Shown here: piece after piece, positions 1 to 64,000 of the stretch | Layout of the letters: each line of letters starts with the position of its first letter | Position numbering within the stretch: the first letter of the stretch is position 1 | From: Thiotrichales bacterium | Lineage (GTDB): Bacteria > Pseudomonadota > Gammaproteobacteria > Beggiatoales > Beggiatoaceae | Length of the DNA: 64,000 nt | Direction: 5' to 3' | Assembly (NCBI GenBank): GCA_016744475.1 | Contig: JADGEH010000003.1 | Coordinates: 1-64,000, forward strand | The notes under the pieces: generated by a model | Databases searched by the model: none | The model's input: only the letters and a program-made list of their open reading frames with translations | What the model was told of the DNA's origin: nothing | Translations under genes and position numbers: made by a program

Positions 1-45
1 CGTATACAGTCTGCTTTTAGGGGCTTTTTCTGAAATATCCATACT

Positions 46-513
46 TCAGAACTTTAACATAATAGATATCAAATGGGTTCTATATATAGCACTTAAGTAT
101 ACTTTTGCGTGAATATTTCCTTTTTTAGATAATTTTTTTAAACATGGAATAGCTTTAGCATAATAGCGTTCTGCTTCTAACAAGTCTCTTTCAGTACATG
201 CTCCATACTCTTTCATAAAAGCTAAATTATAAAAACCTATTGGATTGTTATAATTTATTGATTCTTGCAAGAAATGCCAGACTTTATTGCAATTTTTTTT
301 CACTTTGTAACCTCTTAAATAATTAGAAGCCTTAATGCCTTGTGTGTATCCTTTCAATGAGCATTTCTGCGGACATGTTTTATCTAATTCAAAGTAGCAC
401 CTTATTTCTGGTATCACTATAATAGCTGCAACTAAACTTAAAAATGCAATGACAAGTCCTACAATTTCTAAAGTAAACTTAGGAGTTTCAGGGTTGTTGG
501 GTTCAGTAAGCAT
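46..513 (-). CDS. Small membrane-anchored Sel1-like repeat protein
   Basis: A 155-residue protein. It begins with a short polar segment and one strong membrane segment (about residues 14-35, rich in I, V, L and A), followed by a Cys-containing stretch. The C-terminal half carries Sel1-type helical repeat signatures: 'NLAFMKEYG', then 'EAERYYAKAIP' and 'GNIHAKVYLSAIYR', the usual alternation of small and aromatic residues. Sel1 repeats generally mediate protein-protein contacts, so a membrane-tethered adaptor is the reasonable inference; no specific role can be assigned. The ATG at 513 is preceded by an AGAGG at long spacing. Codon use is AT-rich compared with queG next door. The gene is divergent from queG, and the 143-bp gap should hold both promoters. 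Confidence 0.6.
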   Translation of the reverse strand: MLTEPNNPETPKFTLEIVGLVIAFLSLVAAIIVIPEIRCYFELDKTCPQKCSLKGYTQGIKASNYLRGYKVKKNCNKVWHFLQESINYNNPIGFYNLAFMKEYGACTERDLLEAERYYAKAIPCLKKLSKKGNIHAKVYLSAIYRTHLISIMLKF

Positions 514-656
514 AGATATAAAAACCTCTTTTTAATTCACAATGGGAATAAAACATCACAAAATACATGATAATTTTCGTCTCCTTCGCGTCGTGTTTGA
601 TAGTATCATTTTACTTCTGACACCTCATCAAAGCTGCGCTCTTATAGGCTATCCCC

Positions 657-1712
657 ATGTTTCACCTCGACCTTTCTCAACTCACCCAACAAATTAAAAC
701 CTGGGGCAGCGAGTTGGGTTTTCAGCAGGTTGGCATTGCTGATATTGATCTCTCCACTGCCGAACAACAGTTGCACGATTGGTTAGCCCTGCAATACCAC
801 GGCGAAATGGACTACATGCAACGCCACGGTTTAAAACGCTCTCGACCCGCTTTGCTAGAACCGGGCACTTTGCGGGTGGTGAGCGTGCGCATGGATTATT
901 TGCCGCAATCTCACGCAGACATGCACGCTTGTTTAGAGCAACCGCAGCAAGCCTATGTGTCTCGCTATGCTTTGGGGCGTGATTATCACAAGCTCTTGCG
1001 TCGGCGTTTGGCGCATTTGGCGAAAAAAATTCAACAGGCGGTGGGCGACTACGCTTATCGCGTGTTTGTCGATAGCGCTCCGGTGTTAGAAAAACCGCTG
1101 GCACAGCAAGCGGGTTTAGGCTGGATTGGCAAACACACCAATATCGTCCAACAGCACACAGGTTCTTGGTTTTTTTTGGGTGAGTTGTATATAGCATTGC
1201 CCTTGCCCGTGGATACACCCTCCGTGAACCATTGCGGGCGTTGTCAAGCCTGCATCGACATTTGTCCCACCCGCGCTATCGTCGCGCCCTATCAATTGGA
1301 TGCGCGTTTATGTATTTCTTATTTGACCATCGAATATGCGGGCAGCATCCCAGTGTCTTTACGCCCTTTGCTGGGAAATCGCATTTACGGTTGCGATGAT
1401 TGTCAGCTAGTATGCCCCTGGAATCGTTTTGCCAAGCTCACTCAGGAAGCCGATTTTTTACCGCGTCAAGGCTTAGAGCAGACCGATTTAAGCGCATTAT
1501 TCGGCTGGACTGAAAACGAATTTTTAAGCCGCTTAGAAGGTTCCGCCATTCGCCGCATCGGGCATGAGCGTTGGTTGCGCAATATCGCGGTGGCATTGGG
1601 CAATGGAGCCAACACCCCTGCGGTGCAAACGGCTTTGCAAACGCGTTTAAACCACTCCAGTACCTTGGTCAGAGAACATGTTCAATGGGCTTTAGCCCAT
1701 CTCACGCAATGA
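657..1712 (+). CDS. queG: Epoxyqueuosine reductase QueG
   Basis: QueG reduces epoxyqueuosine to queuosine in the wobble position of GUN-anticodon tRNAs, the last step of queuosine synthesis; the family uses cobalamin and two 4Fe-4S clusters. Visible hallmarks are the first cluster motif CGRCQACIDICP (around residue 193), the second CDDCQLVCPWN (around residue 246), and the conserved stretch VDSAPVLEKPLAQQAGLGW about 60 residues before the first cluster. The C-terminus (RIGHERWLRNIAVALGN) resembles the HEAT-like repeats of the longer QueG form. At 351 residues it has the usual length. It overlaps uvrC by four bases (ATGA), so the two genes are probably co-transcribed and translationally coupled. 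Confidence 0.95.
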   Translation: MFHLDLSQLTQQIKTWGSELGFQQVGIADIDLSTAEQQLHDWLALQYHGEMDYMQRHGLKRSRPALLEPGTLRVVSVRMDYLPQSHADMHACLEQPQQAYVSRYALGRDYHKLLRRRLAHLAKKIQQAVGDYAYRVFVDSAPVLEKPLAQQAGLGWIGKHTNIVQQHTGSWFFLGELYIALPLPVDTPSVNHCGRCQACIDICPTRAIVAPYQLDARLCISYLTIEYAGSIPVSLRPLLGNRIYGCDDCQLVCPWNRFAKLTQEADFLPRQGLEQTDLSALFGWTENEFLSRLEGSAIRRIGHERWLRNIAVALGNGANTPAVQTALQTRLNHSSTLVREHVQWALAHLTQ

Positions 1713-3565
1713 AAACAACCTCCCCTGAATTAATTGAAGACAACCCCGCTGCTCACGCCTTTGATGCCGCGCAATTTTTAAGCACTGCCCCTAGCAAGCC
1801 AGGGGTGTATTGCATGTATGAAGATCAGCGCGAGATTCTTTATGTGGGCAAAGCAAAGGATTTAAAAAAACGCTTAGCCAGTTATTTCCGCAGTGAACAG
1901 CAATTAGCCCCTAAAACCCGCGCCCTAGTCGCTCGCATTACACAGATTGAAGTGACCGTGACGCACACGGAAACCGAAGCGCTGATTCTCGAAAACACTT
2001 TAATCAAAAATCATTTGCCGCCTTACAACATCTTGCTGCGTGATGATAAAAGCTATCCCTACATTTATTTATCAGCCGATGATTTTCCACGCCTAAGCCT
2101 GCATCGCGGGGCTAAGAAGGCTAAAGGGCGGTATTTTGGCCCGTATCCCAGCGCTAAAGCCGTGCATCAAAGTCTTAATTTGCTGCAAAAATTATTTCCG
2201 GTGCGCCAATGCCGGGATAGTTTTTATCGCAATCGCTCGCGCCCTTGTTTGCAATACCAAATCAAGCGCTGCACAGCCCCTTGTGTGCAGTTGATTACGC
2301 CAGCCGCGTATGCCGAAGATGTGCAACACGCCACGCTGTTTTTACAAGGTAAAAGTCACAGTGTGATCAATCAGTTAGTGGAAAAAATGCAGGCGGCTGC
2401 GCAGGCTTTGGAGTATGAGCAAGCGGCTCGTTACCGTGATCAAATCAGCCATTTACGCCATCTGCAAGAACATCAATATGCTGATACAGATAGCCATCAA
2501 GACATTGATATTATTGCGTGTTTGACCCGTGACAATGTGGCGTGTGTGCAGGTGTTGAGTGTGCGAGATGGACGCTATTTAGGCAGCCGCGCTTATTTTC
2601 CTAAGCAAACGCAGGGCAATACGGAAGCTGAGATATTGATGGCTTTTTTGTCTCAATATTATCTGGGTAAAGAGCGAGGGTTGCCGCAAGAAATCATTGT
2701 GAATCAGGTGCTTGATGATACTACAGCGTTGCTTGAGGCAATTAAACTAGAGCATGGGCGCGGCGTGCGTTTGGATCACAAGGTGCGCGGTGCGCGAGCG
2801 CGTTGGTTGGACATGGCTGAAGACAATGTGAAGACCAGCTTGGAACAGCGTAAACCGACGCAATACCGTGAACGTTTGACGGTGCTGAGTGTGGCTTTGC
2901 AACGCGATACGCTGCCAGAGCGCATGGAGTGTTTTGACATCAGTCACATGCAGGGCGAAGCTACCGTGGCTTCTTGTGTGGTGTTTGATGCGGAGGGGCC
3001 GAATACTAGCCATTATCGACGTTTTAATATTAAGGGCATTACTGGCGGCGATGATTATGCCGCCATGAAACAAGCCTTGACGCGGCGTTATCAGAAGCTC
3101 AAAGACAATGAGGGCATCATGCCGGATATTTTATTCATCGACGGCGGTCAAGGGCAGGTGAGGCAAGCTTTGGAGGTCTTGGATGAATTGCAAATCCATG
3201 ATATTCAAGTGATTGGCGTAGCAAAAGGCAGCACGCGCAAGCCGGGATTAGAAACTTTAATTGTGCCCGATGTCGAAACCCCGCTGTATTTATCCAAAGA
3301 TTCTCCGGCTTTGCATTTGATTCAACATATCCGCGATGAATCGCATCGTTTTGCCATTACGGGGCATCGCCAGCGTCGAGCTAAAGCGCGTCGTATTTCG
3401 GTGTTGGAAGATATAGAAGGGATTGGTAGCAAACGCCGTCAGCAGTTAATCACGCATTTTGGCGGCTTGCAGGGGGTGCAGCGTGCGGGTGTCGAGGATT
3501 TAGCCCAAGTGCCGCATATTAGCCAAGCTTTAGCGCAGAAAATCTACGATGCTTTTCATCATTGA
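1709..3565 (+). CDS. uvrC: Excinuclease ABC subunit C
   Basis: UvrC makes both incisions around a lesion after UvrAB loading in nucleotide excision repair. The 618-residue product carries the N-terminal GIY-YIG nuclease domain (PGVYCMYED...ILYVGKAKDLKKR), a UvrB-interacting UVR motif (EKMQAAAQALEYEQAARYRD), the RNase H-like endonuclease region (ERMECFDISHMQGE, DILFIDGGQGQ) and C-terminal helix-hairpin-helix repeats (LEDIEGIGSKRRQQLITHFGG). The frame is open upstream to 1571 inside queG, but the ATG at 1709 overlaps the queG stop as ATGA and gives the family's normal length, so I take it as the start. Association with queG rather than uvrY/gacA is a local arrangement. Confidence 0.95.
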   Translation: MKTTSPELIEDNPAAHAFDAAQFLSTAPSKPGVYCMYEDQREILYVGKAKDLKKRLASYFRSEQQLAPKTRALVARITQIEVTVTHTETEALILENTLIKNHLPPYNILLRDDKSYPYIYLSADDFPRLSLHRGAKKAKGRYFGPYPSAKAVHQSLNLLQKLFPVRQCRDSFYRNRSRPCLQYQIKRCTAPCVQLITPAAYAEDVQHATLFLQGKSHSVINQLVEKMQAAAQALEYEQAARYRDQISHLRHLQEHQYADTDSHQDIDIIACLTRDNVACVQVLSVRDGRYLGSRAYFPKQTQGNTEAEILMAFLSQYYLGKERGLPQEIIVNQVLDDTTALLEAIKLEHGRGVRLDHKVRGARARWLDMAEDNVKTSLEQRKPTQYRERLTVLSVALQRDTLPERMECFDISHMQGEATVASCVVFDAEGPNTSHYRRFNIKGITGGDDYAAMKQALTRRYQKLKDNEGIMPDILFIDGGQGQVRQALEVLDELQIHDIQVIGVAKGSTRKPGLETLIVPDVETPLYLSKDSPALHLIQHIRDESHRFAITGHRQRRAKARRISVLEDIEGIGSKRRQQLITHFGGLQGVQRAGVEDLAQVPHISQALAQKIYDAFHH

Positions 3566-3812
3566 AGGGGGATACAAAAAGAAGAGAAAAGAGGAAGTCG
3601 GTACTCCGGGCGCGCCCAATCACCCGAAGTACCTAACCTCAGTAGTCTAGGTAGGAACAGTCCGCTGAGGCTGGCTTGCATAGAGCAAGCGGTGTGCCAA
3701 AAATGCTAAATGCTCGTCTATTATGCTGATGGCGGTGGCACAAGCGCTGAGGAGGGATGGTAAGATGTTGAATGGCAAAAGGTAGGAAGGATAAAAGGTA
3801 GGATGGGCAAAA

Positions 3813-3844
3813 GGTAGGATGGGCAAAGCGAAGCGTGCCCATCA
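3813..3844. repeat. REP-like inverted repeat, copy 1
   Basis: Imperfect palindrome GGTAGGATGGGCAAAGCG followed by AAGCGTGCCCATCA. The same unit occurs in reverse orientation at 3957-3987, about 110 bases away, so the pair could form a large stem. Part of the unit (AAAGGTAGGATGGGCA) is tandemly repeated just before it. Similar GTAGGATGGGCA palindromes are common extragenic repeats in Gammaproteobacteria. Confidence 0.7.
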
Positions 3845-3956
3845 AACACATCAAACCTATCGCCCCCCCGCCTATCACCATTCAAAATAAATGACTTTTT
3901 AAGTATTTGATATTCTAAGGCGTTTTAACGCATTTGCCCTGTTTACACCCATTTAA

Positions 3957-3987
3957 TGATGGGCACGCTTTGCTTTGCCCATCCTAC
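3957..3987. repeat. REP-like inverted repeat, copy 2 (opposite orientation)
   Basis: TGATGGGCACGCTTTGCTTT followed by GCCCATCCTAC: the reverse complement of the unit at 3813-3844, with two or three differences. It lies just upstream of the UPF0104 start and explains why that reading frame appears to begin 22 codons early. Confidence 0.7.
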
Positions 3988-4021
3988 AGAATTCCATTCC
4001 CCACCCTCACAGCGATCCACC

Positions 4022-5029
4022 ATGACATCACGCCTTTTATTGGTTAGCAGCTTTTTCAGCCTGGCTTTATTGGCTTGGCTTTTCTCACAACTTCACTGGC
4101 AAAGCTTTCTTAGCACGCTACAAGGCTTAGAGGTCACACTCTTGCCCGTTGTGGCTTTATGTGTGGTCAGCAATATCGCTTGGCGGGCTTTGCGTTGGAA
4201 TTTCGTCAGCACTGAATCTTTACGTCTGTATCCCGCTTTCTGGCAAGCCGCCAGCATCGGCTATTTGGGCAATGTGCTGTATCCCGCACGAGCGGGCGAA
4301 GTATTGCGCATGGTGGCATTGAGTTATTTTTCGCCCATCGCTGGAGGACATGCGATGAGCAGTGCAGTGCTAGATCGTATGCAGGACATGATGGCATTTG
4401 GATTTTTGCTGTTACTGGTGATAGCGCTACATGGCGAAATTATCGCAGGTGTCGATTTGCGCAACAGTGTCATGGTTTTGATGTTCATCGCCTTATTATG
4501 TTTAGGGCTGATCGTGCATTTCGCGGCCTATTTTCACCGCCGTCTACAAGGCTGGAACAGCCCTCATTTGTGGCGACAACGCTTAAGCCATCTACTGCAA
4601 CAGGCTTTTCAAGGCTTGCAGGCGACCCGCAAAAACGGACTGTTCTCCTTAACCCTGCTCATGAGCTTAATGGCCTTGGGTTTTGATGCTTTTTACAAAT
4701 GGTTAATGCTGCTGGCGTTCGGCTGGGATTTGCCGTATTTTGCAGGGCTTTTAACGGTAAGCTTTATTTTGCTCGGCAATAGTCTGCCGTCAGCCCCCGC
4801 TTATATTGGGGTTTATGAAGCCGCCTGTGTATTAGCGCTGAGCTTTTATGGCATTAGTAGCAGTGATGCATTGGCCTATGCTTTGGTGATTCATTTAACC
4901 GAAATATTAGTCATCGTCACCCAGGGCAGCATGGTGATGCTTTATAAAGGCTTGAGCTTGAACAGTATGCGGCAGAACAAACAGCCTCCAAGAAAAAACA
5001 CAGTACCTACTAAGGAATCAAGGACATGA
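4022..5029 (+). CDS. UPF0104 / LPG-synthase-TM (flippase-like) membrane protein
   Basis: A 335-residue polytopic membrane protein with about eight hydrophobic segments, matching the lysylphosphatidylglycerol-synthase transmembrane (UPF0104) family. Recognisable features are the R-W-R-A-L-R-W cluster after the second segment, the 'YLGNVLYPARAGEVLR' motif (about residues 79-94), and the late 'SLPSAPAYIGVYEA' motif. The family is thought to move or handle lipids in the inner membrane; the substrate here is unknown. The frame is open from 3956, but the first 22 codons lie in an extragenic repeat, so the ATG at 4022 before MTSRLLLV is preferred. The stop overlaps the prmB start as ATGA. Confidence 0.8.
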   Translation: MTSRLLLVSSFFSLALLAWLFSQLHWQSFLSTLQGLEVTLLPVVALCVVSNIAWRALRWNFVSTESLRLYPAFWQAASIGYLGNVLYPARAGEVLRMVALSYFSPIAGGHAMSSAVLDRMQDMMAFGFLLLLVIALHGEIIAGVDLRNSVMVLMFIALLCLGLIVHFAAYFHRRLQGWNSPHLWRQRLSHLLQQAFQGLQATRKNGLFSLTLLMSLMALGFDAFYKWLMLLAFGWDLPYFAGLLTVSFILLGNSLPSAPAYIGVYEAACVLALSFYGISSSDALAYALVIHLTEILVIVTQGSMVMLYKGLSLNSMRQNKQPPRKNTVPTKESRT

Positions 5030-5964
5030 CCAAGCCAAATATTGATTGGGAATCCTGTGCGCATGAGTTGCACACGATGAACGATTTTGTGCGCCTCGGC
5101 ACCAGCTTGTTTAATGCGGCACATCTGTATTTTGGACATGGCACCGACAACGCGATTGATGAAGCCATGATGCTGGTATTACACGCTTTGCATTTAGAAC
5201 ATGAACCGCCGGAAAATTTTTGGTCAGCCCGCCTCACTCATGCCGAAAAATTTATCATTCTCGACTTGTTTCGTCAGCGCATTGAAAAACGCTTGCCCGC
5301 CGCGTATTTATGCGGAGAAGCGTGGTTTGCAGGTTTACGTTTTCACATCAATGAACATGTGTTGATTCCGCGCTCGCCCTTAGCGGAATTAATTAATGCG
5401 CATTTTCAACCTTGGGTGGATGTTGAATGCTTGGAATACGCGCTGGATTTATGCACAGGTAGCGGCTGTATTGCGCTGGCAACGGCTTTAACCCTGCCGC
5501 AAGTGCATGTAGATGCCACCGATATATCACCCGATGCCTTAGCCGTCGCGCAACAAAATGCCGATGATTACAATGTGCAAGAGCAAGTTGAAATCATTCA
5601 CAGCGATTTGTTCGAGAATTTAGGCGGGCGGCGTTATGACCTCATCCTCAGCAACCCGCCTTATGTGGACATGAAAGAACTGGCGGATATGCCGGATGAA
5701 TACGGGCATGAACCCGTGCTGGGATTAGCCGCAGGACAAGACGGACTCGACATTGTTAAACGCATTTTATGTGAAGCTGAGGATTATTTAACCGAAAACG
5801 GCGTATTGATTGTTGAAGTGGGAGCCAGTCAAAGAGCGCTCATGGAGACCTATCCCGATGTTGATTTTCTTTGGCTTGATTTTAACCACGGCGGCAGCGG
5901 TGTGTTTTTGCTGACGGTCAGGCAGTTACACGCCCACGCCGCTGATTTTGCTGCATTACGATAG
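5026..5964 (+). CDS. prmB: Ribosomal protein uL3 glutamine N5-methyltransferase PrmB
   Basis: PrmB methylates a glutamine side-chain amide in 50S protein uL3 using S-adenosylmethionine. The product (312 residues) shows the class I methyltransferase motif DLCTGSGCIALA and the diagnostic catalytic NPPYVD, followed by the PrmB-type 'MPDEYGHEPVLGLAAGQDGL'. The N-terminal helical part (RLGTSLFNAAHLYFGHGTDN) is also characteristic and separates it from PrmC. It overlaps the upstream gene by four bases. The last codons and the stop fall in the beginning of a dispersed repeat (5958-6037), so the C-terminal end may have been altered by that element. Confidence 0.93.
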   Translation: MTKPNIDWESCAHELHTMNDFVRLGTSLFNAAHLYFGHGTDNAIDEAMMLVLHALHLEHEPPENFWSARLTHAEKFIILDLFRQRIEKRLPAAYLCGEAWFAGLRFHINEHVLIPRSPLAELINAHFQPWVDVECLEYALDLCTGSGCIALATALTLPQVHVDATDISPDALAVAQQNADDYNVQEQVEIIHSDLFENLGGRRYDLILSNPPYVDMKELADMPDEYGHEPVLGLAAGQDGLDIVKRILCEAEDYLTENGVLIVEVGASQRALMETYPDVDFLWLDFNHGGSGVFLLTVRQLHAHAADFAALR

Positions 5965-6037
5965 ACCTGGCAGGTTTCAAAAACCTGCCAGGTCTTAACC
6001 ACGATCCTCCAGTACAACTGAAATGTTATCCCTATAG
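5958..6037. repeat. Hairpin repeat family F, copy 1
   Basis: About 80 bases with a perfect 14-bp stem and three-base loop (GACCTGGCAGGTTT at 5964-5977 pairing with 5981-5994), followed by a shared tail TTAACCACGAT...CCAGTACAACTGAA...TTATCCCTATAG. A second full copy is at 42966-43050, and a degraded one in opposite orientation begins at about 10882. The stem may also terminate prmB transcription although no T-run follows. Confidence 0.8.
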
Positions 6038-6134
6038 GCACATCCCAGGGCTGTGCTGTTATCGTGGAACTCACCCGCGCCCCATTCCATCTTGCCGAGT
6101 CGATGCACAGTGGAATGGGGAGAGCATCAAATGC

Positions 6135-6863
6135 CTACTGATCTAGCCCTGCCACCTTGGGCAACGCCACTGTTTTCATCAATTCACGACGCACTGCTTT
6201 TAACGCCGTTTGTCCTTGAGCAATCTCTTCAGATAACTGCGCCATGCCGTCATACCACACACCGCAATTTAAATACTGCTGATATTGTGCCTCAGCTTTC
6301 TGGGCTTGCAGACACTCAGCGATGGTTTGAGGCGTGGGTGACTGGCTTAAAGGCACATCGCTATCCACATATTTCAACACGCCACTGGTCAACACATCTT
6401 GATGGCGCTGCTGTCCTAATAAAGACACAAACCATTCATATTCAACACCTTGTTTCAGTGTCACGCCCTGTTCTGAGAGCGATATTTTATGAATACCGGG
6501 TTGTGTGACATCCAGCTTTTTCTCTAACAAGGGTTTCATGGCTTCAACCGTGCTGGGATTGGTTTCTACTAACATCACTTCAATCGGCTGCGTGACCACT
6601 TCGGATAAAGCCCAATACAATGTGGGTTGAGCGCTTAATGTCAAAGCCGCTGATTCAGGCGCCAACACCGCAAGAAACGGTGGCGCATCTCCCACACCGC
6701 GTGTTCCGCCACCCACGCGCCGACTCGGCGCACCGACTTGCGGAGGGGTGTAACCAGGGCCCGCAGCTCCAACGCTCTGCGATACCAGAGCAGGGATGCT
6801 TAAACTACTCAAATACAACAAGCCCGCCGTACAGGTCGATAAGCTTAATTTCATTAAATACAT
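6135..6863 (-). CDS. DUF928 family secreted protein
   Basis: A 242-residue protein with an N-terminal signal peptide, a proline-rich stretch ending in the 'APSRRVGGGTRG' signature, then a beta-rich region (LAPESAALTLSAQPTLYWAL) and a C-terminal helical part. This order matches DUF928, a family of unknown function often found near TPR-CHAT proteins and haemagglutination-domain exoproteins in cyanobacteria and Beggiatoa-like bacteria. Start: the frame is open to a GTG at 6887, but the ATG at 6863 has GAGGA at good spacing and gives a proper signal peptide. A MITE-like element ends about 25 bases upstream, so the promoter probably lies in or beyond the element. Function unknown. Confidence 0.75.
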   Translation of the reverse strand: MYLMKLSLSTCTAGLLYLSSLSIPALVSQSVGAAGPGYTPPQVGAPSRRVGGGTRGVGDAPPFLAVLAPESAALTLSAQPTLYWALSEVVTQPIEVMLVETNPSTVEAMKPLLEKKLDVTQPGIHKISLSEQGVTLKQGVEYEWFVSLLGQQRHQDVLTSGVLKYVDSDVPLSQSPTPQTIAECLQAQKAEAQYQQYLNCGVWYDGMAQLSEEIAQGQTALKAVRRELMKTVALPKVAGLDQ

Positions 6864-6887
6864 GAGTTTTTCCTCTTCATCTGTCAC

Positions 6888-7050
6888 TAGACTTGTTGCG
6901 AGGGGTCAGCATCGTAGCGAAAAGGTGTGGTTTTGAGGCAGTTTTTTCGGTTTTTTGAAACGAATAGTGGGCTATTGGTTGAGAAAAAGCGGAAAAACAG
7001 GCCAAAATCCACGCCTTTGCAGTCGATGAATACCCCTTGCAACAAGTCTA
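6888..7050. mobile_element. MITE-like element, type B, full copy
   Basis: 163 bases bounded by TA and terminal inverted repeats: left TAGACTTGTTGCGAGGGGT, right (reverse complement) TAGACTTGTTGCAAGGGGT, one mismatch in 19. The interior (GTAGCGAAAA..., TTTTTTCGGTTTTTT) resembles the interior of the type A elements in this window although the ends differ. It has no coding capacity: two overlapping frames across it are accidental. It lies directly upstream of the DUF928 gene. Confidence 0.8.
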
Positions 7051-7220
7051 CTAATTTCACTATGAACTTTAAGTGTAGCAGAGCGTATACCGGGCGTGCG
7101 ACAGGCTCACATCCCGACGGAGAAAAAAGCGGCTTAAACGGTATAGCGTTTGTGTCTTTCGTGTCGCTAGTGTTCATTTTATTGAAGTTACAGGCTTTGG
7201 GCATCTGTGTAGACATTGAC

Positions 7221-8924
7221 TTAACGTTTGTTTTTCATTAACAAACTATCAATTTCTCCGAGTATTTCACTCATGGCATTCACTGCTGCCACCATTCCTT
7301 TAGAAAATTCCTGAGTATGCGCATTCCATTGTTCCATGCGATGACGGGTTTGTTCTTCCACATCAGTAGCATAATCATTCATCATCTGTCCCACTTGTTT
7401 ACGTAAATGGGTTAATATTTTTTTCAAATTATCCAAAAACTCTTGTTGTGATTCATTAATGCTATCAAAGCCTGCTTTAGCCATTTCAGTTGAAGCTTGA
7501 GTGATGTCTGCGGATTCTTTCAAACGTTGACTTGACGAGACTAAACCTTCATTGGCTTTCTCCAAAGTGGTGGCGATGGTGTCTAACATTTCAGTCACTT
7601 GTTGCTGACGGCGTGAAGAATCTTCAGTAAGCTTGGCGGCATCCACTTGAGTTTGTCCCAATAACCGCGCACCTTGGGTTAAATGCTCTCCCAGTGTTTG
7701 CAAATGATTGGTGGATTGATTTAATAACACGCTCGCATTTTTCATTTCACCAGAAATATCTGAAAAAGCTTGTTGGCTGATGCTAGATTCCTCTCGCAAA
7801 GATTGCCCTTGATCTAACAAATGCCCCATTTGTGAATCAAAAGCTGTAGCACGATTATCCAAACGACCTAAAAATTGCTCCATTGTAGAACCCCAATTAG
7901 CAATGGATTGTGCCAATTGTTCTGAAGCGCTTTCCATGCCCGCACGACTGCTTTCACCGGAAGCCGATACCGTATTCACAAATTGCTCAATCAACTGCGT
8001 TAATGCTTCTTGATGACTATCGCCTTGACGCTCTGCTAATGATTCTGTAGCTGCGACTAATTTCTCAATAGCCGGAGTCATAGACGCTTCAATGCTGGCT
8101 TGAATGTGCTGCGGCATTTCCAATAAAACTTCTTGCATCTTATCGCCGATTTGTTCTGCCAGTCCTTTTAAGGTGTTCTCTGCTTCCACGCTGGCGCGTT
8201 CAATATTCATCAGGGTTTGTTCTGGTAAATGTTGTCGGAACAAATCATTCGCCTGTTGTTGTAAACGATGTGTTTGGCGGGTTAAACCCTGCTCGGTGGA
8301 TTTTTCCAAAAAGTTAAACCCCACACTCGCCACCGTGCCCCACACCGAAGTCGCAAACGCCACCGCAGCCCCTTGAATTAAAGGCACAATACTACTCGAC
8401 AACACCTGCGGCGAACTTAAATCCAAGGTACTTAAACCAATTTGCAAGCCCACGAAAGTGCCGAGAATCCCAAAGGCGGTCAAAATACCAGGCATCGCCA
8501 TCAACAAGCGATTACCCGCCACACCGACGGCTAAGGTGTGCATATTAAAAAAGTTCGCAGCATCTTGGGTTTGATATAAATGTTGCCCATCTTCTGATTC
8601 AACCCAAGAGGCATCAAAGGCTTGCCACAAACGAAACAACAGCGGGTTTTCTTCTGCGATTTGGCGCAATTCTCGGCGTTGCTGGAATAATTGTTGGCTA
8701 TCAGCTTGTTCCAATAAATCTCCTAATGCCCGCATCAGACGACGTGCCTGTATCACACGCCATATCAACCACCAAGCCATTAAAGAAAAGAACAAGATAA
8801 TCAGCCAAATAAACAAAGCGCTAAGATCATTAGTTGAACTCACGCCTTGCGTGAGCAAACCTAGCGGTGATTTTTGTGGAAGAAACAAGTTCCAGTTAAA
8901 GAAAGTCTCAGTGGGTAATGCCAT
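7221..8924 (-). CDS. ZorA-like MotA/TolQ/ExbB proton-channel protein, no ZorB partner
   Basis: A 567-residue inner-membrane protein. Hydrophobic segments lie at about 35-60, 140-165 (PGILTAFGILGTFVGLQIGL) and 180-205 (VPLIQGAAVAFATSVWGT), as in the MotA/TolQ/ExbB fold; the following 350 residues are polar, Gln/Ala/Ser-rich and predicted helical, a long cytoplasmic tail. This matches ZorA of Zorya anti-phage systems, where ZorA and ZorB form a proton-driven motor. No ZorB (OmpA/MotB-like), ZorC, ZorD or ZorE gene is adjacent: upstream is a HAD phosphatase 25 bases away on the same strand, downstream a MITE and DUF928. It may be an orphan, a remnant, or a stator-like protein with another job. 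Confidence 0.7.
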   Translation of the reverse strand: MALPTETFFNWNLFLPQKSPLGLLTQGVSSTNDLSALFIWLIILFFSLMAWWLIWRVIQARRLMRALGDLLEQADSQQLFQQRRELRQIAEENPLLFRLWQAFDASWVESEDGQHLYQTQDAANFFNMHTLAVGVAGNRLLMAMPGILTAFGILGTFVGLQIGLSTLDLSSPQVLSSSIVPLIQGAAVAFATSVWGTVASVGFNFLEKSTEQGLTRQTHRLQQQANDLFRQHLPEQTLMNIERASVEAENTLKGLAEQIGDKMQEVLLEMPQHIQASIEASMTPAIEKLVAATESLAERQGDSHQEALTQLIEQFVNTVSASGESSRAGMESASEQLAQSIANWGSTMEQFLGRLDNRATAFDSQMGHLLDQGQSLREESSISQQAFSDISGEMKNASVLLNQSTNHLQTLGEHLTQGARLLGQTQVDAAKLTEDSSRRQQQVTEMLDTIATTLEKANEGLVSSSQRLKESADITQASTEMAKAGFDSINESQQEFLDNLKKILTHLRKQVGQMMNDYATDVEEQTRHRMEQWNAHTQEFSKGMVAAVNAMSEILGEIDSLLMKNKR

Positions 8925-8949
8925 TAATGTGACCCAAGTCTATTATTGT

Positions 8950-9615
8950 TTAAGAAAAGGGAGGCAGCATATCCAAAATATGTTCAGGTCGCTCCAAATG
9001 GTAATCAGCCCCCCAGGTGTCAGGGGTATCATGCTCGCTCAGATAACCAAATAAAGCCACGGCGGTCAGCATCCCTGCGCGTTGTCCGGCTTCAATATCA
9101 CGTTGCGCATCACCGATGTAAAGCGTGTTTTCTGCCGCGACGTGCAATTGTTCACAGGCATACAACAAGGGTAAGGGATGCGGCTTTTTCGCCACTAAAG
9201 TATCGCCGCTCACCGCACAATGAGGGCGCTGGTTTAACGGCATTTGAGCCAGCAAAGGATCAGTCAACCAAGCGGGTTTATTGGTCACAATGCCCCACCC
9301 CAAACCACGCGCTTCAAGCGCATCCAGCACTGACTCCATGCCTGCAAACAAGCGGGTGTGTTCGGAAATATGTGCTGCATAATCATCCACAAAGCGCCGC
9401 CATAAAGGGGTTACGCGCCGGTCTGCATCATCAAAACCAAAACTTTCTAAAATCATGTGACGACCGCCATGTGACACCCAAGGGCGTATTTGGCTATAAG
9501 GTAGTGGCTCACGGTGTTCTGCGATCAGGAGTCGGTTAAGTGCAGCCGCGAGATCAAGTCCGGTGTCTGCCAGCGTGCCGTCTAAATCAAATAATACGGC
9601 CTGTAATTTTTTCAT
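8950..9615 (-). CDS. HAD phosphatase, phosphoglycolate phosphatase / MupP type
   Basis: A 221-residue HAD-superfamily hydrolase with intact motifs: I (FDLDGTLADT), II (VTNKP), III (AKKPHPLP) and IV (YIGDAQRDIEAG). It fits Gph, which removes phosphate from 2-phosphoglycolate. The 'GLGWGIVTNKP' and 'WGADYHLERPEHIL' segments also resemble MupP, the N-acetylmuramic acid 6-phosphate phosphatase of peptidoglycan recycling, so the substrate is unsettled. The gene lies 25 bases upstream of the ZorA-like gene on the same strand and probably shares its transcript. The start ATG at 9615 is preceded by an AAGGAA-like site. Confidence 0.85.
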   Translation of the reverse strand: MKKLQAVLFDLDGTLADTGLDLAAALNRLLIAEHREPLPYSQIRPWVSHGGRHMILESFGFDDADRRVTPLWRRFVDDYAAHISEHTRLFAGMESVLDALEARGLGWGIVTNKPAWLTDPLLAQMPLNQRPHCAVSGDTLVAKKPHPLPLLYACEQLHVAAENTLYIGDAQRDIEAGQRAGMLTAVALFGYLSEHDTPDTWGADYHLERPEHILDMLPPFS

Positions 9616-9703
9616 ATGTATTCCTTAAGTCGCCTACTGATGAGCTGACACAGTGTGTAACACGTCCCGGAGTTTCGCTGCATGGCTAATGGTAAAAAGA
9701 GGT

Positions 9704-9829
9704 TTATTGTGTTTTATTAACGCATGGAACATCGACACCTTTTAACAGATTATTCCAACCCATCAGCTTCAAAATCTCTTCTGTCATTTTTTCTCTATTT
9801 TCACCGGAAGTTTTTGACGGCTCACCCAT
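9704..9829 (-). pseudogene. Truncated gene coupled to ndpA (41 codons left)
   Basis: Short frame not covered by longer calls. It begins at an ATG (9829) overlapping the ndpA stop by eight bases, with AGAATAAAG upstream, and encodes 41 residues: MGEPSKTSGENREKMTEEIL, then KLMGWNNLLKGVDVPCVNKTQ and a stop. The sequence reads like the beginning of a normal protein (conserved-looking 'NREKMTEEIL.LMGWNNL') that ends abruptly, so I infer a 3' deletion with gph brought close by. The overlap implies it was translationally coupled to NdpA and may have been its functional partner. A genuine 41-residue protein is the alternative. Confidence 0.5.
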
Positions 9830-10829
9830 CTTTATTCTCCAAAATCACATTTATTTTTATGGTTTTTCCATCAATCTTAAAATCCACATCATTGAATAAA
9901 AGATTGTCTGGGATTATCAAAGAAACATCGTGTCCCAGATTTACCCGATTAAATACCTTCTTTAGTTTGGCTTGAAGGGGCTTAGTCGATATGCTGATTT
10001 CATCCGAGTTAACCAATCCTTTGCGCTCAACGATTCGATCCAACTCAGCATCCCATATATCAGATGACACGTATTTTTCTGATATATCTTTGATGTCATT
10101 GCTTACCACTTCCTCTTTGCCTGAGCAGAGTTCAACAACTTCTTGGCAGAATTCACGCTGAGCAATGGGGCTTTCTATGTTTTCGCGGACTTTTTCTATC
10201 AAGCCAACAGCTATAGTAGACTTAGTAGTTTCATTAGGAATCTGTTTAGCCTTTAAAAAGTCATCAATCCAGTATTTTGTTCGACTGCTTAGGCGGTCAA
10301 TGGCATAGATCGTCTCGGAGTCTTCAACAATCAGCACGCCCTTATCTATTAAATCTGGGTTAATTCCGCTGGAAATTTCGAGTTGTTGTGTTTTTCCATC
10401 TGTACGGGCTGACAGGTATTGTTGTTTAGACTCAGATTTGTATATGCCAATGGCAGATTTGTATGTTTCATCCACTTTTAGCTGTTCAAACAAAATGACG
10501 AAAAGATCACCTGATGCAATATTGGGATGATGGGCTGAGGCATATAAATGGCTGGCTAGTTTTTTCGATAGTTCTACGAATGAATCTTTTTTAGAAAAAA
10601 AACCAGATACATGATGCGCCACTTCGTTTAGCGCAATGTCACTCTCATGGCTTAACATGTACTGGTTCTTGCTACTGACAATTCCTTGCAAATAGCCGCT
10701 GAGTATGACATTAGAAATACTCTCCGTAATGCCAAAACATTGATCTGCCAAGAGCAAAGGTTCCTCTCGCAAACGATTTCCTACCTGATGCAATATGACT
10801 GTTCGAACAACTGATTCACCGATTTCCAT
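9822..10829 (-). CDS. Nucleoid-associated protein NdpA (YejK) family
   Basis: A 335-residue soluble protein matching the 37-kDa nucleoid-associated NdpA/YejK family by its whole layout: N-terminal 'VRTVILHQVGN', central 'SGDLFVILFEQLKVDE..KSAIGIYKSE', 'GVLIVEDSETIYAIDR', 'YWIDDFLKAKQI' and a beta-rich end 'NLGHDVSLIIPDNLLFNDVDF'. The family binds chromosomal DNA, although the exact role is poorly known. Codon use is more mixed than in neighbouring genes and the gene stands between repeats with a truncated coupled partner, suggesting an acquired cassette. It has a clear AGGAAG site before the ATG at 10829. Confidence 0.8.
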   Translation of the reverse strand: MEIGESVVRTVILHQVGNRLREEPLLLADQCFGITESISNVILSGYLQGIVSSKNQYMLSHESDIALNEVAHHVSGFFSKKDSFVELSKKLASHLYASAHHPNIASGDLFVILFEQLKVDETYKSAIGIYKSESKQQYLSARTDGKTQQLEISSGINPDLIDKGVLIVEDSETIYAIDRLSSRTKYWIDDFLKAKQIPNETTKSTIAVGLIEKVRENIESPIAQREFCQEVVELCSGKEEVVSNDIKDISEKYVSSDIWDAELDRIVERKGLVNSDEISISTKPLQAKLKKVFNRVNLGHDVSLIIPDNLLFNDVDFKIDGKTIKINVILENKDG

Positions 10830-10950
10830 TTATTCTTCCTTTGTATTGTTTCTATAGCCAAAATAGATGAACTTTCAGTACCTATACAGGGATAATATTT
10901 CAGTGGTACGGGATCATCGTCGTTAAGAACTGATAGATTTTTAAAACCTG

Positions 10951-11055
10951 CTATAGCTAAAGTACATCATTTATAGGCTTTCGATAGAGCCAAATCCAAG
11001 ACTGCCAGTCCTTGAAGGACTGGCAGTCTTAACAACTGATATAATTTTGCTATAG
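10951..11055. mobile_element. Small hairpin element, family E, copy 1
   Basis: 105 bases bounded by CTATAG at both ends. Its centre is a perfect inverted repeat: AAGACTGCCAGTCCTT, one base, then its reverse complement (16-bp stem). Flanks read CTAAAGTACATCATTTATAGG on one side and ACAACTGATATAATTTTG on the other. The same element occurs inverted at 11558-11664 and again at 19496-19603. Confidence 0.8.
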
Positions 11056-11076
11056 TCCTAGCATATAACTGATTTA

Positions 11077-11234
11077 GAGCCTATACGAAGATGGGGCATC
11101 GAAGCGAAAATGCGCTATTTTGAGGCAGGTTTTTCGGTTTTTTAAGGCGAATAGCGGGCGTGTGTTGATAAAAAGCGGAAAACCTGACCAAAAGGGCGGA
11201 TTTGCAGCCGATTATCCCGTTTTCGTATAGGCTC
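11077..11234. mobile_element. MITE-like element, type A, copy A1
   Basis: 158 bases with perfect 13-bp terminal inverted repeats GAGCCTATACGAA / TTCGTATAGGCTC. The interior reads GCGCTATTTTGAGGCAGG... and CGGATTTGCAGCCGATTATC. It is the reverse orientation of the copies at 19809-19966 and 63826-63984. No coding capacity. Confidence 0.85.
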
Positions 11235-11303
11235 TTATTATCCCTATGCATAGTTAATCATCCAATGATAATGTTACTTCTCTGATTGTACCTCAAACCT
11301 CAC

Positions 11304-11480
11304 TCAATCTTTAGTTCCTCCTTCCACTTTCGTTGTCGGATCATTGGGTAATGGAAAACGCAGCGCTTGGTAGAGCAAAGGTCAATAAAGATCAAAAGCG
11401 GTTTCTGGCAGTTTATCGTAGGTTTTAGCGGCTTGTAATGACCATTCATAGGAAATGAACATTAAAAAAGGGGGATTCAT
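11304..11480 (-). pseudogene. Small gene remnant with in-frame stop
   Basis: A strong ribosome-binding site (GAAAGGAGTCACA) precedes an ATG at 11480. The frame runs MNPPFLMFISYEWSLQAAK, then TYDKLPETAFDLY, an in-frame TGA at codon 33, and continues with PLLYQALRFPLPNDPTTKVE to a second stop at codon 59. The good initiation site and protein-like sequence on both sides of the TGA suggest a broken gene rather than noise, perhaps the start of a once longer protein. It follows the RND operon on the same strand, but I do not recognise a family. Confidence 0.35.
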
Positions 11481-11557
11481 TGTGACTCCTTTCAATCTGA
11501 GTAAAATTAGGTTTCAGCGCGATAAGCTTCATGCATAAATCAAAGATTATAACGCGC

Positions 11558-11664
11558 CTATAGCAAAATTATATCAGTTGTTAAGACTGCCAGTCCTTGA
11601 AGGACTGGCAGTCTTGAGTTTGGCTCTATCGCAAGCCTATAAATGATGTACTTTAGCTATATAG
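11558..11664. mobile_element. Small hairpin element, family E, copy 2 (inverted relative to copy 1)
   Basis: 107 bases bounded by CTATAG and CTATATAG, with the same perfect 16-bp stem as E1 and the same flanks in reverse order. Together E1 and E2 bracket a 500-base segment holding element A1 and the small gene remnant. Confidence 0.8.
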
Positions 11665-11742
11665 CCATCTTACCGCACTCAAATGTGGAGCGATGCCCTG
11701 AATGTATCAAAAAGGAGCTTTTGCATAATACCAGTCAATTTG

Positions 11743-14700
11743 TTATATGCTGGGTGGCTTAATGCGATAAGCAAAGGTGTATAGCACGGGAATCACCAAT
11801 AAGGTCAAAATGGTGGAAAAGCCTAAACCAAACATGATCACCACCGCCATGCTATTGTAAAAATCATCAAACAATAAAGGAATCAAACCTAGAATCGTTG
11901 TAATAGCAGCCATTAAAACCGCCATGACACGACTGACTGATGCATGAAATACCGCCTCATAAGCATCCTTACCCTGTTCTTGTTCTAATTTTATTTGCTC
12001 TACTAAAACAATACCGTTCTTAAGCAGCATGCCTGATAGACTTAAAAAACCTAATAAAGACATGAATCCAAATTCTGCATTCATCACCAACATGCCCAGC
12101 GTGACACCGATAATAGCTAAAGGTACGGTAGCCCAAATCACCAGCGGTTGCCGCCATGAATCAAATAAAAGTACGGTGATGATAAACATGAACAAATAGC
12201 CCATCGGCAAAGAACTGAAAATTGAAGCTTGAGCATCACGCGAACTTTCATATTCTCCACCCCATTCTAAGCTATAGCCTGGGGGCAATTCTAAGGCTTC
12301 TACTTGAGGCCGAATTTGCTTAAACAATTGATCAGCATTGAGTGTTCCGTGATGATTGGGGTCTGCCATTACTGTCATTGTGCGTTTGCGGTCGCGGCGC
12401 ATGATTAAAGCATCTTCCCATACCGTTTCAAAACCCGATACGACTTGAGAAATAGGTACGTAACGTTGGTATACCGCACTCCAGATTTGAATTTCATGCA
12501 GGCTATTGATGGCATCACGTTCAGCTTGAGGTGGGCGTAAAATGATAGGTAACAGATCAGCCCCTTCTCGATACAAACCAATGGACAATCCAGAAAAATT
12601 TAAACGTAGTGCTTCATCAACATCTTGTTTACTAATACCCACTCGTCGTGCCCAAGATTCTTCAAATTGTGGGCGAATAACTTTGACAGGTTCACGCCAA
12701 TCATCACGAATATTGGCGGTATTAGGATTGTTATGCAAAATACTTTTTACTTGTTTAGATAATTGGCGCAAGACATGGGGTTCTGGCCCACTAATCCGTG
12801 CTTGAATTTTTGCATCCACGCCAGGGCCAATTTGTAGGCGATCTAATTTAGCCAATACATCGGGGAAATTGTCTTGCATCACGCGATGGAGTTGATTTAA
12901 AGATGCATCAATATTGTCTTTATGATCAATTTGTACTAATAAAACGGCATACGCTGCATATTGTTTTTCCGGTGCATAAGTCAGCATAAACCGATCTGCA
13001 CCGCGACCAATTGAAGCCGTCACGGCGCTCACATGTTCATCTTTGCTTAAATAGCTTTCAATGTTGCTCACTGTCTGCTGGGTATGACGAATGTCGGTAC
13101 CTTCTGGCAACCAAAGATGGGCTAGAAACATGGGTGTATTAGAAGGCGGGAAGAAGGATTGTTTGACGAAACCAAAACCATACACGCTAACTACCAATGC
13201 AATAGTCATGAGCAATAAGAATAAAAATCGAAACCTTAAACAAATACGTAGAATAAAACGATAGCCACTAAATAAAATACCTTGATAGGGATCATTGTCG
13301 TCTTGATCTGTTTGTGAGTTTTCTTTAAAAAATAAGCTGGCAAAGTAAGGCGTTAAAGTAATGGCTGTGATCCAACTGAGCAATAATGAGATCAATAACA
13401 CGATGAATAAAGTACCTACAAACTCTCCTACCGCTTCTTGGGATAAACCAATTGGAGCAAAAGCAGCTATTGCAATCACCGTAGCTCCCAATAAAGGAAA
13501 TTGGGTATGCTGAACAATTTTTTTAGCGGCTTCTAAGCGGGTTAAACCGCGTTTTAAACCGACTAAAATACCATCAGTAATGACAATGGCATTATCCACG
13601 AGCATTCCTAGAGCAATAATTAAAGCGCCTAAAGAAATACGTTGTAAATTAATACCAAACACGTACATACCCATCAATGTGCCCAGAATAGTCAGCAATA
13701 AAATTAACCCCATGAGAATACCACTACGCGGCCCCATGAATAAAAGCAAGATGCCTATCACGATAAAGACAGCAGCCCCTAAGTTCAACAAGAAATCATT
13801 AACAGAGTTTTCAACTTCTTTAGGCTGATTATAAACTTCATGAATCTTTATACCTAATGGGCGATAAGATTCTAATTCACTTAAGCGTTGCTTAATTTTT
13901 TCACCGATAACAGTGACATTCACATCTTTAGCAAAGGATACGCCTAAAGCTAAAGCCGTTTCACCTTGATAACGGTATAAATGAGTCGGCACATCTGCAA
14001 AACCACGCGACACGGTGGCCACATCTCCTAAAAAAATTTGTTTTTCTGAACCCGAATGACTCATCACCAATTGCTCTAATTCTTTCACATCATGATAAGC
14101 CCCCGTGGGGTTGACTCGAATATATTCACGCCCGACTCGAATATGTCCTGCATGAGAAACGACATTTTGTGCTTCTAGCAACTGATACAGACGTTGAATG
14201 GGAATACCTAATTCACTTAAACGATGGCGAGCAATTTCTACAAACACTTGCGCTTGTTGAGCACCTGAGAGTTGTACCTTGCCAACCCCCTCGACTAACA
14301 CCAATTCACGGCGTAAATAATCCACATAATTTTCTAATTCTTGATAACTATAATCATGCCCTGTAATAGTGAGCAAAATGCCAAACACATCACCAAAATC
14401 ATCCAATATTCTCGGCGTGCCTACATTAGGGGGTAAATAAGGTTGTAAATCACTCACTTTGCGCCGTAGTTCATCCCAAATTTGTGGCAGTTCTTCGCTG
14501 CCATAAATTTCTTTCATCTCCACTTCAATTTGTGACAAACCCGCACTACTAATAGAGCGAATATGTTTAACATAGGATAAATTTTGAATCGCATTCTCTA
14601 ACGGTAAAGTGACTTCTTCTTCAACCTCCAAAGCGGAAGCCCCTGGGTAATCCGTCATCAACAGGGCTTGTTTAATGGTAAACTGAGGGTCTTCTAAACG

Positions 14701-14799
14701 TCCTAAACCCATAAAAGACACAATGCCGCCTATGAGTAACACCAAAGTAAACATTAAACTGATGGTTTTGTGTTGAATGGCATAAACGGCTGGATTCAT
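11743..14799 (-). CDS. RND efflux transporter, inner-membrane permease (AcrB/HAE1 type)
   Basis: A 1018-residue resistance-nodulation-division permease, the proton-driven pump of a tripartite efflux system. Visible features: N-terminal membrane helix, porter-domain motifs (YPGASALEVEEEVTLPLENA, LSGAQQAQVFVEI), the first helix cluster with GRP-family hallmark 'GALIIALGMLVDNAIVITD' including the two charged relay Asp/Asn positions of TM4, a periplasmic second half, and the closing cluster 'FGFMSLLGFLSLSGMLLKNGIVLVEQI'. Length is typical. Its start shares one base with the stop of the membrane-fusion gene, so both are one operon. Substrate cannot be told from sequence. No outer-membrane TolC-type gene is adjacent. 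Confidence 0.93.
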   Translation of the reverse strand: MNPAVYAIQHKTISLMFTLVLLIGGIVSFMGLGRLEDPQFTIKQALLMTDYPGASALEVEEEVTLPLENAIQNLSYVKHIRSISSAGLSQIEVEMKEIYGSEELPQIWDELRRKVSDLQPYLPPNVGTPRILDDFGDVFGILLTITGHDYSYQELENYVDYLRRELVLVEGVGKVQLSGAQQAQVFVEIARHRLSELGIPIQRLYQLLEAQNVVSHAGHIRVGREYIRVNPTGAYHDVKELEQLVMSHSGSEKQIFLGDVATVSRGFADVPTHLYRYQGETALALGVSFAKDVNVTVIGEKIKQRLSELESYRPLGIKIHEVYNQPKEVENSVNDFLLNLGAAVFIVIGILLLFMGPRSGILMGLILLLTILGTLMGMYVFGINLQRISLGALIIALGMLVDNAIVITDGILVGLKRGLTRLEAAKKIVQHTQFPLLGATVIAIAAFAPIGLSQEAVGEFVGTLFIVLLISLLLSWITAITLTPYFASLFFKENSQTDQDDNDPYQGILFSGYRFILRICLRFRFLFLLLMTIALVVSVYGFGFVKQSFFPPSNTPMFLAHLWLPEGTDIRHTQQTVSNIESYLSKDEHVSAVTASIGRGADRFMLTYAPEKQYAAYAVLLVQIDHKDNIDASLNQLHRVMQDNFPDVLAKLDRLQIGPGVDAKIQARISGPEPHVLRQLSKQVKSILHNNPNTANIRDDWREPVKVIRPQFEESWARRVGISKQDVDEALRLNFSGLSIGLYREGADLLPIILRPPQAERDAINSLHEIQIWSAVYQRYVPISQVVSGFETVWEDALIMRRDRKRTMTVMADPNHHGTLNADQLFKQIRPQVEALELPPGYSLEWGGEYESSRDAQASIFSSLPMGYLFMFIITVLLFDSWRQPLVIWATVPLAIIGVTLGMLVMNAEFGFMSLLGFLSLSGMLLKNGIVLVEQIKLEQEQGKDAYEAVFHASVSRVMAVLMAAITTILGLIPLLFDDFYNSMAVVIMFGLGFSTILTLLVIPVLYTFAYRIKPPSI

Positions 14800-15890
14800 T
14801 ATAAGCCCCTCTCATTCATTAAAGGACGCACTTTGGTCTTTTCATTAATTTGATGAACCCCTGCCACCACCACTTGTTCCCCAGTCTTTAAACCTTCTAA
14901 TATTTCTATGCCTGCATCCGTGATTTCTCCCACGGTGACGGCTCGTTTTTCAACTTGCTGTAGATCAGCCTTATATATCCAGACATATTGTTTAGCATCT
15001 TCTTCTGCTTGAAATACACAAGCCGCAGGAATGCTTAAAACATTTTTTATGGTTTTGGATAATTGACTTAAATCAACAATAGCTTTTGCTGACATCCCCG
15101 GTAAAACAGTGAAATGTTCAGGTGTCGGAAGCATTAAACGCACTTTATAAGTGCGTGTCGCTAAATCAGCTTGTGTATTAATTTCATGAAAATCAGCTAT
15201 AAAAGATTGTTCAGGGTGAGAATCAAAAATAATCTTAGTTTTGGCTTTCTCAGCTTCATCGGTGTCTTCTATCATGGCTACAATGCGTTCTGGCACCTGT
15301 AAAGCAATATAAACATTGTCCGTGCTTTGCATCATGACCACTGCTTGTTTGACATCAACGAACTCATGCTCACTCATAAAAACTTTAGAGACTTCACCAG
15401 AAAAGGGCGCATAAATGATGGTGTAGCTTAAGTTGTCTTTAGCTTGTTTTAATGCAGTTTTTGCCGCCAACATTTCAGCTTTCTTTGCATCAAATTCAGA
15501 TTGAGAAATATGTCCTTGTTTAATCACTTTAGCCGCACGTTGGTATTGTGCTTTAGCTAAATTAAAACGTGCTTGTCGATCAGCCACTTGGTTTTTGAAA
15601 TCTTTAGGATCAAGTTGCGCAATCAAATCGCCTTTATTCACGGCTAAACCCGCGCGCACAGGACGTTTAATCAGTTGTCCACTGACACGAAAAGCCAGTT
15701 CTACTTCATTCACCGCTTCCACTGTTGCCGAGAAGATGCGCTCATGTTGCGGGTTTTGCGGGCCTACAGTGATCATTTTTACTGGACGGCTCAGTTCAGA
15801 CGGCGGTGTGACTGACTCCGCATCAGGAATACAAGCACTCAAACTCAGCGCAAGAACACTGAATACCGCAATAAATAGGACGGGGAACAT
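14799..15890 (-). CDS. RND efflux membrane-fusion lipoprotein (HlyD/AcrA type)
   Basis: A 363-residue periplasmic adaptor linking the RND pump to an outer-membrane channel. It has a lipoprotein signal with lipobox L-S-L-S-A-C at about residue 20, the biotinyl-lipoyl-like segments (VNEVELAFRVSGQLIKRPVR and DNLSYTIIYAPFSGEVSKVF), a helical hairpin between them, and a C-terminal beta domain (EKRAVTVGEITDAGIEILEG...GEQVVVAG). The frame extends to a GTG at 15899, but the ATG at 15890 has AAGGAG eight bases upstream. It lies directly before the permease and downstream of the TetR gene on the same strand. Confidence 0.92.
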   Translation of the reverse strand: MFPVLFIAVFSVLALSLSACIPDAESVTPPSELSRPVKMITVGPQNPQHERIFSATVEAVNEVELAFRVSGQLIKRPVRAGLAVNKGDLIAQLDPKDFKNQVADRQARFNLAKAQYQRAAKVIKQGHISQSEFDAKKAEMLAAKTALKQAKDNLSYTIIYAPFSGEVSKVFMSEHEFVDVKQAVVMMQSTDNVYIALQVPERIVAMIEDTDEAEKAKTKIIFDSHPEQSFIADFHEINTQADLATRTYKVRLMLPTPEHFTVLPGMSAKAIVDLSQLSKTIKNVLSIPAACVFQAEEDAKQYVWIYKADLQQVEKRAVTVGEITDAGIEILEGLKTGEQVVVAGVHQINEKTKVRPLMNERGL

Positions 15891-16007
15891 GGTAAACACT
15901 CCTTAAATATTAAAAGTGATGATTTATGACTGATAAAATTCATCTTTTATCAGTTTTGAAGCAAAAAAAGTGGATTTTGTTTTTACAAAGCTCTCTAAGC
16001 GTTAAAT

Positions 16008-16637
16008 TTATTTGTCATCAACAACTGCGGGTCTGCGTAAATAGGCTAGAAAAAACTCGACGGTTTCTTCCGTGTTGGCTATACCCGCTAAACAATCGGT
16101 GTGGTTTTTCTGTAGCGTTTGCTGCATTTCAGCGACTAGATAGGGATGATGAAACTGCATCGTTGAAGTACGAATCACCCGTGCAGCCATCGGCACATCA
16201 TCAATAAAAAACTCGCCGCTGTCACAGCCATCACGAAGAATACCTTCTAAAATCATCGCCATACGTGCTAAATATTGCTCCACAGCGGTAAAATTTTGTT
16301 CTACCGCCAAACTACACAATTCATGGACTTGAGCTTCTTCTTGATAGCGAGCAACGGTGCGCTGATGCAGCTCTAATACATAAGCCCTAAAGCGCTCGCT
16401 GGCAGGCTGGGCACGTTGCGCAATGTCTCGCGCATGAACTTCGACCTCATCCAGCCAAATGCTGGCAATGCCTTCGATTAACGCGCCTTTACTGGGGAAA
16501 AAACGGTACACATTAGCCGATGACATTTTGCAGGCTTTAGCCACGTCTGCCATCGTGGTTTTTGCATAACCAAAATGGCGAAATTGCCGTTCTGCTTGTT
16601 CTAAAATCAAATGACGTGTGGTTTCAGGATCGCTCAT
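16008..16637 (-). CDS. TetR-family repressor of the RND operon
   Basis: A 209-residue regulator with an N-terminal TetR helix-turn-helix: 'AERQFRHFGYAKTTMADVAK' then 'SSANVYRFFPSKGALIEGI'. The C-terminal helical domain would bind an inducer. It precedes the membrane-fusion and permease genes on the same strand with about 118 bases between, which makes local repression of the efflux operon (and itself) the natural inference. The frame also opens from a TTG at 16697, adding 20 residues (MNYDKKYYLS...), but the ATG at 16637 before SDPETTRHLIL fits the family better. No operator palindrome stood out clearly by eye. Confidence 0.88.
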   Translation of the reverse strand: MSDPETTRHLILEQAERQFRHFGYAKTTMADVAKACKMSSANVYRFFPSKGALIEGIASIWLDEVEVHARDIAQRAQPASERFRAYVLELHQRTVARYQEEAQVHELCSLAVEQNFTAVEQYLARMAMILEGILRDGCDSGEFFIDDVPMAARVIRTSTMQFHHPYLVAEMQQTLQKNHTDCLAGIANTEETVEFFLAYLRRPAVVDDK

Positions 16638-16832
16638 AGGGGCAGGTTTAATCTCAATGCTGACAAGTGATAAATAATATTTTTTATCATAATTCAATTC
16701 TTCGCTGTCTACAATGGTTTAAATTAAGAAGGGAAATCCTTGGGTCAGCCTATCCAGTGACAAGCATTTTTAATCGGTCATGGCTTGTGTTCTAGCACTT
16801 CATCGCGATGAATTTTGGCAAAGCGAGAATCT

Positions 16833-18329
16833 TTACCTCACCACAAAGCCCCGTAATGCTGCCAGCTTCCCGCGCCGCGATGCATAGCCCGTCGCGTCAA
16901 TCAGCGCCTCCGCCTGGTCTAAATGCGCCTTGGCAGTCAGGTTTGTCGGCACACTGTCCAGGTTTTTAACATCGGGATGCTGTAACAAGGCGGCAAAACC
17001 CAAATGGGCATCCACCTCAAATAAGCGCATCTCGCCGCGCTGGGCTATCTGCAAGGCTTCTTGTAAATCCCGTTGTGCTGCCGCCATTGCCGATAAATCC
17101 GAACCGAATAAACCCAATTTTTTCCAACTAAAATGCTCATTACCACGCAAAATGCGTTTCCAATACACATCCAACAACGCCTCTTGATGCAAGCCTGCCC
17201 GACACCCATGCCCCACCGCTGCATACAAGGGTTGCAGGGTCTCGAAACTATCTGGGAATTCTTCCGCCTGATTTTTATAATATTCATACAAACGCCGCTG
17301 GGCTTCGCGCCAGACATCCGGCTTTGTTTGCAAACGAGCAGCGAAATGCTCACGAATCAGTGGATGGGTGTCGAATACTTTTAAAGCGATCCCCGTCTGG
17401 GCAGGGCTTGTGGCGGGTGCTTCTAAGTCAGCGTCTGGGCGGCTGTTCAATAAACGTGCTTCAGTCAAACGCTGTAACATCACAGTCCAATGCGTTTTAT
17501 CCAAGGCCGCCAGCTTTTCAAATCCCACCAGCGGCGGTTCCAACACCACCTTAATCTCTTCCCAATACACAGGTCTATCAAACAGACTTAACACCTGCAA
17601 AAAGGCGATGTCCGCGCTCTCCTCACCAAAAAACTGTTCATAAGAGCGCATCACCCGTTGCGCATGACCGCCGAAATATTCCACATCCGCCGCATCCAGC
17701 AAAGCCACTGCTTGATGACAACGCACATCACCGTCATGCAAAGCCTTTAACCAGGTGGCTAACAACACCAGCGCTAGACCGTGACCGCCAAATGCGTGAG
17801 AAGCCGCTTGCCGTTCTTGCGTCGTGCCCTGCACGCCTAGCGCTTGCAACAAAGCCGCGCCGTCCGCTGGTTCAAAAGCCTCCACCGCCACTTGCGTCAC
17901 GCCCTGCCAATCAAAACTAGGAATGGCTAAACGACTGGTGACCACCAGCAAACCAGGATTGTTCAAGGCCAAATCGTTCAGCAACCGCTCTAGTCCTGCG
18001 TCGCGCAGCTTGCCTTGCGGTGGCGCGTTGTGCTGCAAAGGTTCCATGCCGTCTAACACCAGCAGGCTTTTCTGTGCCTGCACCAGCGCCACCAGCCGCG
18101 CCGCTTTATCCTGCGCCGTGCCTACGTCTGGCTCGGCATCACCGAAAAACACCAGCGCATCATGCAGGAACATTTCTGAAGAAGCCTGCCGTGTTTCATC
18201 CGTGCCTTGGCTGTAAAAACTCCAGCCATAGACTGTTTCAAAATCTTTCCAGTGCTCAGCTTGTAATTGCTTAAGCCATGCTTTTAGCAGCGCGGTTTTG
18301 CCCGTGCCGCCAGCGGCGTGAAACAGCAT
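16833..18329 (-). CDS. STAND/NB-ARC-like NTPase with C-terminal helical repeats, N-terminus frameshifted from TIR gene
   Basis: A 498-residue frame with a P-loop (HAAGGTGKTALL) only seven residues after its ATG, a Walker B-like strand (KSLLVLDGMEPL), a sensor-like 'LLVVTSRL', a winged-helix-like middle region (HGLALVLLATWLKAL) and a TPR-like end (LDQAEALIDATGYASRRGKL). Such NTPases act as ligand-triggered switches in NLR-like defence and signalling proteins. The frame stays open upstream to 18533 without any ATG, GTG or TTG, and that region encodes the missing NTPase N-terminus (TGEVFVRREPELKQL). It overlaps the end of the TIR gene in the -1 frame, so the two are probably one TIR-NTPase gene split by a frameshift, or joined by programmed slippage. 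Confidence 0.75.
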   Translation of the reverse strand: MLFHAAGGTGKTALLKAWLKQLQAEHWKDFETVYGWSFYSQGTDETRQASSEMFLHDALVFFGDAEPDVGTAQDKAARLVALVQAQKSLLVLDGMEPLQHNAPPQGKLRDAGLERLLNDLALNNPGLLVVTSRLAIPSFDWQGVTQVAVEAFEPADGAALLQALGVQGTTQERQAASHAFGGHGLALVLLATWLKALHDGDVRCHQAVALLDAADVEYFGGHAQRVMRSYEQFFGEESADIAFLQVLSLFDRPVYWEEIKVVLEPPLVGFEKLAALDKTHWTVMLQRLTEARLLNSRPDADLEAPATSPAQTGIALKVFDTHPLIREHFAARLQTKPDVWREAQRRLYEYYKNQAEEFPDSFETLQPLYAAVGHGCRAGLHQEALLDVYWKRILRGNEHFSWKKLGLFGSDLSAMAAAQRDLQEALQIAQRGEMRLFEVDAHLGFAALLQHPDVKNLDSVPTNLTAKAHLDQAEALIDATGYASRRGKLAALRGFVVR

Positions 18330-18484
18330 GATGTTCTGCCCTGCATCAGCGCAGGCGGTATTTAGTTGTTTAAGCTCTGGCTCGCGGCGTACAAATACCT
18401 CGCCTGTATTCCGCTTTAGAATCGTGGATAGGGAGGCTTGCGCAGGTTTAGCCCCAGCCGCTGGCGCGGATGGTGTGGGTGGGG

Positions 18485-19261
18485 CTAGTTGGGGTAAGTG
18501 CGACCCGTGGATTTTTCGATGAGAGCGCGAAGTTTAGGCACTTGAAGCGAGGCTTCTTTTTCTTCAGCATATTGTAGTAATTGCTTGGCTTTTGTGGCTT
18601 GCCCCACACCGTCTGCTATCACGCCATTGGTGACACGATATTTAAATATCACCTCATCAAACATGGCAGATAACATATTGCTTAAACGATCATGCAACCA
18701 TTCAGACAAGTCATCAGCATCCGATGTTTCATTCGTTGCTGGCGTTTGGGTGGGTGTGGGTGCTGGGTTTGGAGGCGCGGGTCTGTCATGGGCGGGGGTT
18801 ACCGTTGCCGCGCCGGGGAAAGCGGGTTTTCTGTGTGGTCTGCGTGACTGCCCGGTGATAATGGAGGTCAGTTGTTCACGCAATGCTTGTCCTGCTTTGC
18901 TTTCATCTACGCCCACCAAATCAATATATATCATTTGCGATAACAAACCGTCTAAATCACATTTACCGATACGCACGGGAATCAATAAACCTTTTTCGCC
19001 TTTCGGGTCTTGACGAAACGCGGCTTGCCATTCGGGGTGGGTGAATTGCGCGTCTAAATCATGTTGTGATAACACCGCAATCGTGCGTGGTGCATTTTTA
19101 GCCGCTTCCTGCATGGCATGGACAAAGTTGTTGCCGGCATTAAAATCCCAGACTTGAATAATGGTGCTATAACCCATTTGTTCGACTTCCCAGGCGATCC
19201 ATTCCGCCCAAGATTCGTCTTTACCGTTGTAGCTGATAAAAAAATCTTTTTTGTCACTCAT
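18485..19261 (-). CDS. TIR-domain protein with C-terminal helical domain
   Basis: 258 residues. Residues 1 to about 140 form a bacterial TIR domain of the TIR_2 type: 'DFFISYNGKDESWAEWIAWE', 'EVEQMGYSTIIQVWDFNAG', 'RTIAVLSQHDL', 'HPEWQAAFRQDPKGEKGLLI' and 'YIDLVG'. Bacterial TIR domains typically hydrolyse NAD+ or make cyclic ADP-ribose signals in anti-phage systems. A Pro/Thr-rich linker (about 145-190) leads to a helical end (LSNMLSAMFDEVIFKYRVTN...ATKAKQLLQYAEEKE) that resembles effector-associated or death-like adaptor domains. The stop at 18485 is 155 bases before the NTPase ATG, but NTPase-like sequence begins in the -1 frame within the TIR gene's last codons. A repeat island lies upstream. 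Confidence 0.85.
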   Translation of the reverse strand: MSDKKDFFISYNGKDESWAEWIAWEVEQMGYSTIIQVWDFNAGNNFVHAMQEAAKNAPRTIAVLSQHDLDAQFTHPEWQAAFRQDPKGEKGLLIPVRIGKCDLDGLLSQMIYIDLVGVDESKAGQALREQLTSIITGQSRRPHRKPAFPGAATVTPAHDRPAPPNPAPTPTQTPATNETSDADDLSEWLHDRLSNMLSAMFDEVIFKYRVTNGVIADGVGQATKAKQLLQYAEEKEASLQVPKLRALIEKSTGRTYPN

Positions 19262-19449
19262 GCTATTTAGTTCCTTGATGATCTATTTTTTTCACAAAAA
19301 TCTCTGTGCTTGTGTACCGATGCCTGGATATAGAGAATATAAGTCAGTTGTACGACACACTTTTTTCTGACGGTCAATTTTTCAGCTCTCATATCAATCT
19401 GTCTCGTATCACTGATTTATTGTCTCTATAGTAATGCCATCCAGTAGGG

Positions 19450-19786
19450 CCACTGCCATTTAAGTGAAGGGTTTTTAGCCCCAACGGGGTGGCCTCTATA
19501 TAGCCAAAGTACATGAGTTGTAAGACTGCCAGTCCTTGAAGGACTGGCAGTCTTGGGTTCGGCAGAGTTTAAGTCCTACGAATGATATATTTTAGCTATA
19601 TAGCCCAGGGCAACGTCCTGGGTTCAGTCGATGAGACCCACCCAGCCCTGAAAGGGCGCAATAAAGTAGCATTGCGTTTTATGTCGCCCTTTCAGGGCTG
19701 GGTGTCTTCTATCCGTTTAACCTAGGGCGTTGCCCTAGGCTATAGAGATGACGCCCCTTTGGGGCTTCACTGAATGACAGTGATAC
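19450..19786. repeat. Palindromic repeat cluster, family G, copy 1 (interrupted by E3)
   Basis: A string of palindromes: AGCCCCAACGGGGT, CCCAGGGCAACGTCCTGGG, CAGCCCTGAAAGGGCG paired with CGCCCTTTCAGGGCTG, CCTAGGGCGTTGCCCTAGG and GCCCCTTTGGGGC. The same units in the same order are at 24569-24799. In this copy the sequence between the first and second palindrome is interrupted by a family E element. Confidence 0.75.
19496..19603. mobile_element. Small hairpin element, family E, copy 3, nested in family G
   Basis: 108 bases bounded by CTATATAG at both ends, with the same perfect 16-bp stem as E1 and E2. Its flanks continue the family G cluster (…GGTGGCCT before, CCCAGGGCAACG after), so it looks inserted at a TATA within that cluster. 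Confidence 0.8.
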
Positions 19787-19808
19787 GGCGCATGGAAACA
19801 TGAGTTAA

Positions 19809-19966
19809 GAGCCTATACGAAAACGGGATAATCGGCTGCAAATCCGCCCTTTTGGTCAGGTTTTCCGCTTTTTTTCGTTACACGCCCGCTATTCGCCTTA
19901 AAAAACCGAAAAACCTGCCTCAAAATAGCGCATTTTCGCTTCGATTCCCCATCTTCGTATAGGCTC
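19809..19966. mobile_element. MITE-like element, type A, copy A2
   Basis: 158 bases with perfect 13-bp inverted ends GAGCCTATACGAA / TTCGTATAGGCTC, interior AAACGGGATAATCGGCTGCA...TTTTCCGCTTTTTTTCGTTA...ACCGAAAAACCTGCCTC. It is near-identical to A1 (reversed) and to the copy at the window end. Confidence 0.85.
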
Positions 19967-20168
19967 CAAACATCGTTTGGAAATGCTGGCGTTCTTTTGC
20001 GCCTCTTGCGCCGTTTACGTGGCCTTTTAAAGCGGATAGCTTGAGTCGTACCACTGAGATCATTTCGCTATATATCGGTACTGACCGCAACGCGGTCAAG
20101 ACGGCATTCTCATGCGGCGCATGGGAACGAGTTAAAGTTGATGTCAGAAGCTTCGGGGGAAAATATTT

Positions 20169-20426
20169 ATGTACACGCTGACTTTTAGCCGTAGCGCGGT
20201 CAAAGCATTACAAGGAATGCCGCGCAATACCGCTGCTTTAATTCGCGCCAAGTTAGATATATTGGCAAATGACCCTCAAGCTCTGAAAAATAATATCAAA
20301 AAACTCACTGGACGCTCTGGTTATCGGTTACGAGTCGGTGAGTGGCGCATTATTTATACTTTGCAAAATGATATGCTGGAAATTCACGTTATCGACATCG
20401 GTTCACGCGGAGATATTTACCAATGA
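20169..20426 (+). CDS. RelE/ParE-family toxin
   Basis: An 85-residue RelE-superfamily protein: 'YTLTFSRSAVKALQGMPRNT' at the N-terminus and 'KLTGRSGYRLRVGEWRIIYT' with the basic core and 'HVIDIGSRGDIY' end typical of RelE mRNA interferases. RelE toxins cut ribosome-bound mRNA; ParE relatives poison gyrase, and the YRLRVGEWRIIY motif points to RelE. The toxin comes first and overlaps the antitoxin start by four bases (ATGA), the reverse of the classical order but common with Xre antitoxins. A GGGGGA site precedes the ATG. Confidence 0.9.
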   Translation: MYTLTFSRSAVKALQGMPRNTAALIRAKLDILANDPQALKNNIKKLTGRSGYRLRVGEWRIIYTLQNDMLEIHVIDIGSRGDIYQ

Positions 20427-20782
20427 ACGCGCAATTTATCGAAAAAGACGGGCACCGCGAATGGGCGATATTGCCATATGCCACTTATCAAAGCTTGTTG
20501 GAGGCTTATGAAATGCTGCATGACATTCAAGCGTTTGATGCTGCCATTGCTCGAAGAGAAGAACAAATCCCGGCGGCTTACGTAGACCGTCTGTTAAGCG
20601 GAGAATCGCCGATACGGGTATGGCGAGAATACCGACGCATGAGCCAGGACGCATTGGCGCTGGCATGTGGGGTGGCGGGCAACATCATCTTAGCTGTCGA
20701 AGAGCAGAACATCCCATTGGAAGTGGAGCTATGCAGTAAAATTGCCCGCAGCCTTAATGTGGACATAGATGAACTCAGGTAG
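20423..20782 (+). CDS. Xre-family HTH antitoxin partner
   Basis: A 119-residue protein. The N-terminal half (IEKDGHREWAILPYATYQSL, then LLEAYEMLHDIQAFDAAIAR) resembles Phd/YefM-like toxin-binding antitoxin segments; the C-terminal half (VWREYRRMSQDALALACGVA...LCSKIARSLNVDIDEL) is an Xre-type helix-turn-helix, though the second helix region is atypical. It would neutralise the RelE-like protein and repress the operon. It is translationally coupled to the toxin by the ATGA overlap. The module stands between a repeat island and housekeeping genes, a usual position for a mobile stability cassette. Confidence 0.85.
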   Translation: MNAQFIEKDGHREWAILPYATYQSLLEAYEMLHDIQAFDAAIARREEQIPAAYVDRLLSGESPIRVWREYRRMSQDALALACGVAGNIILAVEEQNIPLEVELCSKIARSLNVDIDELR

Positions 20783-20836
20783 ACCGGATAAGTCCCGCCT
20801 CATCCGCTAAAACCGCTAAAAAACAGCTACCTGAAA

Positions 20837-21379
20837 CTAAGGCTCTTCTAGTAAAAGCGCATGCTCGCGTGCCAGTTTGACGTAATGCAGGGCGGAATAA
20901 TCAAAATAATCCATTTCTTGTGGGCTGAGTGGGCGGGCTTTTTGGGCGGGACTGCCGCGCCATAAATAACCGCCTTCTAAGGTTTTCCCCGGTGAGACTA
21001 AACTGCCTGCCGCCAGCAAGGTATAAGGTTCGATCACGGCACCGTCTAAGATGATGGAGCCAATGCCAATCAAGCAGTGATGCTGGATGACGCAGGCATG
21101 AAGGTTGACGTTATGCCCCACCGTGATGTCATGTTCGAGGATTAAGGGTCGCCCACCAGGGCAATGATGGCTGTCGTGGGTAACATGCAGCACGCTGCCG
21201 TCTTGCACATTGGTGCGGGCGCCTATCTCGATGTGATTGACATCCCCGCGTAGTACACTCATCGGCCAAATCGAGGCTTCTTTTTCAATGGTCACTTGCC
21301 CTGCGACCAAGGCCAGTGGATCGATGTAGGCATCGTAGGCGATGTTTGGGCGGTGTCCTGCATAATTACGAATCGTCAT
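20837..21379 (-). CDS. Gamma-class carbonic anhydrase-like protein (YrdA/PaaY family)
   Basis: A 180-residue left-handed parallel beta-helix protein built of hexapeptide repeats (VTIEKEASIWPMSVLRGDVN, IEIGARTNVQDGSVLHVT, HDITVGHNVNLHACVI). Conserved metal-ligand histidines are visible in 'HVTHDSHH', 'VGHNVNLHA' and 'QHHCLIG'. The family includes gamma carbonic anhydrases and zinc-binding relatives of uncertain activity. The ATG shares one base with the dacB stop, so it is co-transcribed with dacB. Confidence 0.9.
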   Translation of the reverse strand: MTIRNYAGHRPNIAYDAYIDPLALVAGQVTIEKEASIWPMSVLRGDVNHIEIGARTNVQDGSVLHVTHDSHHCPGGRPLILEHDITVGHNVNLHACVIQHHCLIGIGSIILDGAVIEPYTLLAAGSLVSPGKTLEGGYLWRGSPAQKARPLSPQEMDYFDYSALHYVKLAREHALLLEEP

Positions 21380-22938
21380 TATTTATCCTGCGCTTGGGTG
21401 CTTTTATCTAACAGGCTGCTGATCACTGGCGGTTGGGAAGGGATGGCAGGCACTCCGCGACTGTTGAAAACGGCGTGGATGATTTGATCTTCGATTTTAT
21501 CGGCGCCCGTATAGCCACAACGATTATTTGTGAGGAAAAAGGCAAAAGCGTAGAGTTTGCCTTTGCTATCAGGGACATATCCGGCTAAGGTGCTCACGCC
21601 TTTTAAACTGCCTGTTTTTGCACGCACTTTGCCGCGTGCGGGAGAGTTTTTCAAACGGCGGGAATGTGCGCCTCGTGCGCCCATGACGCGCAGCGATGAA
21701 ATGAAATCAGGGCCGATGTCGAAACGCGGGTACATGTAGCGCAGCAAGTCTGTCATGGTGCGGGCGGTGAAACGATTTTGGCGGGATAAACCTGAACCGT
21801 CCGTGACATTTAAGCCCTGCGTGCTGATCTTGGCTTGCTGTAAAAAGGCATATTCTAGTTTTAAGGCATCTTGGTGTGAGGCGGGTTTTTTGGTTTTGTA
21901 GGCTTGAGCGGCAATGGTTTTGAGAATTTGTTCGGCAATGTGGTTGCTGGAGTAGGTGTTGAGTTCTTTCAAAATCAAGGATAAGGGGGCAGAAGTATGC
22001 TCATACAAATAATACGAGGAGACGAGCTGCTGGCTGACCTTTGAACGTCCGCGTACTGTAATGCCGGCTTTATTGAGAAAATAACGAAATGTTTCTGTGG
22101 TGTAACGTGCCGGATTATCAATATTTAAAAAGCCGACTTGGGCTTTCGTACCGAGCAGCAAACGCCCGTGAATTTCGATAGGTAACGCGCCACTCCCTGC
22201 TTGTGTTGCGGGTATGAGCGCTTTACGTTTTGCCCAAAAACTTCTGCGCCCACGGTTTTTGCGAGTATCCGCTATCGTTAGCCCTTGATTGTCCAGTTTC
22301 ATGTACGCTGGTGCAGGCTCAATCCAAGCGCGGATAGGATCGCCGACTTCAAGTCCCGGCAAAGCATGTACCGTGATGCTGTTGAGATTGAGCGAGAGCG
22401 CACCAATTTTGGCATCATAAGCCCGTTGGCTACGGACTTTTTTCCAGGAAGGTGCACGATCATAGCCGTCAAACAGATGCACATCTGCGATAATGCCGCC
22501 GGTGATTTCCGTAATGCCGCTGCGTTTTAAGCTATTGGCGATGCGCCATAAATCTTCACTGCGCAACATGGGATCACCGCCACCACGAATGACTAAGTGA
22601 CCATCAATGCGGTGTTGCTGGCGTTCTCCGGTGTAGCGAATTTGGGTGTGGAAACGAAACTCGGGCCCTAGATAATGCAGAGCCGCTGCGGTGGTGAGAA
22701 TTTTTTGGATGGAAGCGGGTAACAAAGGTGTGTCGGCATTGCGGCTATAAATCACCTTGCCATCTGTCACGGACACAATGCGGATGGCGGTTTGTTCATC
22801 ATCTAAGCATTGAGCGCTTAAAGCCCGATTAATATCCTGCTCTAAATGGCTCGCAAAGCTATTGCAGGCCATCAAAAGCCATGCAACAGGCAGGAAAAAA
22901 TAACGGGCGCGTTGAGTTAATAATTGTGGATAAAACAT
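21379..22938 (-). CDS. dacB: D-Ala-D-Ala carboxypeptidase/endopeptidase (PBP4, DacB)
   Basis: A 519-residue periplasmic penicillin-binding protein 4 that trims D-Ala from, or cuts cross-links in, peptidoglycan. The serine-hydrolase motifs are complete: SxxK as S-I-Q-K (Ser at about residue 76), SxN as 'SSNHIAEQ', and KTG as 'RAKTGSLKGVSTLAGY'. A signal peptide (FLPVAWLLMACNSFASH) precedes the domain, with a Cys inside it. The frame opens nine codons earlier, but the ATG at 22938 has GAGGA upstream at proper spacing. It overlaps the gamma-CA start by one base. Confidence 0.93.
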   Translation of the reverse strand: MFYPQLLTQRARYFFLPVAWLLMACNSFASHLEQDINRALSAQCLDDEQTAIRIVSVTDGKVIYSRNADTPLLPASIQKILTTAAALHYLGPEFRFHTQIRYTGERQQHRIDGHLVIRGGGDPMLRSEDLWRIANSLKRSGITEITGGIIADVHLFDGYDRAPSWKKVRSQRAYDAKIGALSLNLNSITVHALPGLEVGDPIRAWIEPAPAYMKLDNQGLTIADTRKNRGRRSFWAKRKALIPATQAGSGALPIEIHGRLLLGTKAQVGFLNIDNPARYTTETFRYFLNKAGITVRGRSKVSQQLVSSYYLYEHTSAPLSLILKELNTYSSNHIAEQILKTIAAQAYKTKKPASHQDALKLEYAFLQQAKISTQGLNVTDGSGLSRQNRFTARTMTDLLRYMYPRFDIGPDFISSLRVMGARGAHSRRLKNSPARGKVRAKTGSLKGVSTLAGYVPDSKGKLYAFAFFLTNNRCGYTGADKIEDQIIHAVFNSRGVPAIPSQPPVISSLLDKSTQAQDK

Positions 22939-23026
22939 GAAGTGTTCCTCATATAAAGTCACCAAATGGTGTTTGGCATTCTAGTGAAGTTTCTTTTTTG
23001 TACCAAACTATTTTATGATTCTCTAT

Positions 23027-23112
23027 TAGACAGGTTATTTGGGTCAGCGTTGTAGCGAAAAGCAGTGGAATTGAAGCTGATATTTCGTTCTTCAAAAAAG
23101 ATCGGAAAAGCA
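23027..23112. mobile_element. Degraded type B MITE-like fragment
   Basis: TAGACAGGTTATTTGGGTCA followed by GCGTTGTAGCGAAAAGCAGT parallels the left half of the type B element at 6888 (TAGACTTGTTGCGAGGGGTC, then AGCATCGTAGCGAAAAGGTG). The right end is not recognisable. It occupies the gap upstream of dacB and of the membrane protein gene at 23183. Confidence 0.45.
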
Positions 23113-23182
23113 GCATCCTATCTACTGTGACAGCACCACATAACCCGCCTATTTCCCCCTCACCCTTAAATAAAGTCAATTC

Positions 23183-23710
23183 ATGACCAACCCCTTACAA
23201 GCCCTATGGCGTACATTTTTTGATATGTGTCGCTATCGCGTAAAACCTCAAGAACTGCCGTATTCCCCACAGTTTTTGCAGGTGTTATTACTGTTATACA
23301 GCCTAGTGAATTTACTGCTGGCGTGGCTGATGCAGCCGTTTTATCTAGCGGTGCTCAGTGCGGTGGTGCAAACCCTATTGCTCGTCGTGTTGACCTGGAG
23401 CTTATTACGCATCGTTGGTCATCAAGTCCGCTTGAATCAAACCTTGATTGCGTTGGTGGGCACGGGCTTATTGTTTTCCTTATTAAATTTGCCACTGGGG
23501 GTGTGGATTGTCAGTGTGCAACAAGATGATATGGCACCCGTGCTCCCCGTATTCATGTTGTTATTATTAGTCGGCTGGAATCTCAGTGTGTATGCGCACA
23601 TTCTGCGCCATGCTTTATCCACCCATTTTTTCTTCGGCTTTTTGCTGGCGTTTACTTTATCGCTACTCAGCGGCAGCATTTTGAATGCTTTAACCGGGCC
23701 TGCCCTCTGA
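23183..23710 (+). CDS. Hypothetical Yip1-like membrane protein
   Basis: A 175-residue very hydrophobic protein with about five membrane segments (around 30-50, 52-75, 85-110, 120-140 and 145-170). The N-terminus 'PLQALWRTFFDMCRYRVKPQ' followed by 'ELPYSPQFLQVLLLLY' resembles Yip1-domain and similar small multipass families, but I cannot place it firmly. It ends at a perfect 16-bp hairpin shared with the convergent gene. No clear Shine-Dalgarno precedes the ATG. Function unknown. Confidence 0.6.
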   Translation: MTNPLQALWRTFFDMCRYRVKPQELPYSPQFLQVLLLLYSLVNLLLAWLMQPFYLAVLSAVVQTLLLVVLTWSLLRIVGHQVRLNQTLIALVGTGLLFSLLNLPLGVWIVSVQQDDMAPVLPVFMLLLLVGWNLSVYAHILRHALSTHFFFGFLLAFTLSLLSGSILNALTGPAL

Positions 23711-23711
23711 A

Positions 23712-23750
23712 TTTAGGAATAACACCGCTTCAAACGGTGTTATTCCTAAA
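23712..23750. terminator. Bidirectional terminator-like hairpin
   Basis: Perfect 16-bp stem TTTAGGAATAACACCG / CGGTGTTATTCCTAAA with a seven-base loop, between two convergent genes. The A/T-rich outer stem (AAA...TTT) gives short T-runs in both directions. Confidence 0.65.
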
Positions 23751-23781
23751 GTGCTACAAACCCGATGATACGTTTTTTAAA

Positions 23782-24345
23782 CTACAGCGCACCGCGTCCT
23801 TCGCGTTTAATATCCGCCGTATATGCTTGAGCTTGTTCTAAGCTGACCGCTTCGCCTTCTGCTTGATAGCCTTTTAAGGCTTGATATAACACTTGCACTT
23901 TTTGCGCTGACGACATTTTCTTGAAATCACTTTTTTCTAACAGTGCTTCATCCATTAATTTATTCCAGACCAAGCCTTCTTCCAAAGGCATCAAAGAAAA
24001 CTGAATCCCTTCAAGTTCAACCACCACTGCTTTAGTCAGGTTTAAGACGTACAAAATGGCTAACATATCAGCAGAGAAATCCGCTTTATACAGTGATACT
24101 AAAGCGGATAAATCTTCCACCCGATCTAACCACCCCGCTAACATCAGCAATTTGTCTTCTTTTGACAGCATGATGGTTTGTTCCATCACTATCGAAGGCA
24201 CTTTTCGATGTCCAGACGCATCACCCGCTTCAGCTTCGACCAATGCCAAGCGCCCACGATAGCCCACCACACCCGCTTCATCCGTCGTATCTAATACATT
24301 GATGTCGAGCAGCCGTTCTTTCTTTTCATATTCTTTAATGATCAT
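23782..24345 (-). CDS. Hypothetical soluble protein
   Basis: A 187-residue acidic, mostly helical protein with no signal peptide or membrane segment. Segments such as 'LSKEDKLLMLAGWLDRVEDL' and 'DFSADMLAILYVLNLTKAVV' look like a folded alpha/beta protein. I recognise no family. A good ribosome-binding site (AAAGGA) precedes the ATG at 24345, supporting a real gene. It is single, between a terminator-like hairpin and a repeat region. Confidence 0.6.
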   Translation of the reverse strand: MIIKEYEKKERLLDINVLDTTDEAGVVGYRGRLALVEAEAGDASGHRKVPSIVMEQTIMLSKEDKLLMLAGWLDRVEDLSALVSLYKADFSADMLAILYVLNLTKAVVVELEGIQFSLMPLEEGLVWNKLMDEALLEKSDFKKMSSAQKVQVLYQALKGYQAEGEAVSLEQAQAYTADIKREGRGAL

Positions 24346-24568
24346 GCTTTATCCTTTGCGTTGAGGGGAGAAACCGGACTCAATGGCAAAACCCAGACCA
24401 AAAGTATGTTTTTTTAAGATGTTGTTTATGTGGGATTTTGAATCTGTACCAAGAGGGCGATCAATGTAATAAAAGCGACAATTGTGGGGTGCTGTCCATC
24501 TGCTTTAAGTCCCTAAAGACAACGCAAACGGCGCAAGAGGCGCAAGAAGATGTTTAACTCGTTTCCAT

Positions 24569-24799
24569 GCGGCGCATCACTGCCATTCAGTGATGCCTTT
24601 TTAGCCCCAACGGGGCGTGATTTATACAGCCCAGGGCATCGCCCTGGGGGATGGATAGAGCGAATATCTAGCCCTGAAAGGGCGACATAACATGATATGT
24701 CGCCCTTTCAGGGCTGAGCTTTTTCTCTCATATTCCAGGGGCGTTGCCCCTGGCTATATAGATGTCGCCCCTTTGGGGCTTCAGACAGTGATGCGCCGC
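24569..24799. repeat. Palindromic repeat cluster, family G, copy 2 (uninterrupted)
   Basis: Bounded by a perfect inverted repeat GCGGCGCATCACTG / CAGTGATGCGCCGC, containing AGCCCCAACGGGGC, CCCAGGGCATCGCCCTGGG, AGCCCTGAAAGGGCGACA with its reverse, CCAGGGGCGTTGCCCCTGG and GCCCCTTTGGGGC. The order equals copy 1 at 19450-19786. It could fold into several consecutive stem-loops on either strand. Confidence 0.8.
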
Positions 24800-24842
24800 A
24801 TGAGAATGCCGTCTTGACCGCGTTGCGGTCAACAGAGCCTAA

Positions 24843-24929
24843 GAGCCTATATGAAAATGGGATAATCGGCTGCAAACCCACCCTTTTGGTCAGGGTTTCC
24901 GCTTCGATTCCCCATCTTCGTATAGGCTC
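24843..24929. mobile_element. Internally deleted type A MITE-like element, copy A3
   Basis: 87 bases with GAGCCTATATGAA / TTCGTATAGGCTC ends and the first (ATGGGATAATCGGCTGCAAA) and last (TTCCGCTTCGATTCCCCATC) parts of type A joined, the middle missing. It abuts the family G cluster. The sequence just before it, GGTCAACAGAGCCTA, looks like the terminus of a type C element. Confidence 0.7.
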
Positions 24930-24936
24930 TAAAGCT

Positions 24937-25761
24937 CTACAGTCCTTGAATAATACCCATCAAAGCAACGCCATCTTGTGGAGTTAAACCATGATCACTG
25001 CTGACCACCACTGTTTTAGCTTTGCCTTGCAATCCGGGTAAGAGGTTCATGTCTTGGCTGTGAGCAGGGACTAGCCAATCTCCGTGAAGCGCAATGGCAT
25101 TGCCACGCACGATGGAATAATAAGCCAGATCAGGGTGTGGTTGCGTATTCATCCAAAATAACAAAGAGCCTGGATAAGGGCGGACTAAATCGACTAATAA
25201 ACCACTGGAACGGCGTAGTGCTTGTGTACCGCCACCGCCCACCGCATCTGGCACGATGGAAAAGGGAAAAGGCATACTGAGCAGTTCTAAGGCTTGTTCT
25301 GCGCGGTATGTGCCTGCATGAGGCGAGGCCATCGTGATGAGTGCATCTACTTTAGGCGCATTTTGTTGTAGCAAGAGCAAACGTGCGGCAACACCGCCGA
25401 CAGAATGTCCTACTAAAATGCGTTTTTCACCCGATTTTGCGGGCACTTGTTGTAGTGATTGGCGTAATATTTGAGCCTGTACTTGAAGCGGCGCTTCAGA
25501 GGGTAATTGTGCGAGATATACTCGTTTTCCTTGCGTCACAATGCGTTGATTAGGCGCGGGAGGCAGCAGGTTTTGGCCTAGCAAATAACCACCCCGTCGC
25601 CAACCATTGCGTTCCAACACAGGCATGACACCATTAACATCCCAAGTTTGCGCCGTGCTTAAATAACCATGTACCAAAATCAACACATCTGCGCGGCTGT
25701 TGAGGCTCCACAGCAGTGATAAGCACAAAAGACTATGAACTATAATGTGACGGTATCGCAT
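24937..25761 (-). CDS. Secreted alpha/beta-hydrolase, lipase/PGAP1-like
   Basis: A 274-residue protein with a signal peptide (HSLLCLSLLWSLNSRADV), then 'LILVHGYLSTAQTWD' forming the oxyanion-hole strand, the nucleophile elbow 'LVGHSVGGVAARLL', and a C-terminal 'VVVSSDHGLTPQDG' with a likely catalytic His. The layout matches PGAP1-like or triacylglycerol-lipase-like hydrolases acting outside the inner membrane; substrate unknown. It is a single gene with an AAGGTG site before the ATG. A repeat region begins right after its stop. Confidence 0.8.
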   Translation of the reverse strand: MRYRHIIVHSLLCLSLLWSLNSRADVLILVHGYLSTAQTWDVNGVMPVLERNGWRRGGYLLGQNLLPPAPNQRIVTQGKRVYLAQLPSEAPLQVQAQILRQSLQQVPAKSGEKRILVGHSVGGVAARLLLLQQNAPKVDALITMASPHAGTYRAEQALELLSMPFPFSIVPDAVGGGGTQALRRSSGLLVDLVRPYPGSLLFWMNTQPHPDLAYYSIVRGNAIALHGDWLVPAHSQDMNLLPGLQGKAKTVVVSSDHGLTPQDGVALMGIIQGL

Positions 25762-25970
25762 GATAAAAACACCTTATATTGAGAGAGTTAGAGGGGATAA
25801 TGAGAGAATGGAGGAGCAAATTAAAGCCTGTTTATGCGTATGATGCAAGGGCTTCATGAGGGTGGATTTATAAGCACGGGTTCAACGCATGATTAAGCCC
25901 CTAAAGACAAGGCAAAAGGGTAGTCCTACGTGAGTAGTGATATAAACAAGATGATGTGAGGCGTGGTTTT

Positions 25971-28900
25971 TCAATCCGATGACGTGTTCTGCGTCGTCGT
26001 TTTCAACAGTTCAGAAAATTGCTTTAATGTTAGATGAATAGCGGGTAAATCAAAAAGCTGGGTATTTTGGTACAACTGTTCTGCCCAGTTTAATAATTTA
26101 GCGCTGTGATATTGTTGCGCTAAATTCTTCATCGCCAAAGCAAAATCCTCAATATCATTAATAGAACTATGACTTTCAAACGCCGCAATGCGCGGTAGAT
26201 AGTCTTGTTTTAAACGCGCACATAAATCTTCAGATAAACGGCCTTCGCGCAAAGACTCAGAGCGAGCCAATAATGCAGAAGAAGCCTCTGGCTCCACGGT
26301 GTCCACTACGCCTTCTTCGTCAGCTTGCATAGGAAGAAATTGCGCCAGCGTTTGTACTAAAGCCTTCTTGCTGACGGGCTTACTTAAATACCCATCACAT
26401 AAATGACGAATTTTTTCTTCATCCTCTTTCATGGCTAATGCAGTCAAAGCAATCACCGGAATATGCTTCAATTGTTCATTGCTTTTCAACATGCGAGTCG
26501 CTGCATCGCCATCGAGCACAGGCATTTTCATATCCATCAAAATCAATGCGGGCTGATGTTGTTTAGTCAATGTCACCGCTTCCTCTCCATTATTGGCCTC
26601 TAAAAGCGTGAAAGGATAAGAGGATAAATACACTTTCAATAATTTACGATTGAGCAAAACATCATCGGCGATGAGCACCGTAGCGGGAGCAAAATGTGTG
26701 GGAGCGGCGGTCGTGACTTCTGCGACATTTTGAGCTTCATGACTGACTTGTAAGACTTTGACTTGATTTAAGGTAACGGTAAATAAGCTGCCTTGCCCTT
26801 GCACGCTATGTAAACGAATATTGCCATCCATCATTTCCACTAAGCGTTTACTGATGGCGAGTCCTAAACCCGTTCCCCCATATTTCGCATGACTTTGGTT
26901 TCTTTGTTGTTCAAAGGCTCCAAAAATGCTGTCTTTTTGATCATTTGAAATACCAATGCCCGTATCGCTAACAGAGAAATTCAATTGAATAAAATCTTGT
27001 TGCTGGCCTAAATAGGCAAACCAAATTTTTAAAGTAATACCGCCTTGATCGGTAAATTTTGTCGCATTGCCCATGAGGTTTAACAAGACCTGGCGTATGC
27101 GCGTTTCATCTAATAATAAATGTTCGGGTAAATCATCAGGAATATCTAAAATAAAGCTGAGTTGTTTAGCTTGCAGCTTGTGCATGAAAATTTTCTGCAT
27201 ATCTTCAAATAAAGCACGCGGGGCTGCACAGTGGTATTCTAATTCAAGTTTACCCGCTTCTACTTTGGATAAATCTAAAATATCATTAATCAATTTCAAC
27301 AAAGATTTACCACTGGTACTAATCGCAGATAGATATTCTTTTTGCTGAATATCAGGATTCAAATGGCTGAGAATATCGGTGAAACCTAAAATAGCATTCA
27401 TCGGGGTGCGAATTTCATGGCTCATATTGGCAAGGAACTCGCTTTTAGCTCGATTAGCACGTTCGGCTTGTTCCTTGGCTTTCAACATTTCATCTTCTAC
27501 CCGTTTTAATTCAGTGACATCTTTGGCAATGCTACTAAAAGCTCTCACTTTACCGAGATGATCAAATACCGGGTGAATTGTCCACAACATATAACGAATG
27601 GTGTTACCACGACTGATAAGACGGTTAGAAAAGGTAATGGTATCCGGTTTTTGTTCTAACCAATGTTGTAAAGCGACTTTCCCCCCTTCTTTATCCTGGG
27701 GATGAATAAAATCAAATAATGATTGTCCGGGTAATTCTTCAGCAGACATTTGAAAAATACGTTCTGCGGCTTGGTTGGCATATAGAAAACGACCTTGCCT
27801 ATCGACTTGTATGACGAGGTTTTCTGTCCCTTCCACTAATAAACGGTAACGTTCTTCGCTTTCGTGTAAGGCTGCTTCTGTTTGTTTGCGTTGGAGAATT
27901 TCTTGATCGAGGCGGGCTTGTTGACGGGCTTGCAATAAATGGCGATAGCGCAGAATGAGTTTCCATAACATGATGCTGAGCAAGCAGGCATACATCAGAT
28001 AAGCCCACCAGGTTTTCCAAAACGGTGGAGTGATGGTGATGTGCAGACGGTCATTGACAGGCCCCCACACGCCTTCGTTGTTGGTGGCTTTGATTTCAAA
28101 GCGATAATTGCCGGGTGGCACATTGGTGAAAAAGGCTTGTCGGCGGTTTTTAATCGGTTGCCAATCGCTATTAAAACCGACCAAACGGTAAGCATATTGA
28201 TTTTTGCTGGGCTGGATAAAATTTAACGCGGCAAATTTGAGGCTGAAAAAAGATTGCCAATAAGGCAGGGTTAATTGATCCGTGGCATCAATCACGGTTT
28301 CTAAAGGAGAATTGGGTGAATGTGGCGTAATCACCTTATTAAAAATTTCCAATTCAGTCATCGCCACCGATGGCGGATAACGATTGGCCTTAAATTGGGC
28401 AGGAAAAAAGCCGTTAAAACCATTCACGCCGCCGAAAAACAACTCACCATTCAAGCCCTTAGCATAGGCCGCATTAAATTGACTGCTTTGTAAACCATCT
28501 AACACGTTGTAATGCTTAAACCCTTGTTCAGGGGTTTGCGGTGCGAAGCGGGCGATGCCTTGATTGGTGCTCAGCCATAAAAAACCCGCCTCATCGCTGA
28601 GCAAACCATGAATAAAATCATTGGGTAAACCATCGGCTTCTCGATAATGTTGAAAACGCCCGCCCGGTATTTGAGTCGAGGCTTCTTCTAGTAGCTTATT
28701 CAAACCGCTGCCAAAAGTGCTGATCCATACATCGTTGAATTTATCTTCTAAGACATTGGTGATCTGATCGCCACTGAGGCTGTCTGTACGCCCAGCTTCA
28801 AATTGATAATGCACGGGAGCTTGGCTGCGATCTGCTGCAAAGCAAAATAGCCCCGTGCTTAAAGTGCTGACCCATAAGCGATTTTGGCTGTCTTCATAAA

Positions 28901-30419
28901 TATTCATGACAGCCGGGCTGATAGGCGTATTTTTGGCGGAGCCATCTTGAATTTGGACATTTTGAATATGTGCAATGTCGGTGAATTTGGGGTTTACGGT
29001 CTCTTTTTTTGAATCAAAAAAATACAAACCTGAACGTGCGCCCACCCAGAGCATGCCAGACTGATCCTGATAAATGCTACGCACCATATCGCTGTCACTA
29101 TGATGCGGCAGAGGATAATGGATGAAAGTTTGGCTATCGGTATCAAAACGGCTGAGTACCCCGCCTTCTGTGCCCACCCAAATACGAGCGCTGCGATCCT
29201 GATATAAAGCCCACACCTTGTTATGACTCAAACTATGGGGTTGCAGCACATCATGTTGATACTGCGTCACGGTTTTACGAGTCACATCATAATGATTTAG
29301 ACCATTTTCAGTGCCGACCCACAGCGCCCCACAACGGGTTTGCAATATAGACAAAACATTGGGGTTGCTTAAAGTGTTGGACTTATTTTGTTGAGAGGTA
29401 TAGTGGCGAAATTGGTTGTAGCCAGGATCAATACGGTTTAAGCCACGATCTGTTCCCACCCAAATACTGCCTGAACGATCCGTGAGCAAAGACAACACGG
29501 CATTATTACTCAGGCTATTAGCATCATTGGGATCATGAAGATGTTTTGTCCAAAAGGTGTCCTTGAGATGAATTTGATATAAACCGTTGCCATCCGTGCC
29601 GACCCATAAATACCCTTCATGATCACTGGTCAGCGCCCATACTTTGGCTAAACCTTCGATTTTATAGCGCACAAATTCATCTGAATGAGGACTGTAATAA
29701 AACAATCCCTGCTTAGTCCCCACCCACAAACGCTGCTGAGCGTCTTCATGCAACACGGCAATATTGTGCTCGGGTAAATAATGCTTAAACCCTTTTTCAT
29801 CGGCTAACAAACGGTTTAAACCAAAGCCGTCTGTGCCCACCCACACTCTCTTTTGACTATCTTGATACACCGTCCACACCGAATTATCACTCAAACTATC
29901 GGCTTGTTGCGGATCATGCTTGTAATGTGCAAAGCGTTCTGTGTCAGGCTCAAAGCGATTTAAGCCGCCTGCGGCGGTGCCCACCCATAACCTGTTATGG
30001 TCATCAGCCTGTATTGACCACACCGTATGATGGCTGAGACTGTGTGGGTTATGCGGTTCTGTGAGATAACGGGTGAAGTGGTCTAATAAAGGATTAAAGC
30101 GGTTTAAGCCGTTGTCCGTACCTACCCATAAAAAACCGTCTTGATCTTCAGTGAGGGTGGATACGCTGTTATGGCTTAAGGAGTGGTTATCTTGCGGTTG
30201 GTGGCGGTATTTACGAAACTGCTGACCATCAAAACGATTCAAGCCATCTCGTGTACCGACCCAGATAAAGCCTTTTTGATCTTGATACAGGGTATACACC
30301 GAGGCGTGTGACAGTCCTTCTTGTAAAGAAAAACGTTCAAATTTTAGTAGGGCGAAACAGGTGCTCGTTAAAGCTAGATTCAGGCAGCATAATAGCGATA
30401 AATATTGTAATATTTTCAT
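25971..30419 (-). CDS. Hybrid sensor histidine kinase with 14-blade periplasmic propeller
   Basis: A 1482-residue one-protein phosphorelay. A signal peptide leads to about 14 two-component-regulator propeller repeats (each ending like 'LWVGTDNGLNRF', residues about 40-680), enough for two seven-blade propellers, then a Y_Y_Y beta-sandwich (about 740-800) and a membrane helix (about 805-825). The cytoplasmic part has a coiled linker, a PAS domain (about 850-960), HisKA with the phospho-acceptor His in 'SHEIRTPMNAIL' (H1001), an HATPase domain (DTGIGI, GGTGLGLAIS), a receiver (phospho-acceptor Asp in 'LILMDMKMPVLDG', D1296) and a C-terminal helical part without an obvious HPt histidine. It is divergent from a TPR-CHAT gene 42 bases away. 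Confidence 0.93.
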   Translation of the reverse strand: MKILQYLSLLCCLNLALTSTCFALLKFERFSLQEGLSHASVYTLYQDQKGFIWVGTRDGLNRFDGQQFRKYRHQPQDNHSLSHNSVSTLTEDQDGFLWVGTDNGLNRFNPLLDHFTRYLTEPHNPHSLSHHTVWSIQADDHNRLWVGTAAGGLNRFEPDTERFAHYKHDPQQADSLSDNSVWTVYQDSQKRVWVGTDGFGLNRLLADEKGFKHYLPEHNIAVLHEDAQQRLWVGTKQGLFYYSPHSDEFVRYKIEGLAKVWALTSDHEGYLWVGTDGNGLYQIHLKDTFWTKHLHDPNDANSLSNNAVLSLLTDRSGSIWVGTDRGLNRIDPGYNQFRHYTSQQNKSNTLSNPNVLSILQTRCGALWVGTENGLNHYDVTRKTVTQYQHDVLQPHSLSHNKVWALYQDRSARIWVGTEGGVLSRFDTDSQTFIHYPLPHHSDSDMVRSIYQDQSGMLWVGARSGLYFFDSKKETVNPKFTDIAHIQNVQIQDGSAKNTPISPAVMNIYEDSQNRLWVSTLSTGLFCFAADRSQAPVHYQFEAGRTDSLSGDQITNVLEDKFNDVWISTFGSGLNKLLEEASTQIPGGRFQHYREADGLPNDFIHGLLSDEAGFLWLSTNQGIARFAPQTPEQGFKHYNVLDGLQSSQFNAAYAKGLNGELFFGGVNGFNGFFPAQFKANRYPPSVAMTELEIFNKVITPHSPNSPLETVIDATDQLTLPYWQSFFSLKFAALNFIQPSKNQYAYRLVGFNSDWQPIKNRRQAFFTNVPPGNYRFEIKATNNEGVWGPVNDRLHITITPPFWKTWWAYLMYACLLSIMLWKLILRYRHLLQARQQARLDQEILQRKQTEAALHESEERYRLLVEGTENLVIQVDRQGRFLYANQAAERIFQMSAEELPGQSLFDFIHPQDKEGGKVALQHWLEQKPDTITFSNRLISRGNTIRYMLWTIHPVFDHLGKVRAFSSIAKDVTELKRVEDEMLKAKEQAERANRAKSEFLANMSHEIRTPMNAILGFTDILSHLNPDIQQKEYLSAISTSGKSLLKLINDILDLSKVEAGKLELEYHCAAPRALFEDMQKIFMHKLQAKQLSFILDIPDDLPEHLLLDETRIRQVLLNLMGNATKFTDQGGITLKIWFAYLGQQQDFIQLNFSVSDTGIGISNDQKDSIFGAFEQQRNQSHAKYGGTGLGLAISKRLVEMMDGNIRLHSVQGQGSLFTVTLNQVKVLQVSHEAQNVAEVTTAAPTHFAPATVLIADDVLLNRKLLKVYLSSYPFTLLEANNGEEAVTLTKQHQPALILMDMKMPVLDGDAATRMLKSNEQLKHIPVIALTALAMKEDEEKIRHLCDGYLSKPVSKKALVQTLAQFLPMQADEEGVVDTVEPEASSALLARSESLREGRLSEDLCARLKQDYLPRIAAFESHSSINDIEDFALAMKNLAQQYHSAKLLNWAEQLYQNTQLFDLPAIHLTLKQFSELLKTTTQNTSSD

Positions 30420-30461
30420 ACTTTAAGGTCTCTGCAAGCATATTTCAAACAAGGCATCAAC

Positions 30462-32921
30462 ATGTTATATCGCATCTTCTTATTAGTCTTATCCATTGTT
30501 TTACTACCTATTTCTTTATTAGCTAAAGAGCCATCACCGGCTCAACAAGCTTTTTGGACAGGGCATTACGAACAAGCCATTACGCACTGGCAACAGCAGC
30601 TACAAAACAGCTCACAAGCCTCACAACATCTGCATTATCGGTTGCGCATCGCCACCGCCCAACGCCAAATGGGCGCGTACTCATGGGCTGAGCATCAGTT
30701 GCAACAAGTGCAATCAGAGCTACAAAAACCTCATGTTTCGGCTGAATTAAAAGCTGATTTTTACACTGAGTACAGTAAGTTAATGACAGCTAAAGGCCGC
30801 CAATATTGGCCTAAAGCACAGGGCGCTATTCAACAAGCCATCAAGTGGGCACAGACCGCTCATCAGCCTCAACAACAAGCACGAGTGCTCAACCAACGGG
30901 GCAATTTACAAGGATTATTATTGGAGTATGAAATGGCTTTAGGCAGTTATGCTAAAGCGCTGGCTTTATTATCTCCAAAAGACCATGAGTTACGCGATAA
31001 AATACTGATTAACCAAGCACATAAAACTTATTTGCTAGAGACTGATAATGCCTATCAACACGACCATTTAAACCTAGCTTATCAAAACAGCATCGAGCGT
31101 GTATTACAAATTTTGACACGTTCAGAGGATTGGCAAGATGTGTATGCACAGATTATGGGGCAGATTAATATCGTCCAATTGGCTTTACAGATAAACCAAC
31201 AACTCAGCCCACCAGATGAACGATTACAACAACAGGCGTATCACGCTTTACAACAAGCGATACAAAGAGCTAAAAATATTCAACAAGCACGGGCTTTATC
31301 CCATGCTCAAGGGGCTTTGGGCGGTATGTATTTACAACAAAGTCAATTAAATAGCGCCTTGCAACTGACTCAACAAGCCTTGTTTAACGCTCAGTCCAGC
31401 GCGGATAATAAATTGTTTTATCTTTGGTATCAGCAGCTTGGCGAGATTTACAAACAACAAAACAAGCTCCCGCAAGCGATTAAAGCCTACCAAAATGCGG
31501 TGGATAAGCTTACCCCGATTCGTTTGCGCGATGCACAGACAGGGTATTGTGATATTCAAGACAGTTTTCGTGAACGCATTGCCCCTGCCTACTTTGAACT
31601 GGCTGACTTGCTCTTACAACAAGCCGCGCACACAGATGATCCCGCGCACAAAAAAGCCTTATTACTCAAAGCCAGAGACAGCATAGAATCGTTTAAAGGT
31701 GCCGAATTACAGGCCTATTATCAAGATGATTGTATTGCTGTGTATGCTGAAGAAGCCTTGGTGGATCAATATCTGGATCAGCATACAGCGGTGTTATATC
31801 CCATTGCTTTGCGTGATAGATTGGAATTACTACTCAGTTTAAACGGACATATTTATCAAAAAACATTGCCCATTGCTCAAGAACACTTAGCACAAACCGT
31901 AGCTTTGTTTTTATCGCCGCTACGTCAGCATCCGTATCCACAGTTATTAGAGCGTGGTCGCGGTGTCAGCAGGGGGGTCAATAGAGGCGTGAGTCGTAGC
32001 GATTCTGACACTGCCAACAGCATTGTGTGTTCACCCGAACCACGGGGTGAAGCTGTTCCACTGCCAAATCCTGCCAAGCGCTTTAAACAACCTGCACAAG
32101 ATTTGTATCAATGGTTAATCAAACCTCTGAACAGCGTGTTGCAACAGCATCAGATTCATACCTTAGTAGTCGCTCCTGATGGTGTGCTACGCACCATGCC
32201 TTTCGCGGCTTTATACAATGGTCAGCAGTTTTTGATTGAAGAATATGCACTCGCCGTGATTCCTAGCCTGTCCTTGAGCCATGTAGAACAACATCAATCA
32301 GTAGAACATAGTATTTTACTGGCAGCTTTATCCGATGCACGTCATGGTTTTTCCGCCATTCCTTGTGCTGAATACGAAATTAACGCGCTAAATGATTTAT
32401 TAAGCCCGACTCATCCTCCGCTGGTCAATAAAGGTTTCCTTAAAAGCCAATTACAGCAACGCTTATCCAATAGCAATGATGCTTTTGTTCATATCGCCAC
32501 GCATGGACAATTCAATGCCGATTTAGATAAAACCTTTATTCTGACTTACGACGAAGCTTTATCATTAAATACTTTAGAGCAACTGATGAAGCTCTCCACT
32601 TTACGCCAACGTCCGATAGAACTATTAACTTTAAGTGCTTGTGAAACTGCGGCGGGAGATGATCGTGCGGCGCTAGGATTAGCCGGAGTGGCATTAAAAG
32701 CGGGTGTCAACAGCGCCTTAGCCAGCTTATGGCAAGTGGATGATGAAGCCACACCTGCGGTGATTTTAGAGTTTTACCGTCAATTGATGGATCAACCAGA
32801 GCACAGCAAAGCGCAAGCCTTGCAGCAAGCGCAAATCAAACTCTTACGCAGTCAACACTTAGCCCAATACCATCATCCTTATTATTGGGCAGCGTTCTTA
32901 TTGATTGGCAACTGGTTGTAG
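30462..32921 (+). CDS. TPR-CHAT protein (caspase-like protease fold), paralogue 1
   Basis: An 819-residue protein with a signal peptide (LLVLSIVLLPISLLAKEP), TPR-type helical repeats over about 25-430 (for instance 'KAYQNAVDKLTP', 'LGEIYKQQNKLPQAIKAYQN') and a C-terminal CHAT domain (about 520-819). The catalytic dyad is present: His in 'HIATHGQF' (H681) and Cys in 'LTLSACETAAGDDRAALGLA' (C727). CHAT domains share the caspase/separase fold; targets are generally unknown. Between the TPRs and CHAT is an insertion of about 45 residues (RGVSRGVNRGVSR...) absent from the paralogue at 55119. It is divergent from the hybrid kinase with a shared 42-base gap. The signal peptide implies a periplasmic or exported protein. 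Confidence 0.9.
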   Translation: MLYRIFLLVLSIVLLPISLLAKEPSPAQQAFWTGHYEQAITHWQQQLQNSSQASQHLHYRLRIATAQRQMGAYSWAEHQLQQVQSELQKPHVSAELKADFYTEYSKLMTAKGRQYWPKAQGAIQQAIKWAQTAHQPQQQARVLNQRGNLQGLLLEYEMALGSYAKALALLSPKDHELRDKILINQAHKTYLLETDNAYQHDHLNLAYQNSIERVLQILTRSEDWQDVYAQIMGQINIVQLALQINQQLSPPDERLQQQAYHALQQAIQRAKNIQQARALSHAQGALGGMYLQQSQLNSALQLTQQALFNAQSSADNKLFYLWYQQLGEIYKQQNKLPQAIKAYQNAVDKLTPIRLRDAQTGYCDIQDSFRERIAPAYFELADLLLQQAAHTDDPAHKKALLLKARDSIESFKGAELQAYYQDDCIAVYAEEALVDQYLDQHTAVLYPIALRDRLELLLSLNGHIYQKTLPIAQEHLAQTVALFLSPLRQHPYPQLLERGRGVSRGVNRGVSRSDSDTANSIVCSPEPRGEAVPLPNPAKRFKQPAQDLYQWLIKPLNSVLQQHQIHTLVVAPDGVLRTMPFAALYNGQQFLIEEYALAVIPSLSLSHVEQHQSVEHSILLAALSDARHGFSAIPCAEYEINALNDLLSPTHPPLVNKGFLKSQLQQRLSNSNDAFVHIATHGQFNADLDKTFILTYDEALSLNTLEQLMKLSTLRQRPIELLTLSACETAAGDDRAALGLAGVALKAGVNSALASLWQVDDEATPAVILEFYRQLMDQPEHSKAQALQQAQIKLLRSQHLAQYHHPYYWAAFLLIGNWL

Positions 32922-32949
32922 AAATGGGTGAAAGGAGTTCAGATAAAGC

Positions 32950-35568
32950 TCAATCTACTTGCTCATGCAAAAAGGCTTCAAAGGCTAACGTGTCGATGGG
33001 GCGACTAAAAAAGTAACCCTGACCGGTGTGACAACCTTGCTTGTGCAGAAATTCAATTTGCGTTTGGCTTTCAATCCCCTCAGCCACAATACCTAAATGC
33101 AAGCGCTGGCCTAAGCTTATAATCGCACTAACAATTTCTGCATCCTGCTTTAAGTCTTCAATGTCACGCACAAAGGATTGATCTATTTTTAATTCGGCAA
33201 TCGGGAAGCGTTTTAAATAACTTAAAGAAGAATAACCCGTACCGAAATCATCAATTGCCAGCGTGACTCCCATCTCTTGCAAGGCTTGCAAAGTATCAAT
33301 CACACTGTTTTCTTCTTGAATTAAAATGCTTTCAGTGAGCTCAAGTTTAAGAAACGGGGCTTTAAGTCCTGTTTCTTCTAAAATTTGCGCTACATCTTCT
33401 GCTAAATGACCATGACTGAATTGTCGTGCGGATAAATTCACGGCTACTTTAAGCTTTTTAAAGCCTTTATCATGCCAGACTTTAGTTTGTGCACACGCGG
33501 TACGTAATACCCAATGACCAATGTCTACAATTAAATGACTTTCTTCAGCCAGCGGAATAAAATGAGCCGGAGAAATCATACCTTGTTCAGGGTGGAACCA
33601 ACGAATGAGCGCTTCCATACCAATGAGTTTTTTCTGTTTTAAATCAAACTGCGGCTGATAAAAAACTTGAAACTCATCACGCTCTAAAGCTTTGCGTAGA
33701 TTGCTTTCAAGCAGTAAAAGCTCCAAGCTTTGAGTATTCATTTCACTCATATAAAATTGATAATTATTGCCACCACCTTGTTTAGCTTGATACATGGCTG
33801 TTTTAGCATTTTGAGTTAAAGTATCACCATCAGAGCCATCATTAGGACATAAGCTGATCCCAATACTGCCACTGACATAAATTTCTTTATCGTCCATCAA
33901 GTATTCTTTTTTGAAAACGCTTAATATATTATTCGCTATACGAGTAGCATGATCGGTGTTGGGAATATCCTCCACTATAATCGCAAATTCATCGCCGCCT
34001 AAATGTGCCACCGTATCCTCAGAACGTACCGTATCTTGCAAACGTTTGGCAAAACGCTTAATGATGTCATCGCCTTTTTCATGCCCCAAAGTGGTATTGA
34101 TGTCTTTTAAGCGATCTAAATCCATCATGATCACCGCCATGCGTAGTTGATCTCGTATAGCACGCTGTAGGGCATGAGCCAGTCGATCATTAAACAATAG
34201 ACGGTTAGGCAATCCAGTTAAATCATTATGTTGAGATAAATAATCAATTTTCTTCTCAGATTGTTTAATCGCACTAATGTCAGAAAACACACCTACATAG
34301 TTGACAGGTTGTTCAAATTCATTAAGAACACTGCTAATGGTCAACCATTCATGATAAATCTCACCTGATTTGCGTCGATTAATGATCTCGCCTTGCCAAT
34401 GTCCATGTTCTTCCAAATTGTTCCACATACTTTTATAAAAATCATGATCTTGTTGACCCGATTGTAATAAGGCAGGGGTTTTTCCTTTCGCTTCATCAAA
34501 GCTATAACCCGTAGTATCAGTGAACGCTTTATTGGTTTTTATAATGCCTCCTTGTAAATCGGTAATCACCACGCCTTCAGCCGTGTTTTCAAAAACCGCC
34601 GCCGCTTGCCGTAGACGGTTTTCATCTTGCTTCCGTTCAGTGATGTCTAAGCAGGTAAAGATGACATATTTAGAGTGTTGTTTTTCATCTAATTGAATAT
34701 CACATACGCAATCTACACAAAGCTGCCCACCGTCTTTACGCAGTAATGGCGTTTCTGCATATTGCATGGCGCTGTGCTCTTCTACTGATGAAGGGGCTAA
34801 AGAACCCGTGAAATGAGGAAAGATATGGGCGAGCGATAATGCGGTGAGTTCTTCTTTCTTGTATCCAGTGAGGTGATAAAAGCTATGGTTGGCTTGCAAG
34901 GGTTTACCCTGTGGATCAAGCACTAAAATCATCGCATGGGTAGCATTTAAAAGAATATTAGCAAAACTTTTTTCTTGTTCTAAGGTGTGATTGAGTTGCT
35001 GGAATTCATTTAATTGCTGGTGTATGACTTGATCTAAAGGACGTAATGCAATGCGACTGAGTAATATCCATAATACAACACTCAAACATACAAAAATCAA
35101 TAATGCGACTAACAGCAATTTCCATTCTTGTTGCTTTAAGGCGTGATGTATATATTGTGTATTCAAATGCATTTCAATATCTAATGACACTTCATAGGCA
35201 TTGGTACTGACTTTAATGAGCATCATGTCCTGCGTAGATAATGCAGGCGTTAAATGGTGCGACTGAGGCTGCCATTCAAATAAAGACTCAGATTGATGAT
35301 CAATCTTTAGATAATGAATGTCTGGATGGCTCTTAAGCCAATGTTGCAATAAGGGGGGAATGTCATGCTCACTGTTATGTGCCCATGCATAGGCGACAAA
35401 TTCACCCAGCATGTCTAGCTGCGCTCGTACACGCTGCTGTTCTTGAGACAGCACAAAGCGAGTTTGCTGTTGCAAGACTAATTGATAACCCAGCAAGAGA
35501 AAACAGAGGAGGATGCCTGAAAAAATCATAAACAGGCGTTGGGAAAAAATTTGGGATGTATGGCTCAT
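32950..35568 (-). CDS. PAS-GGDEF-EAL cyclic-di-GMP enzyme with membrane sensor
   Basis: An 872-residue signalling protein: membrane helix (about 10-30), a periplasmic segment (35-150), a second helix (about 152-172), two PAS domains (about 195-310 and 320-435), a GGDEF domain with intact 'LGGDEFAIIVED', and an EAL domain with 'MEALIRW', 'NLSARQFS', 'LELTES', 'IDDFGTGYSSLSYL' and 'EGIES'. Both the synthesis and hydrolysis motifs look complete, so either or both activities are possible. The gene is convergent with the CHAT gene (28 bases apart) and single. Confidence 0.93.
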   Translation of the reverse strand: MSHTSQIFSQRLFMIFSGILLCFLLLGYQLVLQQQTRFVLSQEQQRVRAQLDMLGEFVAYAWAHNSEHDIPPLLQHWLKSHPDIHYLKIDHQSESLFEWQPQSHHLTPALSTQDMMLIKVSTNAYEVSLDIEMHLNTQYIHHALKQQEWKLLLVALLIFVCLSVVLWILLSRIALRPLDQVIHQQLNEFQQLNHTLEQEKSFANILLNATHAMILVLDPQGKPLQANHSFYHLTGYKKEELTALSLAHIFPHFTGSLAPSSVEEHSAMQYAETPLLRKDGGQLCVDCVCDIQLDEKQHSKYVIFTCLDITERKQDENRLRQAAAVFENTAEGVVITDLQGGIIKTNKAFTDTTGYSFDEAKGKTPALLQSGQQDHDFYKSMWNNLEEHGHWQGEIINRRKSGEIYHEWLTISSVLNEFEQPVNYVGVFSDISAIKQSEKKIDYLSQHNDLTGLPNRLLFNDRLAHALQRAIRDQLRMAVIMMDLDRLKDINTTLGHEKGDDIIKRFAKRLQDTVRSEDTVAHLGGDEFAIIVEDIPNTDHATRIANNILSVFKKEYLMDDKEIYVSGSIGISLCPNDGSDGDTLTQNAKTAMYQAKQGGGNNYQFYMSEMNTQSLELLLLESNLRKALERDEFQVFYQPQFDLKQKKLIGMEALIRWFHPEQGMISPAHFIPLAEESHLIVDIGHWVLRTACAQTKVWHDKGFKKLKVAVNLSARQFSHGHLAEDVAQILEETGLKAPFLKLELTESILIQEENSVIDTLQALQEMGVTLAIDDFGTGYSSLSYLKRFPIAELKIDQSFVRDIEDLKQDAEIVSAIISLGQRLHLGIVAEGIESQTQIEFLHKQGCHTGQGYFFSRPIDTLAFEAFLHEQVD

Positions 35569-35979
35569 GAAACGCTATGGTGTAGCCGTCCATAATGGAG
35601 GCCGTATTTTAGAGTCTATTAAGAACACAGGATCATTAGCTGCAAAACCGCTCTTTTGGTCAAACTCAAAAGGGGGCGTTTTCGCTACGATACCTTGTAT
35701 TTGTATAGATTCTTAGAGAATGGTAGATGGGTTCACAGACTGATGAAACCATCTCAGTACAGGACGTTTAGAATGTATACGAAGATGGGACACCCCCGTA
35801 TATACTCTCAGTTACAATTGTGGGGGCTGTTGGAGAAAGGCGCAAATATTTTATGCGAGCATACAAAAATTTGTAGAGCTTAGGAGGCTGTCCTAGAACA
35901 TAAGACCTACTGCAAAAAAGTGGAATTTGGCCTGCTTTTGCGCTTTTTTTCGCTACGACACACCCCTTTCGCCACCCAT
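35569..35979. other. Intergenic region with degraded MITE-like sequence
   Basis: About 410 bases. It holds a degraded type A element (35611-35714), a fragment TGTATACGAAGATGGGACAC near 35774, and an interior-like stretch near 35910-35955 (CCTGCTTTTGCGCTTTTTTT, CGCTACGACACACCC). The short frames across it are accidental. No gene found. Confidence 0.5.
35611..35714. mobile_element. Degraded type A MITE-like element
   Basis: AGAGTCTATTAAGAACACAG with ATCATTAGCTGCAAAACCGC resembles the A-type left part (AGAGCCTATACGAAAACGGG, AATCGGCTGCAAACCCGC); the end TTGTATAGATTCT resembles TTCGTATAGGCTCT. About 104 bases, several substitutions and a deletion. Confidence 0.45.
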
Positions 35980-36393
35980 TTATTCTTCATCAGATGTTTG
36001 CAGCATGGCATTTAAGACCATATCCGTCAGGCTGACAATCCCGACGACTTCATCATTTTCTACCACGGGTGCGCGAGAAATACGAAATTGATCAAATAAA
36101 CGGGCGCAGTAGCGAATATCCATATCAGGGGACACGGTCAAAGCGGGTTTAGTCATCACTTCGTACACATTCACCCGTTCAGGTGCTCGATCTTTGGCTA
36201 ACACGCGGCGTGCAATATCGGGAATCAATAAAATCCCAAATTCATCATCCGCATGACGTTTTTTGATAATTAAGGTTTTGGTTTCTACGTGTTTCATGGT
36301 TTTCAAAGCTTCATCGACGGTTGCCAGCCCATCAATATGATCCACTTCTTTTTTCATCACATCGCGTACACGTACCAGTTTTTTTACACTCAT
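35980..36393 (-). CDS. CBS-domain protein of the DUF1538 cluster
   Basis: A 137-residue protein made of two CBS repeats: 'VRDVMKKEVDHIDGLATVDE' with 'TLIIKKR', and 'VYEVMTKPALTVSPDMDIRY' with 'RAPVVENDEVVGIVSLTDMV'. CBS pairs bind adenine nucleotides and often gate transporters or enzymes. The frame is open to 36477, but the ATG at 36393 with AAGGACAGG upstream gives a normal CBS protein. It is the last gene of a probable operon: two DUF1538 membrane proteins, a PII-like protein, then this. Nucleotide control of the transporter pair is the inference. Confidence 0.85.
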   Translation of the reverse strand: MSVKKLVRVRDVMKKEVDHIDGLATVDEALKTMKHVETKTLIIKKRHADDEFGILLIPDIARRVLAKDRAPERVNVYEVMTKPALTVSPDMDIRYCARLFDQFRISRAPVVENDEVVGIVSLTDMVLNAMLQTSDEE

Positions 36394-36487
36394 CAGACCT
36401 GTCCTTCTCCAACTCAAAAAATAATTGTTTTGCACTCTCAATAAGAGATTTGTAAAACCTTGTTCTCTATCTTGCACAAGTTTTTTG

Positions 36488-36838
36488 CTAAAGTTGGGTT
36501 TCTACCACTTCGCTTAAGCGTTCTACTTGATGGGCAACACCAATCGCATCTTCTACATCAATTTGAAAAGCGATGCCTGCTCCGACTTTGTTTTCAAAGC
36601 TGCACACTTGTTCTATGGTTTCTAAAATCGAACGCGACATATGCTCTTCGACCAGTAACAACACCACATCACGTTGTCTTTCTAAGGCGAGACCAAAGAA
36701 AGTTTTACTGGGTTCAAGTCCTTCACCGCGTGCATGATTAATCACAGTAGCGCCGGTTGCCCCTACTTTACGCACGGCTTCTAACATTTTATCGGTATGA
36801 TTTTCATCAACAAAGGCAATAATGAGTTTGAAATGCAT
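36488..36838 (-). CDS. PII-like signalling protein of the DUF1538 cluster
   Basis: A 116-residue protein with PII (GlnB)-like ferredoxin-fold layout: 'FKLIIAFVDENHTDKMLEAV' then 'RKVGATGATVINHARGEGL', the position of the T-loop (EPSKTFFGLALERQ), and 'VVLLLVEEHMSRSILETI'. The T-loop region lacks the usual tyrosine and uridylylation sequence, so it is a PII-like rather than a classical nitrogen PII. It sits between a DUF1538 gene and the CBS gene. Other PII-like proteins bind nucleotides and gate adjacent transporters; the same is inferred here. Confidence 0.8.
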   Translation of the reverse strand: MHFKLIIAFVDENHTDKMLEAVRKVGATGATVINHARGEGLEPSKTFFGLALERQRDVVLLLVEEHMSRSILETIEQVCSFENKVGAGIAFQIDVEDAIGVAHQVERLSEVVETQL

Positions 36839-36926
36839 GTTTCATCTTCCTTATAGGACAGCTTAAATCCACATTCTGTAAAAGTTTAAGGATAACAGCG
36901 CTTAGCGTGCTCTTATCCCTGACCGA

Positions 36927-37748
36927 TCACTGATTGATGTGGGTAGACGATTCCCGTTGAGCATGACGCTGCCGTGAAGACCGTGTTTCTCGCCATTCTG
37001 CCAGTTGCGCATAAGCCATCACGCTCATGATGGGAAATAAACTGGCAAAAGCGATGAGCCCAAAACCATCCATCACCGGATCACGGCCTGCAATATTTTC
37101 TGCTAAGCCCAATCCCAGTGCGGCGACCAGCGGTACCGTCACGGTTGAAGTGGTCACGCCTCCTGAATCATAAGCCAGCGCGATAATGCTGCGAGGCGCA
37201 TACATGGTTTGAATCATCACCAGCACGTACCCCGTAATAATATAGTAATGCAAGGGCGTACCCGTTACGATACGAAAGGCACCCAGTGAAATGCCTACCG
37301 CCACCCCCACCGCCACTGCCACTCGCAAACCCCAAACAGAGATAGTGCCACCGGACACTTCGCTGGCTTTTAAGGCCACCGCCAGCAATGAAGGTTCTGC
37401 AATCGTGGTAGAAAAACCAATCGCCGCTGCAAATAAATACACCCAGTAGTAATCCGCCCAATGTACCTGTAATGACTGCCCCAATTGTTCTGTGCCGTAA
37501 ATAAAAGCCGGGTTAGTCAATTGTTGCGCCATGATGTCACCCAATGGAAACAGCGCTTCCTGCAAACCTTCAAGAAATAAAGCCATGCCCAGTAATACAT
37601 AAAAAAAGCCCAATAACACTTTGGGCAAATTAGGCACTGGACGGCGGATGACAAATATCTGGAAACCAAAAATAATGACCGCTATAGGCAGCACATCCCA
37701 GATGGTTTGCAGCAGCGGGTCGGTAAAATGTAACAACCAGTCAAGCAT
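36927..37748 (-). CDS. DUF1538 membrane protein, second subunit
   Basis: A 273-residue polytopic protein (about seven hydrophobic segments) of the DUF1538 family. It shares with the next gene the motifs 'STTIAEPSLLAVA' and '[20 protein letters not shown]' ([11 protein letters not shown]), and an ending '[17 protein letters not shown]'. The two proteins are distant paralogues and probably form a heteromer. I recall a proposal that paired DUF1538 proteins exchange monovalent cations for protons, but did not verify it. The ATG at 37748 with AAGGAAG upstream is preferred over the one at 37769. The operon continues to the PII-like and CBS genes. Confidence 0.8.
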   Translation of the reverse strand: MLDWLLHFTDPLLQTIWDVLPIAVIIFGFQIFVIRRPVPNLPKVLLGFFYVLLGMALFLEGLQEALFPLGDIMAQQLTNPAFIYGTEQLGQSLQVHWADYYWVYLFAAAIGFSTTIAEPSLLAVALKASEVSGGTISVWGLRVAVAVGVAVGISLGAFRIVTGTPLHYYIITGYVLVMIQTMYAPRSIIALAYDSGGVTTSTVTVPLVAALGLGLAENIAGRDPVMDGFGLIAFASLFPIMSVMAYAQLAEWRETRSSRQRHAQRESSTHINQ

Positions 37749-37787
37749 GAATCTTCCTTGTTTATGCACACTACATAAGAGGCTGAA

Positions 37788-38543
37788 TTAATGCATTAAA
37801 ATGCCATATAACATGACAAAAATGATCGGTGTAAGCGAGGCAAAAGCGATTAAACCAAAACCATCTAACATCGGATTGCGGCCTTTAATACTCGACGCCA
37901 AGCCTACACCCAATGCCGTGACCAAAGGGACAGTAATGGTTGACGTCGTCACACCGCCTGAATCATAAGCAATACCAATAATCCATTCTGGTGCAAATGC
38001 GGTCATCACCACCACACCCGTATAGCCTGCCAGAATCAAAAAATGAATCGGCCAGCCCTTAATAATCCGAATCACCCCGATCAACACCGCAAAACCCACC
38101 GACAAAGCCACGGTAAAACGCAAGCCATCGGCATATTTATTACGCGCCATCTCCGTATTTTCAATGATTTGCCCCGTGGCAGCCACTTGCGCAGCCTCCT
38201 GGGCGACTGCAATCAGCGCCGGTTCTGCCACCGTGGTACCAAAGCCCAAAGCAAACGCAAACAATAACAAACCGCTCAAACTGCCCTTACTGGCAAAAGC
38301 GTAAGCCATGCTTTCGCCAATAGGGAATAAACCGATTTCCAGTCCACGAATAAATAAAGCCAAGCCCAAAGCCACCAGGAGGATACCACCCAACAACCCC
38401 GCTAAATCAGGCAAAGGCTGACGTAATACGAGTAATTGAAAAAAGGCGATGACCGCAATAATCGGTAACAAATCACGCATACTACCTAGCAGTGTTCGCC
38501 CAAAAGAGCTTAAAGAGGTTAAAACTGAAGTCAATAATGTCAT
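37788..38543 (-). CDS. DUF1538 membrane protein, first subunit
   Basis: A 251-residue membrane protein with about seven hydrophobic segments, carrying '[18 protein letters not shown]' and '[20 protein letters not shown]', the paired DUF1538 signatures, and ending '[20 protein letters not shown]'. It is the first gene of the DUF1538-DUF1538-PII-CBS operon, 39 bases before the second subunit. Acid/serine/threonine-rich signatures inside predicted helices are compatible with ion transport. The specific substrate is unknown. Confidence 0.8.
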
Positions 38544-39082
38544 GGGCGCGTATTCTGCTTGGTTTTACGGACTTGTTCAAATGTATCGCAGCATTCCACC
38601 ACGGAACTCAGCGTGATGAGACATCACACTTCACATCAAAAATACCCCATGTACACCAATGCCCTCGCGCTTCATGCTGACAGCGCTGCGCCCCCATTCG
38701 CTTCCAAAAGGACAATATGAAATTTTTATGTCAGTCCTCAGTACAGCTTCTAAAGAAGCTTGTGCAGGGGACTATTTTCTCGCTCCCATGCGCTTTGCGA
38801 AGGTCGGGTTAGTGCCATGCCATCCTACATGAGTCACTTTGACCTGTGAGGGCACCCGACAAAAGCGGCTGAAGTGACGGTGAATCCGTTTGACAAAGCA
38901 CAGACAGCGGAGGATGATGCCGCGCATGTTGATCTCTAACGCACGATTTATTGAAATGAACCTAGCCGCCGCGCACCGACTGATGAAGGTGTGGCGAGTG
39001 CTAGAGCATGTCTGCGTGCGGAGGTTAAACATCACATAGTTGTTATTTAAAAGGCCCTGATAACCACAGGGCTAAAACCACC
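38544..39082. other. Gene-free region upstream of an orphan terminator
   Basis: About 540 bases between the DUF1538 operon (minus) and eamA (plus). No convincing protein gene: a minus-strand frame of 87 codons (38772-39035) has no family resemblance and no good ribosome-binding site. Small stem-loops include CAGTACAGCTTCTAAAGAAG near 38748 and GGCCCTG...CAGGGCT at 39052-39073. Because a strong plus-strand terminator follows at 39083, a short untranslated RNA or a leader transcript may lie here; I could not match a known RNA family. Confidence 0.4.
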
Positions 39083-39117
39083 AAAAGCCGCAGATGTGCA
39101 AACATCTGCGGCTTTTT
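39083..39117 (+). terminator. Strong intrinsic terminator with GCAA loop
   Basis: Perfect 15-bp stem AAAAGCCGCAGATGT / ACATCTGCGGCTTTT with a GCAA loop followed by T and GCGTTTT. It points along the plus strand but no plus-strand gene ends before it, so it either ends a small RNA or attenuates transcription into eamA. Confidence 0.8.
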
Positions 39118-39124
39118 GCGTTTT

Positions 39125-39177
39125 AGAAGCGGTCAACCTCCTTGTAAAGGGTTGAGGGTTGGGGGCAAACCGCTTCT
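39125..39177 (+). promoter_or_regulatory. Structured leader before eamA
   Basis: Between the terminator and the eamA start: AGAAGCGGT (39125-39133) pairs with ACCGCTTCT (39169-39177), and inside TCAACC pairs with GGTTGA. CCTCCTT at 39137-39143 is complementary to the AAGGA ribosome-binding site at 39179-39183, so alternative pairing could control translation. Not matched to a known riboswitch. Confidence 0.4.
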
Positions 39178-39191
39178 TAAAGGAAAAGAAA

Positions 39192-40112
39192 ATGTCTATA
39201 CCGTCGGCTTATCTTGGCGTCATTATCATCTGGTCTACCACACCGTTAGCGATTAAATGGAGCGGCGAACAAGCCGGTTTTCTGTTTGGTGTGAGCGCTC
39301 GTATGGCGATTGGTACCGTGATTTGCCTATTGATATTGGCCGTGATGCGCCGACCTTTGCCTTGGCATAAGGCCGCTTGGCGAGCCTATGCCAGTGTCGC
39401 CATCGGTATTTTTGGTGCCATGAGTTGTGTGTACTGGGGCGCACAATTTATTCCTTCGGGGCTGGTGTCCGTGATTTTTGGCTTAGCCCCTCTCATCACC
39501 GCCTTGATGGCGGCGCTGTGGTTGGGCGAAAAAACCTTAACTCCGGCTAAGTGGCTCGGCATGGCTTTGAGCTTGGGCGGCTTGACCTGCATTTTTGCGC
39601 AACAAATGCAGTTCAGCGATCAGGCGTGGAAGGGCTTGTTAGGCGTATTGCTGTCGGTGACTTTGCACAGCTTTAGCGCCATTTTGGTTAAACGTAGCCA
39701 GACTCAATTATCGGTTTTGCAGTTGACCAGCGGCGGCTTATTGGTGTCTTTGCCGTTGTTTATGCTGAGTGGCTGGTTTGGCGGCGCTGATTGGCCAATT
39801 ACACTGTCATTGCGCTCGATCTTATCCATTGTTTATTTAGGACTTTTTGGCTCTGTGATCGGGTTTATGCTGTATTTTTATTTATTGCGGCATATCGCGG
39901 TGTCTACGGTCGCCTTAGCCACTTTGATCACACCGATGTGTGCGCTGTTGATGGGGCAAATGTTGAATGGTGAGCACATCACTCTGCAAATGGCGGTAGG
40001 CAGCGCACTCGTGTTGTGTGGTTTGGCTTTGCATCAATGGGGGGCGGCGTTGGAAGCGTCTTGCCGAACTTGGATGCTTCAGACTAAATGGAGGCGGGAA
40101 AAACTGGGATAA
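39192..40112 (+). CDS. EamA-family (drug/metabolite) transporter
   Basis: A 306-residue membrane protein with ten predicted helices arranged as two EamA repeats: first 'AYLGVIIIWSTTPLAIKWSG...PSGLVSVIFGLAPLITALMA', second 'LLGVLLSVTLHSFSAILVKR...STVALATLITPMCALLMGQM'. The family exports metabolites or amino acids. The frame opens at 39159 inside the leader stem, but the ATG at 39192 preceded by AAAGGAAAAG is the start. The upstream terminator and pairing leader suggest regulated expression. It converges on the EF-hand gene across a bidirectional terminator. Confidence 0.88.
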   Translation: MSIPSAYLGVIIIWSTTPLAIKWSGEQAGFLFGVSARMAIGTVICLLILAVMRRPLPWHKAAWRAYASVAIGIFGAMSCVYWGAQFIPSGLVSVIFGLAPLITALMAALWLGEKTLTPAKWLGMALSLGGLTCIFAQQMQFSDQAWKGLLGVLLSVTLHSFSAILVKRSQTQLSVLQLTSGGLLVSLPLFMLSGWFGGADWPITLSLRSILSIVYLGLFGSVIGFMLYFYLLRHIAVSTVALATLITPMCALLMGQMLNGEHITLQMAVGSALVLCGLALHQWGAALEASCRTWMLQTKWRREKLG

Positions 40113-40145
40113 GCAGCGGTGAGGCTGGTTCTGATATTACAAGGG

Positions 40146-40180
40146 TTTTTCCTGCTGGAGCGGTTTTCAAGCAGGAAAAA
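40146..40180. terminator. Bidirectional terminator between convergent genes
   Basis: Stem TTTTTCCTGCT (40146-40156) / AGCAGGAAAAA (40170-40180), 13-base loop. A/T ends of the stem give a T-run for either direction; it separates eamA from the sigma-operon genes. Confidence 0.7.
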
Positions 40181-40199
40181 ATCTTTGCGCTGTCAATTA

Positions 40200-40856
40200 T
40201 TAATTATCCACCGCACGATAGGTCCATTCTTGCGGCGTGAGTTGTCCATCTTCATCTTTATCTAATTGCAGAAAACGCTGCTCGGCTTTGGCTTGCTGCG
40301 AGTCTGGATGAAATTGTATAAACTCTGTGCGACTCAGCATCCCATCGCCGTCTTTATCCGCTTGCTGCAAATGCCGTCCGCGTCGGGGTTTGCGTGAACC
40401 CAAAATGTTTGGAGCACGCGCCAGCTTTTGACGTTCTTGCACACTAAGGTGGCTAATCGCCTCTAACAGCGCTTCATGCATACGGCCTTGAATTTTATGT
40501 TGAGCTTGTCGGGAAGCCGCTAAACGCTGAGACAATACCTGCACATCGAGCTTTTCTGTGCTGAGTTCTTGGCGAATCGCTTGTTGCAAATGATGAAATT
40601 GTTTCAAGTCAGGTTTTATGCCTTGAATTTGTTGTGCAAACACCGGTTGAACACGTTTTTGACTATCAGGCAAGGCTTGTTGTAACCAGTGCAGACTTTG
40701 CAACGGCTGTCTCGGCAAGCTATTGCTGCTGACTTGTGCCAAAGCATCCGGCTCGCCACGCCAGTAAAAACCAATAAGCCAACCGCCTAAAAAGAGATTG
40801 AGCACCACTGAACCTAGCAGTAATCCAGTCAGCCAGTTAGAAGAGGGACGCATCAT
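40200..40856 (-). CDS. Periplasmic Spy/CnrX-like sensor with EF-hands
   Basis: A 218-residue protein anchored by one N-terminal helix (TGLLLGSVVLNLFLGGWLIG). The middle (about 60-150) is helical with paired Gln/Leu-rich helices and 'HEALLEAISHLSVQERQKLA', as in Spy/CnrX/heavy-metal-resistance periplasmic proteins. The C-terminus adds two canonical EF-hand loops: 'DKDGDGMLSRTE' and 'DKDEDGQLTPQE'. It overlaps the anti-sigma gene by ATGA and is third in a sigma/anti-sigma/sensor operon, the same order of roles as CnrH-CnrY-CnrX. It probably reports periplasmic metal or calcium to the anti-sigma factor. Confidence 0.8.
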   Translation of the reverse strand: MMRPSSNWLTGLLLGSVVLNLFLGGWLIGFYWRGEPDALAQVSSNSLPRQPLQSLHWLQQALPDSQKRVQPVFAQQIQGIKPDLKQFHHLQQAIRQELSTEKLDVQVLSQRLAASRQAQHKIQGRMHEALLEAISHLSVQERQKLARAPNILGSRKPRRGRHLQQADKDGDGMLSRTEFIQFHPDSQQAKAEQRFLQLDKDEDGQLTPQEWTYRAVDN

Positions 40857-41338
40857 AAGGCTTCGTCTCCCCAGTCAAAGACATCCCCATCATCCATTTT
40901 CGCCTCCAATAAATATTGCCATTCCGCTTCAGCCAAGGCCGCGAATTGTTGTTGCTCCATGCGCTCGAATGCCTGATGCGCACTATGCATACCCAGCCAC
41001 ACACCCAACAACAAAGGTAATCCCAGCATCAGCGCCGGACGCAAAATATGTTGCGCAGCACTGTTTCCCAGCAGCCAATATTGCAAGCGCTCCCACATAG
41101 CAAACGCCTGTGGCTGTTCAGCACTCAAAGCAATAATACGTTGTGCCAATCCAAGCGGTTCTACCACTTCTGGCAAAGCATCTAGCTGATGATCCAAGGC
41201 TTGAGCTTGCGCATGTAGCACCTGAGCCTCTGAGGAATGCGCCAAGTATTGCTCAGCGGTATCACGCTCAGCCGCAGGCCAACGTTGTGGGTCTGCGCCA
41301 TAAGCGTTGAAAATATCTTGCAAACGATGCGTATTCAT
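40853..41338 (-). CDS. Membrane anti-sigma factor-like protein
   Basis: A 161-residue protein with a soluble helical N-terminal half (LQDIFNAYGADPQRWPAAERD; DALPEVVEPLGLAQRIIALS) and one membrane helix (about 105-122, PALMLGLPLLLGVWLGM) followed by an acidic periplasmic tail. No zinc-finger HxxxCxxC is present. Its place between an ECF sigma gene and a periplasmic sensor, with a four-base overlap to the sensor, argues that it is the anti-sigma factor. The ATG at 41338 with AAGGA upstream is used rather than the preceding GTG. Confidence 0.75.
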   Translation of the reverse strand: MNTHRLQDIFNAYGADPQRWPAAERDTAEQYLAHSSEAQVLHAQAQALDHQLDALPEVVEPLGLAQRIIALSAEQPQAFAMWERLQYWLLGNSAAQHILRPALMLGLPLLLGVWLGMHSAHQAFERMEQQQFAALAEAEWQYLLEAKMDDGDVFDWGDEAL

Positions 41339-41381
41339 CACGCGATCCTTTTCATGGCTTGACGTTGTGTGCGTCGGTGTG

Positions 41382-41915
41382 TCATGGGGTTAAAACCTGA
41401 CGTAAGGCGCGGCGGGCGCGAGCTAAAAGCGACTCCACCGCTGAACTGCTGATGTCTAATACCTGAGCCGCTTCTTGTGCGCTCAAACCCTGGTAATAAC
41501 ACAACAATAAAGTGCTGCGCTGGCGTTCGGGTAAATGTTGCAGCGCAACGCTGACATGCTGCGAAATTTCAAGTGCTTGTAAACGGCTGTGCGCGGCTGG
41601 CTCCGCCACATCCGGCGCGTCATCCAATGACTGAGTATCCAAGCTTTTGCGCCGATATAAATCAATGCACAGATGATGCGTAATGCTGTACAACCAAGTA
41701 GACACTTTCGCTTTATCCGCTTGCCAGCGCTCCGCATTTCGCCACGCTTTAAGCAGCACCTCTTGCACCACATCCTCAGCCTCATTGGCATTGCCCAAAA
41801 AGCGGCTGGCATAATGCTGCAACGGTGTCACATAGCGCTTCACCAATTGTTGAAACGCGGGATGATCACCTTGCTGGATTTGTTGCATCAATTGTTCATC
41901 GGTCAGCGAGGTCAC
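41382..41915 (-). CDS. ECF-type RNA polymerase sigma factor
   Basis: A 177-residue sigma-70-family factor with region 2 ('HYASRFLGNANEAEDVVQEV', 'LLKAWRNAERW') and region 4 ('LSAQEAAQVLDISSSAVESL', 'LARARRALRQVL') and no sigma-1 or sigma-3 domain, hence ECF type. It begins with GTG at 41915, preceded by an AGGA at acceptable spacing. It heads the operon with the membrane anti-sigma and EF-hand/Spy-like sensor and is probably autoregulated and released by periplasmic stress. The exact regulon is unknown. Confidence 0.92.
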   Translation of the reverse strand: MTSLTDEQLMQQIQQGDHPAFQQLVKRYVTPLQHYASRFLGNANEAEDVVQEVLLKAWRNAERWQADKAKVSTWLYSITHHLCIDLYRRKSLDTQSLDDAPDVAEPAAHSRLQALEISQHVSVALQHLPERQRSTLLLCYYQGLSAQEAAQVLDISSSAVESLLARARRALRQVLTP

Positions 41916-42183
41916 ACGGGACGTTCCTGTGGGTTAAGAGTTTTGACAGTTAAAGACATAATGCGAGTTGACCAGCCTGTTGCCTCGCCTCATCCATTAA
42001 TACGCAGTGCTTGAATAAATCAGGTGGTCTGGCATTATTTTTTCTAAGAAGCTGTTCTCAGTTGGGTAAGGATTTAGTGCGTAGCAAGGACTAGCCTTTA
42101 ACATGAGATTTATTGACGCACTTCACACTGTGTGCGTAAGGTGAGTGAATAGACTCGAAACTACTTTGTATAAGGAACATACA

Positions 42184-42933
42184 ATGTCTTTAAAGCAAAA
42201 TCTGATCAGTATTGGGCTTGTTTTAGGTGTCAGTCATAGTGCTATCGCAGAGGAAGTGCATATTGCCGTGGCAGCCAACTTTACGGCGGCGATGAAAAAA
42301 ATCAGCGCTGATTTTGAACAGGCCAGCGGACATAAACCCCTGGTGAGCTATGGTTCAACGGGGAAGTTGTACACGCAAATTGTGCATAACGCGCCATTTG
42401 AGGTATTTCTGTCTGCTGATCAAAAGCGTCCGCAATTACTGCATGAGCAGAATAAAGGTGAAAAACCAATGACTTATGCGATGGGTAAATTGGTGTTATG
42501 GAGTCGCAAGGCGGATGTTGTGGTCGATGAGTCAGTATTAAAAGCAGGCGATTTCAAACGCTTGGCCTTGGCTAATCCAAAAATAGCACCTTATGGTGCG
42601 GCAGCGCTAGAAGTCATGACGCATTTGCAAATCGCAGAAGACTTGCGTCGTCAATGGATTTTAGGCGATAGCATTGCGCAGACCTACCAGTTTGTGGCAA
42701 CGGGCAATGCGGCATTCGGTTTTGTGGCTTTAGCACAGATTGCCTTGGATGATTCGGGTTCACGCTGGATGATTCCACAGGCTTATTACACACCGATTCG
42801 TCAGGATGCAATGTTGCTTAAACGCGGTGCAGATAACCCGGCTGCCGTGGCCTTTTTGGCGTATTTACACAGTGATGCGGCACGCCAAGTGATCACGAGA
42901 TGGGGTTATATGGTGGAAGAGAAAGAGGGATAG
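42184..42933 (+). CDS. modA: Molybdate-type ABC substrate-binding protein ModA
   Basis: A 250-residue periplasmic binding protein: signal peptide (LISIGLVLGVSHSAIAEE), then the ModA signature 'VHIAVAANFTAAMKKISADF', 'SYGSTGKLYTQI', 'FEVFLSADQKRPQLL', 'APYGAAALEVM' and the closing 'AAVAFLAYLHSDAARQVI'. ModA captures molybdate or tungstate for the ModBC transporter. No modB or modC gene is next to it: a hairpin repeat follows and then DUF1513. The ATG at 42184 with AAGGAAC upstream is chosen over the longer frame from 42145. Confidence 0.9.
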   Translation: MSLKQNLISIGLVLGVSHSAIAEEVHIAVAANFTAAMKKISADFEQASGHKPLVSYGSTGKLYTQIVHNAPFEVFLSADQKRPQLLHEQNKGEKPMTYAMGKLVLWSRKADVVVDESVLKAGDFKRLALANPKIAPYGAAALEVMTHLQIAEDLRRQWILGDSIAQTYQFVATGNAAFGFVALAQIALDDSGSRWMIPQAYYTPIRQDAMLLKRGADNPAAVAFLAYLHSDAARQVITRWGYMVEEKEG

Positions 42934-42965
42934 ACATGAGTCTATAGAGGAAATAAATCAGTTAT

Positions 42966-43050
42966 ACGATAGACCCGGCAGGTTTCAAAAACCTGCCAGG
43001 TCTTAACCACGATACTCCAGTACAACTGAACTGAAATATTATCCCTATAG
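42966..43050. repeat. Hairpin repeat family F, copy 2
   Basis: Matches the repeat at 5958-6037: ACGATAGACC, the GGCAGGTTT/AAACCTGCC stem, TTAACCACGAT, CCAGTACAACTGAA and TTATCCCTATAG, with a five-base CTGAA duplication. It lies between modA and the DUF1513 gene and may terminate modA. Confidence 0.8.
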
Positions 43051-43092
43051 TACAAACCGCAATGCGGTCAAGACAGCACTCTAGGTAGCCCT

Positions 43093-44205
43093 ATGCAACG
43101 CAGACATTTTCTTAAACACCTCAGCGTCTTAGGCGCTATGTCTAGTTTTTCTCTTTCTCACGCTAAACCGCCGTCACCTCACCACATTATTGCTGCCAGC
43201 GATGACGCAAAGGCTCAGCATGGTATCACTTGGGGTTCTGCTGACACACCGCAGCACGTTACGCTTCCTTGGCGTGGTCATGGTTTGGCGATGCATCCGT
43301 TAAAACCTGGGCGGGTATTATTATTTGCCCGCCGTCCTGGCACTGAATGCTACGAAGTAGACTTAGCCTCTCAGCGCATTAGCCACACTTATTCCGCCCA
43401 GGCTGAGCACAATTTTTGTGGTCACGGTTGCTTTTCTCAGGACGGTCGGCGCTTATTCACCACTGAAATGGATAACACCACGGGTACGGGTAAAATAGGC
43501 GTGCGTGATAGCCTGACTTATCGTTTATTAAACAGCTACGATAGTGGCGGCATTGATCCTCATGAAATCCATTGTCTCAGCGACGGCAAGACTCTAGTCG
43601 TTGCCAATGGTGGCATACTGACGCATCCCAGCAGCGGGCGTAAAAAGCTAAATTTAGACACTATGCAGTCTAACCTGGTATTTTTGTATGCTGATAATGG
43701 CGAGATTCAGCGGCGTTTGACCACACCTTGGCAACAGGCCAGCATTCGCCATTTTACGGTGAGTAAACAGGATCAAATAGCCATCGCCATGCAATATCAG
43801 CGGGCTGCGGTGACGCATCAAGATTTAATACCGCTGGCAGGCTTTTTAACGCCGCAACAGAAAGACATCCAATTTGCCCATCAGCCCGATACGTTAATCG
43901 CACAAATGAATGATTATGCGGGTAGCGTAGTGTTGCATGAAGCATTAAATTTAGCCGCTTTTTCGAGTCCACGCGGTAATATTGTTGCTTTTTGGCACAC
44001 CGACGGGCGTTATGCAGGGCATCATCGGATGCAGGATGTGTGTGGATTGGGCATTAGCCCCGATCAAGCCCATTTTATTTTGAGCAATTCTCAAGGCGAG
44101 CTGCGTTATATACGCACAGCGGATTTACAAGAAGATCGCAGCCTACGCCAGCATTTTCAGAACACGCGCTGGGATAATCATATGTTGACCGACGCAAAAG
44201 CTTAA
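43093..44205 (+). CDS. DUF1513 periplasmic beta-propeller-like protein
   Basis: A 370-residue protein with an N-terminal twin-arginine-like signal (RRHFLKHLSVLGAMSSFSLSHA) and repeated propeller-type strands (HGCFSQDGRRLFTTEMD, 'DPHEIHCLSDGKTLVVANG', 'GNIVAFWHTDGRYAGHH'). It matches DUF1513, often found beside imelysin and di-haem peroxidase-like genes of iron-related clusters. Those partners are absent here and the gene stands between a repeat and the sucrose genes. Biochemical role unknown. The ATG at 43093 is used. Confidence 0.8.
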   Translation: MQRRHFLKHLSVLGAMSSFSLSHAKPPSPHHIIAASDDAKAQHGITWGSADTPQHVTLPWRGHGLAMHPLKPGRVLLFARRPGTECYEVDLASQRISHTYSAQAEHNFCGHGCFSQDGRRLFTTEMDNTTGTGKIGVRDSLTYRLLNSYDSGGIDPHEIHCLSDGKTLVVANGGILTHPSSGRKKLNLDTMQSNLVFLYADNGEIQRRLTTPWQQASIRHFTVSKQDQIAIAMQYQRAAVTHQDLIPLAGFLTPQQKDIQFAHQPDTLIAQMNDYAGSVVLHEALNLAAFSSPRGNIVAFWHTDGRYAGHHRMQDVCGLGISPDQAHFILSNSQGELRYIRTADLQEDRSLRQHFQNTRWDNHMLTDAKA

Positions 44206-44223
44206 AAGGCTTCATTGACACTT

Positions 44224-46377
44224 ATGAATAATACCTCTGATATTTACATTCTCCTGATGAGTATTCACGGCTTAATTCGTGGGCAAAACCTAGAATTAGG
44301 CCGCAACGCCGATACGGGCGGACAAACTAAATACGTGGTGGAATTGGCGCGAGCACTGGGGCAACAACCCGAAGTAGCGCGAGTGGATTTGCTCACGCGG
44401 CGCATTGAAGACCCGGCGTATGACGCGGATTATGCGCAACCATTTGAGCCGCTAGACGCGGATGGCAAAGTACGGATTGTGCGCATTGACTGTGGCGGTA
44501 CGGAGTACATCGCTAAAGAGCAGCTTTGGGATAATTTAGATTCTTTTGCAGATAACGCCTTGGCCTATTTGAAAGAGCAGCCGCTATTACCACATTTGCT
44601 GCATAGCCATTATGCTGATGCGGGTTATGTGGGAGCTTTGTTATCGCATCAACTGAGTATTCCTTTGCTGCACACCGGGCATTCCCTGGGGCGTAGTAAA
44701 CGTAAGCGTTTGCTTGCCAGCGGGGTGAAAATTGACGCGATTGAAACGCGCTATAACATGTCGCGTCGCATCGAAGCAGAGGAAGGCATTCTAGGGGCGG
44801 CGGAGCGTGTCATCACCAGCACGCATCAAGAAATTGAAGAACAATACGGTTTATATGATTATTATCAGCCTGAACAAATGCGGGTCATCCCGCCTGGTGT
44901 GGATTTACAGAAATTTTTCCCACCCACAGGCGAAGAATTCAACAGTCGCGTTGCGCAAGATATTCGTCGCTTTTATCAGCATCCCGACAAGCCTTTGATT
45001 TTAGCTTTGTCGCGTCCTGATCCACGTAAAAACATCATTAAGCTCGTAGAAGCTTTTGGTGAATCAAAGGCTTTGCAAGAAGCGGCGAATTTGCTGATTG
45101 TGGCGGGCAATCGTGACAATATTCACGATATGGATGACACTTCAGAAGAGGTTTTGACGGATTTGCTGATGAGCATTGATCTTTATGATTTATATGGCAA
45201 AGTCGCGTATCCCAAACATCACAGCGCAGATGAAGTTTCGGGCATTTATCGACTAGCCGCATTGTCCGGCGGTGTGTTTATCAATCCTGCCCTGACCGAG
45301 CCATTTGGTTTGACTTTGTTAGAAGCGGCAGCCAGCGGTTTGCCAATTGTGGCGACAGAAGATGGCGGGCCGATGGATATTATTCATAATTGCAAAAATG
45401 GCTATTTAATTGATCCTTTAGACAAGACCGACATTGCCGACAAATTGCTTCAGGTGTTACAAGCTAAAGACCGCCAAACGCTGATAGGTAACGGCACTCA
45501 AGGCGTAAAACAGCATTATTCCTGGCAGTCTCATGCACACGCTTATGTGCAATTAACTCAACGAGTCATCTCTCGCACCGAGCCGCTGAATCGTTTGTCC
45601 TTTCAACGTCGTCACCGCCTCTACCGCGACCGTTCGGTGTTTACCGATTTAGATCAAAGCCTACTCGGCGACGAACAAGCCTTAGCGCAATTTATCCGCA
45701 CCATTAAAGCCCATGAAAAATGTGGCAGTTTTGGTATTGCTACGGGGCGACGTTTGGATTCTGTGTTAAGCATGTTGAAAAAACACAAAATTCCCGTGCC
45801 CGACGTGTTGATCAGTAGCCTCGGTACAGAGATTTATTATTCTAAAAATCTCACCAAAGACACCGCATGGAGCGATCACATTGATCATTCCTGGCGACCT
45901 GGACGAGTGAAAAAAGTCTTGCGCGATTTGCCGGGTTTGAGTTTGCAACCTAAAAAAGAACAAAGTCTCTTTAAAATCAGCTATTTCTACAATCCCGAAG
46001 AAGCCCCTAGCATTGAAGAGATTAAGCAATGGTTAATGCAAAATGAACAGGTGGTGAATGTTGTCTTTTCTTTTGGACAATATCTGGACATTATCCCGAT
46101 TCGAGCGTCCAAAGGCTTAGCATTGCGCTGGTACGCTGAACAATGGGACATCGCTTTGGATCATATTTTGGTAGCAGGCGGCTCAGGTGCCGATGAAGAC
46201 ATGCTGCGCGGCAATACCTTGGGCGTGGTGGTAGAAAATCGCCATCATGAAGAACTGTCTGAATTAGAAGACTTACACGGGGTGTATTATGCCTCCAAAC
46301 CTTATGCCGCCGGTATCCTAGAAGCCATTGAACATTATGATTTTTTCAGCACCTGCACCGTGCCTAAACCAACATGA
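44224..46377 (+). CDS. Sucrose-phosphate synthase with C-terminal HAD domain
   Basis: A 717-residue enzyme joining UDP- (or other NDP-) glucose and fructose 6-phosphate to sucrose 6-phosphate. The GT4 part shows 'MSIHGLIRGQNLELGRNADT' with 'GGQTKYVVELARAL', 'HSHYADAGYVGALLS', 'VIPPGVDLQKF', 'LSRPDPRKNI' and the GT4 acceptor motif 'EPFGLTLLEAAASGLP'. After residue about 450 is an HAD domain (FTDLDQSL; GGSGADEDML) like that of two-domain SPS proteins, with catalytic Asp residues retained. The frame also opens at a TTG (44215), nine bases earlier, with AAAAGG at a better spacing. The stop overlaps the phosphatase ATG (ATGA). Confidence 0.9.
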   Translation: MNNTSDIYILLMSIHGLIRGQNLELGRNADTGGQTKYVVELARALGQQPEVARVDLLTRRIEDPAYDADYAQPFEPLDADGKVRIVRIDCGGTEYIAKEQLWDNLDSFADNALAYLKEQPLLPHLLHSHYADAGYVGALLSHQLSIPLLHTGHSLGRSKRKRLLASGVKIDAIETRYNMSRRIEAEEGILGAAERVITSTHQEIEEQYGLYDYYQPEQMRVIPPGVDLQKFFPPTGEEFNSRVAQDIRRFYQHPDKPLILALSRPDPRKNIIKLVEAFGESKALQEAANLLIVAGNRDNIHDMDDTSEEVLTDLLMSIDLYDLYGKVAYPKHHSADEVSGIYRLAALSGGVFINPALTEPFGLTLLEAAASGLPIVATEDGGPMDIIHNCKNGYLIDPLDKTDIADKLLQVLQAKDRQTLIGNGTQGVKQHYSWQSHAHAYVQLTQRVISRTEPLNRLSFQRRHRLYRDRSVFTDLDQSLLGDEQALAQFIRTIKAHEKCGSFGIATGRRLDSVLSMLKKHKIPVPDVLISSLGTEIYYSKNLTKDTAWSDHIDHSWRPGRVKKVLRDLPGLSLQPKKEQSLFKISYFYNPEEAPSIEEIKQWLMQNEQVVNVVFSFGQYLDIIPIRASKGLALRWYAEQWDIALDHILVAGGSGADEDMLRGNTLGVVVENRHHEELSELEDLHGVYYASKPYAAGILEAIEHYDFFSTCTVPKPT

Positions 46378-47177
46378 AACGCCTCTTACTCTGCACTGAT
46401 TTAGACCGCACCTTATTGCCCAATGGGCAGCCACCAGAATCACCGCAAGCACGGGAACATTTTCGCCGTTTTGTCGAACAAGAGAGTGTCACCTTAGCCT
46501 ATGTGACCGGGCGCGATTTGTCTTTAATCCAGCAAGCCATTGAAGAATATGATATTCCCGTGCCTGATTTTGCACTCGCAGATGTAGGTGCCAGCGTGTA
46601 TCGCGTTCAAGATAAACACTGGCAACGTATGCCTGCATGGGATGCCTGTTTAAGCAAAAGCTGGCCTAATGATGCGCGAGAACGCATCGCTACATTGTTG
46701 TTGCATGAGCAGGCTGAATTACGTTTACAAGAACAAGAAAAACAAACCGCGTTTAAATTAAGTTTTTATGTTGATTTATCGGTTGAATATAAACAACTCT
46801 TGCATAGATTACAGCGCTTATTAGAAAAACATCAATTATTTGCGCATTTGATTTGGAGCGAAGATGAAGAAGCTCATATCGGTTTACTGGATGTATTACC
46901 CAAAACAGCGGGTAAACTAGAAGCCATACAGTTTCTTATGCAGCATGAAGATTTCAATCATACAAACACACTTTTCGCAGGGGATAGTGGCAATGATTTA
47001 GATGTCATGCTCAGCAGCATTCCGTCTATTTTAGTAGCGAATGCTGCCAGCGCAGTGCGCGAAGACATTCTTGAACAAAAAGTAAAGTCTGTATATTTTG
47101 CTCAAGGTGGTTATTTAGGGATGAATGGGTGTTATAGTGCGGGCATTTTAGAAGGTGTGGCGTATTATTTTAACTGA
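46374..47177 (+). CDS. Sucrose-6-phosphate phosphatase
   Basis: A 267-residue HAD-IIB phosphatase: motif I 'LCTDLDRTLLPNG', motif II 'YVTGRDLSLI', a conserved Lys in 'VLPKTAGKLEAI', and motif IV 'LFAGDSGNDLDVM'. It removes phosphate from sucrose 6-phosphate made by the upstream enzyme. It overlaps the synthase by four bases. The end 'GILEGVAYYF' resembles the HAD domain of the synthase, as expected of related domains. Sucrose may act as compatible solute or carbon store. Confidence 0.9.
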   Translation: MKRLLLCTDLDRTLLPNGQPPESPQAREHFRRFVEQESVTLAYVTGRDLSLIQQAIEEYDIPVPDFALADVGASVYRVQDKHWQRMPAWDACLSKSWPNDARERIATLLLHEQAELRLQEQEKQTAFKLSFYVDLSVEYKQLLHRLQRLLEKHQLFAHLIWSEDEEAHIGLLDVLPKTAGKLEAIQFLMQHEDFNHTNTLFAGDSGNDLDVMLSSIPSILVANAASAVREDILEQKVKSVYFAQGGYLGMNGCYSAGILEGVAYYFN

Positions 47178-47408
47178 CGTTTGCCTAGCACAATGCAACA
47201 TTGGATACTGACATGGCATTTACTGACTTTAATTCGGCTGATGAAGTTCAAACGGCATACCAAATCACTTCACAAGAAAAAGAATTTCTTCATATCCAAG
47301 ACAAACCTGTAGCCCCCTTCTTTATTCAAGAATTTGAATTTAATCAAGCAAACTTTGATATTTTCAGCTCTGAAGCCTCACGTTGTGAGGCGGTGATTTA
47401 TCCCTTAT

Positions 47409-47570
47409 TAGGCTCTGTTGGCATTTGGGGCTGATTGGATTTTTAGCCACATTTTTGAGCTGACAAGGCATTTTTTTCGTAGCAATGCATTCCATTGGTA
47501 GAAAAAAATAACGCCGTCAGCACGGAAATGGGGCAAAAAGCCGTTAGCATCCAAAGGTCAATAGAGCCTA
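47409..47570. mobile_element. MITE-like element, type C, inserted in coding sequence
   Basis: 162 bases including flanking TAs. Terminal inverted repeats TAGGCTCTGTTGGCATTTGG and, on the other strand, TAGGCTCTATTGACCTTTGG (three mismatches in 20). Deleting it while keeping one TA joins ...TAT CCC TTA TTA to AAA GAA GTG TGT in frame (net 160 bases). Interior contains TTTTTTTCGTAGCAATGCAT and AAAAAAATAACGCCG. Confidence 0.85.
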
Positions 47571-47718
47571 AAAGAAGTGTGTAAAGAATTTGTCCCGCAA
47601 TATTCATTGTGGAGTCATAAATCTATCACTGTAGATTCTGATCCCCAGTTATCAGGTGTACCTGATTACATGATTGCTCAACGTTCAAAATTAGGCAAAA
47701 ATGTTCTCGGTTTACGAT

Positions 47719-47878
47719 TAGACTTGTCCGGGTTTAAAACACCGACTGCAAAACAGCGGATATTGGCGGTTTTCCCCGTTTATTCTCGTTAAATAGAATG
47801 GCTATTCGCCTCAAATAAACAAAAAAACCGCTCAATCCCGCTGCTTTTCGCTACGGCGTTTAAACCCGGACAAGTCTA
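47719..47878. mobile_element. MITE-like element, type D, inserted in coding sequence
   Basis: 160 bases including flanking TAs, with perfect 20-bp inverted ends TAGACTTGTCCGGGTTTAAA / TTTAAACCCGGACAAGTCTA. Removing it with one TA kept joins GGT TTA CGA TTA to TTA ATT TTA ATT GTT in frame (net 158 bases). Its interior (GGCGGTTTTCCCCGTTTATT, CTCGTTAAATAGAATGGCTA, TTCGCCT) closely parallels the interior of type A elements. Confidence 0.9.
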
Positions 47879-48193
47879 TTAATTTTAATTGTTGAAGCCA
47901 AACAAAATAATTTCAGCAAAGGCTGGGGGCAATGTTTAGCTGAACTCATGGCTGCACAAACCTTGAATAAAAACGCTCAACGCCCTGTTTATGGTATTGT
48001 CACTGATGCTGAAGTCTGGCAGTTTGGCAAGCTAGAAGAACATTGTTTTACTCGTAATCTTACACGCGCCACCATTGATGATCTCCCAAAAATCTTTGGT
48101 GGTGTTTACCAAATCATGCAATTAGCTGCTCATGGTGCATCGCTGTAAGCCTTCTTTTTTCTCCGCTCGCTAAACCTAGAAAAACAAGCCCTC

Positions 48194-50155
48194 ATGTACG
48201 AACAAGTCTCTCATTCTTTACTCAATGATATTTTGTTGAACCTTGATCCGAAAATTAAGCAACAAAATATTCGGTATTTTTACACTCGGTTAGGTGCAAA
48301 TTTTTATGCCATTCATTCCTTATTTGAAACCTTATATGGACACCGAGATGATTTTAAAGAACAAGCGCAATGCTTAGTTGAAACTATGGCTAAGCGTTAT
48401 ATTGAACGTGATAATGATTTAAAGCATACAGACTTAGAACGTGAAAAAGATCACAACTGGTTTCTCAGCCAGAAATGGGTGGGCATGGCCTTGTACCCTG
48501 ATGGTTTTGCACATAATTTACCCGGCTTAAAAAGCAAGTTGCATTATTTTCAAGAACTCGGTGTGAATATGGTTCACATCATGCCTATGCTGCAATGTCC
48601 TCAAGGTGAAAGCGATGGCGGTTATGCCGTCAGTGATTTTAAACATATTGACGAAAGAATCGGCAGCATGGAGGAACTGGCAGAGCTTAATACTGAATTA
48701 AAAAAACGTGAGATATTATTGGTATTAGATGTTGTGGTCAACCACACTTCCAATGAACATGAATGGGCACAAAAAGCCCGTGCGGGTGATGCAAAATATC
48801 AAGCCTATTATTATTTATTTAATAATAGAGAAGTACCTGATATGTTTGAAGAAACCATGCCGGAAATTTTCCCGGAAACGGCTCCAGGAAACTTTACCTG
48901 GGATGAAGATGCCCAACACTGGGCGATGACGGTATTTAATGAATATCAATGGGATTTAAACTACAGCAATCCGGCAGTATTCATTGAAATGCTGGATATT
49001 ATTTTATTTTGGAGTAATCAAGGTGCGGACATTGTACGCTTGGATGCCGTGGCATTTCTTTGGAAAAAGATAGGCAGTACTTGTCAAAATGAACGTGAAG
49101 CGCATTTGTTATTACAATTGTTTAAAGATTGTTGTCAAGTCGTAGCTCCCGGAGTGTTGTTTATTGCCGAAGCCATTGTAGCTCCGGTAGAAATTATTAA
49201 ATACTTTGGTGAAGATGCAATCAACGCCAAAGAATGTGAAATTGCTTACAACGCCACTTTAATGGCTTTATTGTGGGATGCGATTGCCACTAAAAATGCC
49301 AAACTGTTGTATCAAGGCATTAAAAGTTTACCGGATAAATTAGAACGGGCTACTTGGTTAAACTATGTCCGTTGTCATGATGATATTGGTTTAGGCTTTG
49401 ATGATAATGATATTGTCGCAGTGAATTACCAACCTTACGAACATAGAAAGTTTATCCTAGATTATTATTCAGGAGCCTATGGTGATTCTGATGCGAGAGG
49501 TTGTTTGTTTGGACACAATCCAAAAACAGGAGATGCCAGAATTTCAGGTTCTTTAGGGTCCCTGGTCGGTTTAGAAACGGCTTTAGAGTTAAATGATGAA
49601 GTAAAAATAGATATTTCAATTAAGCGCATCCTTTTATTGCACAGTTTAATTTTATCCTTTGGTGGCATTCCTTTACTCTATTATGGCGACGAAGTGGGCA
49701 CTTTGAATGACCCTAGTTACTTAGAGGATGAAGGAAAGGCGGATGATAGCCGCTGGATGCATCGGCCTAGAATTGATTGGGATAAAGCTGAGCGTCGCTA
49801 TCAGAATGGCACGGTAGAATACAGGATATTCACAGCATTAAAGAAAATGATTGCAGTGCGTAAAGAAATTGGTTCGTTTGCTGACTTTAATAATCGCCGA
49901 CTGATTCAGATTGAAAACCCGCATTTATTAGTCTTTTCTCGCTTTGATATACAACATCATGCCAGTCATGTCTGGGTGGTGGTTAATTTTGATGCTCGCC
50001 CACAATATCTTGATTTATCCATCTTAGAAATACACGGCACACATGCTTCTGCACATCTTAAAGATTTGTATTCCGGCGACTCCCCCGCTTTGTTTAACCA
50101 GCAATTAGTCATTCCTCCGTACCACTTTTATTGGCTCACAAATTCAGGCTTATAG
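48194..50155 (+). CDS. Amylosucrase (GH13)
   Basis: A 653-residue GH13 enzyme of amylosucrase type, which splits sucrose and either transfers glucose to a growing alpha-1,4-glucan or hydrolyses it. The conserved regions are 'LVLDVVVNHTSNEH', 'ADIVRLDAVAFLW' (nucleophile D284), 'VLFIAEAIVAP' (acid/base E326) and 'YVRCHDDIGLGF' (HDD at about 395-397), spaced as in Neisseria amylosucrase, and the N-terminal helical domain is present. It completes a sucrose locus with SPS and SPP upstream, suggesting sucrose is turned over into glucan (glycogen-like) and fructose. A fructokinase gene usual in similar loci of methanotrophs is not seen. Confidence 0.92.
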   Translation: MYEQVSHSLLNDILLNLDPKIKQQNIRYFYTRLGANFYAIHSLFETLYGHRDDFKEQAQCLVETMAKRYIERDNDLKHTDLEREKDHNWFLSQKWVGMALYPDGFAHNLPGLKSKLHYFQELGVNMVHIMPMLQCPQGESDGGYAVSDFKHIDERIGSMEELAELNTELKKREILLVLDVVVNHTSNEHEWAQKARAGDAKYQAYYYLFNNREVPDMFEETMPEIFPETAPGNFTWDEDAQHWAMTVFNEYQWDLNYSNPAVFIEMLDIILFWSNQGADIVRLDAVAFLWKKIGSTCQNEREAHLLLQLFKDCCQVVAPGVLFIAEAIVAPVEIIKYFGEDAINAKECEIAYNATLMALLWDAIATKNAKLLYQGIKSLPDKLERATWLNYVRCHDDIGLGFDDNDIVAVNYQPYEHRKFILDYYSGAYGDSDARGCLFGHNPKTGDARISGSLGSLVGLETALELNDEVKIDISIKRILLLHSLILSFGGIPLLYYGDEVGTLNDPSYLEDEGKADDSRWMHRPRIDWDKAERRYQNGTVEYRIFTALKKMIAVRKEIGSFADFNNRRLIQIENPHLLVFSRFDIQHHASHVWVVVNFDARPQYLDLSILEIHGTHASAHLKDLYSGDSPALFNQQLVIPPYHFYWLTNSGL

Positions 50156-50173
50156 ATTTTTTTAGACACCTAC

Positions 50174-50210
50174 GTCAAGTGTGAAATAATGGCTCTTTTC
50201 TACACTTGAC
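50174..50210. terminator. Inverted repeat after amylosucrase
   Basis: GTCAAGTGT (50174-50182) and ACACTTGAC (50202-50210) form a perfect 9-bp stem with a long loop in the gap before trpC. No T-run follows, so termination is only possible. Confidence 0.35.
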
Positions 50211-50267
50211 TCTGCCTTTATCCGTCAGTCATCCATCCCTTAATCGGTCACAGCATCTTTATCTTTT

Positions 50268-51071
50268 ATGAACAATACTCCTGATATTCTGAAAAAAATC
50301 ATTCAGCGCAAGCAACAAGAAATACATGAAGCTCGTGCGCAAATGCCTTTAAACAGCCTCATCCAAAAAGCCTCTAACGCCTCTCCCACACGAGGTTTTG
50401 CAAACGCTTTACGGCAGCGCATGAGCGCTGGACAAGCGGGGGTCATTGCCGAAATCAAAAAAGCCTCCCCCAGCAAAGGCGTGCTACGAGAAGATTTTCA
50501 TCCCGCCGCCATTGCACAAAGCTATGCCGCACAGGGCGCCGCCTGTTTATCCGTGCTGACCGATAAAGATTTTTTCCAAGGTGCGCCTGAATATTTAGGC
50601 CAAGCCCGCAATGCTTGCGACTTACCCGTGCTGTGCAAAGATTTCATGGTTGATCCTTATCAAGTGTATGCGGCTCGCAGTTGGGACGCGGATTGTATTT
50701 TGCTCATTGCCGCCGTTTTAGATGATCAGCAAATGCAAGCACTTGGCAGCCAAGCCACAGATTTAGGCATGGATGTGTTGGTAGAAGTGCATGACGAAGC
50801 CGAATTACACCGCGCCTTGCGTTTGGATTTTCCATTATTAGGTATTAATAACCGCAACTTACGCACCTTTGAAACCCGCTTAGACACTACGTTAGATTTG
50901 CGCCAACAAGTGCCAGCAGAGCGTGTGCTCGTCACTGAAAGCGGCATACACAGCCGCGCTGATGTGGAAATGATGCAAGCCCATCAGGTGAATACCTTTT
51001 TAGTCGGAGAAGCCTTCATGCGCCAACTCGATCCGGGTGCTGCCCTCAAAACCCTCTTTTTCCCCCACTAA
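50268..51071 (+). CDS. trpC: Indole-3-glycerol phosphate synthase TrpC
   Basis: TrpC closes the indole ring in tryptophan synthesis. The 267-residue TIM-barrel protein shows '[20 protein letters not shown]', '[15 protein letters not shown]', '[16 protein letters not shown]', '[11 protein letters not shown]' and '[14 protein letters not shown]', all diagnostic; catalytic Lys and Glu positions (K in CKDF, E in TESG) are intact. It stands apart from other trp genes and is followed three bases later by a CobW-type GTPase. Confidence 0.95.
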
Positions 51072-51073
51072 AA

Positions 51074-52183
51074 GTGAAGCCTGTGAAAACGCCTGTTCAA
51101 TTACCCGCCGATAAGACCCATCAGCGCATTCCCATTCATGTCATTACGGGCTTTTTGGGGAGTGGCAAAACGCGCTTGCTCAATCAATTATTGGGGCAAG
51201 CGGGGATGCGCAACACGGCGATTATTGTGAATGAATTTGGCGAGATCAGCATTGATCATCTGCTGGTTCAAGCTTCCACCGAGGACATTATGCGCTTGGC
51301 GGGCGGTTGTTTATGCTGTTCCGTGCGGACTGATTTAGTCAAAACCTTAGAACAACTCTTTGCTAAACAACAAAATAACGATGCTTACCATTTTTCTCAA
51401 GTGGTCATTGAAACCAGCGGATTGGCTGATCCGGCTCCCATCTTGCGGACTTTATTAGATGATGCTTTTGTGACGGCACACTTTCGTTTAGAAAATGTAG
51501 TGACTACGGTTGATACCGTTTATGGTACAGAACATTTGAAAGATTATGAAGAATCTGTAAAGCAAGCGGCTTTGGCACATCATTTAATTTTAACTAAAAC
51601 CGATTTACCGCAGGCAGATGTGAACAGTTTACTGCCGCGCTTAAAACAACTTAATCCCACGGCTCAGATACATGATATTCATCAAGCAGAGCCGCAATCA
51701 GATGTATTATTTAAATCCAGAGCCTATGATACTCATCATAAAGAATTAAATGTGACAAGCTGGCTGCAAGCCGATTTATATAGAACCTTACCCACACATG
51801 AACCGATTCAAGATACAAAAAATACCTCAATGCATTATGAAGATTACATTCAATCTTTTTGCTTGGAAATAGAAGAAAGACTGTCATGGACAGTCTTAGA
51901 ACTATGGATTCAACAACTGACTCGATTACGCGGCAAAGATTTACTGCGTATTAAAGGCATTGCCTATACGCAGGAGACGGATTTACCCGTCGTCATTCAA
52001 GGTGTGCAGCATATTCTACAACCGCCCACTACTTTATCTCGCTGGCCTCAAGCTCGACCACGCACGCAAATTGTATTTATCACACGCAATATTAGCCTAG
52101 AAAAAATTGAGCGTAGCTTACACGCTTTACGGCAAAGTCAATCACCTGTTGATATTTGCCAAGCGGCGATGATTTTATTGTGA
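51074..52183 (+). CDS. CobW/COG0523-family G3E GTPase
   Basis: A 369-residue metal-handling GTPase: P-loop 'VITGFLGSGKTRLLNQLL', 'IIVNEFGEISID', metal-binding 'GGCLCCSVRTDLVKTL', switch 'VIETSGLADPAPIL' and NKxD as 'LTKTDLP', with a CobW C-terminal domain (LLRIKGIAYTQETDLPVVIQ). COG0523 proteins deliver or insert metals such as zinc or cobalt; the client here is unclear. It begins with GTG just after the trpC stop; a GTG nine bases later is possible. A His-rich tail is not present. The stop codon overlaps a solo MITE terminus. Confidence 0.88.
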   Translation: MKPVKTPVQLPADKTHQRIPIHVITGFLGSGKTRLLNQLLGQAGMRNTAIIVNEFGEISIDHLLVQASTEDIMRLAGGCLCCSVRTDLVKTLEQLFAKQQNNDAYHFSQVVIETSGLADPAPILRTLLDDAFVTAHFRLENVVTTVDTVYGTEHLKDYEESVKQAALAHHLILTKTDLPQADVNSLLPRLKQLNPTAQIHDIHQAEPQSDVLFKSRAYDTHHKELNVTSWLQADLYRTLPTHEPIQDTKNTSMHYEDYIQSFCLEIEERLSWTVLELWIQQLTRLRGKDLLRIKGIAYTQETDLPVVIQGVQHILQPPTTLSRWPQARPRTQIVFITRNISLEKIERSLHALRQSQSPVDICQAAMILL

Positions 52184-52202
52184 CCCCCTTGCAACAAGTC
52201 TA
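52183..52202. mobile_element. Solo type B terminus
   Basis: ACCCCCTTGCAACAAGTCTA matches the right end of the type B element at 6888-7050 (ACCCCTTGCAACAAGTCTA) with one extra C and is followed by TTAAT. No left end is nearby, so it is a remnant or a partial copy; it begins at the last base of the CobW-type stop codon. Confidence 0.6.
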
Positions 52203-52222
52203 TTAATACATACCCACATCAC

Positions 52223-53734
52223 ATGAACTCAGAATTGATGGCTTTTATCTTTTTGCTCATATTAGGCTACTTGCTTATTCGTTTAGCCCTGCTAGGGTTG
52301 AAACGTCTATATATGGCATTGCCCTTAGAATGGCAGCATGATTTCAATATTCTTCATGCACCACTCAATGCTTTAATCATTGTCATGGTGTTGTTGAGCG
52401 GGCAACAATCTTCTTTATTTTTGGATGTTTTACGCAGTGATATTTTAGAGAGAATCAATGAATTTTTATTATTCCTAAGTTTAAGCTGGTGTGCAATACG
52501 CTTTATGAGCTTTGCTCTATTTAATCTCTATTTCATACGCCACAAAAAACGCATTATCCCTAATATTGTGAGCTGGTTGGTTCGACAACTATGCTATTTA
52601 ACATTACTCATCCTGTACTTGCATTTAGAATACTATTTTGCCTTGGGTGATTTAATGGTCATGAGCTTTATATTGCTTGTGATTCTCAGCATTACTTTCC
52701 AGCGTCCATTAAATAATATATTTATTGATTTTTATGCTTCTTTTGCTCACGATTTTCAATATGGTGATTTCATTGAAATGGATGGCAAGCGAGGTATGGT
52801 GATAGAAAGTGAATGGCAACATCTCACCTTGTTGGATGAGGACGATCATCGTGTATTTTTACCTATAAAACGTTTATTAGATACACAGGTCAGTCAATTT
52901 AGAGAAGAAGCATCAGGCTATCGTTTGTCTTTAGCTTTTAATCTCAGTGGAGCATTACCGCCGAATAAAGTACGCGAGTTATTAATCAATACGGCATTAG
53001 AAGTCAATGGCATATTAAAAGACACGCCCCCTGATGCTTATTTAGACAGCAGTCAAGGAGATTTCAATCATTACACTTTGATTTGTCTTTGTAATGAAGC
53101 GCACAGCATTAAACAGATTAAGCATCGTATTTTTTCTCAAAGTTGGTATAAACTGCATCGAATGGGATTAACTTATCCCTTTGCACATCACCCGCCCACA
53201 TTGAGTGACAGGCACAGTCCACCATTACAGCAACATCATATTGCTCAATTACTCAGTGACACCGAGTTTTTCTCTCCTCTTAGTTCTAGCGAAATACAAC
53301 ACCTGGCTGAAACGGCTCAGCTTGAATTATATGGTCAAGGTGAGCGTTTATTTAATCAAGGAGAACCGGGGAGTTCTTTATATATTATCTTTTCTGGACG
53401 AGTGTCTATCCAAGTTAGCCAAGCGGCTTCACCTGACACAGAAGTTGAAATTAATCAATTAGAATCGGGCAGTGTGTTTGGTGAAATTTCTTTGCTCACG
53501 GGGGCTTCGCGTAGTGCTAATGTCTTGATAATGGAAGAAAGCTATCTTATTTGTGTTGAAAAACATTCATTTCAAACTATTCTTAGTCATAACCCCGCTA
53601 TTATTGAAGCGCTCACCGACATTATGGTTCAACGTCAAACTCATCTTAGCCAAATCGCCATGAATGAGTCTGCACAACAAACTGAACGTCGTCATCTACT
53701 CACCAGTATCCAAAATTTTTTCTCTGTTAAATAG
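52223..53734 (+). CDS. MscS-type channel with cyclic-nucleotide-binding domain
   Basis: A 503-residue inner-membrane channel. About five hydrophobic segments (around 5-25, 42-60, 78-103, 118-140 and 145-168) end in an MscS pore/beta-domain (FQYGDFIEMDGKRGMVIESE, DDHRVFLPIKRLLDTQ). After residue about 345 a cNMP-binding domain begins: 'LYGQGERLFNQGEPGSSLYI', 'FSGRVSIQVSQ' and 'GSVFGEISLLTGASRSANVL', the last matching the phosphate-binding cassette with Arg retained. This is the bacterial cyclic-nucleotide-gated (bCNG) layout, suggesting opening or desensitisation by cAMP or cGMP, or by tension. It is first in the run ending with the CHAT and exoprotein genes; the next ORF starts immediately after its stop. 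Confidence 0.88.
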   Translation: MNSELMAFIFLLILGYLLIRLALLGLKRLYMALPLEWQHDFNILHAPLNALIIVMVLLSGQQSSLFLDVLRSDILERINEFLLFLSLSWCAIRFMSFALFNLYFIRHKKRIIPNIVSWLVRQLCYLTLLILYLHLEYYFALGDLMVMSFILLVILSITFQRPLNNIFIDFYASFAHDFQYGDFIEMDGKRGMVIESEWQHLTLLDEDDHRVFLPIKRLLDTQVSQFREEASGYRLSLAFNLSGALPPNKVRELLINTALEVNGILKDTPPDAYLDSSQGDFNHYTLICLCNEAHSIKQIKHRIFSQSWYKLHRMGLTYPFAHHPPTLSDRHSPPLQQHHIAQLLSDTEFFSPLSSSEIQHLAETAQLELYGQGERLFNQGEPGSSLYIIFSGRVSIQVSQAASPDTEVEINQLESGSVFGEISLLTGASRSANVLIMEESYLICVEKHSFQTILSHNPAIIEALTDIMVQRQTHLSQIAMNESAQQTERRHLLTSIQNFFSVK

Positions 53735-55018
53735 ATGTTTTCCTTCAATACATTTATCGCTCCATATACTATTTTCATCCAGATGTGTGTGTGGCTATTA
53801 TGTGGTTGGGGCGTGAGTCTTCCAGCTTTGGCTTTTGATACCAGTTGGCACTACAAATCCAGCCAAGCGGTTATCGACTATTATGAACTGCCCCCACACA
53901 GTGCTCGCATCTTACATATTGGCACTTGGGGACCTGATTATTATCAAGTGTTCCAATTATTAATCGGAGAAAAACTCAAATATTTAGAAGATGAACACAG
54001 TTTAAGGTTAATTCCTGGTATCAAACAGGCATTGCGTCAAGCTTCAAACTTAGGTGAAGAACACATTGAAATGCAAAAACGTTCAGTATTTATGCATTTT
54101 GATAATATTCATTTTGAATTAGAAGAAAACAAACAGTTTGATGCGTTATTTAAAAAATTATTTAATAATTTAGTTCACTTGCTATCCAGCACCTATACAA
54201 ACCCTCATTTTTCTGTTGAAAAAAAACGTAGCATCATGCTCTTGGCATTGGGAAGTGCGTTACACATGGTGCAAGATTTCTATGCTCATACCAATTGGGT
54301 TGATTTAGATTTTGCTCAATATCATTGGCGCTGGCGACAGTTATCAACCCGTGCTCCCACCTATTTTGAAGCTAAACAAGTCTTTGGTGCAGGCTTTCAC
54401 CAACCGCCTGAATTTCCTTTTTTAATTGAAAGTGGCATTTATGAAGGAGGGGAGAAAACAGCTAAAGAAGATTTACCCAAAACTCAACAAGGCATTCCTA
54501 AAAGCCATGACTATCTCAGCCATGACCATACTCAATTAAACAGTGCAACACATGATAATGTGCGATTACACAATTGTGGCGCTGTTCCAACAGCGCAGTT
54601 TTCTGCTGTTTTACATCAGCAGTTTGCAGTGCAAACTGCCATGGCCGCTAGTTTGGAATGGATGAGATGGTTAAAACAGTCTGATAAAATGAAAGTAGTG
54701 TTTGAACTCATTAAACAACCTGTTGAGCGCCGTTTATTCCGTGATGCTTCAGATCATTTGATTCTTGGGATGAAACGTTCTTCTTGTTTAGTCGGTGCTT
54801 GGGATGGGAGTCATCCTATCGCTTCTGAAGCGCATGAATGCAAGGCTGCGGGTTTAAGCATTAGCCATGTCATGTTAGAAGTGTTACACGGCTATCACGA
54901 ACCACTTCCCACACCCTTTAATGAATTTTGGCAATTATATTTAGAACAAGATATTATTGGTCAGCTCATTGAAGGCTTGGGTGATCTTGATAGTGGGCAT
55001 TATATATTTTCCCCCTAA
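53735..55018 (+). CDS. HET-C-like secreted protein
   Basis: A 427-residue protein with an N-terminal signal peptide or anchor (about 10-33) and a helical core. Its signature 'LGSALHMVQDFYAHTNWVDL' (about 172-191) matches the HET-C family, related to zinc-dependent phospholipase C/P1 nuclease folds, and other candidate metal ligands appear in 'KSHDYLSHDHTQLN' and the N-terminal 'HSARILHIGTWGPDYY'. HET-C-type proteins in fungi take part in heterokaryon incompatibility and lytic death; bacterial roles are unknown. Its start immediately follows the upstream channel's stop. The CHAT protein follows after 100 bases. Confidence 0.75.
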   Translation: MFSFNTFIAPYTIFIQMCVWLLCGWGVSLPALAFDTSWHYKSSQAVIDYYELPPHSARILHIGTWGPDYYQVFQLLIGEKLKYLEDEHSLRLIPGIKQALRQASNLGEEHIEMQKRSVFMHFDNIHFELEENKQFDALFKKLFNNLVHLLSSTYTNPHFSVEKKRSIMLLALGSALHMVQDFYAHTNWVDLDFAQYHWRWRQLSTRAPTYFEAKQVFGAGFHQPPEFPFLIESGIYEGGEKTAKEDLPKTQQGIPKSHDYLSHDHTQLNSATHDNVRLHNCGAVPTAQFSAVLHQQFAVQTAMAASLEWMRWLKQSDKMKVVFELIKQPVERRLFRDASDHLILGMKRSSCLVGAWDGSHPIASEAHECKAAGLSISHVMLEVLHGYHEPLPTPFNEFWQLYLEQDIIGQLIEGLGDLDSGHYIFSP

Positions 55019-55118
55019 GCACCAGCGTTTTACCAAATCATTGAAGATGAATTATCTCCCGCCAAATACCTTCTTTCTAAACCTTGTAAAATACAAAACA
55101 TTTCACGGATATAGAATC

Positions 55119-57416
55119 ATGCCTATTTTATTTATTGTGGTTTCTATTGTTTCCAGCTTTTTGGGTGTGACCTGGGCTGCGGATTTCCATCGCTTAAATC
55201 AGCAAGCAGAACAAGCCTTTATCGACGGAGATTACGCTGATGCGCGGGCACATTGGCAAGCCAGCTTGCAATTATTGGATTTATCCATTACACAAAAAGT
55301 AGATGCCTTAACGCGCCTAGCCGCCGCACAACAAGGGCAAGGCAACTTGCAGGCCATGTTTAGTAGCTTGAATCAAGCACTGGATGTAAACCCACACCGC
55401 CATGTTGTGCAACAAGCACAAATACAGGCGCAATTGAGCGATGCTTGGTTAAGTATTGATAAACCACAAGCCGCGCTGGTAGCGGCACAGGCTGCGGTGC
55501 AAGCGGCCTTAGATACGGACGATAACATCGCCCAAGCTTATGCCTTTTTCAGCCGCGCTAATGTTTACAGCATGATGCTCCATCAACAAAAAGCGCAGAA
55601 GGATTTTTCTCAAGTTCATCGCTTATTACCTCAAACCCATGAATTACGTTTTAAGGCCGCCTTAAATCAAGTGGATTTAGAGATAGAATTTGAACAACTA
55701 GAATCTGCACAACAGAATTTGCAACAAGCTCATCATCTTGGGCAGCAATTACCTTTATCCAGTTTTGCTCAATTAAATGCATTGTTAGCCTGGAGTGTAC
55801 AGGCGCAAGCATTGGCTCAGTTGTTTAAGGACACACAAATTCATACGACAGTGCCCGTTGCTTTATTACAGCAAGCAGAAAACACGTTACGGCAAGCTAT
55901 TCAGCACACAGAAAAGACACAAAATAGGGTGGCTCGTGCGGATGCTTATGGACAACTGGGGCACTTGTATGAAACTCAGCAGCGTTATGAAGAAGCGCTG
56001 CCATTAACTCAGCAAGCGATTTTTTTTGCTGAACAAACAGAGTATGCGAAATTACGTTATCGCTGGCATTGGCAGCGCGGACGCATATTGCGAGCCTTGC
56101 ACAAACGACCGCAAGCAATTGCAGCTTATCACCGCGCAGTACGCTTGCTGCAACCTGTGCAACATGACTTACAAACGGGTTATCGCTATGCTTCGCACCA
56201 TTTTAATGACAGTGTGCGCCCGGTGTATTACGGCTTGGCTGATTTATTATTACAACAAGCTGCACAGCTTGAAGGCGAAGCGCGTCAAGCCTTGTTGCGT
56301 CAGGCTATGGATAGTATAGAAAAAAGCAAAGTGGCTGAATTACAAAACTATTTCAAAGACACTTGCAGTGCAGCATTGCAACCCCGTCAAGTTGATTTAG
56401 CCCTGGTAGCCCCTAACAGCGCAGTGTTATATCCCATTGCTCTCCCAGATCGTTTGGTGTTGTTATTAAATTTAGGCGACACCATCCACCAAACAGAAGT
56501 GCCTATCCAGCAAACAGAACTGAAAACCACTGCTTTTATTTTTGCCTATGACGTACAAAACCGTGTGAATAATCGCTTTTTCTATGCCGCTTGGGATTTA
56601 TATAACTGGTTAATTCGCCCGGTCGTTGAAAAACTCCGTGCTGCGCAAGTGGATACTTTAGTGGTGGCACCGGATGGTATTTTTCGTCTATTACCTTTTG
56701 CCGCATTGCACGATGGTAAAAACTTTTTGATTGAAGAATTTGCGGTCGTCACAACTCCCAGCTTAACGTTGACTGATCCACATCCCATCAATTGGAAGGA
56801 GGCTGAATTATTATTGGTCGGTCTCTCAGAAGGGGTTCAGGGTTACACCGCTTTGCCAGGGGTTTTAACAGAATTAAGTAATATTCAAGGCATTGCTCAA
56901 TCACAGGTGTCTGGAGTATCACAAATTTTGAATCAAGCCTATTCCGTTGATAGTTTAACTCAAGCCTTAAAAAATACGCCTTATTCCATTATTCATTTAG
57001 CTACACATGGAGAGTTTAACTCTTTGGCAGCAGATAGTTATTTGCTCACGTATGGAGAAAAATTACAAATGGATACTTTGCAAAATATCATTGGTTTAGG
57101 GCGATTTCGAGAAACACCTTTAGAACTATTGACTTTAAGTGCGTGTAAAACTGCGACAGGTGATGATCGCGCTGCATTGGGTTTAGCCGGGGTAGCTATA
57201 AAAGCCGGAGCACGGAGTGCGCTGGCTAGTTTATGGTCATTAGATGATGAAGTAGCGGCGTTAATGATTACTGAGTTTTATCAGTTACTGTTACAAGAAA
57301 ACGGTATGAGCAAAGCTAAATCCTTACAACAAGCACAAAAATCATTGATAACACAGGTACGTTATGAGCATCCCGCGTATTGGGCGGCTTTTTTATTAAT
57401 TGGAAGTTGGCTATAG
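55119..57416 (+). CDS. TPR-CHAT protein, paralogue 2
   Basis: A 765-residue protein collinear with paralogue 1 at 30462 over most of its length: signal peptide (ILFIVVSIVSSFLGVTWAAD), TPR repeats (for example 'YGQLGHLYETQQRYEEALPL') and a C-terminal CHAT domain with His in 'HLATHGEF' (H630) and Cys in 'LTLSACKTATGDDRAALGLA' (C676). The low-complexity insertion of paralogue 1 is absent. The frame opens at 54957 inside the HET-C gene, but the ATG at 55119 gives a clean signal peptide. The gene is 12 bases before the MreB-like ORF and probably co-transcribed with HET-C, MreB-N and the exoprotein. Confidence 0.88.
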   Translation: MPILFIVVSIVSSFLGVTWAADFHRLNQQAEQAFIDGDYADARAHWQASLQLLDLSITQKVDALTRLAAAQQGQGNLQAMFSSLNQALDVNPHRHVVQQAQIQAQLSDAWLSIDKPQAALVAAQAAVQAALDTDDNIAQAYAFFSRANVYSMMLHQQKAQKDFSQVHRLLPQTHELRFKAALNQVDLEIEFEQLESAQQNLQQAHHLGQQLPLSSFAQLNALLAWSVQAQALAQLFKDTQIHTTVPVALLQQAENTLRQAIQHTEKTQNRVARADAYGQLGHLYETQQRYEEALPLTQQAIFFAEQTEYAKLRYRWHWQRGRILRALHKRPQAIAAYHRAVRLLQPVQHDLQTGYRYASHHFNDSVRPVYYGLADLLLQQAAQLEGEARQALLRQAMDSIEKSKVAELQNYFKDTCSAALQPRQVDLALVAPNSAVLYPIALPDRLVLLLNLGDTIHQTEVPIQQTELKTTAFIFAYDVQNRVNNRFFYAAWDLYNWLIRPVVEKLRAAQVDTLVVAPDGIFRLLPFAALHDGKNFLIEEFAVVTTPSLTLTDPHPINWKEAELLLVGLSEGVQGYTALPGVLTELSNIQGIAQSQVSGVSQILNQAYSVDSLTQALKNTPYSIIHLATHGEFNSLAADSYLLTYGEKLQMDTLQNIIGLGRFRETPLELLTLSACKTATGDDRAALGLAGVAIKAGARSALASLWSLDDEVAALMITEFYQLLLQENGMSKAKSLQQAQKSLITQVRYEHPAYWAAFLLIGSWL

Positions 57417-57428
57417 AGTGCTGAATTT

Positions 57429-57908
57429 ATGTTTAAGAATTTCTTTAGTAACACTTTATATATACAAGTGTGGACTCATCAAATCAAAGTGACCGTCATT
57501 GAAACGGGAGAAGTCTTTTCTGAAAGACCCTTAGTGGCTATTCAAGTCAATAATAAAGGTGTTAAGTCTATTGTTGCCATAGGTCATGCAGCCACAAAGA
57601 CTCAAAATGCAGAAGTGATTAATCCATTTGAACATCCCCGCCTGCTGCTGGCGGATTTTGTTGTTGGAGAAAAACTACTGCAATGGATATTTCATAAAAT
57701 ATACCAAAAAAAACCCTTTAAACCTGCACCTTGTGTTGTGATTCATCCTTTGGAAAAACTAGAAGGGGGATTAACGGATATTGAACGCCGTGCCTTTAAA
57801 GAACTGGCTTTGGGAGCGGGTGCTCAAGATGTAGTAGTTTATCAAGGTGCAGAATTATCTATCCAGAATTTTGATTTTAAAGCCTTAAAAAAACAAGAAG
57901 ACAAATAA
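57429..57908 (+). CDS. Free-standing MreB N-terminal-domain-like protein
   Basis: A 159-residue protein collinear with roughly the first 150 residues of MreB: 'LYIQVWTHQIKVTVIETGEV', 'AIGHAATKTQNAEVINPFEH', 'PRLLLADFVVGEKLLQWIFH', 'VVIHPLEKLEGGLTDIERRA' and 'ALGAGAQDVVVYQGAELS'. It stops before the domain II nucleotide-binding elements (phosphate 2, adenosine motifs), and ends in a Lys-rich tail. So it cannot be a complete actin-like ATPase. It may bind MreB or the cell envelope machinery and interfere with it or tether to it. Its neighbours are a secreted CHAT protein and an exoprotein. The next frame starts immediately after its stop. Confidence 0.7.
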   Translation: MFKNFFSNTLYIQVWTHQIKVTVIETGEVFSERPLVAIQVNNKGVKSIVAIGHAATKTQNAEVINPFEHPRLLLADFVVGEKLLQWIFHKIYQKKPFKPAPCVVIHPLEKLEGGLTDIERRAFKELALGAGAQDVVVYQGAELSIQNFDFKALKKQEDK

Positions 57909-57956
57909 TTGGTATTGACTCCATTCACCGATAATATTGGAAATATAAAAGCTCGT

Positions 57957-60353
57957 ATGAAAAATTTCACACCTTTTACTCTATGTTTATTGTATAGCGG
58001 AATCGTTCAAGCTGACATCATCACTGACGGTAGTTTGGGACAAGCTCATCACTTGACCCTAAACAATGCAGAGTATGCGATTACTCAAGATTTAGGGACA
58101 ACAGCAGGTAATAATTTATTTCATTCTTTTCAAAATTTTAATGTGGGTTTAGGAGAAACGGCGACTTTCTCTGGTGCTAGCCATATCGAAAATGTATTTT
58201 CTCGCGTTACAGGCGGCACGGTTAGTAGTATTCACGGTACTATCAAAAATACGATAAGCCATGCCAATACGTATTTAATGAATCCTGTGGGTATTGTATT
58301 TGGAGAGGGTGCGCAATTGGATGTGCAAGGTAGTTTTTATGCTACGACAGCCAGCTATTTAGGTTCTTCAGAACAAGCATTTTTTTCTCATTTAGAAGAA
58401 AACAGCCAGTTTAATATCTCTCCCCCCACAAGCTTTGGCTTTCTAGGGGATGCTACTATTCAAATAAAAGATACTTATTTAAGCGTGTTACCTACAAAAA
58501 CGCTGTCTTTCAGTGCTGGACATATTGAATTACAAAGTTCTCATTTCCCTAGCTATGATGACAGTAGCACTCCCACTTTTGCACACGCACTCAGCGCTCC
58601 CAGCGGGCAAGTGTATTTGCAGGCAGAAAACACTATCAATTTAGACAATTTTGCAGTGGATACCAGCGGTTTATTTGGCGGCACGATCAACATTCATGCT
58701 CAGCAACTGCATCTGCATGATAGCCAGATAAGTAGCCATACTGTGGGAGACATAGATGGGCAGGTGATTGATATTCAAGTAGATGAATTACAGCTCATCG
58801 ACTCAGATATTGTCGCCAATACCTATGCCGCAGGACGCGGTACAGATATTTATTTACACATCAAAGAGACTTTATCCGCTACCCGCGAAGATCGTCCTCT
58901 AGGTGTTGAATTTAATATTAATGCTAATGGTAGTAGCCATATTAGAACGATGACGGCAGGACAAAGTGAACAGATGGGCGATAGTGGTGACATTCATATC
59001 CAGGCTAGAAATATTGATTTAACTCAAGCAGCGGAAGTTCGTACACGCAGTTATAGTGCGGGAAAAGCGGGCGATATAGAGGTACAAGTGACAGAGCGCT
59101 TTCAAGCAGAAAATGCCTTATTACCCTTAAAAAACCCCAATGTTGTGCCTGTGATTGGAGGTGCTCATACCTTTAGTTTGGATACGGGAAATAGTGGCAA
59201 TGTCAGTGTTCAGGCACAACAGATTGTGCTGAATAATGGCGGACAAATCAGTGCGAATACGTTGAATGCACAAGGAGGTAATGTCACCGTGCAGGCTGAC
59301 AATATCTTATTAAAAAATCAACATGCTTTAGGCTTTCCTACTGCCATTGGTAGTGCCAGCTTAGGTATTGGACAAGCCGGTCAGATTGACGTACAAGCCA
59401 AGAACATGACTTTAGACAATGGCGGTGTGGTGACAGCGACTACTTTCTTATCAGGAGAAGCCAATCAAGTGAGTGTAGTCGTAGAGGAGACATTGCGTAT
59501 TTCAGGTGTAGCACAGCAACCTATGCGTGCTTTAGGTCTACCGGCCTTACCTTATCCCAGCAATATCAGTTCTTCATCTAGCAGCACCATAGCGAACAGT
59601 GGAACCGCCAGTGATCTTTATGTACAGGCGAAGGATATTATTCTGGAGGGTGGGGGTACTATTGCCAGTTTGACCTATGGTGGAGGGGACGGAGGAAATG
59701 CCACCGTGGTAGCCGACACGATGAGTATGTCGGGTTGGGAAAATAATGGTTTGCTGTATCGTAGTGGCATCAATAACGCTTCCAGCAACCCAGCCCCTTA
59801 TGCGGGACAAGCCGGAAGTATTGACGTGACGGCTCGATACCTTCATATCAGCGATGGTGCTGCCATTAATACCTCCGCAGCCAGTGCAGGCGGTGGAAAT
59901 ATCCATGTTCAAGTCTCAGAACAATTACATATCGTGCAACAAGGGCAAATGACCACCAGTGTGCAAAGTGGTGTTAATAATGGCGGCAATATCCAAATTG
60001 AAAGTCCACAATTTACGGTATTAAACCAAGGTTTAATAGTGGCTCAAGCCGATGCAGGACGCGGAGGCAATATTCAACTCACTTCTCACAATGTATTGAA
60101 CTCTACAGATAGCCTCATCAGTGCTTCTTCTCGCTTAGGATTAGATGGCAATGTAGATATTAATAGCCCTGATTTAAACTTTAGCAACACGGTGTTATCT
60201 ATTTCTGATGAATTCATTGTGCCGACAGAAATGCAGCGTTGTACCGTAGAAGATGTCTTAAACGGCAGTCGTTTTTTGCTACGTCGCAGAGAGGCTGTAC
60301 CGCCCCGCATTGATGACATTCAGGCTTTAGGCACTCGTTTGAGCACTCAGTAG
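57957..60353 (+). CDS. Haemagglutination-domain (TpsA-like) exoprotein
   Basis: A 798-residue protein with a signal peptide (FTLCLLYSGIVQADIITDG) and an N-terminal two-partner-secretion/haemagglutination domain: 'NLFHSFQNFNVGLGETATFS', 'VTGGTVSSIHGTI' and 'ANTYLMNPVGIVFGEGAQLD', a variant of the NPNG signature with NPVG. The rest is a right-handed beta-helix with Asn/Gly/Gln-rich repeats and a C-terminal Cys near 'EMQRCTVED'. TpsA proteins are exported by a TpsB pore and act in adhesion or toxicity. No TpsB gene is in the window. The frame opens at 57909, but the ATG at 57957 gives the proper signal peptide. It converges on the channel-receptor gene, nine bases away. Confidence 0.88.
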   Translation: MKNFTPFTLCLLYSGIVQADIITDGSLGQAHHLTLNNAEYAITQDLGTTAGNNLFHSFQNFNVGLGETATFSGASHIENVFSRVTGGTVSSIHGTIKNTISHANTYLMNPVGIVFGEGAQLDVQGSFYATTASYLGSSEQAFFSHLEENSQFNISPPTSFGFLGDATIQIKDTYLSVLPTKTLSFSAGHIELQSSHFPSYDDSSTPTFAHALSAPSGQVYLQAENTINLDNFAVDTSGLFGGTINIHAQQLHLHDSQISSHTVGDIDGQVIDIQVDELQLIDSDIVANTYAAGRGTDIYLHIKETLSATREDRPLGVEFNINANGSSHIRTMTAGQSEQMGDSGDIHIQARNIDLTQAAEVRTRSYSAGKAGDIEVQVTERFQAENALLPLKNPNVVPVIGGAHTFSLDTGNSGNVSVQAQQIVLNNGGQISANTLNAQGGNVTVQADNILLKNQHALGFPTAIGSASLGIGQAGQIDVQAKNMTLDNGGVVTATTFLSGEANQVSVVVEETLRISGVAQQPMRALGLPALPYPSNISSSSSSTIANSGTASDLYVQAKDIILEGGGTIASLTYGGGDGGNATVVADTMSMSGWENNGLLYRSGINNASSNPAPYAGQAGSIDVTARYLHISDGAAINTSAASAGGGNIHVQVSEQLHIVQQGQMTTSVQSGVNNGGNIQIESPQFTVLNQGLIVAQADAGRGGNIQLTSHNVLNSTDSLISASSRLGLDGNVDINSPDLNFSNTVLSISDEFIVPTEMQRCTVEDVLNGSRFLLRRREAVPPRIDDIQALGTRLSTQ

Positions 60354-60362
60354 CTGGATGCT

Positions 60363-63300
60363 TCAGTTAAATAGCTTGACTGAGAAAAATGAATCATCTT
60401 CCTCGGATTCTTTAATGGTGGATATATCAAATTTAGCTAAATATTCACCCAGTTGCTGAGTGCGTCGCTCTAAGACCGTATTCAACTCTCCAACCAAGCT
60501 GGGTTGTGCACTAAGAATAGGATCAAGCTGTTTTTTTGTGATTTCAAATAAAATAGTATTGGTCGTAGCGACAATCGTCGCGGTTCTGGGTATCTTTCTC
60601 ATTAAAGCAATTTCTCCAAAATAACACCCCGCGCCTAACTGTGCTAAATGTTGAGGTTCATCTTGATTCGGGCTTTTCACCCATACACCGACCACTCCTT
60701 GTGCGACTAAAAACATAGAATCGCCTTTATCTCCCTGGTAAAACACGGTTTCATTATTAGAAAAATGTAATGGAGATAAACTGTCACTGAGGCGCTGTCT
60801 CAGAGGTGTCGGTAAGGGTTCAAATAATTCAACTCTTTCTAAAATATCTTCCACTAATAAAGGCACACCTTCTTTTTTATCACTGATATTGCGAGTGAGT
60901 TGTACTTCTTGATGTGGCATCGCAGGAGGCATTCCGGCATACACTAAATGATGCCAAAGACGCACCCACACTTCTGAGCGAACCAGAAAACGGCGTGGAT
61001 ACTGATCGGAAAAATAAATCACTAAATACTCTGCTGAGCAATCAGTGAGATGGCGCAAAAGAACAGTGGGAGGTGGTTCTTTAAGCACATCATCATTTAC
61101 CGAGAGCATGGCCTCTTTCAGCACTTTTATGACTTTATTCGGAGGATGTTGTGGATGTACATGTACCCGGCAGACACTGCCATAGGCGTTAGTGGGTTCA
61201 TTAAAACTGACTAGAATAGCTTCTGCGATTTTAGTATTAGGAATACGCACTAAATTGTGTGCGCGGGTGCGAATACGAGTAGTACGCCAGTTCATATCCA
61301 CCACCTGACCTTCATCGTAATCTTCCATTTTAATCCAATCACCAACAGAAAAAGAACGTTCTAAATTTAGTGCAATTCCAGAGAAAATATGCGAAATATT
61401 CAATTGAATAGCCAAGCCAATAATCATCGCAATGACGCTAGAAGTGGCTAATAAGCCGGTCAGTTTTTGTTCAAAGACAAAGGCCACAACACCAAACAAG
61501 GCTAATAAGTAAATAATGAAAGCCGCAAATCGCCGCACCAAGGACGGAATATGACGACCTGTCTTATATTCTAAAGGATGCCAAATAAAATATTCCAAAC
61601 TTAAATTAATAAATAGCGCGGGTACAAACCACCATAACACATCAAACAGGGTTACAAAGGATTTAAGGTTTTCTGGGTGAATCCAATTTTTTAGCATATC
61701 CAATCCAACTGTTTCCAATGAAATGAGGATAAAGAAGCTGGATAATAAATAAACAAACCATAACAGGCGTGTTTGTTTTAAATAGGCTTGATGGCGCAGT
61801 AAAAAAGCAATAATTAATATAAAAACTGATGTCAGGGTGACTTCCAAAGCATAGGTATAAGGGAGTAACTGCCTTAAAGAAAATTCTATCTCATGAACCT
61901 GAATCTCTGCGGTAAAACGTGAATATTCTAACTCACTTCCTGTGCTACTCAATAAATCAGGATCACCCAAACTTTGTTTAGGTTTAGTATCTTGGTAGAA
62001 GTTCAATAAACGCACTTCCCAACCAGCGGCACTATTTAAGATTTTGGCATAACGCGCTGCTTGTTCTTCTTTATCCGGCTTTATTAAACCTAAGCCTACA
62101 ATATCAGTCACATAAATCAAGTTATTATGACTGAGTTGACGATGATGAAATTCAATGCTTAAACGACGTTTATGTAAATTTAGAAATCCTTTACTCAGTT
62201 CTGTTTGAAATTGACCATTAACATGGTAGCGCAAATATCTATACGACCCTTGGATTTTTTCTATATCAGGAGTGTCTAGTTTAATCGGTGCTGTTGCATT
62301 AATGAAGTGAACATCCTGTACATTAAAACCGGTTTTAAATCGAAACCAAATAAAGAAATCGACGTTATAGCTCAACGTTTTAATATCTAATTCGCTGATT
62401 TCGTTGACTTGAATACCTGTATACACCACATCTGTTTTATACATCAGTTGATCATCAACTTGCAGCACGGTGCCTGAAGCTAATGCTTGTTCTAGGTTAG
62501 CAATTTTACGCGCACTGCCCACCGCTTTTAACTGTGTTAATGAAGACACCAGGGTTTCCCCTTTTAAATTCCCCATTTGTATTGATTTTTTTGCATTACC
62601 ATCAGCATCAAAATAATTGAGTCCGGTGACACCTTCTATGGCTAATTCAGGTTGATTAAGTTGTTCTAACTCATGTTGAATAGCTTTGCGTTTTTGTGCT
62701 AATTCACTATCTCTGTGCTCAGAAAAACGGTTTTTTATGGCTGTCGTTAATACATGTGCGGCATCGTAAGCAAAGGCAGAAAACCAGCGGGGCTTTTGAC
62801 CATAAGTAGACAAGAATTTTTCATAAAAATGCTGTCCTTGATGATTTGTCGTATCAAAAATAAACGGGGTGGCAATGTATAATTGATCGGTGTAATAACC
62901 TGGATAATTTTGCTCATTCGGTAGCGCGACCAATGCACGACTAAAAGCCGGATTTGCAAAGCTCATCGGCACCAATACAGGATGGTCTATACCCGCATCA
63001 CGAATCGCTTTTAACCACTTCACACCATCTTCCCAATGACTTGATAATAAAATCAGCGTGCTTTGCCGTTGTTTTTTAAGTTGCTTTACAATGCGACGCA
63101 TTTGTAACGCCTGTATTTTATTATCCATCTTTATCTGCCAATGATGTGTGGTGCTTAAGCCAATACCATCACTGGTGTTTTTGAAGACATCGGCTAAATA
63201 TCGATTACGTGTATCTTGATAACTAATAATATTGACATTTTTTTCTTTAAGAACATGCTTTGCATACTGTGCCAGCGCACGCCCTTGAGTGAGTTCATTA

Positions 63301-63752
63301 AATACAGTGCGGAAATACCACGGATTATCTGCCGTAATCGCATTATCAGTCGCACTAGGCGTTAATGCGGGGATGCCATATTTGCGGTAAATCTCGCCTC
63401 CGGCTAAAGAACACATAGAGTTGCTATGTCCAATGACCGCTAAAGCTCGATTTTGTTCAACAATTTCTAATGCGCTTTGTTTGGCGTGATTAGGATCATT
63501 CTTGTCATCATAAACATCCAATCTCACTAAGTGTCCTTCTATTCCACCCTTTTCATTCAGCTCTGCTAAATACAACTCAACAGCCGCTTTTAATTGCTGA
63601 CCTTGTTCTTTATCCTCACCCGACAAAGGAGCGACTAAAGCAATATGTAGTTCTTTATCCTGGGGTAACTTTGAAAAATAATAAGCCACACCCAGAAAAC
63701 AAATAAGAAAAAGAACTAAGCTGATTAATTTAAGCACGGTTTCACGATTCAT
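60363..63752 (-). CDS. Multidomain receptor-channel: PBP, ligand-gated-channel-like domain, MscS pore and cNMP-binding domain
   Basis: A 1129-residue membrane protein. Order: N-terminal membrane helix (about 8-27); a type-I periplasmic binding domain of the branched-chain amino-acid kind (33 to about 400; 'LHIALVAPLSGEDKEQGQQL', 'AVIGHSNSMCSLAG'); a beta-rich segment 438-622 that reads like a pentameric ligand-gated channel extracellular domain ('TLSYNVDFFIWFRFK', 'NLHKRRLSIEFHHRQL', 'SHNNLIYVTD', then 'GWEVRLLNFY', 'EYSRFTAEIQV'); five hydrophobic segments (about 633-652, 663-682, 699-719, 740-760 and 767-795), the last being the MscS pore helix; the MscS beta-domain ('FSVGDWIKMEDYDEGQVVDM'); and a cNMP-binding domain (about 975-1100; 'GCYFGEIALMRKIPRTATIV'). 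Five helices put binding domains in the periplasm and cNMP domain in the cytoplasm. Confidence 0.85.
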   Translation of the reverse strand: MNRETVLKLISLVLFLICFLGVAYYFSKLPQDKELHIALVAPLSGEDKEQGQQLKAAVELYLAELNEKGGIEGHLVRLDVYDDKNDPNHAKQSALEIVEQNRALAVIGHSNSMCSLAGGEIYRKYGIPALTPSATDNAITADNPWYFRTVFNELTQGRALAQYAKHVLKEKNVNIISYQDTRNRYLADVFKNTSDGIGLSTTHHWQIKMDNKIQALQMRRIVKQLKKQRQSTLILLSSHWEDGVKWLKAIRDAGIDHPVLVPMSFANPAFSRALVALPNEQNYPGYYTDQLYIATPFIFDTTNHQGQHFYEKFLSTYGQKPRWFSAFAYDAAHVLTTAIKNRFSEHRDSELAQKRKAIQHELEQLNQPELAIEGVTGLNYFDADGNAKKSIQMGNLKGETLVSSLTQLKAVGSARKIANLEQALASGTVLQVDDQLMYKTDVVYTGIQVNEISELDIKTLSYNVDFFIWFRFKTGFNVQDVHFINATAPIKLDTPDIEKIQGSYRYLRYHVNGQFQTELSKGFLNLHKRRLSIEFHHRQLSHNNLIYVTDIVGLGLIKPDKEEQAARYAKILNSAAGWEVRLLNFYQDTKPKQSLGDPDLLSSTGSELEYSRFTAEIQVHEIEFSLRQLLPYTYALEVTLTSVFILIIAFLLRHQAYLKQTRLLWFVYLLSSFFILISLETVGLDMLKNWIHPENLKSFVTLFDVLWWFVPALFINLSLEYFIWHPLEYKTGRHIPSLVRRFAAFIIYLLALFGVVAFVFEQKLTGLLATSSVIAMIIGLAIQLNISHIFSGIALNLERSFSVGDWIKMEDYDEGQVVDMNWRTTRIRTRAHNLVRIPNTKIAEAILVSFNEPTNAYGSVCRVHVHPQHPPNKVIKVLKEAMLSVNDDVLKEPPPTVLLRHLTDCSAEYLVIYFSDQYPRRFLVRSEVWVRLWHHLVYAGMPPAMPHQEVQLTRNISDKKEGVPLLVEDILERVELFEPLPTPLRQRLSDSLSPLHFSNNETVFYQGDKGDSMFLVAQGVVGVWVKSPNQDEPQHLAQLGAGCYFGEIALMRKIPRTATIVATTNTILFEITKKQLDPILSAQPSLVGELNTVLERRTQQLGEYLAKFDISTIKESEEDDSFFSVKLFN

Positions 63753-63825
63753 ACTGATTTAACCCATGATGTTGTGTAGTCGCTGGCTAGAAATAGCCGT
63801 GGTTTTGGCGTTGATAAGCCCTTAA

Positions 63826-63984
63826 GAGCCTATACGAAAACGGGATAATCGGCTGCAAACCCGCCCTTTTGGCCAGGTTTTCCGCTTTTTTTCGTTAAAT
63901 AGCGGGCTATTCGCCTTAAAAAACCGAAAAATCTGCCTCAAAATGGCGAATTTTCGCTTCGATTCCTCATCTTCGTATAGGCTC
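63826..63984. mobile_element. MITE-like element, type A, copy A4
   Basis: 159 bases, perfect 13-bp ends GAGCCTATACGAA / TTCGTATAGGCTC, interior AAACGGGATAATCGGCTGCA, TTTTCCGCTTTTTTTCGTTA, AATAGCGGGCTATTCGCCTT and ACCGAAAAATCTGCCTC. Located upstream of the receptor-channel gene. Confidence 0.85.
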
Positions 63985-63987
63985 TAA

Positions 63988-64000
63988 GAGCCTATACGAA
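63988..64000. mobile_element. Start of a second type A element, cut by window end
   Basis: GAGCCTATACGAA, the 13-bp terminus of type A, three bases after the end of copy A4, running off the window. It suggests two adjacent elements. Confidence 0.6.

Follow-up and report, generated by a model that had tools for sequence, protein, structure and literature searches.

The gene at positions 60363 to 63752 (minus strand) of the window, which is the whole 64,000-nucleotide stretch of DNA analyzed here, encodes what looks, from its sequence and predicted folds, like a ligand-gated channel of a kind not described before. Its open reading frame starts with ATG and specifies 1,129 residues, in which four modules, identified by sequence or predicted fold, follow one another in this order: a type I solute-binding domain (PBP), the extracellular domain (ECD) of a pentameric ligand-gated channel (pLGIC), an MscS pore, and a cyclic-nucleotide-binding domain (CNB). 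An earlier note on this DNA had read the protein in the same way, and all of its assignments stand on Pfam, fold, and profile evidence. We consider it rather probable that the protein is a ligand-gated ion channel of new architecture, with the periplasmic half of a PBP-pLGIC placed on a five-helix pore of the MscS/YnaI type. Full-text searches of open-access papers did not turn up the PBP-pLGIC ECD-MscS architecture.

Behind a hydrophobic N-terminal signal or anchor segment recognized by hydropathy (residues 5 to 23; 63684 to 63740, with this and all further features on the minus strand), residues 35 to 397 (62562 to 63650) form a LivJ-like type I PBP domain. Peripla_BP_6 (PF13458) matches residues 35 to 388 above its curated cut-off (E = 5.8e-37), and the structural relatives in the PDB are LivJ/LBP and the substrate-binding protein of 3ip5-3ipc, in agreement with the earlier comparison of residues 33 to 400 to a Leu/Ile/Val-binding protein. 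In LivJ-like PBPs, a Ser/Thr pair presumably binds the carboxylate of the ligand and an Asp/Glu its alpha-amine. The putative carboxylate site is present in the window protein as Ser112 and Thr135, and Ser112 is conserved in 42/42 CNB-bearing and 42/52 CNB-less members of the family. The putative amine-binding position is Asp or Glu in 16 of 18 PBP-pLGICs, mostly Ser, Thr, or Ala in the MscS-type proteins, and Met263 in the window protein; the PBP site could therefore be altered or degenerate.

Predicted fold and sequence comparisons concur that residues 437 to 622 or thereabouts (61887 to 62444) form a pLGIC ECD. An AF2 model of this region, computed from MscS-type family sequences only, with pLGIC homologs left out, has the beta-sandwich of AChBP/GLIC-type ECDs (pLDDT 81, pTM 0.76). 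With E-values between about 3e-9 and 2e-8, Foldseek matched it to GLIC, the ELIC ECD, AChBP, and GABA-A receptors, and its top PDB matches in VIA, where all 1000 candidates reached a Z of at least 8, were pLGIC structures only (ELIC5, Z 16.0, rmsd 2.7 Å over 161 residues). A structure prediction of residues 438 to 622 was the check by which the earlier note's reading could have failed, and its outcome favors that reading. Residues 438 to 622 have no Pfam match above curated cut-offs, and the ECD profile A3 by itself retrieved no PDB chain at E<=1, which may explain how this domain escaped annotation. While a direct HHalign comparison of the ECD with just eight canonical ECDs was weak (44 to 59%), the addition of PBP-less four-helix pLGICs resolved this: these align with the MscS-type ECD at 98.9% (E = 3.5e-17, 160 columns) and with canonical pLGICs at 98.6% (E = 1e-15), so that the sequence link to canonical pLGICs passes via intermediates. 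The MscS-type and PBP-pLGIC ECDs align at 100% (E = 2e-63), and the PBP, CNB, and MscS controls stay at or below 0.4%. The ECD profile also found plain proteins of about 370 residues (E about 1e-12), one of which, L205, has matches to chains of GLIC, ELIC, and the glycine receptor.

Furthermore, the same genome encodes a paralog, L005, in which PBP and ECD are carried by a true pLGIC transmembrane pore (TIGR00860 LIC, E = 4e-11) and which is homologous to the window protein along both domains (E about 1e-103). Over the ECD alone, BLASTP aligned the two at 30% identity (189 aligned columns, 101 bits, E = 6e-32), compared with 22.7 bits for the best of 200 shuffles. The window ECD lacks the Cys-loop cysteines, as had been noted before. 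The stretch LLPYTYALEV that follows it had been likened to the start of M1, and it does align with M1 of L005 (FSLRQLLPYTYAL / FILKNLLPVIFVV), but what ensues is four helices of the MscS/YnaI type and not M2-M4.

The predicted membrane part (residues 632 to 798; 61359 to 61859) consists of five helices, at residues 632 to 655, 658 to 688, 693 to 731, 737 to 759, and 764 to 798, the number previously proposed; these come from AF2, and hydropathy concurs. Instead of an M1-M4 pore domain lined by M2, the helices lead into an MscS beta-domain, and the last helix is the MscS pore helix by consensus and by its YnaI/MscS match. The channel part matches YnaI, MscS, and MscK structures (Foldseek E = 2e-13), and MS_channel_2nd (PF00924) covers residues 786 to 844 (E = 3.5e-15; 56 bits versus a cut-off of 20). 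Residues 799 to 955 (60888 to 61358) comprise the beta-domain and a cytoplasmic alpha/beta domain, to which PF21082 matches at 18.6 bits, under its own cut-off of 21. The CNB (residues 976 to 1100; 60453 to 60827) contains an intact phosphate-binding cassette, GEIALMRKIPRTAT, as in C-terminal CNBs of bCNG channels; it is matched by cNMP_binding (PF00027) at residues 995 to 1081 above the curated cut-off (E = 4e-19) and resembles the CNBs of PKA, PKG, and GlxR (Z 17 to 19). The cassette pattern, sought only after residue 700, was found in 42 of the 46 CNB-bearing members; two of the other four, when printed, also show it and had been missed owing to this limit. The genome has 17 class III cyclase domain matches, which are permissive only with respect to cyclic-nucleotide gating. 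Five helices would fit a topology with PBP and ECD in the periplasm and beta-domain and CNB in the cytosol. A 729-residue AF2 model reached a pTM of just 0.44 and thus does not predict the arrangement of the domains.

By sequence, the window protein belongs to a large gene family, some of it in pairs, and is no lone oddity. The homolog search proposed earlier yielded 100 distinct PBP-ECD-MscS proteins, 46 with and 54 without a CNB, from six bacterial groups: giant sulfur bacteria, Desulfobacterota, Rhodospirillales, Magnetococcales, SAR324, and Leptospiraceae. The seed alignment behind the per-genome ECD matches, and behind the first-pass profile that selected family members and fixed where their ECDs start, has F at the beginning of its first row in place of the L of the window protein; the later alignments A3 and A4 were derived from the DNA itself. 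The same domain order occurs on the complete Desulfonema magnum chromosome (NZ_CP061800.1, protein L152, 1148 residues), on contigs of named strains of Desulfoluna and Magnetospirillum moscoviense, and in a single-contig 4.8-Mb genome (G040), and one ECD-MscS-CNB protein (L210) has no PBP. Among relatives, a CNB-less gene is paired in tandem with a CNB-bearing one, in the same order in 14/14 cases and with mirrored subtrees; one such pair is L067 2641 to 6180 with 6376 to 9375. This conserved pairing suggests heteromers, and the tandem genes probably build heteromeric channels. The window gene lies outside the tandem-pair clades, with no partner gene beside it; on its far side is a DinG-like helicase, judged by eye. 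In Desulfobacterota, the CNB-less gene adjoins a gene for a CNB-bearing DASS anion symporter.

The P-x-D-x-Q Pro-loop motif of the Cys-loop region is present in 8/8 plain (canonical) pLGICs and 15/18 PBP-pLGICs, and in none of the 100 MscS-type proteins; the window protein reads LNLHKRR at this position. With this coupling loop lost in every MscS-type member, the ECD cannot drive the pore by the mechanism that textbooks give for pLGICs. We propose that solute-binding domain and ECD, together the periplasmic half of a bacterial PBP-pLGIC, were joined to an MscS/YnaI five-helix pore module, with a CNB at the cytoplasmic end in about half of the family. A small solute on the PBP would cause a change in the ECD ring. 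Because the loop that normally pushes the M2-M3 linker is gone, this movement would be passed by the last ECD strand straight to TM1 and from there to the MscS sensor-paddle helices, whose tilt would open or close the pore helix, and cAMP or cGMP on the CNB would bias the gate from inside. Such an anatomy suggests a pore under the control of both an extracellular ligand and a second messenger. pLGIC ECDs assemble as pentamers, whereas the solved MscS channels are heptamers, and with this mismatch the ECD may differ in assembly or function from those of pLGICs. A bolder scenario, which we advance only tentatively, is that these proteins are widespread bacterial ionotropic receptors, wherein a solute-driven ECD of the neurotransmitter-receptor type gates a nonpentameric MscS pore via a newly evolved coupling interface, cyclic nucleotides act as a second, inner gate, CNB-less and CNB-bearing subunits form obligate heteromers, and the 5-fold and 7-fold symmetries are reconciled in an undescribed way.

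It is also conceivable, although we consider it unlikely, that the ECD, though genuinely related to pLGICs, has turned into a passive spacer or assembly collar on a tension-gated or cNMP-modulated, bCNG-like MscS channel, with the PBP as a weak modulator at most. The loss of the coupling loop and the altered amine-binding position would both suit such a role, and the bCNG channels studied gate partly by tension, to judge from titles cited in PMC4560390. A passive collar is harder to reconcile with the conservation of Ser112, with the retention of the ECD in every member, even the PBP-less L210, and with the ECD-bearing matches, as many as 16 in one genome, which look like a diversifying receptor family. 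We regard as improbable a role mainly as a nutrient or osmolyte sensor, in which the protein would be an efflux valve, regulated by amino or organic acids outside the cell, that vents or admits organic solutes, and not a receptor for electrical signaling. The pores of EcMscS-type channels are wide and poorly selective, which counts for this reading, as does the symporter neighbor in Desulfobacterota; however, no DASS neighbor was seen at the loci of giant sulfur bacteria.

That residues 438 to 622 form a linker of generic beta-sandwich type with no relation to pLGICs, as the failure of Neur_chan_LBD to match the window protein and the weak direct comparison with the narrow canonical set might suggest, is very improbable; we consider this ruled out by the fold match at Z 16, the listed matches being pLGICs, and by the HHalign result with its controls, and the same-genome paralog bears a pLGIC pore. 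Still harder to credit is an assembly or gene-fusion artifact. Many members do come from metagenome-assembled genomes, but the complete D. magnum chromosome, the named-strain contigs, G040, and about 100 distinct proteins rule this out.

The ECD of pLGICs is usually held to be inseparable from its four-helix pore, and a core of both has been described as preserved in bacterial forms (Tasneem et al., PMC549065). Here, it appears detached from that pore and seated on an unrelated one in many lineages, with its coupling loop lost. Such natural chimeras may show which part of the ECD gating needs and how a ring of the pentamer type is fitted to a pore of the heptamer type, and they bear on whether an MscS channel can serve as a genuine receptor for ligands. 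They also suggest large repertoires of candidate chemical-sensing channels in giant sulfur bacteria as well as in certain sulfate reducers.

Among known systems, the PBP-I-fused pLGICs (ART-LGIC; Tasneem et al. 2004, PMC549065, which does not mention MscS or mechanosensitive channels) share with the window protein a PBP-I directly N-terminal to the same ECD, but they have their own M1-M4 pLGIC pore and the P-x-D-x-Q loop, in place of which the window protein has an MscS-type pore and no such loop. The bCNG channels (Caldwell et al. 2010, as cited in PMC4560390) have the MscS pore, beta-domain, and C-terminal CNB in common with it, whereas the bCNG-like gene of the window (52223 to 53734) has neither PBP nor pLGIC ECD, and about half of the PBP-ECD-MscS family is without a CNB. 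YnaI, which the channel part matches best in structure, likewise has five transmembrane helices, but it lacks both a CNB and extracellular ligand-binding domains. Some pLGICs, DeCLIC among them (PMC9897478, PMC12664993), bear an additional N-terminal domain in the periplasm that is likewise stacked on a pLGIC ECD as an accessory, although this domain is of another kind and the pore is that of a pentameric pLGIC. The nicotinic and GABA-A receptors of animals belong to another pore superfamily, and the window protein differs from them further in lacking the Cys-loop and in its added PBP and CNB; its ECD is nevertheless homologous in fold to theirs (VIA Z about 15), at about 7 to 12% identity.

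The gene at positions 60363-63752 on the minus strand of the window encodes a protein of 1129 residues, which the earlier note had read as a single-protein receptor-channel. Our data support this reading of its domains, including the most doubtful part, the stretch resembling the extracellular domain (ECD) of a pentameric ligand-gated channel (pLGIC). Pfam places Peripla_BP_6, the periplasmic binding protein (PBP) module, at residues 35-388, the MscS beta-domain at 786-844, and a cNMP-binding domain (CNB) at 995-1081, all over the curated cut-offs, with no match over cut-off in the stretch between those domains. The AF2 model of residues 401-1129 (pLDDT 81.7; pTM 0.44, with domain packing that is not reliable) contains the expected five membrane helices, at 632-655, 658-688, 693-731, 737-759, and 764-798. 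Foldseek aligns its channel part with YnaI, MscS, and MscK (E values from 2e-13 to 1e-11), its C terminus matches the CNB domains of PKA, PKG, and GlxR, and the CNB cassette is intact (GEIALMRKIPRTAT).

Upstream of the gene, at 63769-64000, 'AGAGCCTATACGAA' motifs are repeated in what by eye is an inverted, palindrome-like arrangement. Elsewhere in the window, positions 52223-53734 (plus strand) encode another MscS-CNB protein, a plain bCNG-like one of 503 aa lacking PBP and ECD. A 159-aa ORF (57429-57908, plus strand), flanked immediately by a TPR-CHAT gene on one side and a TPS-secretion gene on the other, has an MreB/Mbl-like match over roughly its N-terminal 140 residues (E, 1e-10).

The earlier note had assigned residues 438-622 to a pLGIC-type ECD, and both fold and profile comparisons bear this out. 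We modeled the domain (residues ~437 to 622; AF2 pLDDT 81, pTM 0.76) from alignment A3, whose 61 sequences are exclusively of the MscS type, i.e., PBP-ECD on an MscS pore, so that no pLGIC sequence entered the alignment. Its best 50 Foldseek matches are all pLGICs or AChBP (GLIC, the ELIC ECD, AChBP, GluCl, and GABA-A receptors); structural realignment with ELIC5 gave a Z of 16.0 and an rmsd of 2.7 A over 161 residues, and 1000 of 1000 realignment candidates reached a Z of at least 8. In HHalign, the MscS-type ECD profile matched the ECD of PBP-pLGICs, which carry the PBP-ECD on a four-helix pLGIC pore, at 100% (E, 2e-63), and plain four-helix pLGICs without a PBP at 98.9% (E, 3.5e-17; 160 columns). 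The latter in turn matched canonical bacterial pLGICs at 98.6% (E, 1e-15), while control comparisons with PBP, CNB, and MscS profiles stayed at or below 0.4%. A direct comparison limited to the eight canonical ECDs scored only 44 to 59%, so the sequence link to canonical pLGICs rests on the intermediates, of which the fold match is independent. One of the four intermediates, L205, checked against the PDB, matches GLIC, ELIC, and glycine receptor chains with E values down to 5e-14.

The window's own genome provides a further comparison. Besides three full-length paralogues with an MscS pore and no CNB (L002 to L004), it encodes a 770-aa protein, L005, with the same PBP and ECD but on a genuine pLGIC pore, matching GABA-A beta and GLIC chains and NCBIfam TIGR00860 (LIC; E, 4e-11) in its C-terminal part. 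The ECDs of the window protein and L005 are 30% identical over 189 columns (E, 6e-32), and their alignment scores 101 bits versus 22.7 for the best of 200 shuffles. These comparisons establish that the ECD of the window protein is homologous to pLGIC ECDs. An oligopeptide-type substrate-binding protein gene (PBP-II, by eye) accompanies the PBP-pLGIC gene at L005 (3473-4873, minus strand), where the two overlap, and at 11 other PBP-pLGIC loci.

In pLGICs, the P-x-D-x-Q motif of the Cys-loop region touches the M2-M3 linker. The motif occurs in all eight canonical and in 15 of 18 PBP-pLGIC sequences (its P and D columns in 18 of 18) and in 0 of 100 MscS-type sequences; judging from these sequences, the loop is decayed or rebuilt exactly where its partner helix is gone. 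The remaining sandwich is strongly conserved (VVYTGI..NEI, DF.LWFR, FRH..L..NLIYV.D, GW, and YSRFN).

The architecture is not confined to this genome. The ECD is present in 31 of 43 genomes and 18 of 25 genera of the order, with up to 16 matches per genome. Scanning 84,980 species genomes yielded 74 loci, 71 with at least one open frame of MscS architecture and three with PBP-ECD only (L148, and L111 and L160, both truncated by a contig end). Hosts comprise relatives of Beggiatoa, Thioploca, and Thiomargarita, Desulfobacterota (Desulfonema, Desulfoluna, and Desulfamplus), Rhodospirillales, Magnetospirillum, Magnetococcales, SAR324, and Leptospiraceae; on the complete chromosome of Desulfonema magnum, MscS-type members occur alongside several shorter frames whose length fits a PBP-pLGIC. 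After removal of duplicates, 46 of 100 MscS-type proteins have a CNB and 54 lack it. The cassette pattern was found in 42 of the 46 and is visible in two of the remaining four, overlooked because it was sought only after residue 700. A 776-aa ECD-MscS-CNB protein without a PBP (L210, 2422-4749, plus strand) represents the minimal form, so the ECD-pore unit can stand alone. In a tree with PBP-pLGIC and canonical ECDs, MscS-type ECDs form one clade, with weak support (0.57).

Several variants accompany these forms. Proteins of ~1190 aa in L070 (2981-6547), L076 (2665-6231), and L096 (611-4156) combine PBP-I and pLGIC with an SBP_bac_1 domain (PBP-II type; Pfam) after M4, so that a single pLGIC bears solute-binding domains of two kinds; L096 has another frame of similar length (8858-12469). 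A PBP-pLGIC in L085 (1831-4704, plus strand) bears an N-terminal DUF697. Truncated members with a short or absent MscS part, in L069 (6962-9466), L043 (3122-5779), L065 (3992-6109), and L079 (3902-4666), are likely decaying copies.

Fourteen loci carry a tandem pair in which the CNB-less gene comes first and the CNB-bearing gene follows directly downstream on the same strand, across a gap of 28 to 1352 nt; the reverse order was never seen. In the full-length tree, whose 14 paired loci largely overlap these, the CNB-bearing members form one clade (support, 0.953; plus two unpaired) and the CNB-less members its sister (0.996; plus one unpaired), the two branching in close mirror image. A single gene order and mirrored sister clades are what an ancient duplication into two subunits would be expected to leave, and these sequence data suggest heteromeric channels in species with tandem pairs. 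The window gene falls outside both clades; a partner, if it has one, would have to come from the CNB-less paralogues dispersed in its genome. In Desulfobacterota (L131, L144, L161, L143, L166, L165, L132, L129, and L146), a DASS anion symporter that itself has a CNB at its N terminus (Pfam checked in L131) is encoded downstream of the CNB-less channel, in several loci with ABC_sub_bind, 2-hydroxyacid dehydrogenase, and HAD genes.

The window PBP is of the LivJ type; LivJ/LBP and the 3ip5-3ipc binding protein are among its closest relatives of known structure. Ser112, which we take from LivJ-type structures to be the carboxylate-site residue, is conserved; position 263, presumably the amine-binding acid, is Met in the window protein and mostly Ser, Thr, or Ala across the family. 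With this acid replaced, the ligand may not be a standard amino acid. The PBP and ECD would lie in the periplasm, given five helices and a beta-domain in the cytosol. The identity and order of the modules, the origin of the ECD, the loss of the loop, and the intact CNB cassette are established by these data; the gating scheme that follows is a proposal. In this scenario, ligand binding would shift the ECD and, because its last strand continues directly into TM1, the shift would be passed on as a tilt of the MscS sensor-paddle helices, opening or closing the pore helix, while binding of cNMP to the CNB would bias gating from the cytosolic side. A search of the genome for the class III cyclase domain gave 17 matches. 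Ring symmetry differs between the two types of channel from which the parts derive: pLGIC ECDs form pentamers, and the MscS channels of solved structure form heptamers.

PBP-I-fused bacterial pLGICs have been described by Tasneem et al. 2004 (PMC549065), according to whom bacterial forms preserve the ligand-binding domain (LBD) and four-helix core; a word search of that paper found no mention of MscS. We found no description of the PBP-ECD-MscS architecture in open-access full texts. Since two defining pLGIC features, the four-helix pore and the Pro-loop, are absent, the window protein is not a pLGIC, though its ECD is homologous. By its pore it belongs to the MscS family of channels, and its CNB makes it bCNG-like. 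The novelty lies in the combination of these known modules, found nowhere described in those open-access texts, which crosses two channel superfamilies.
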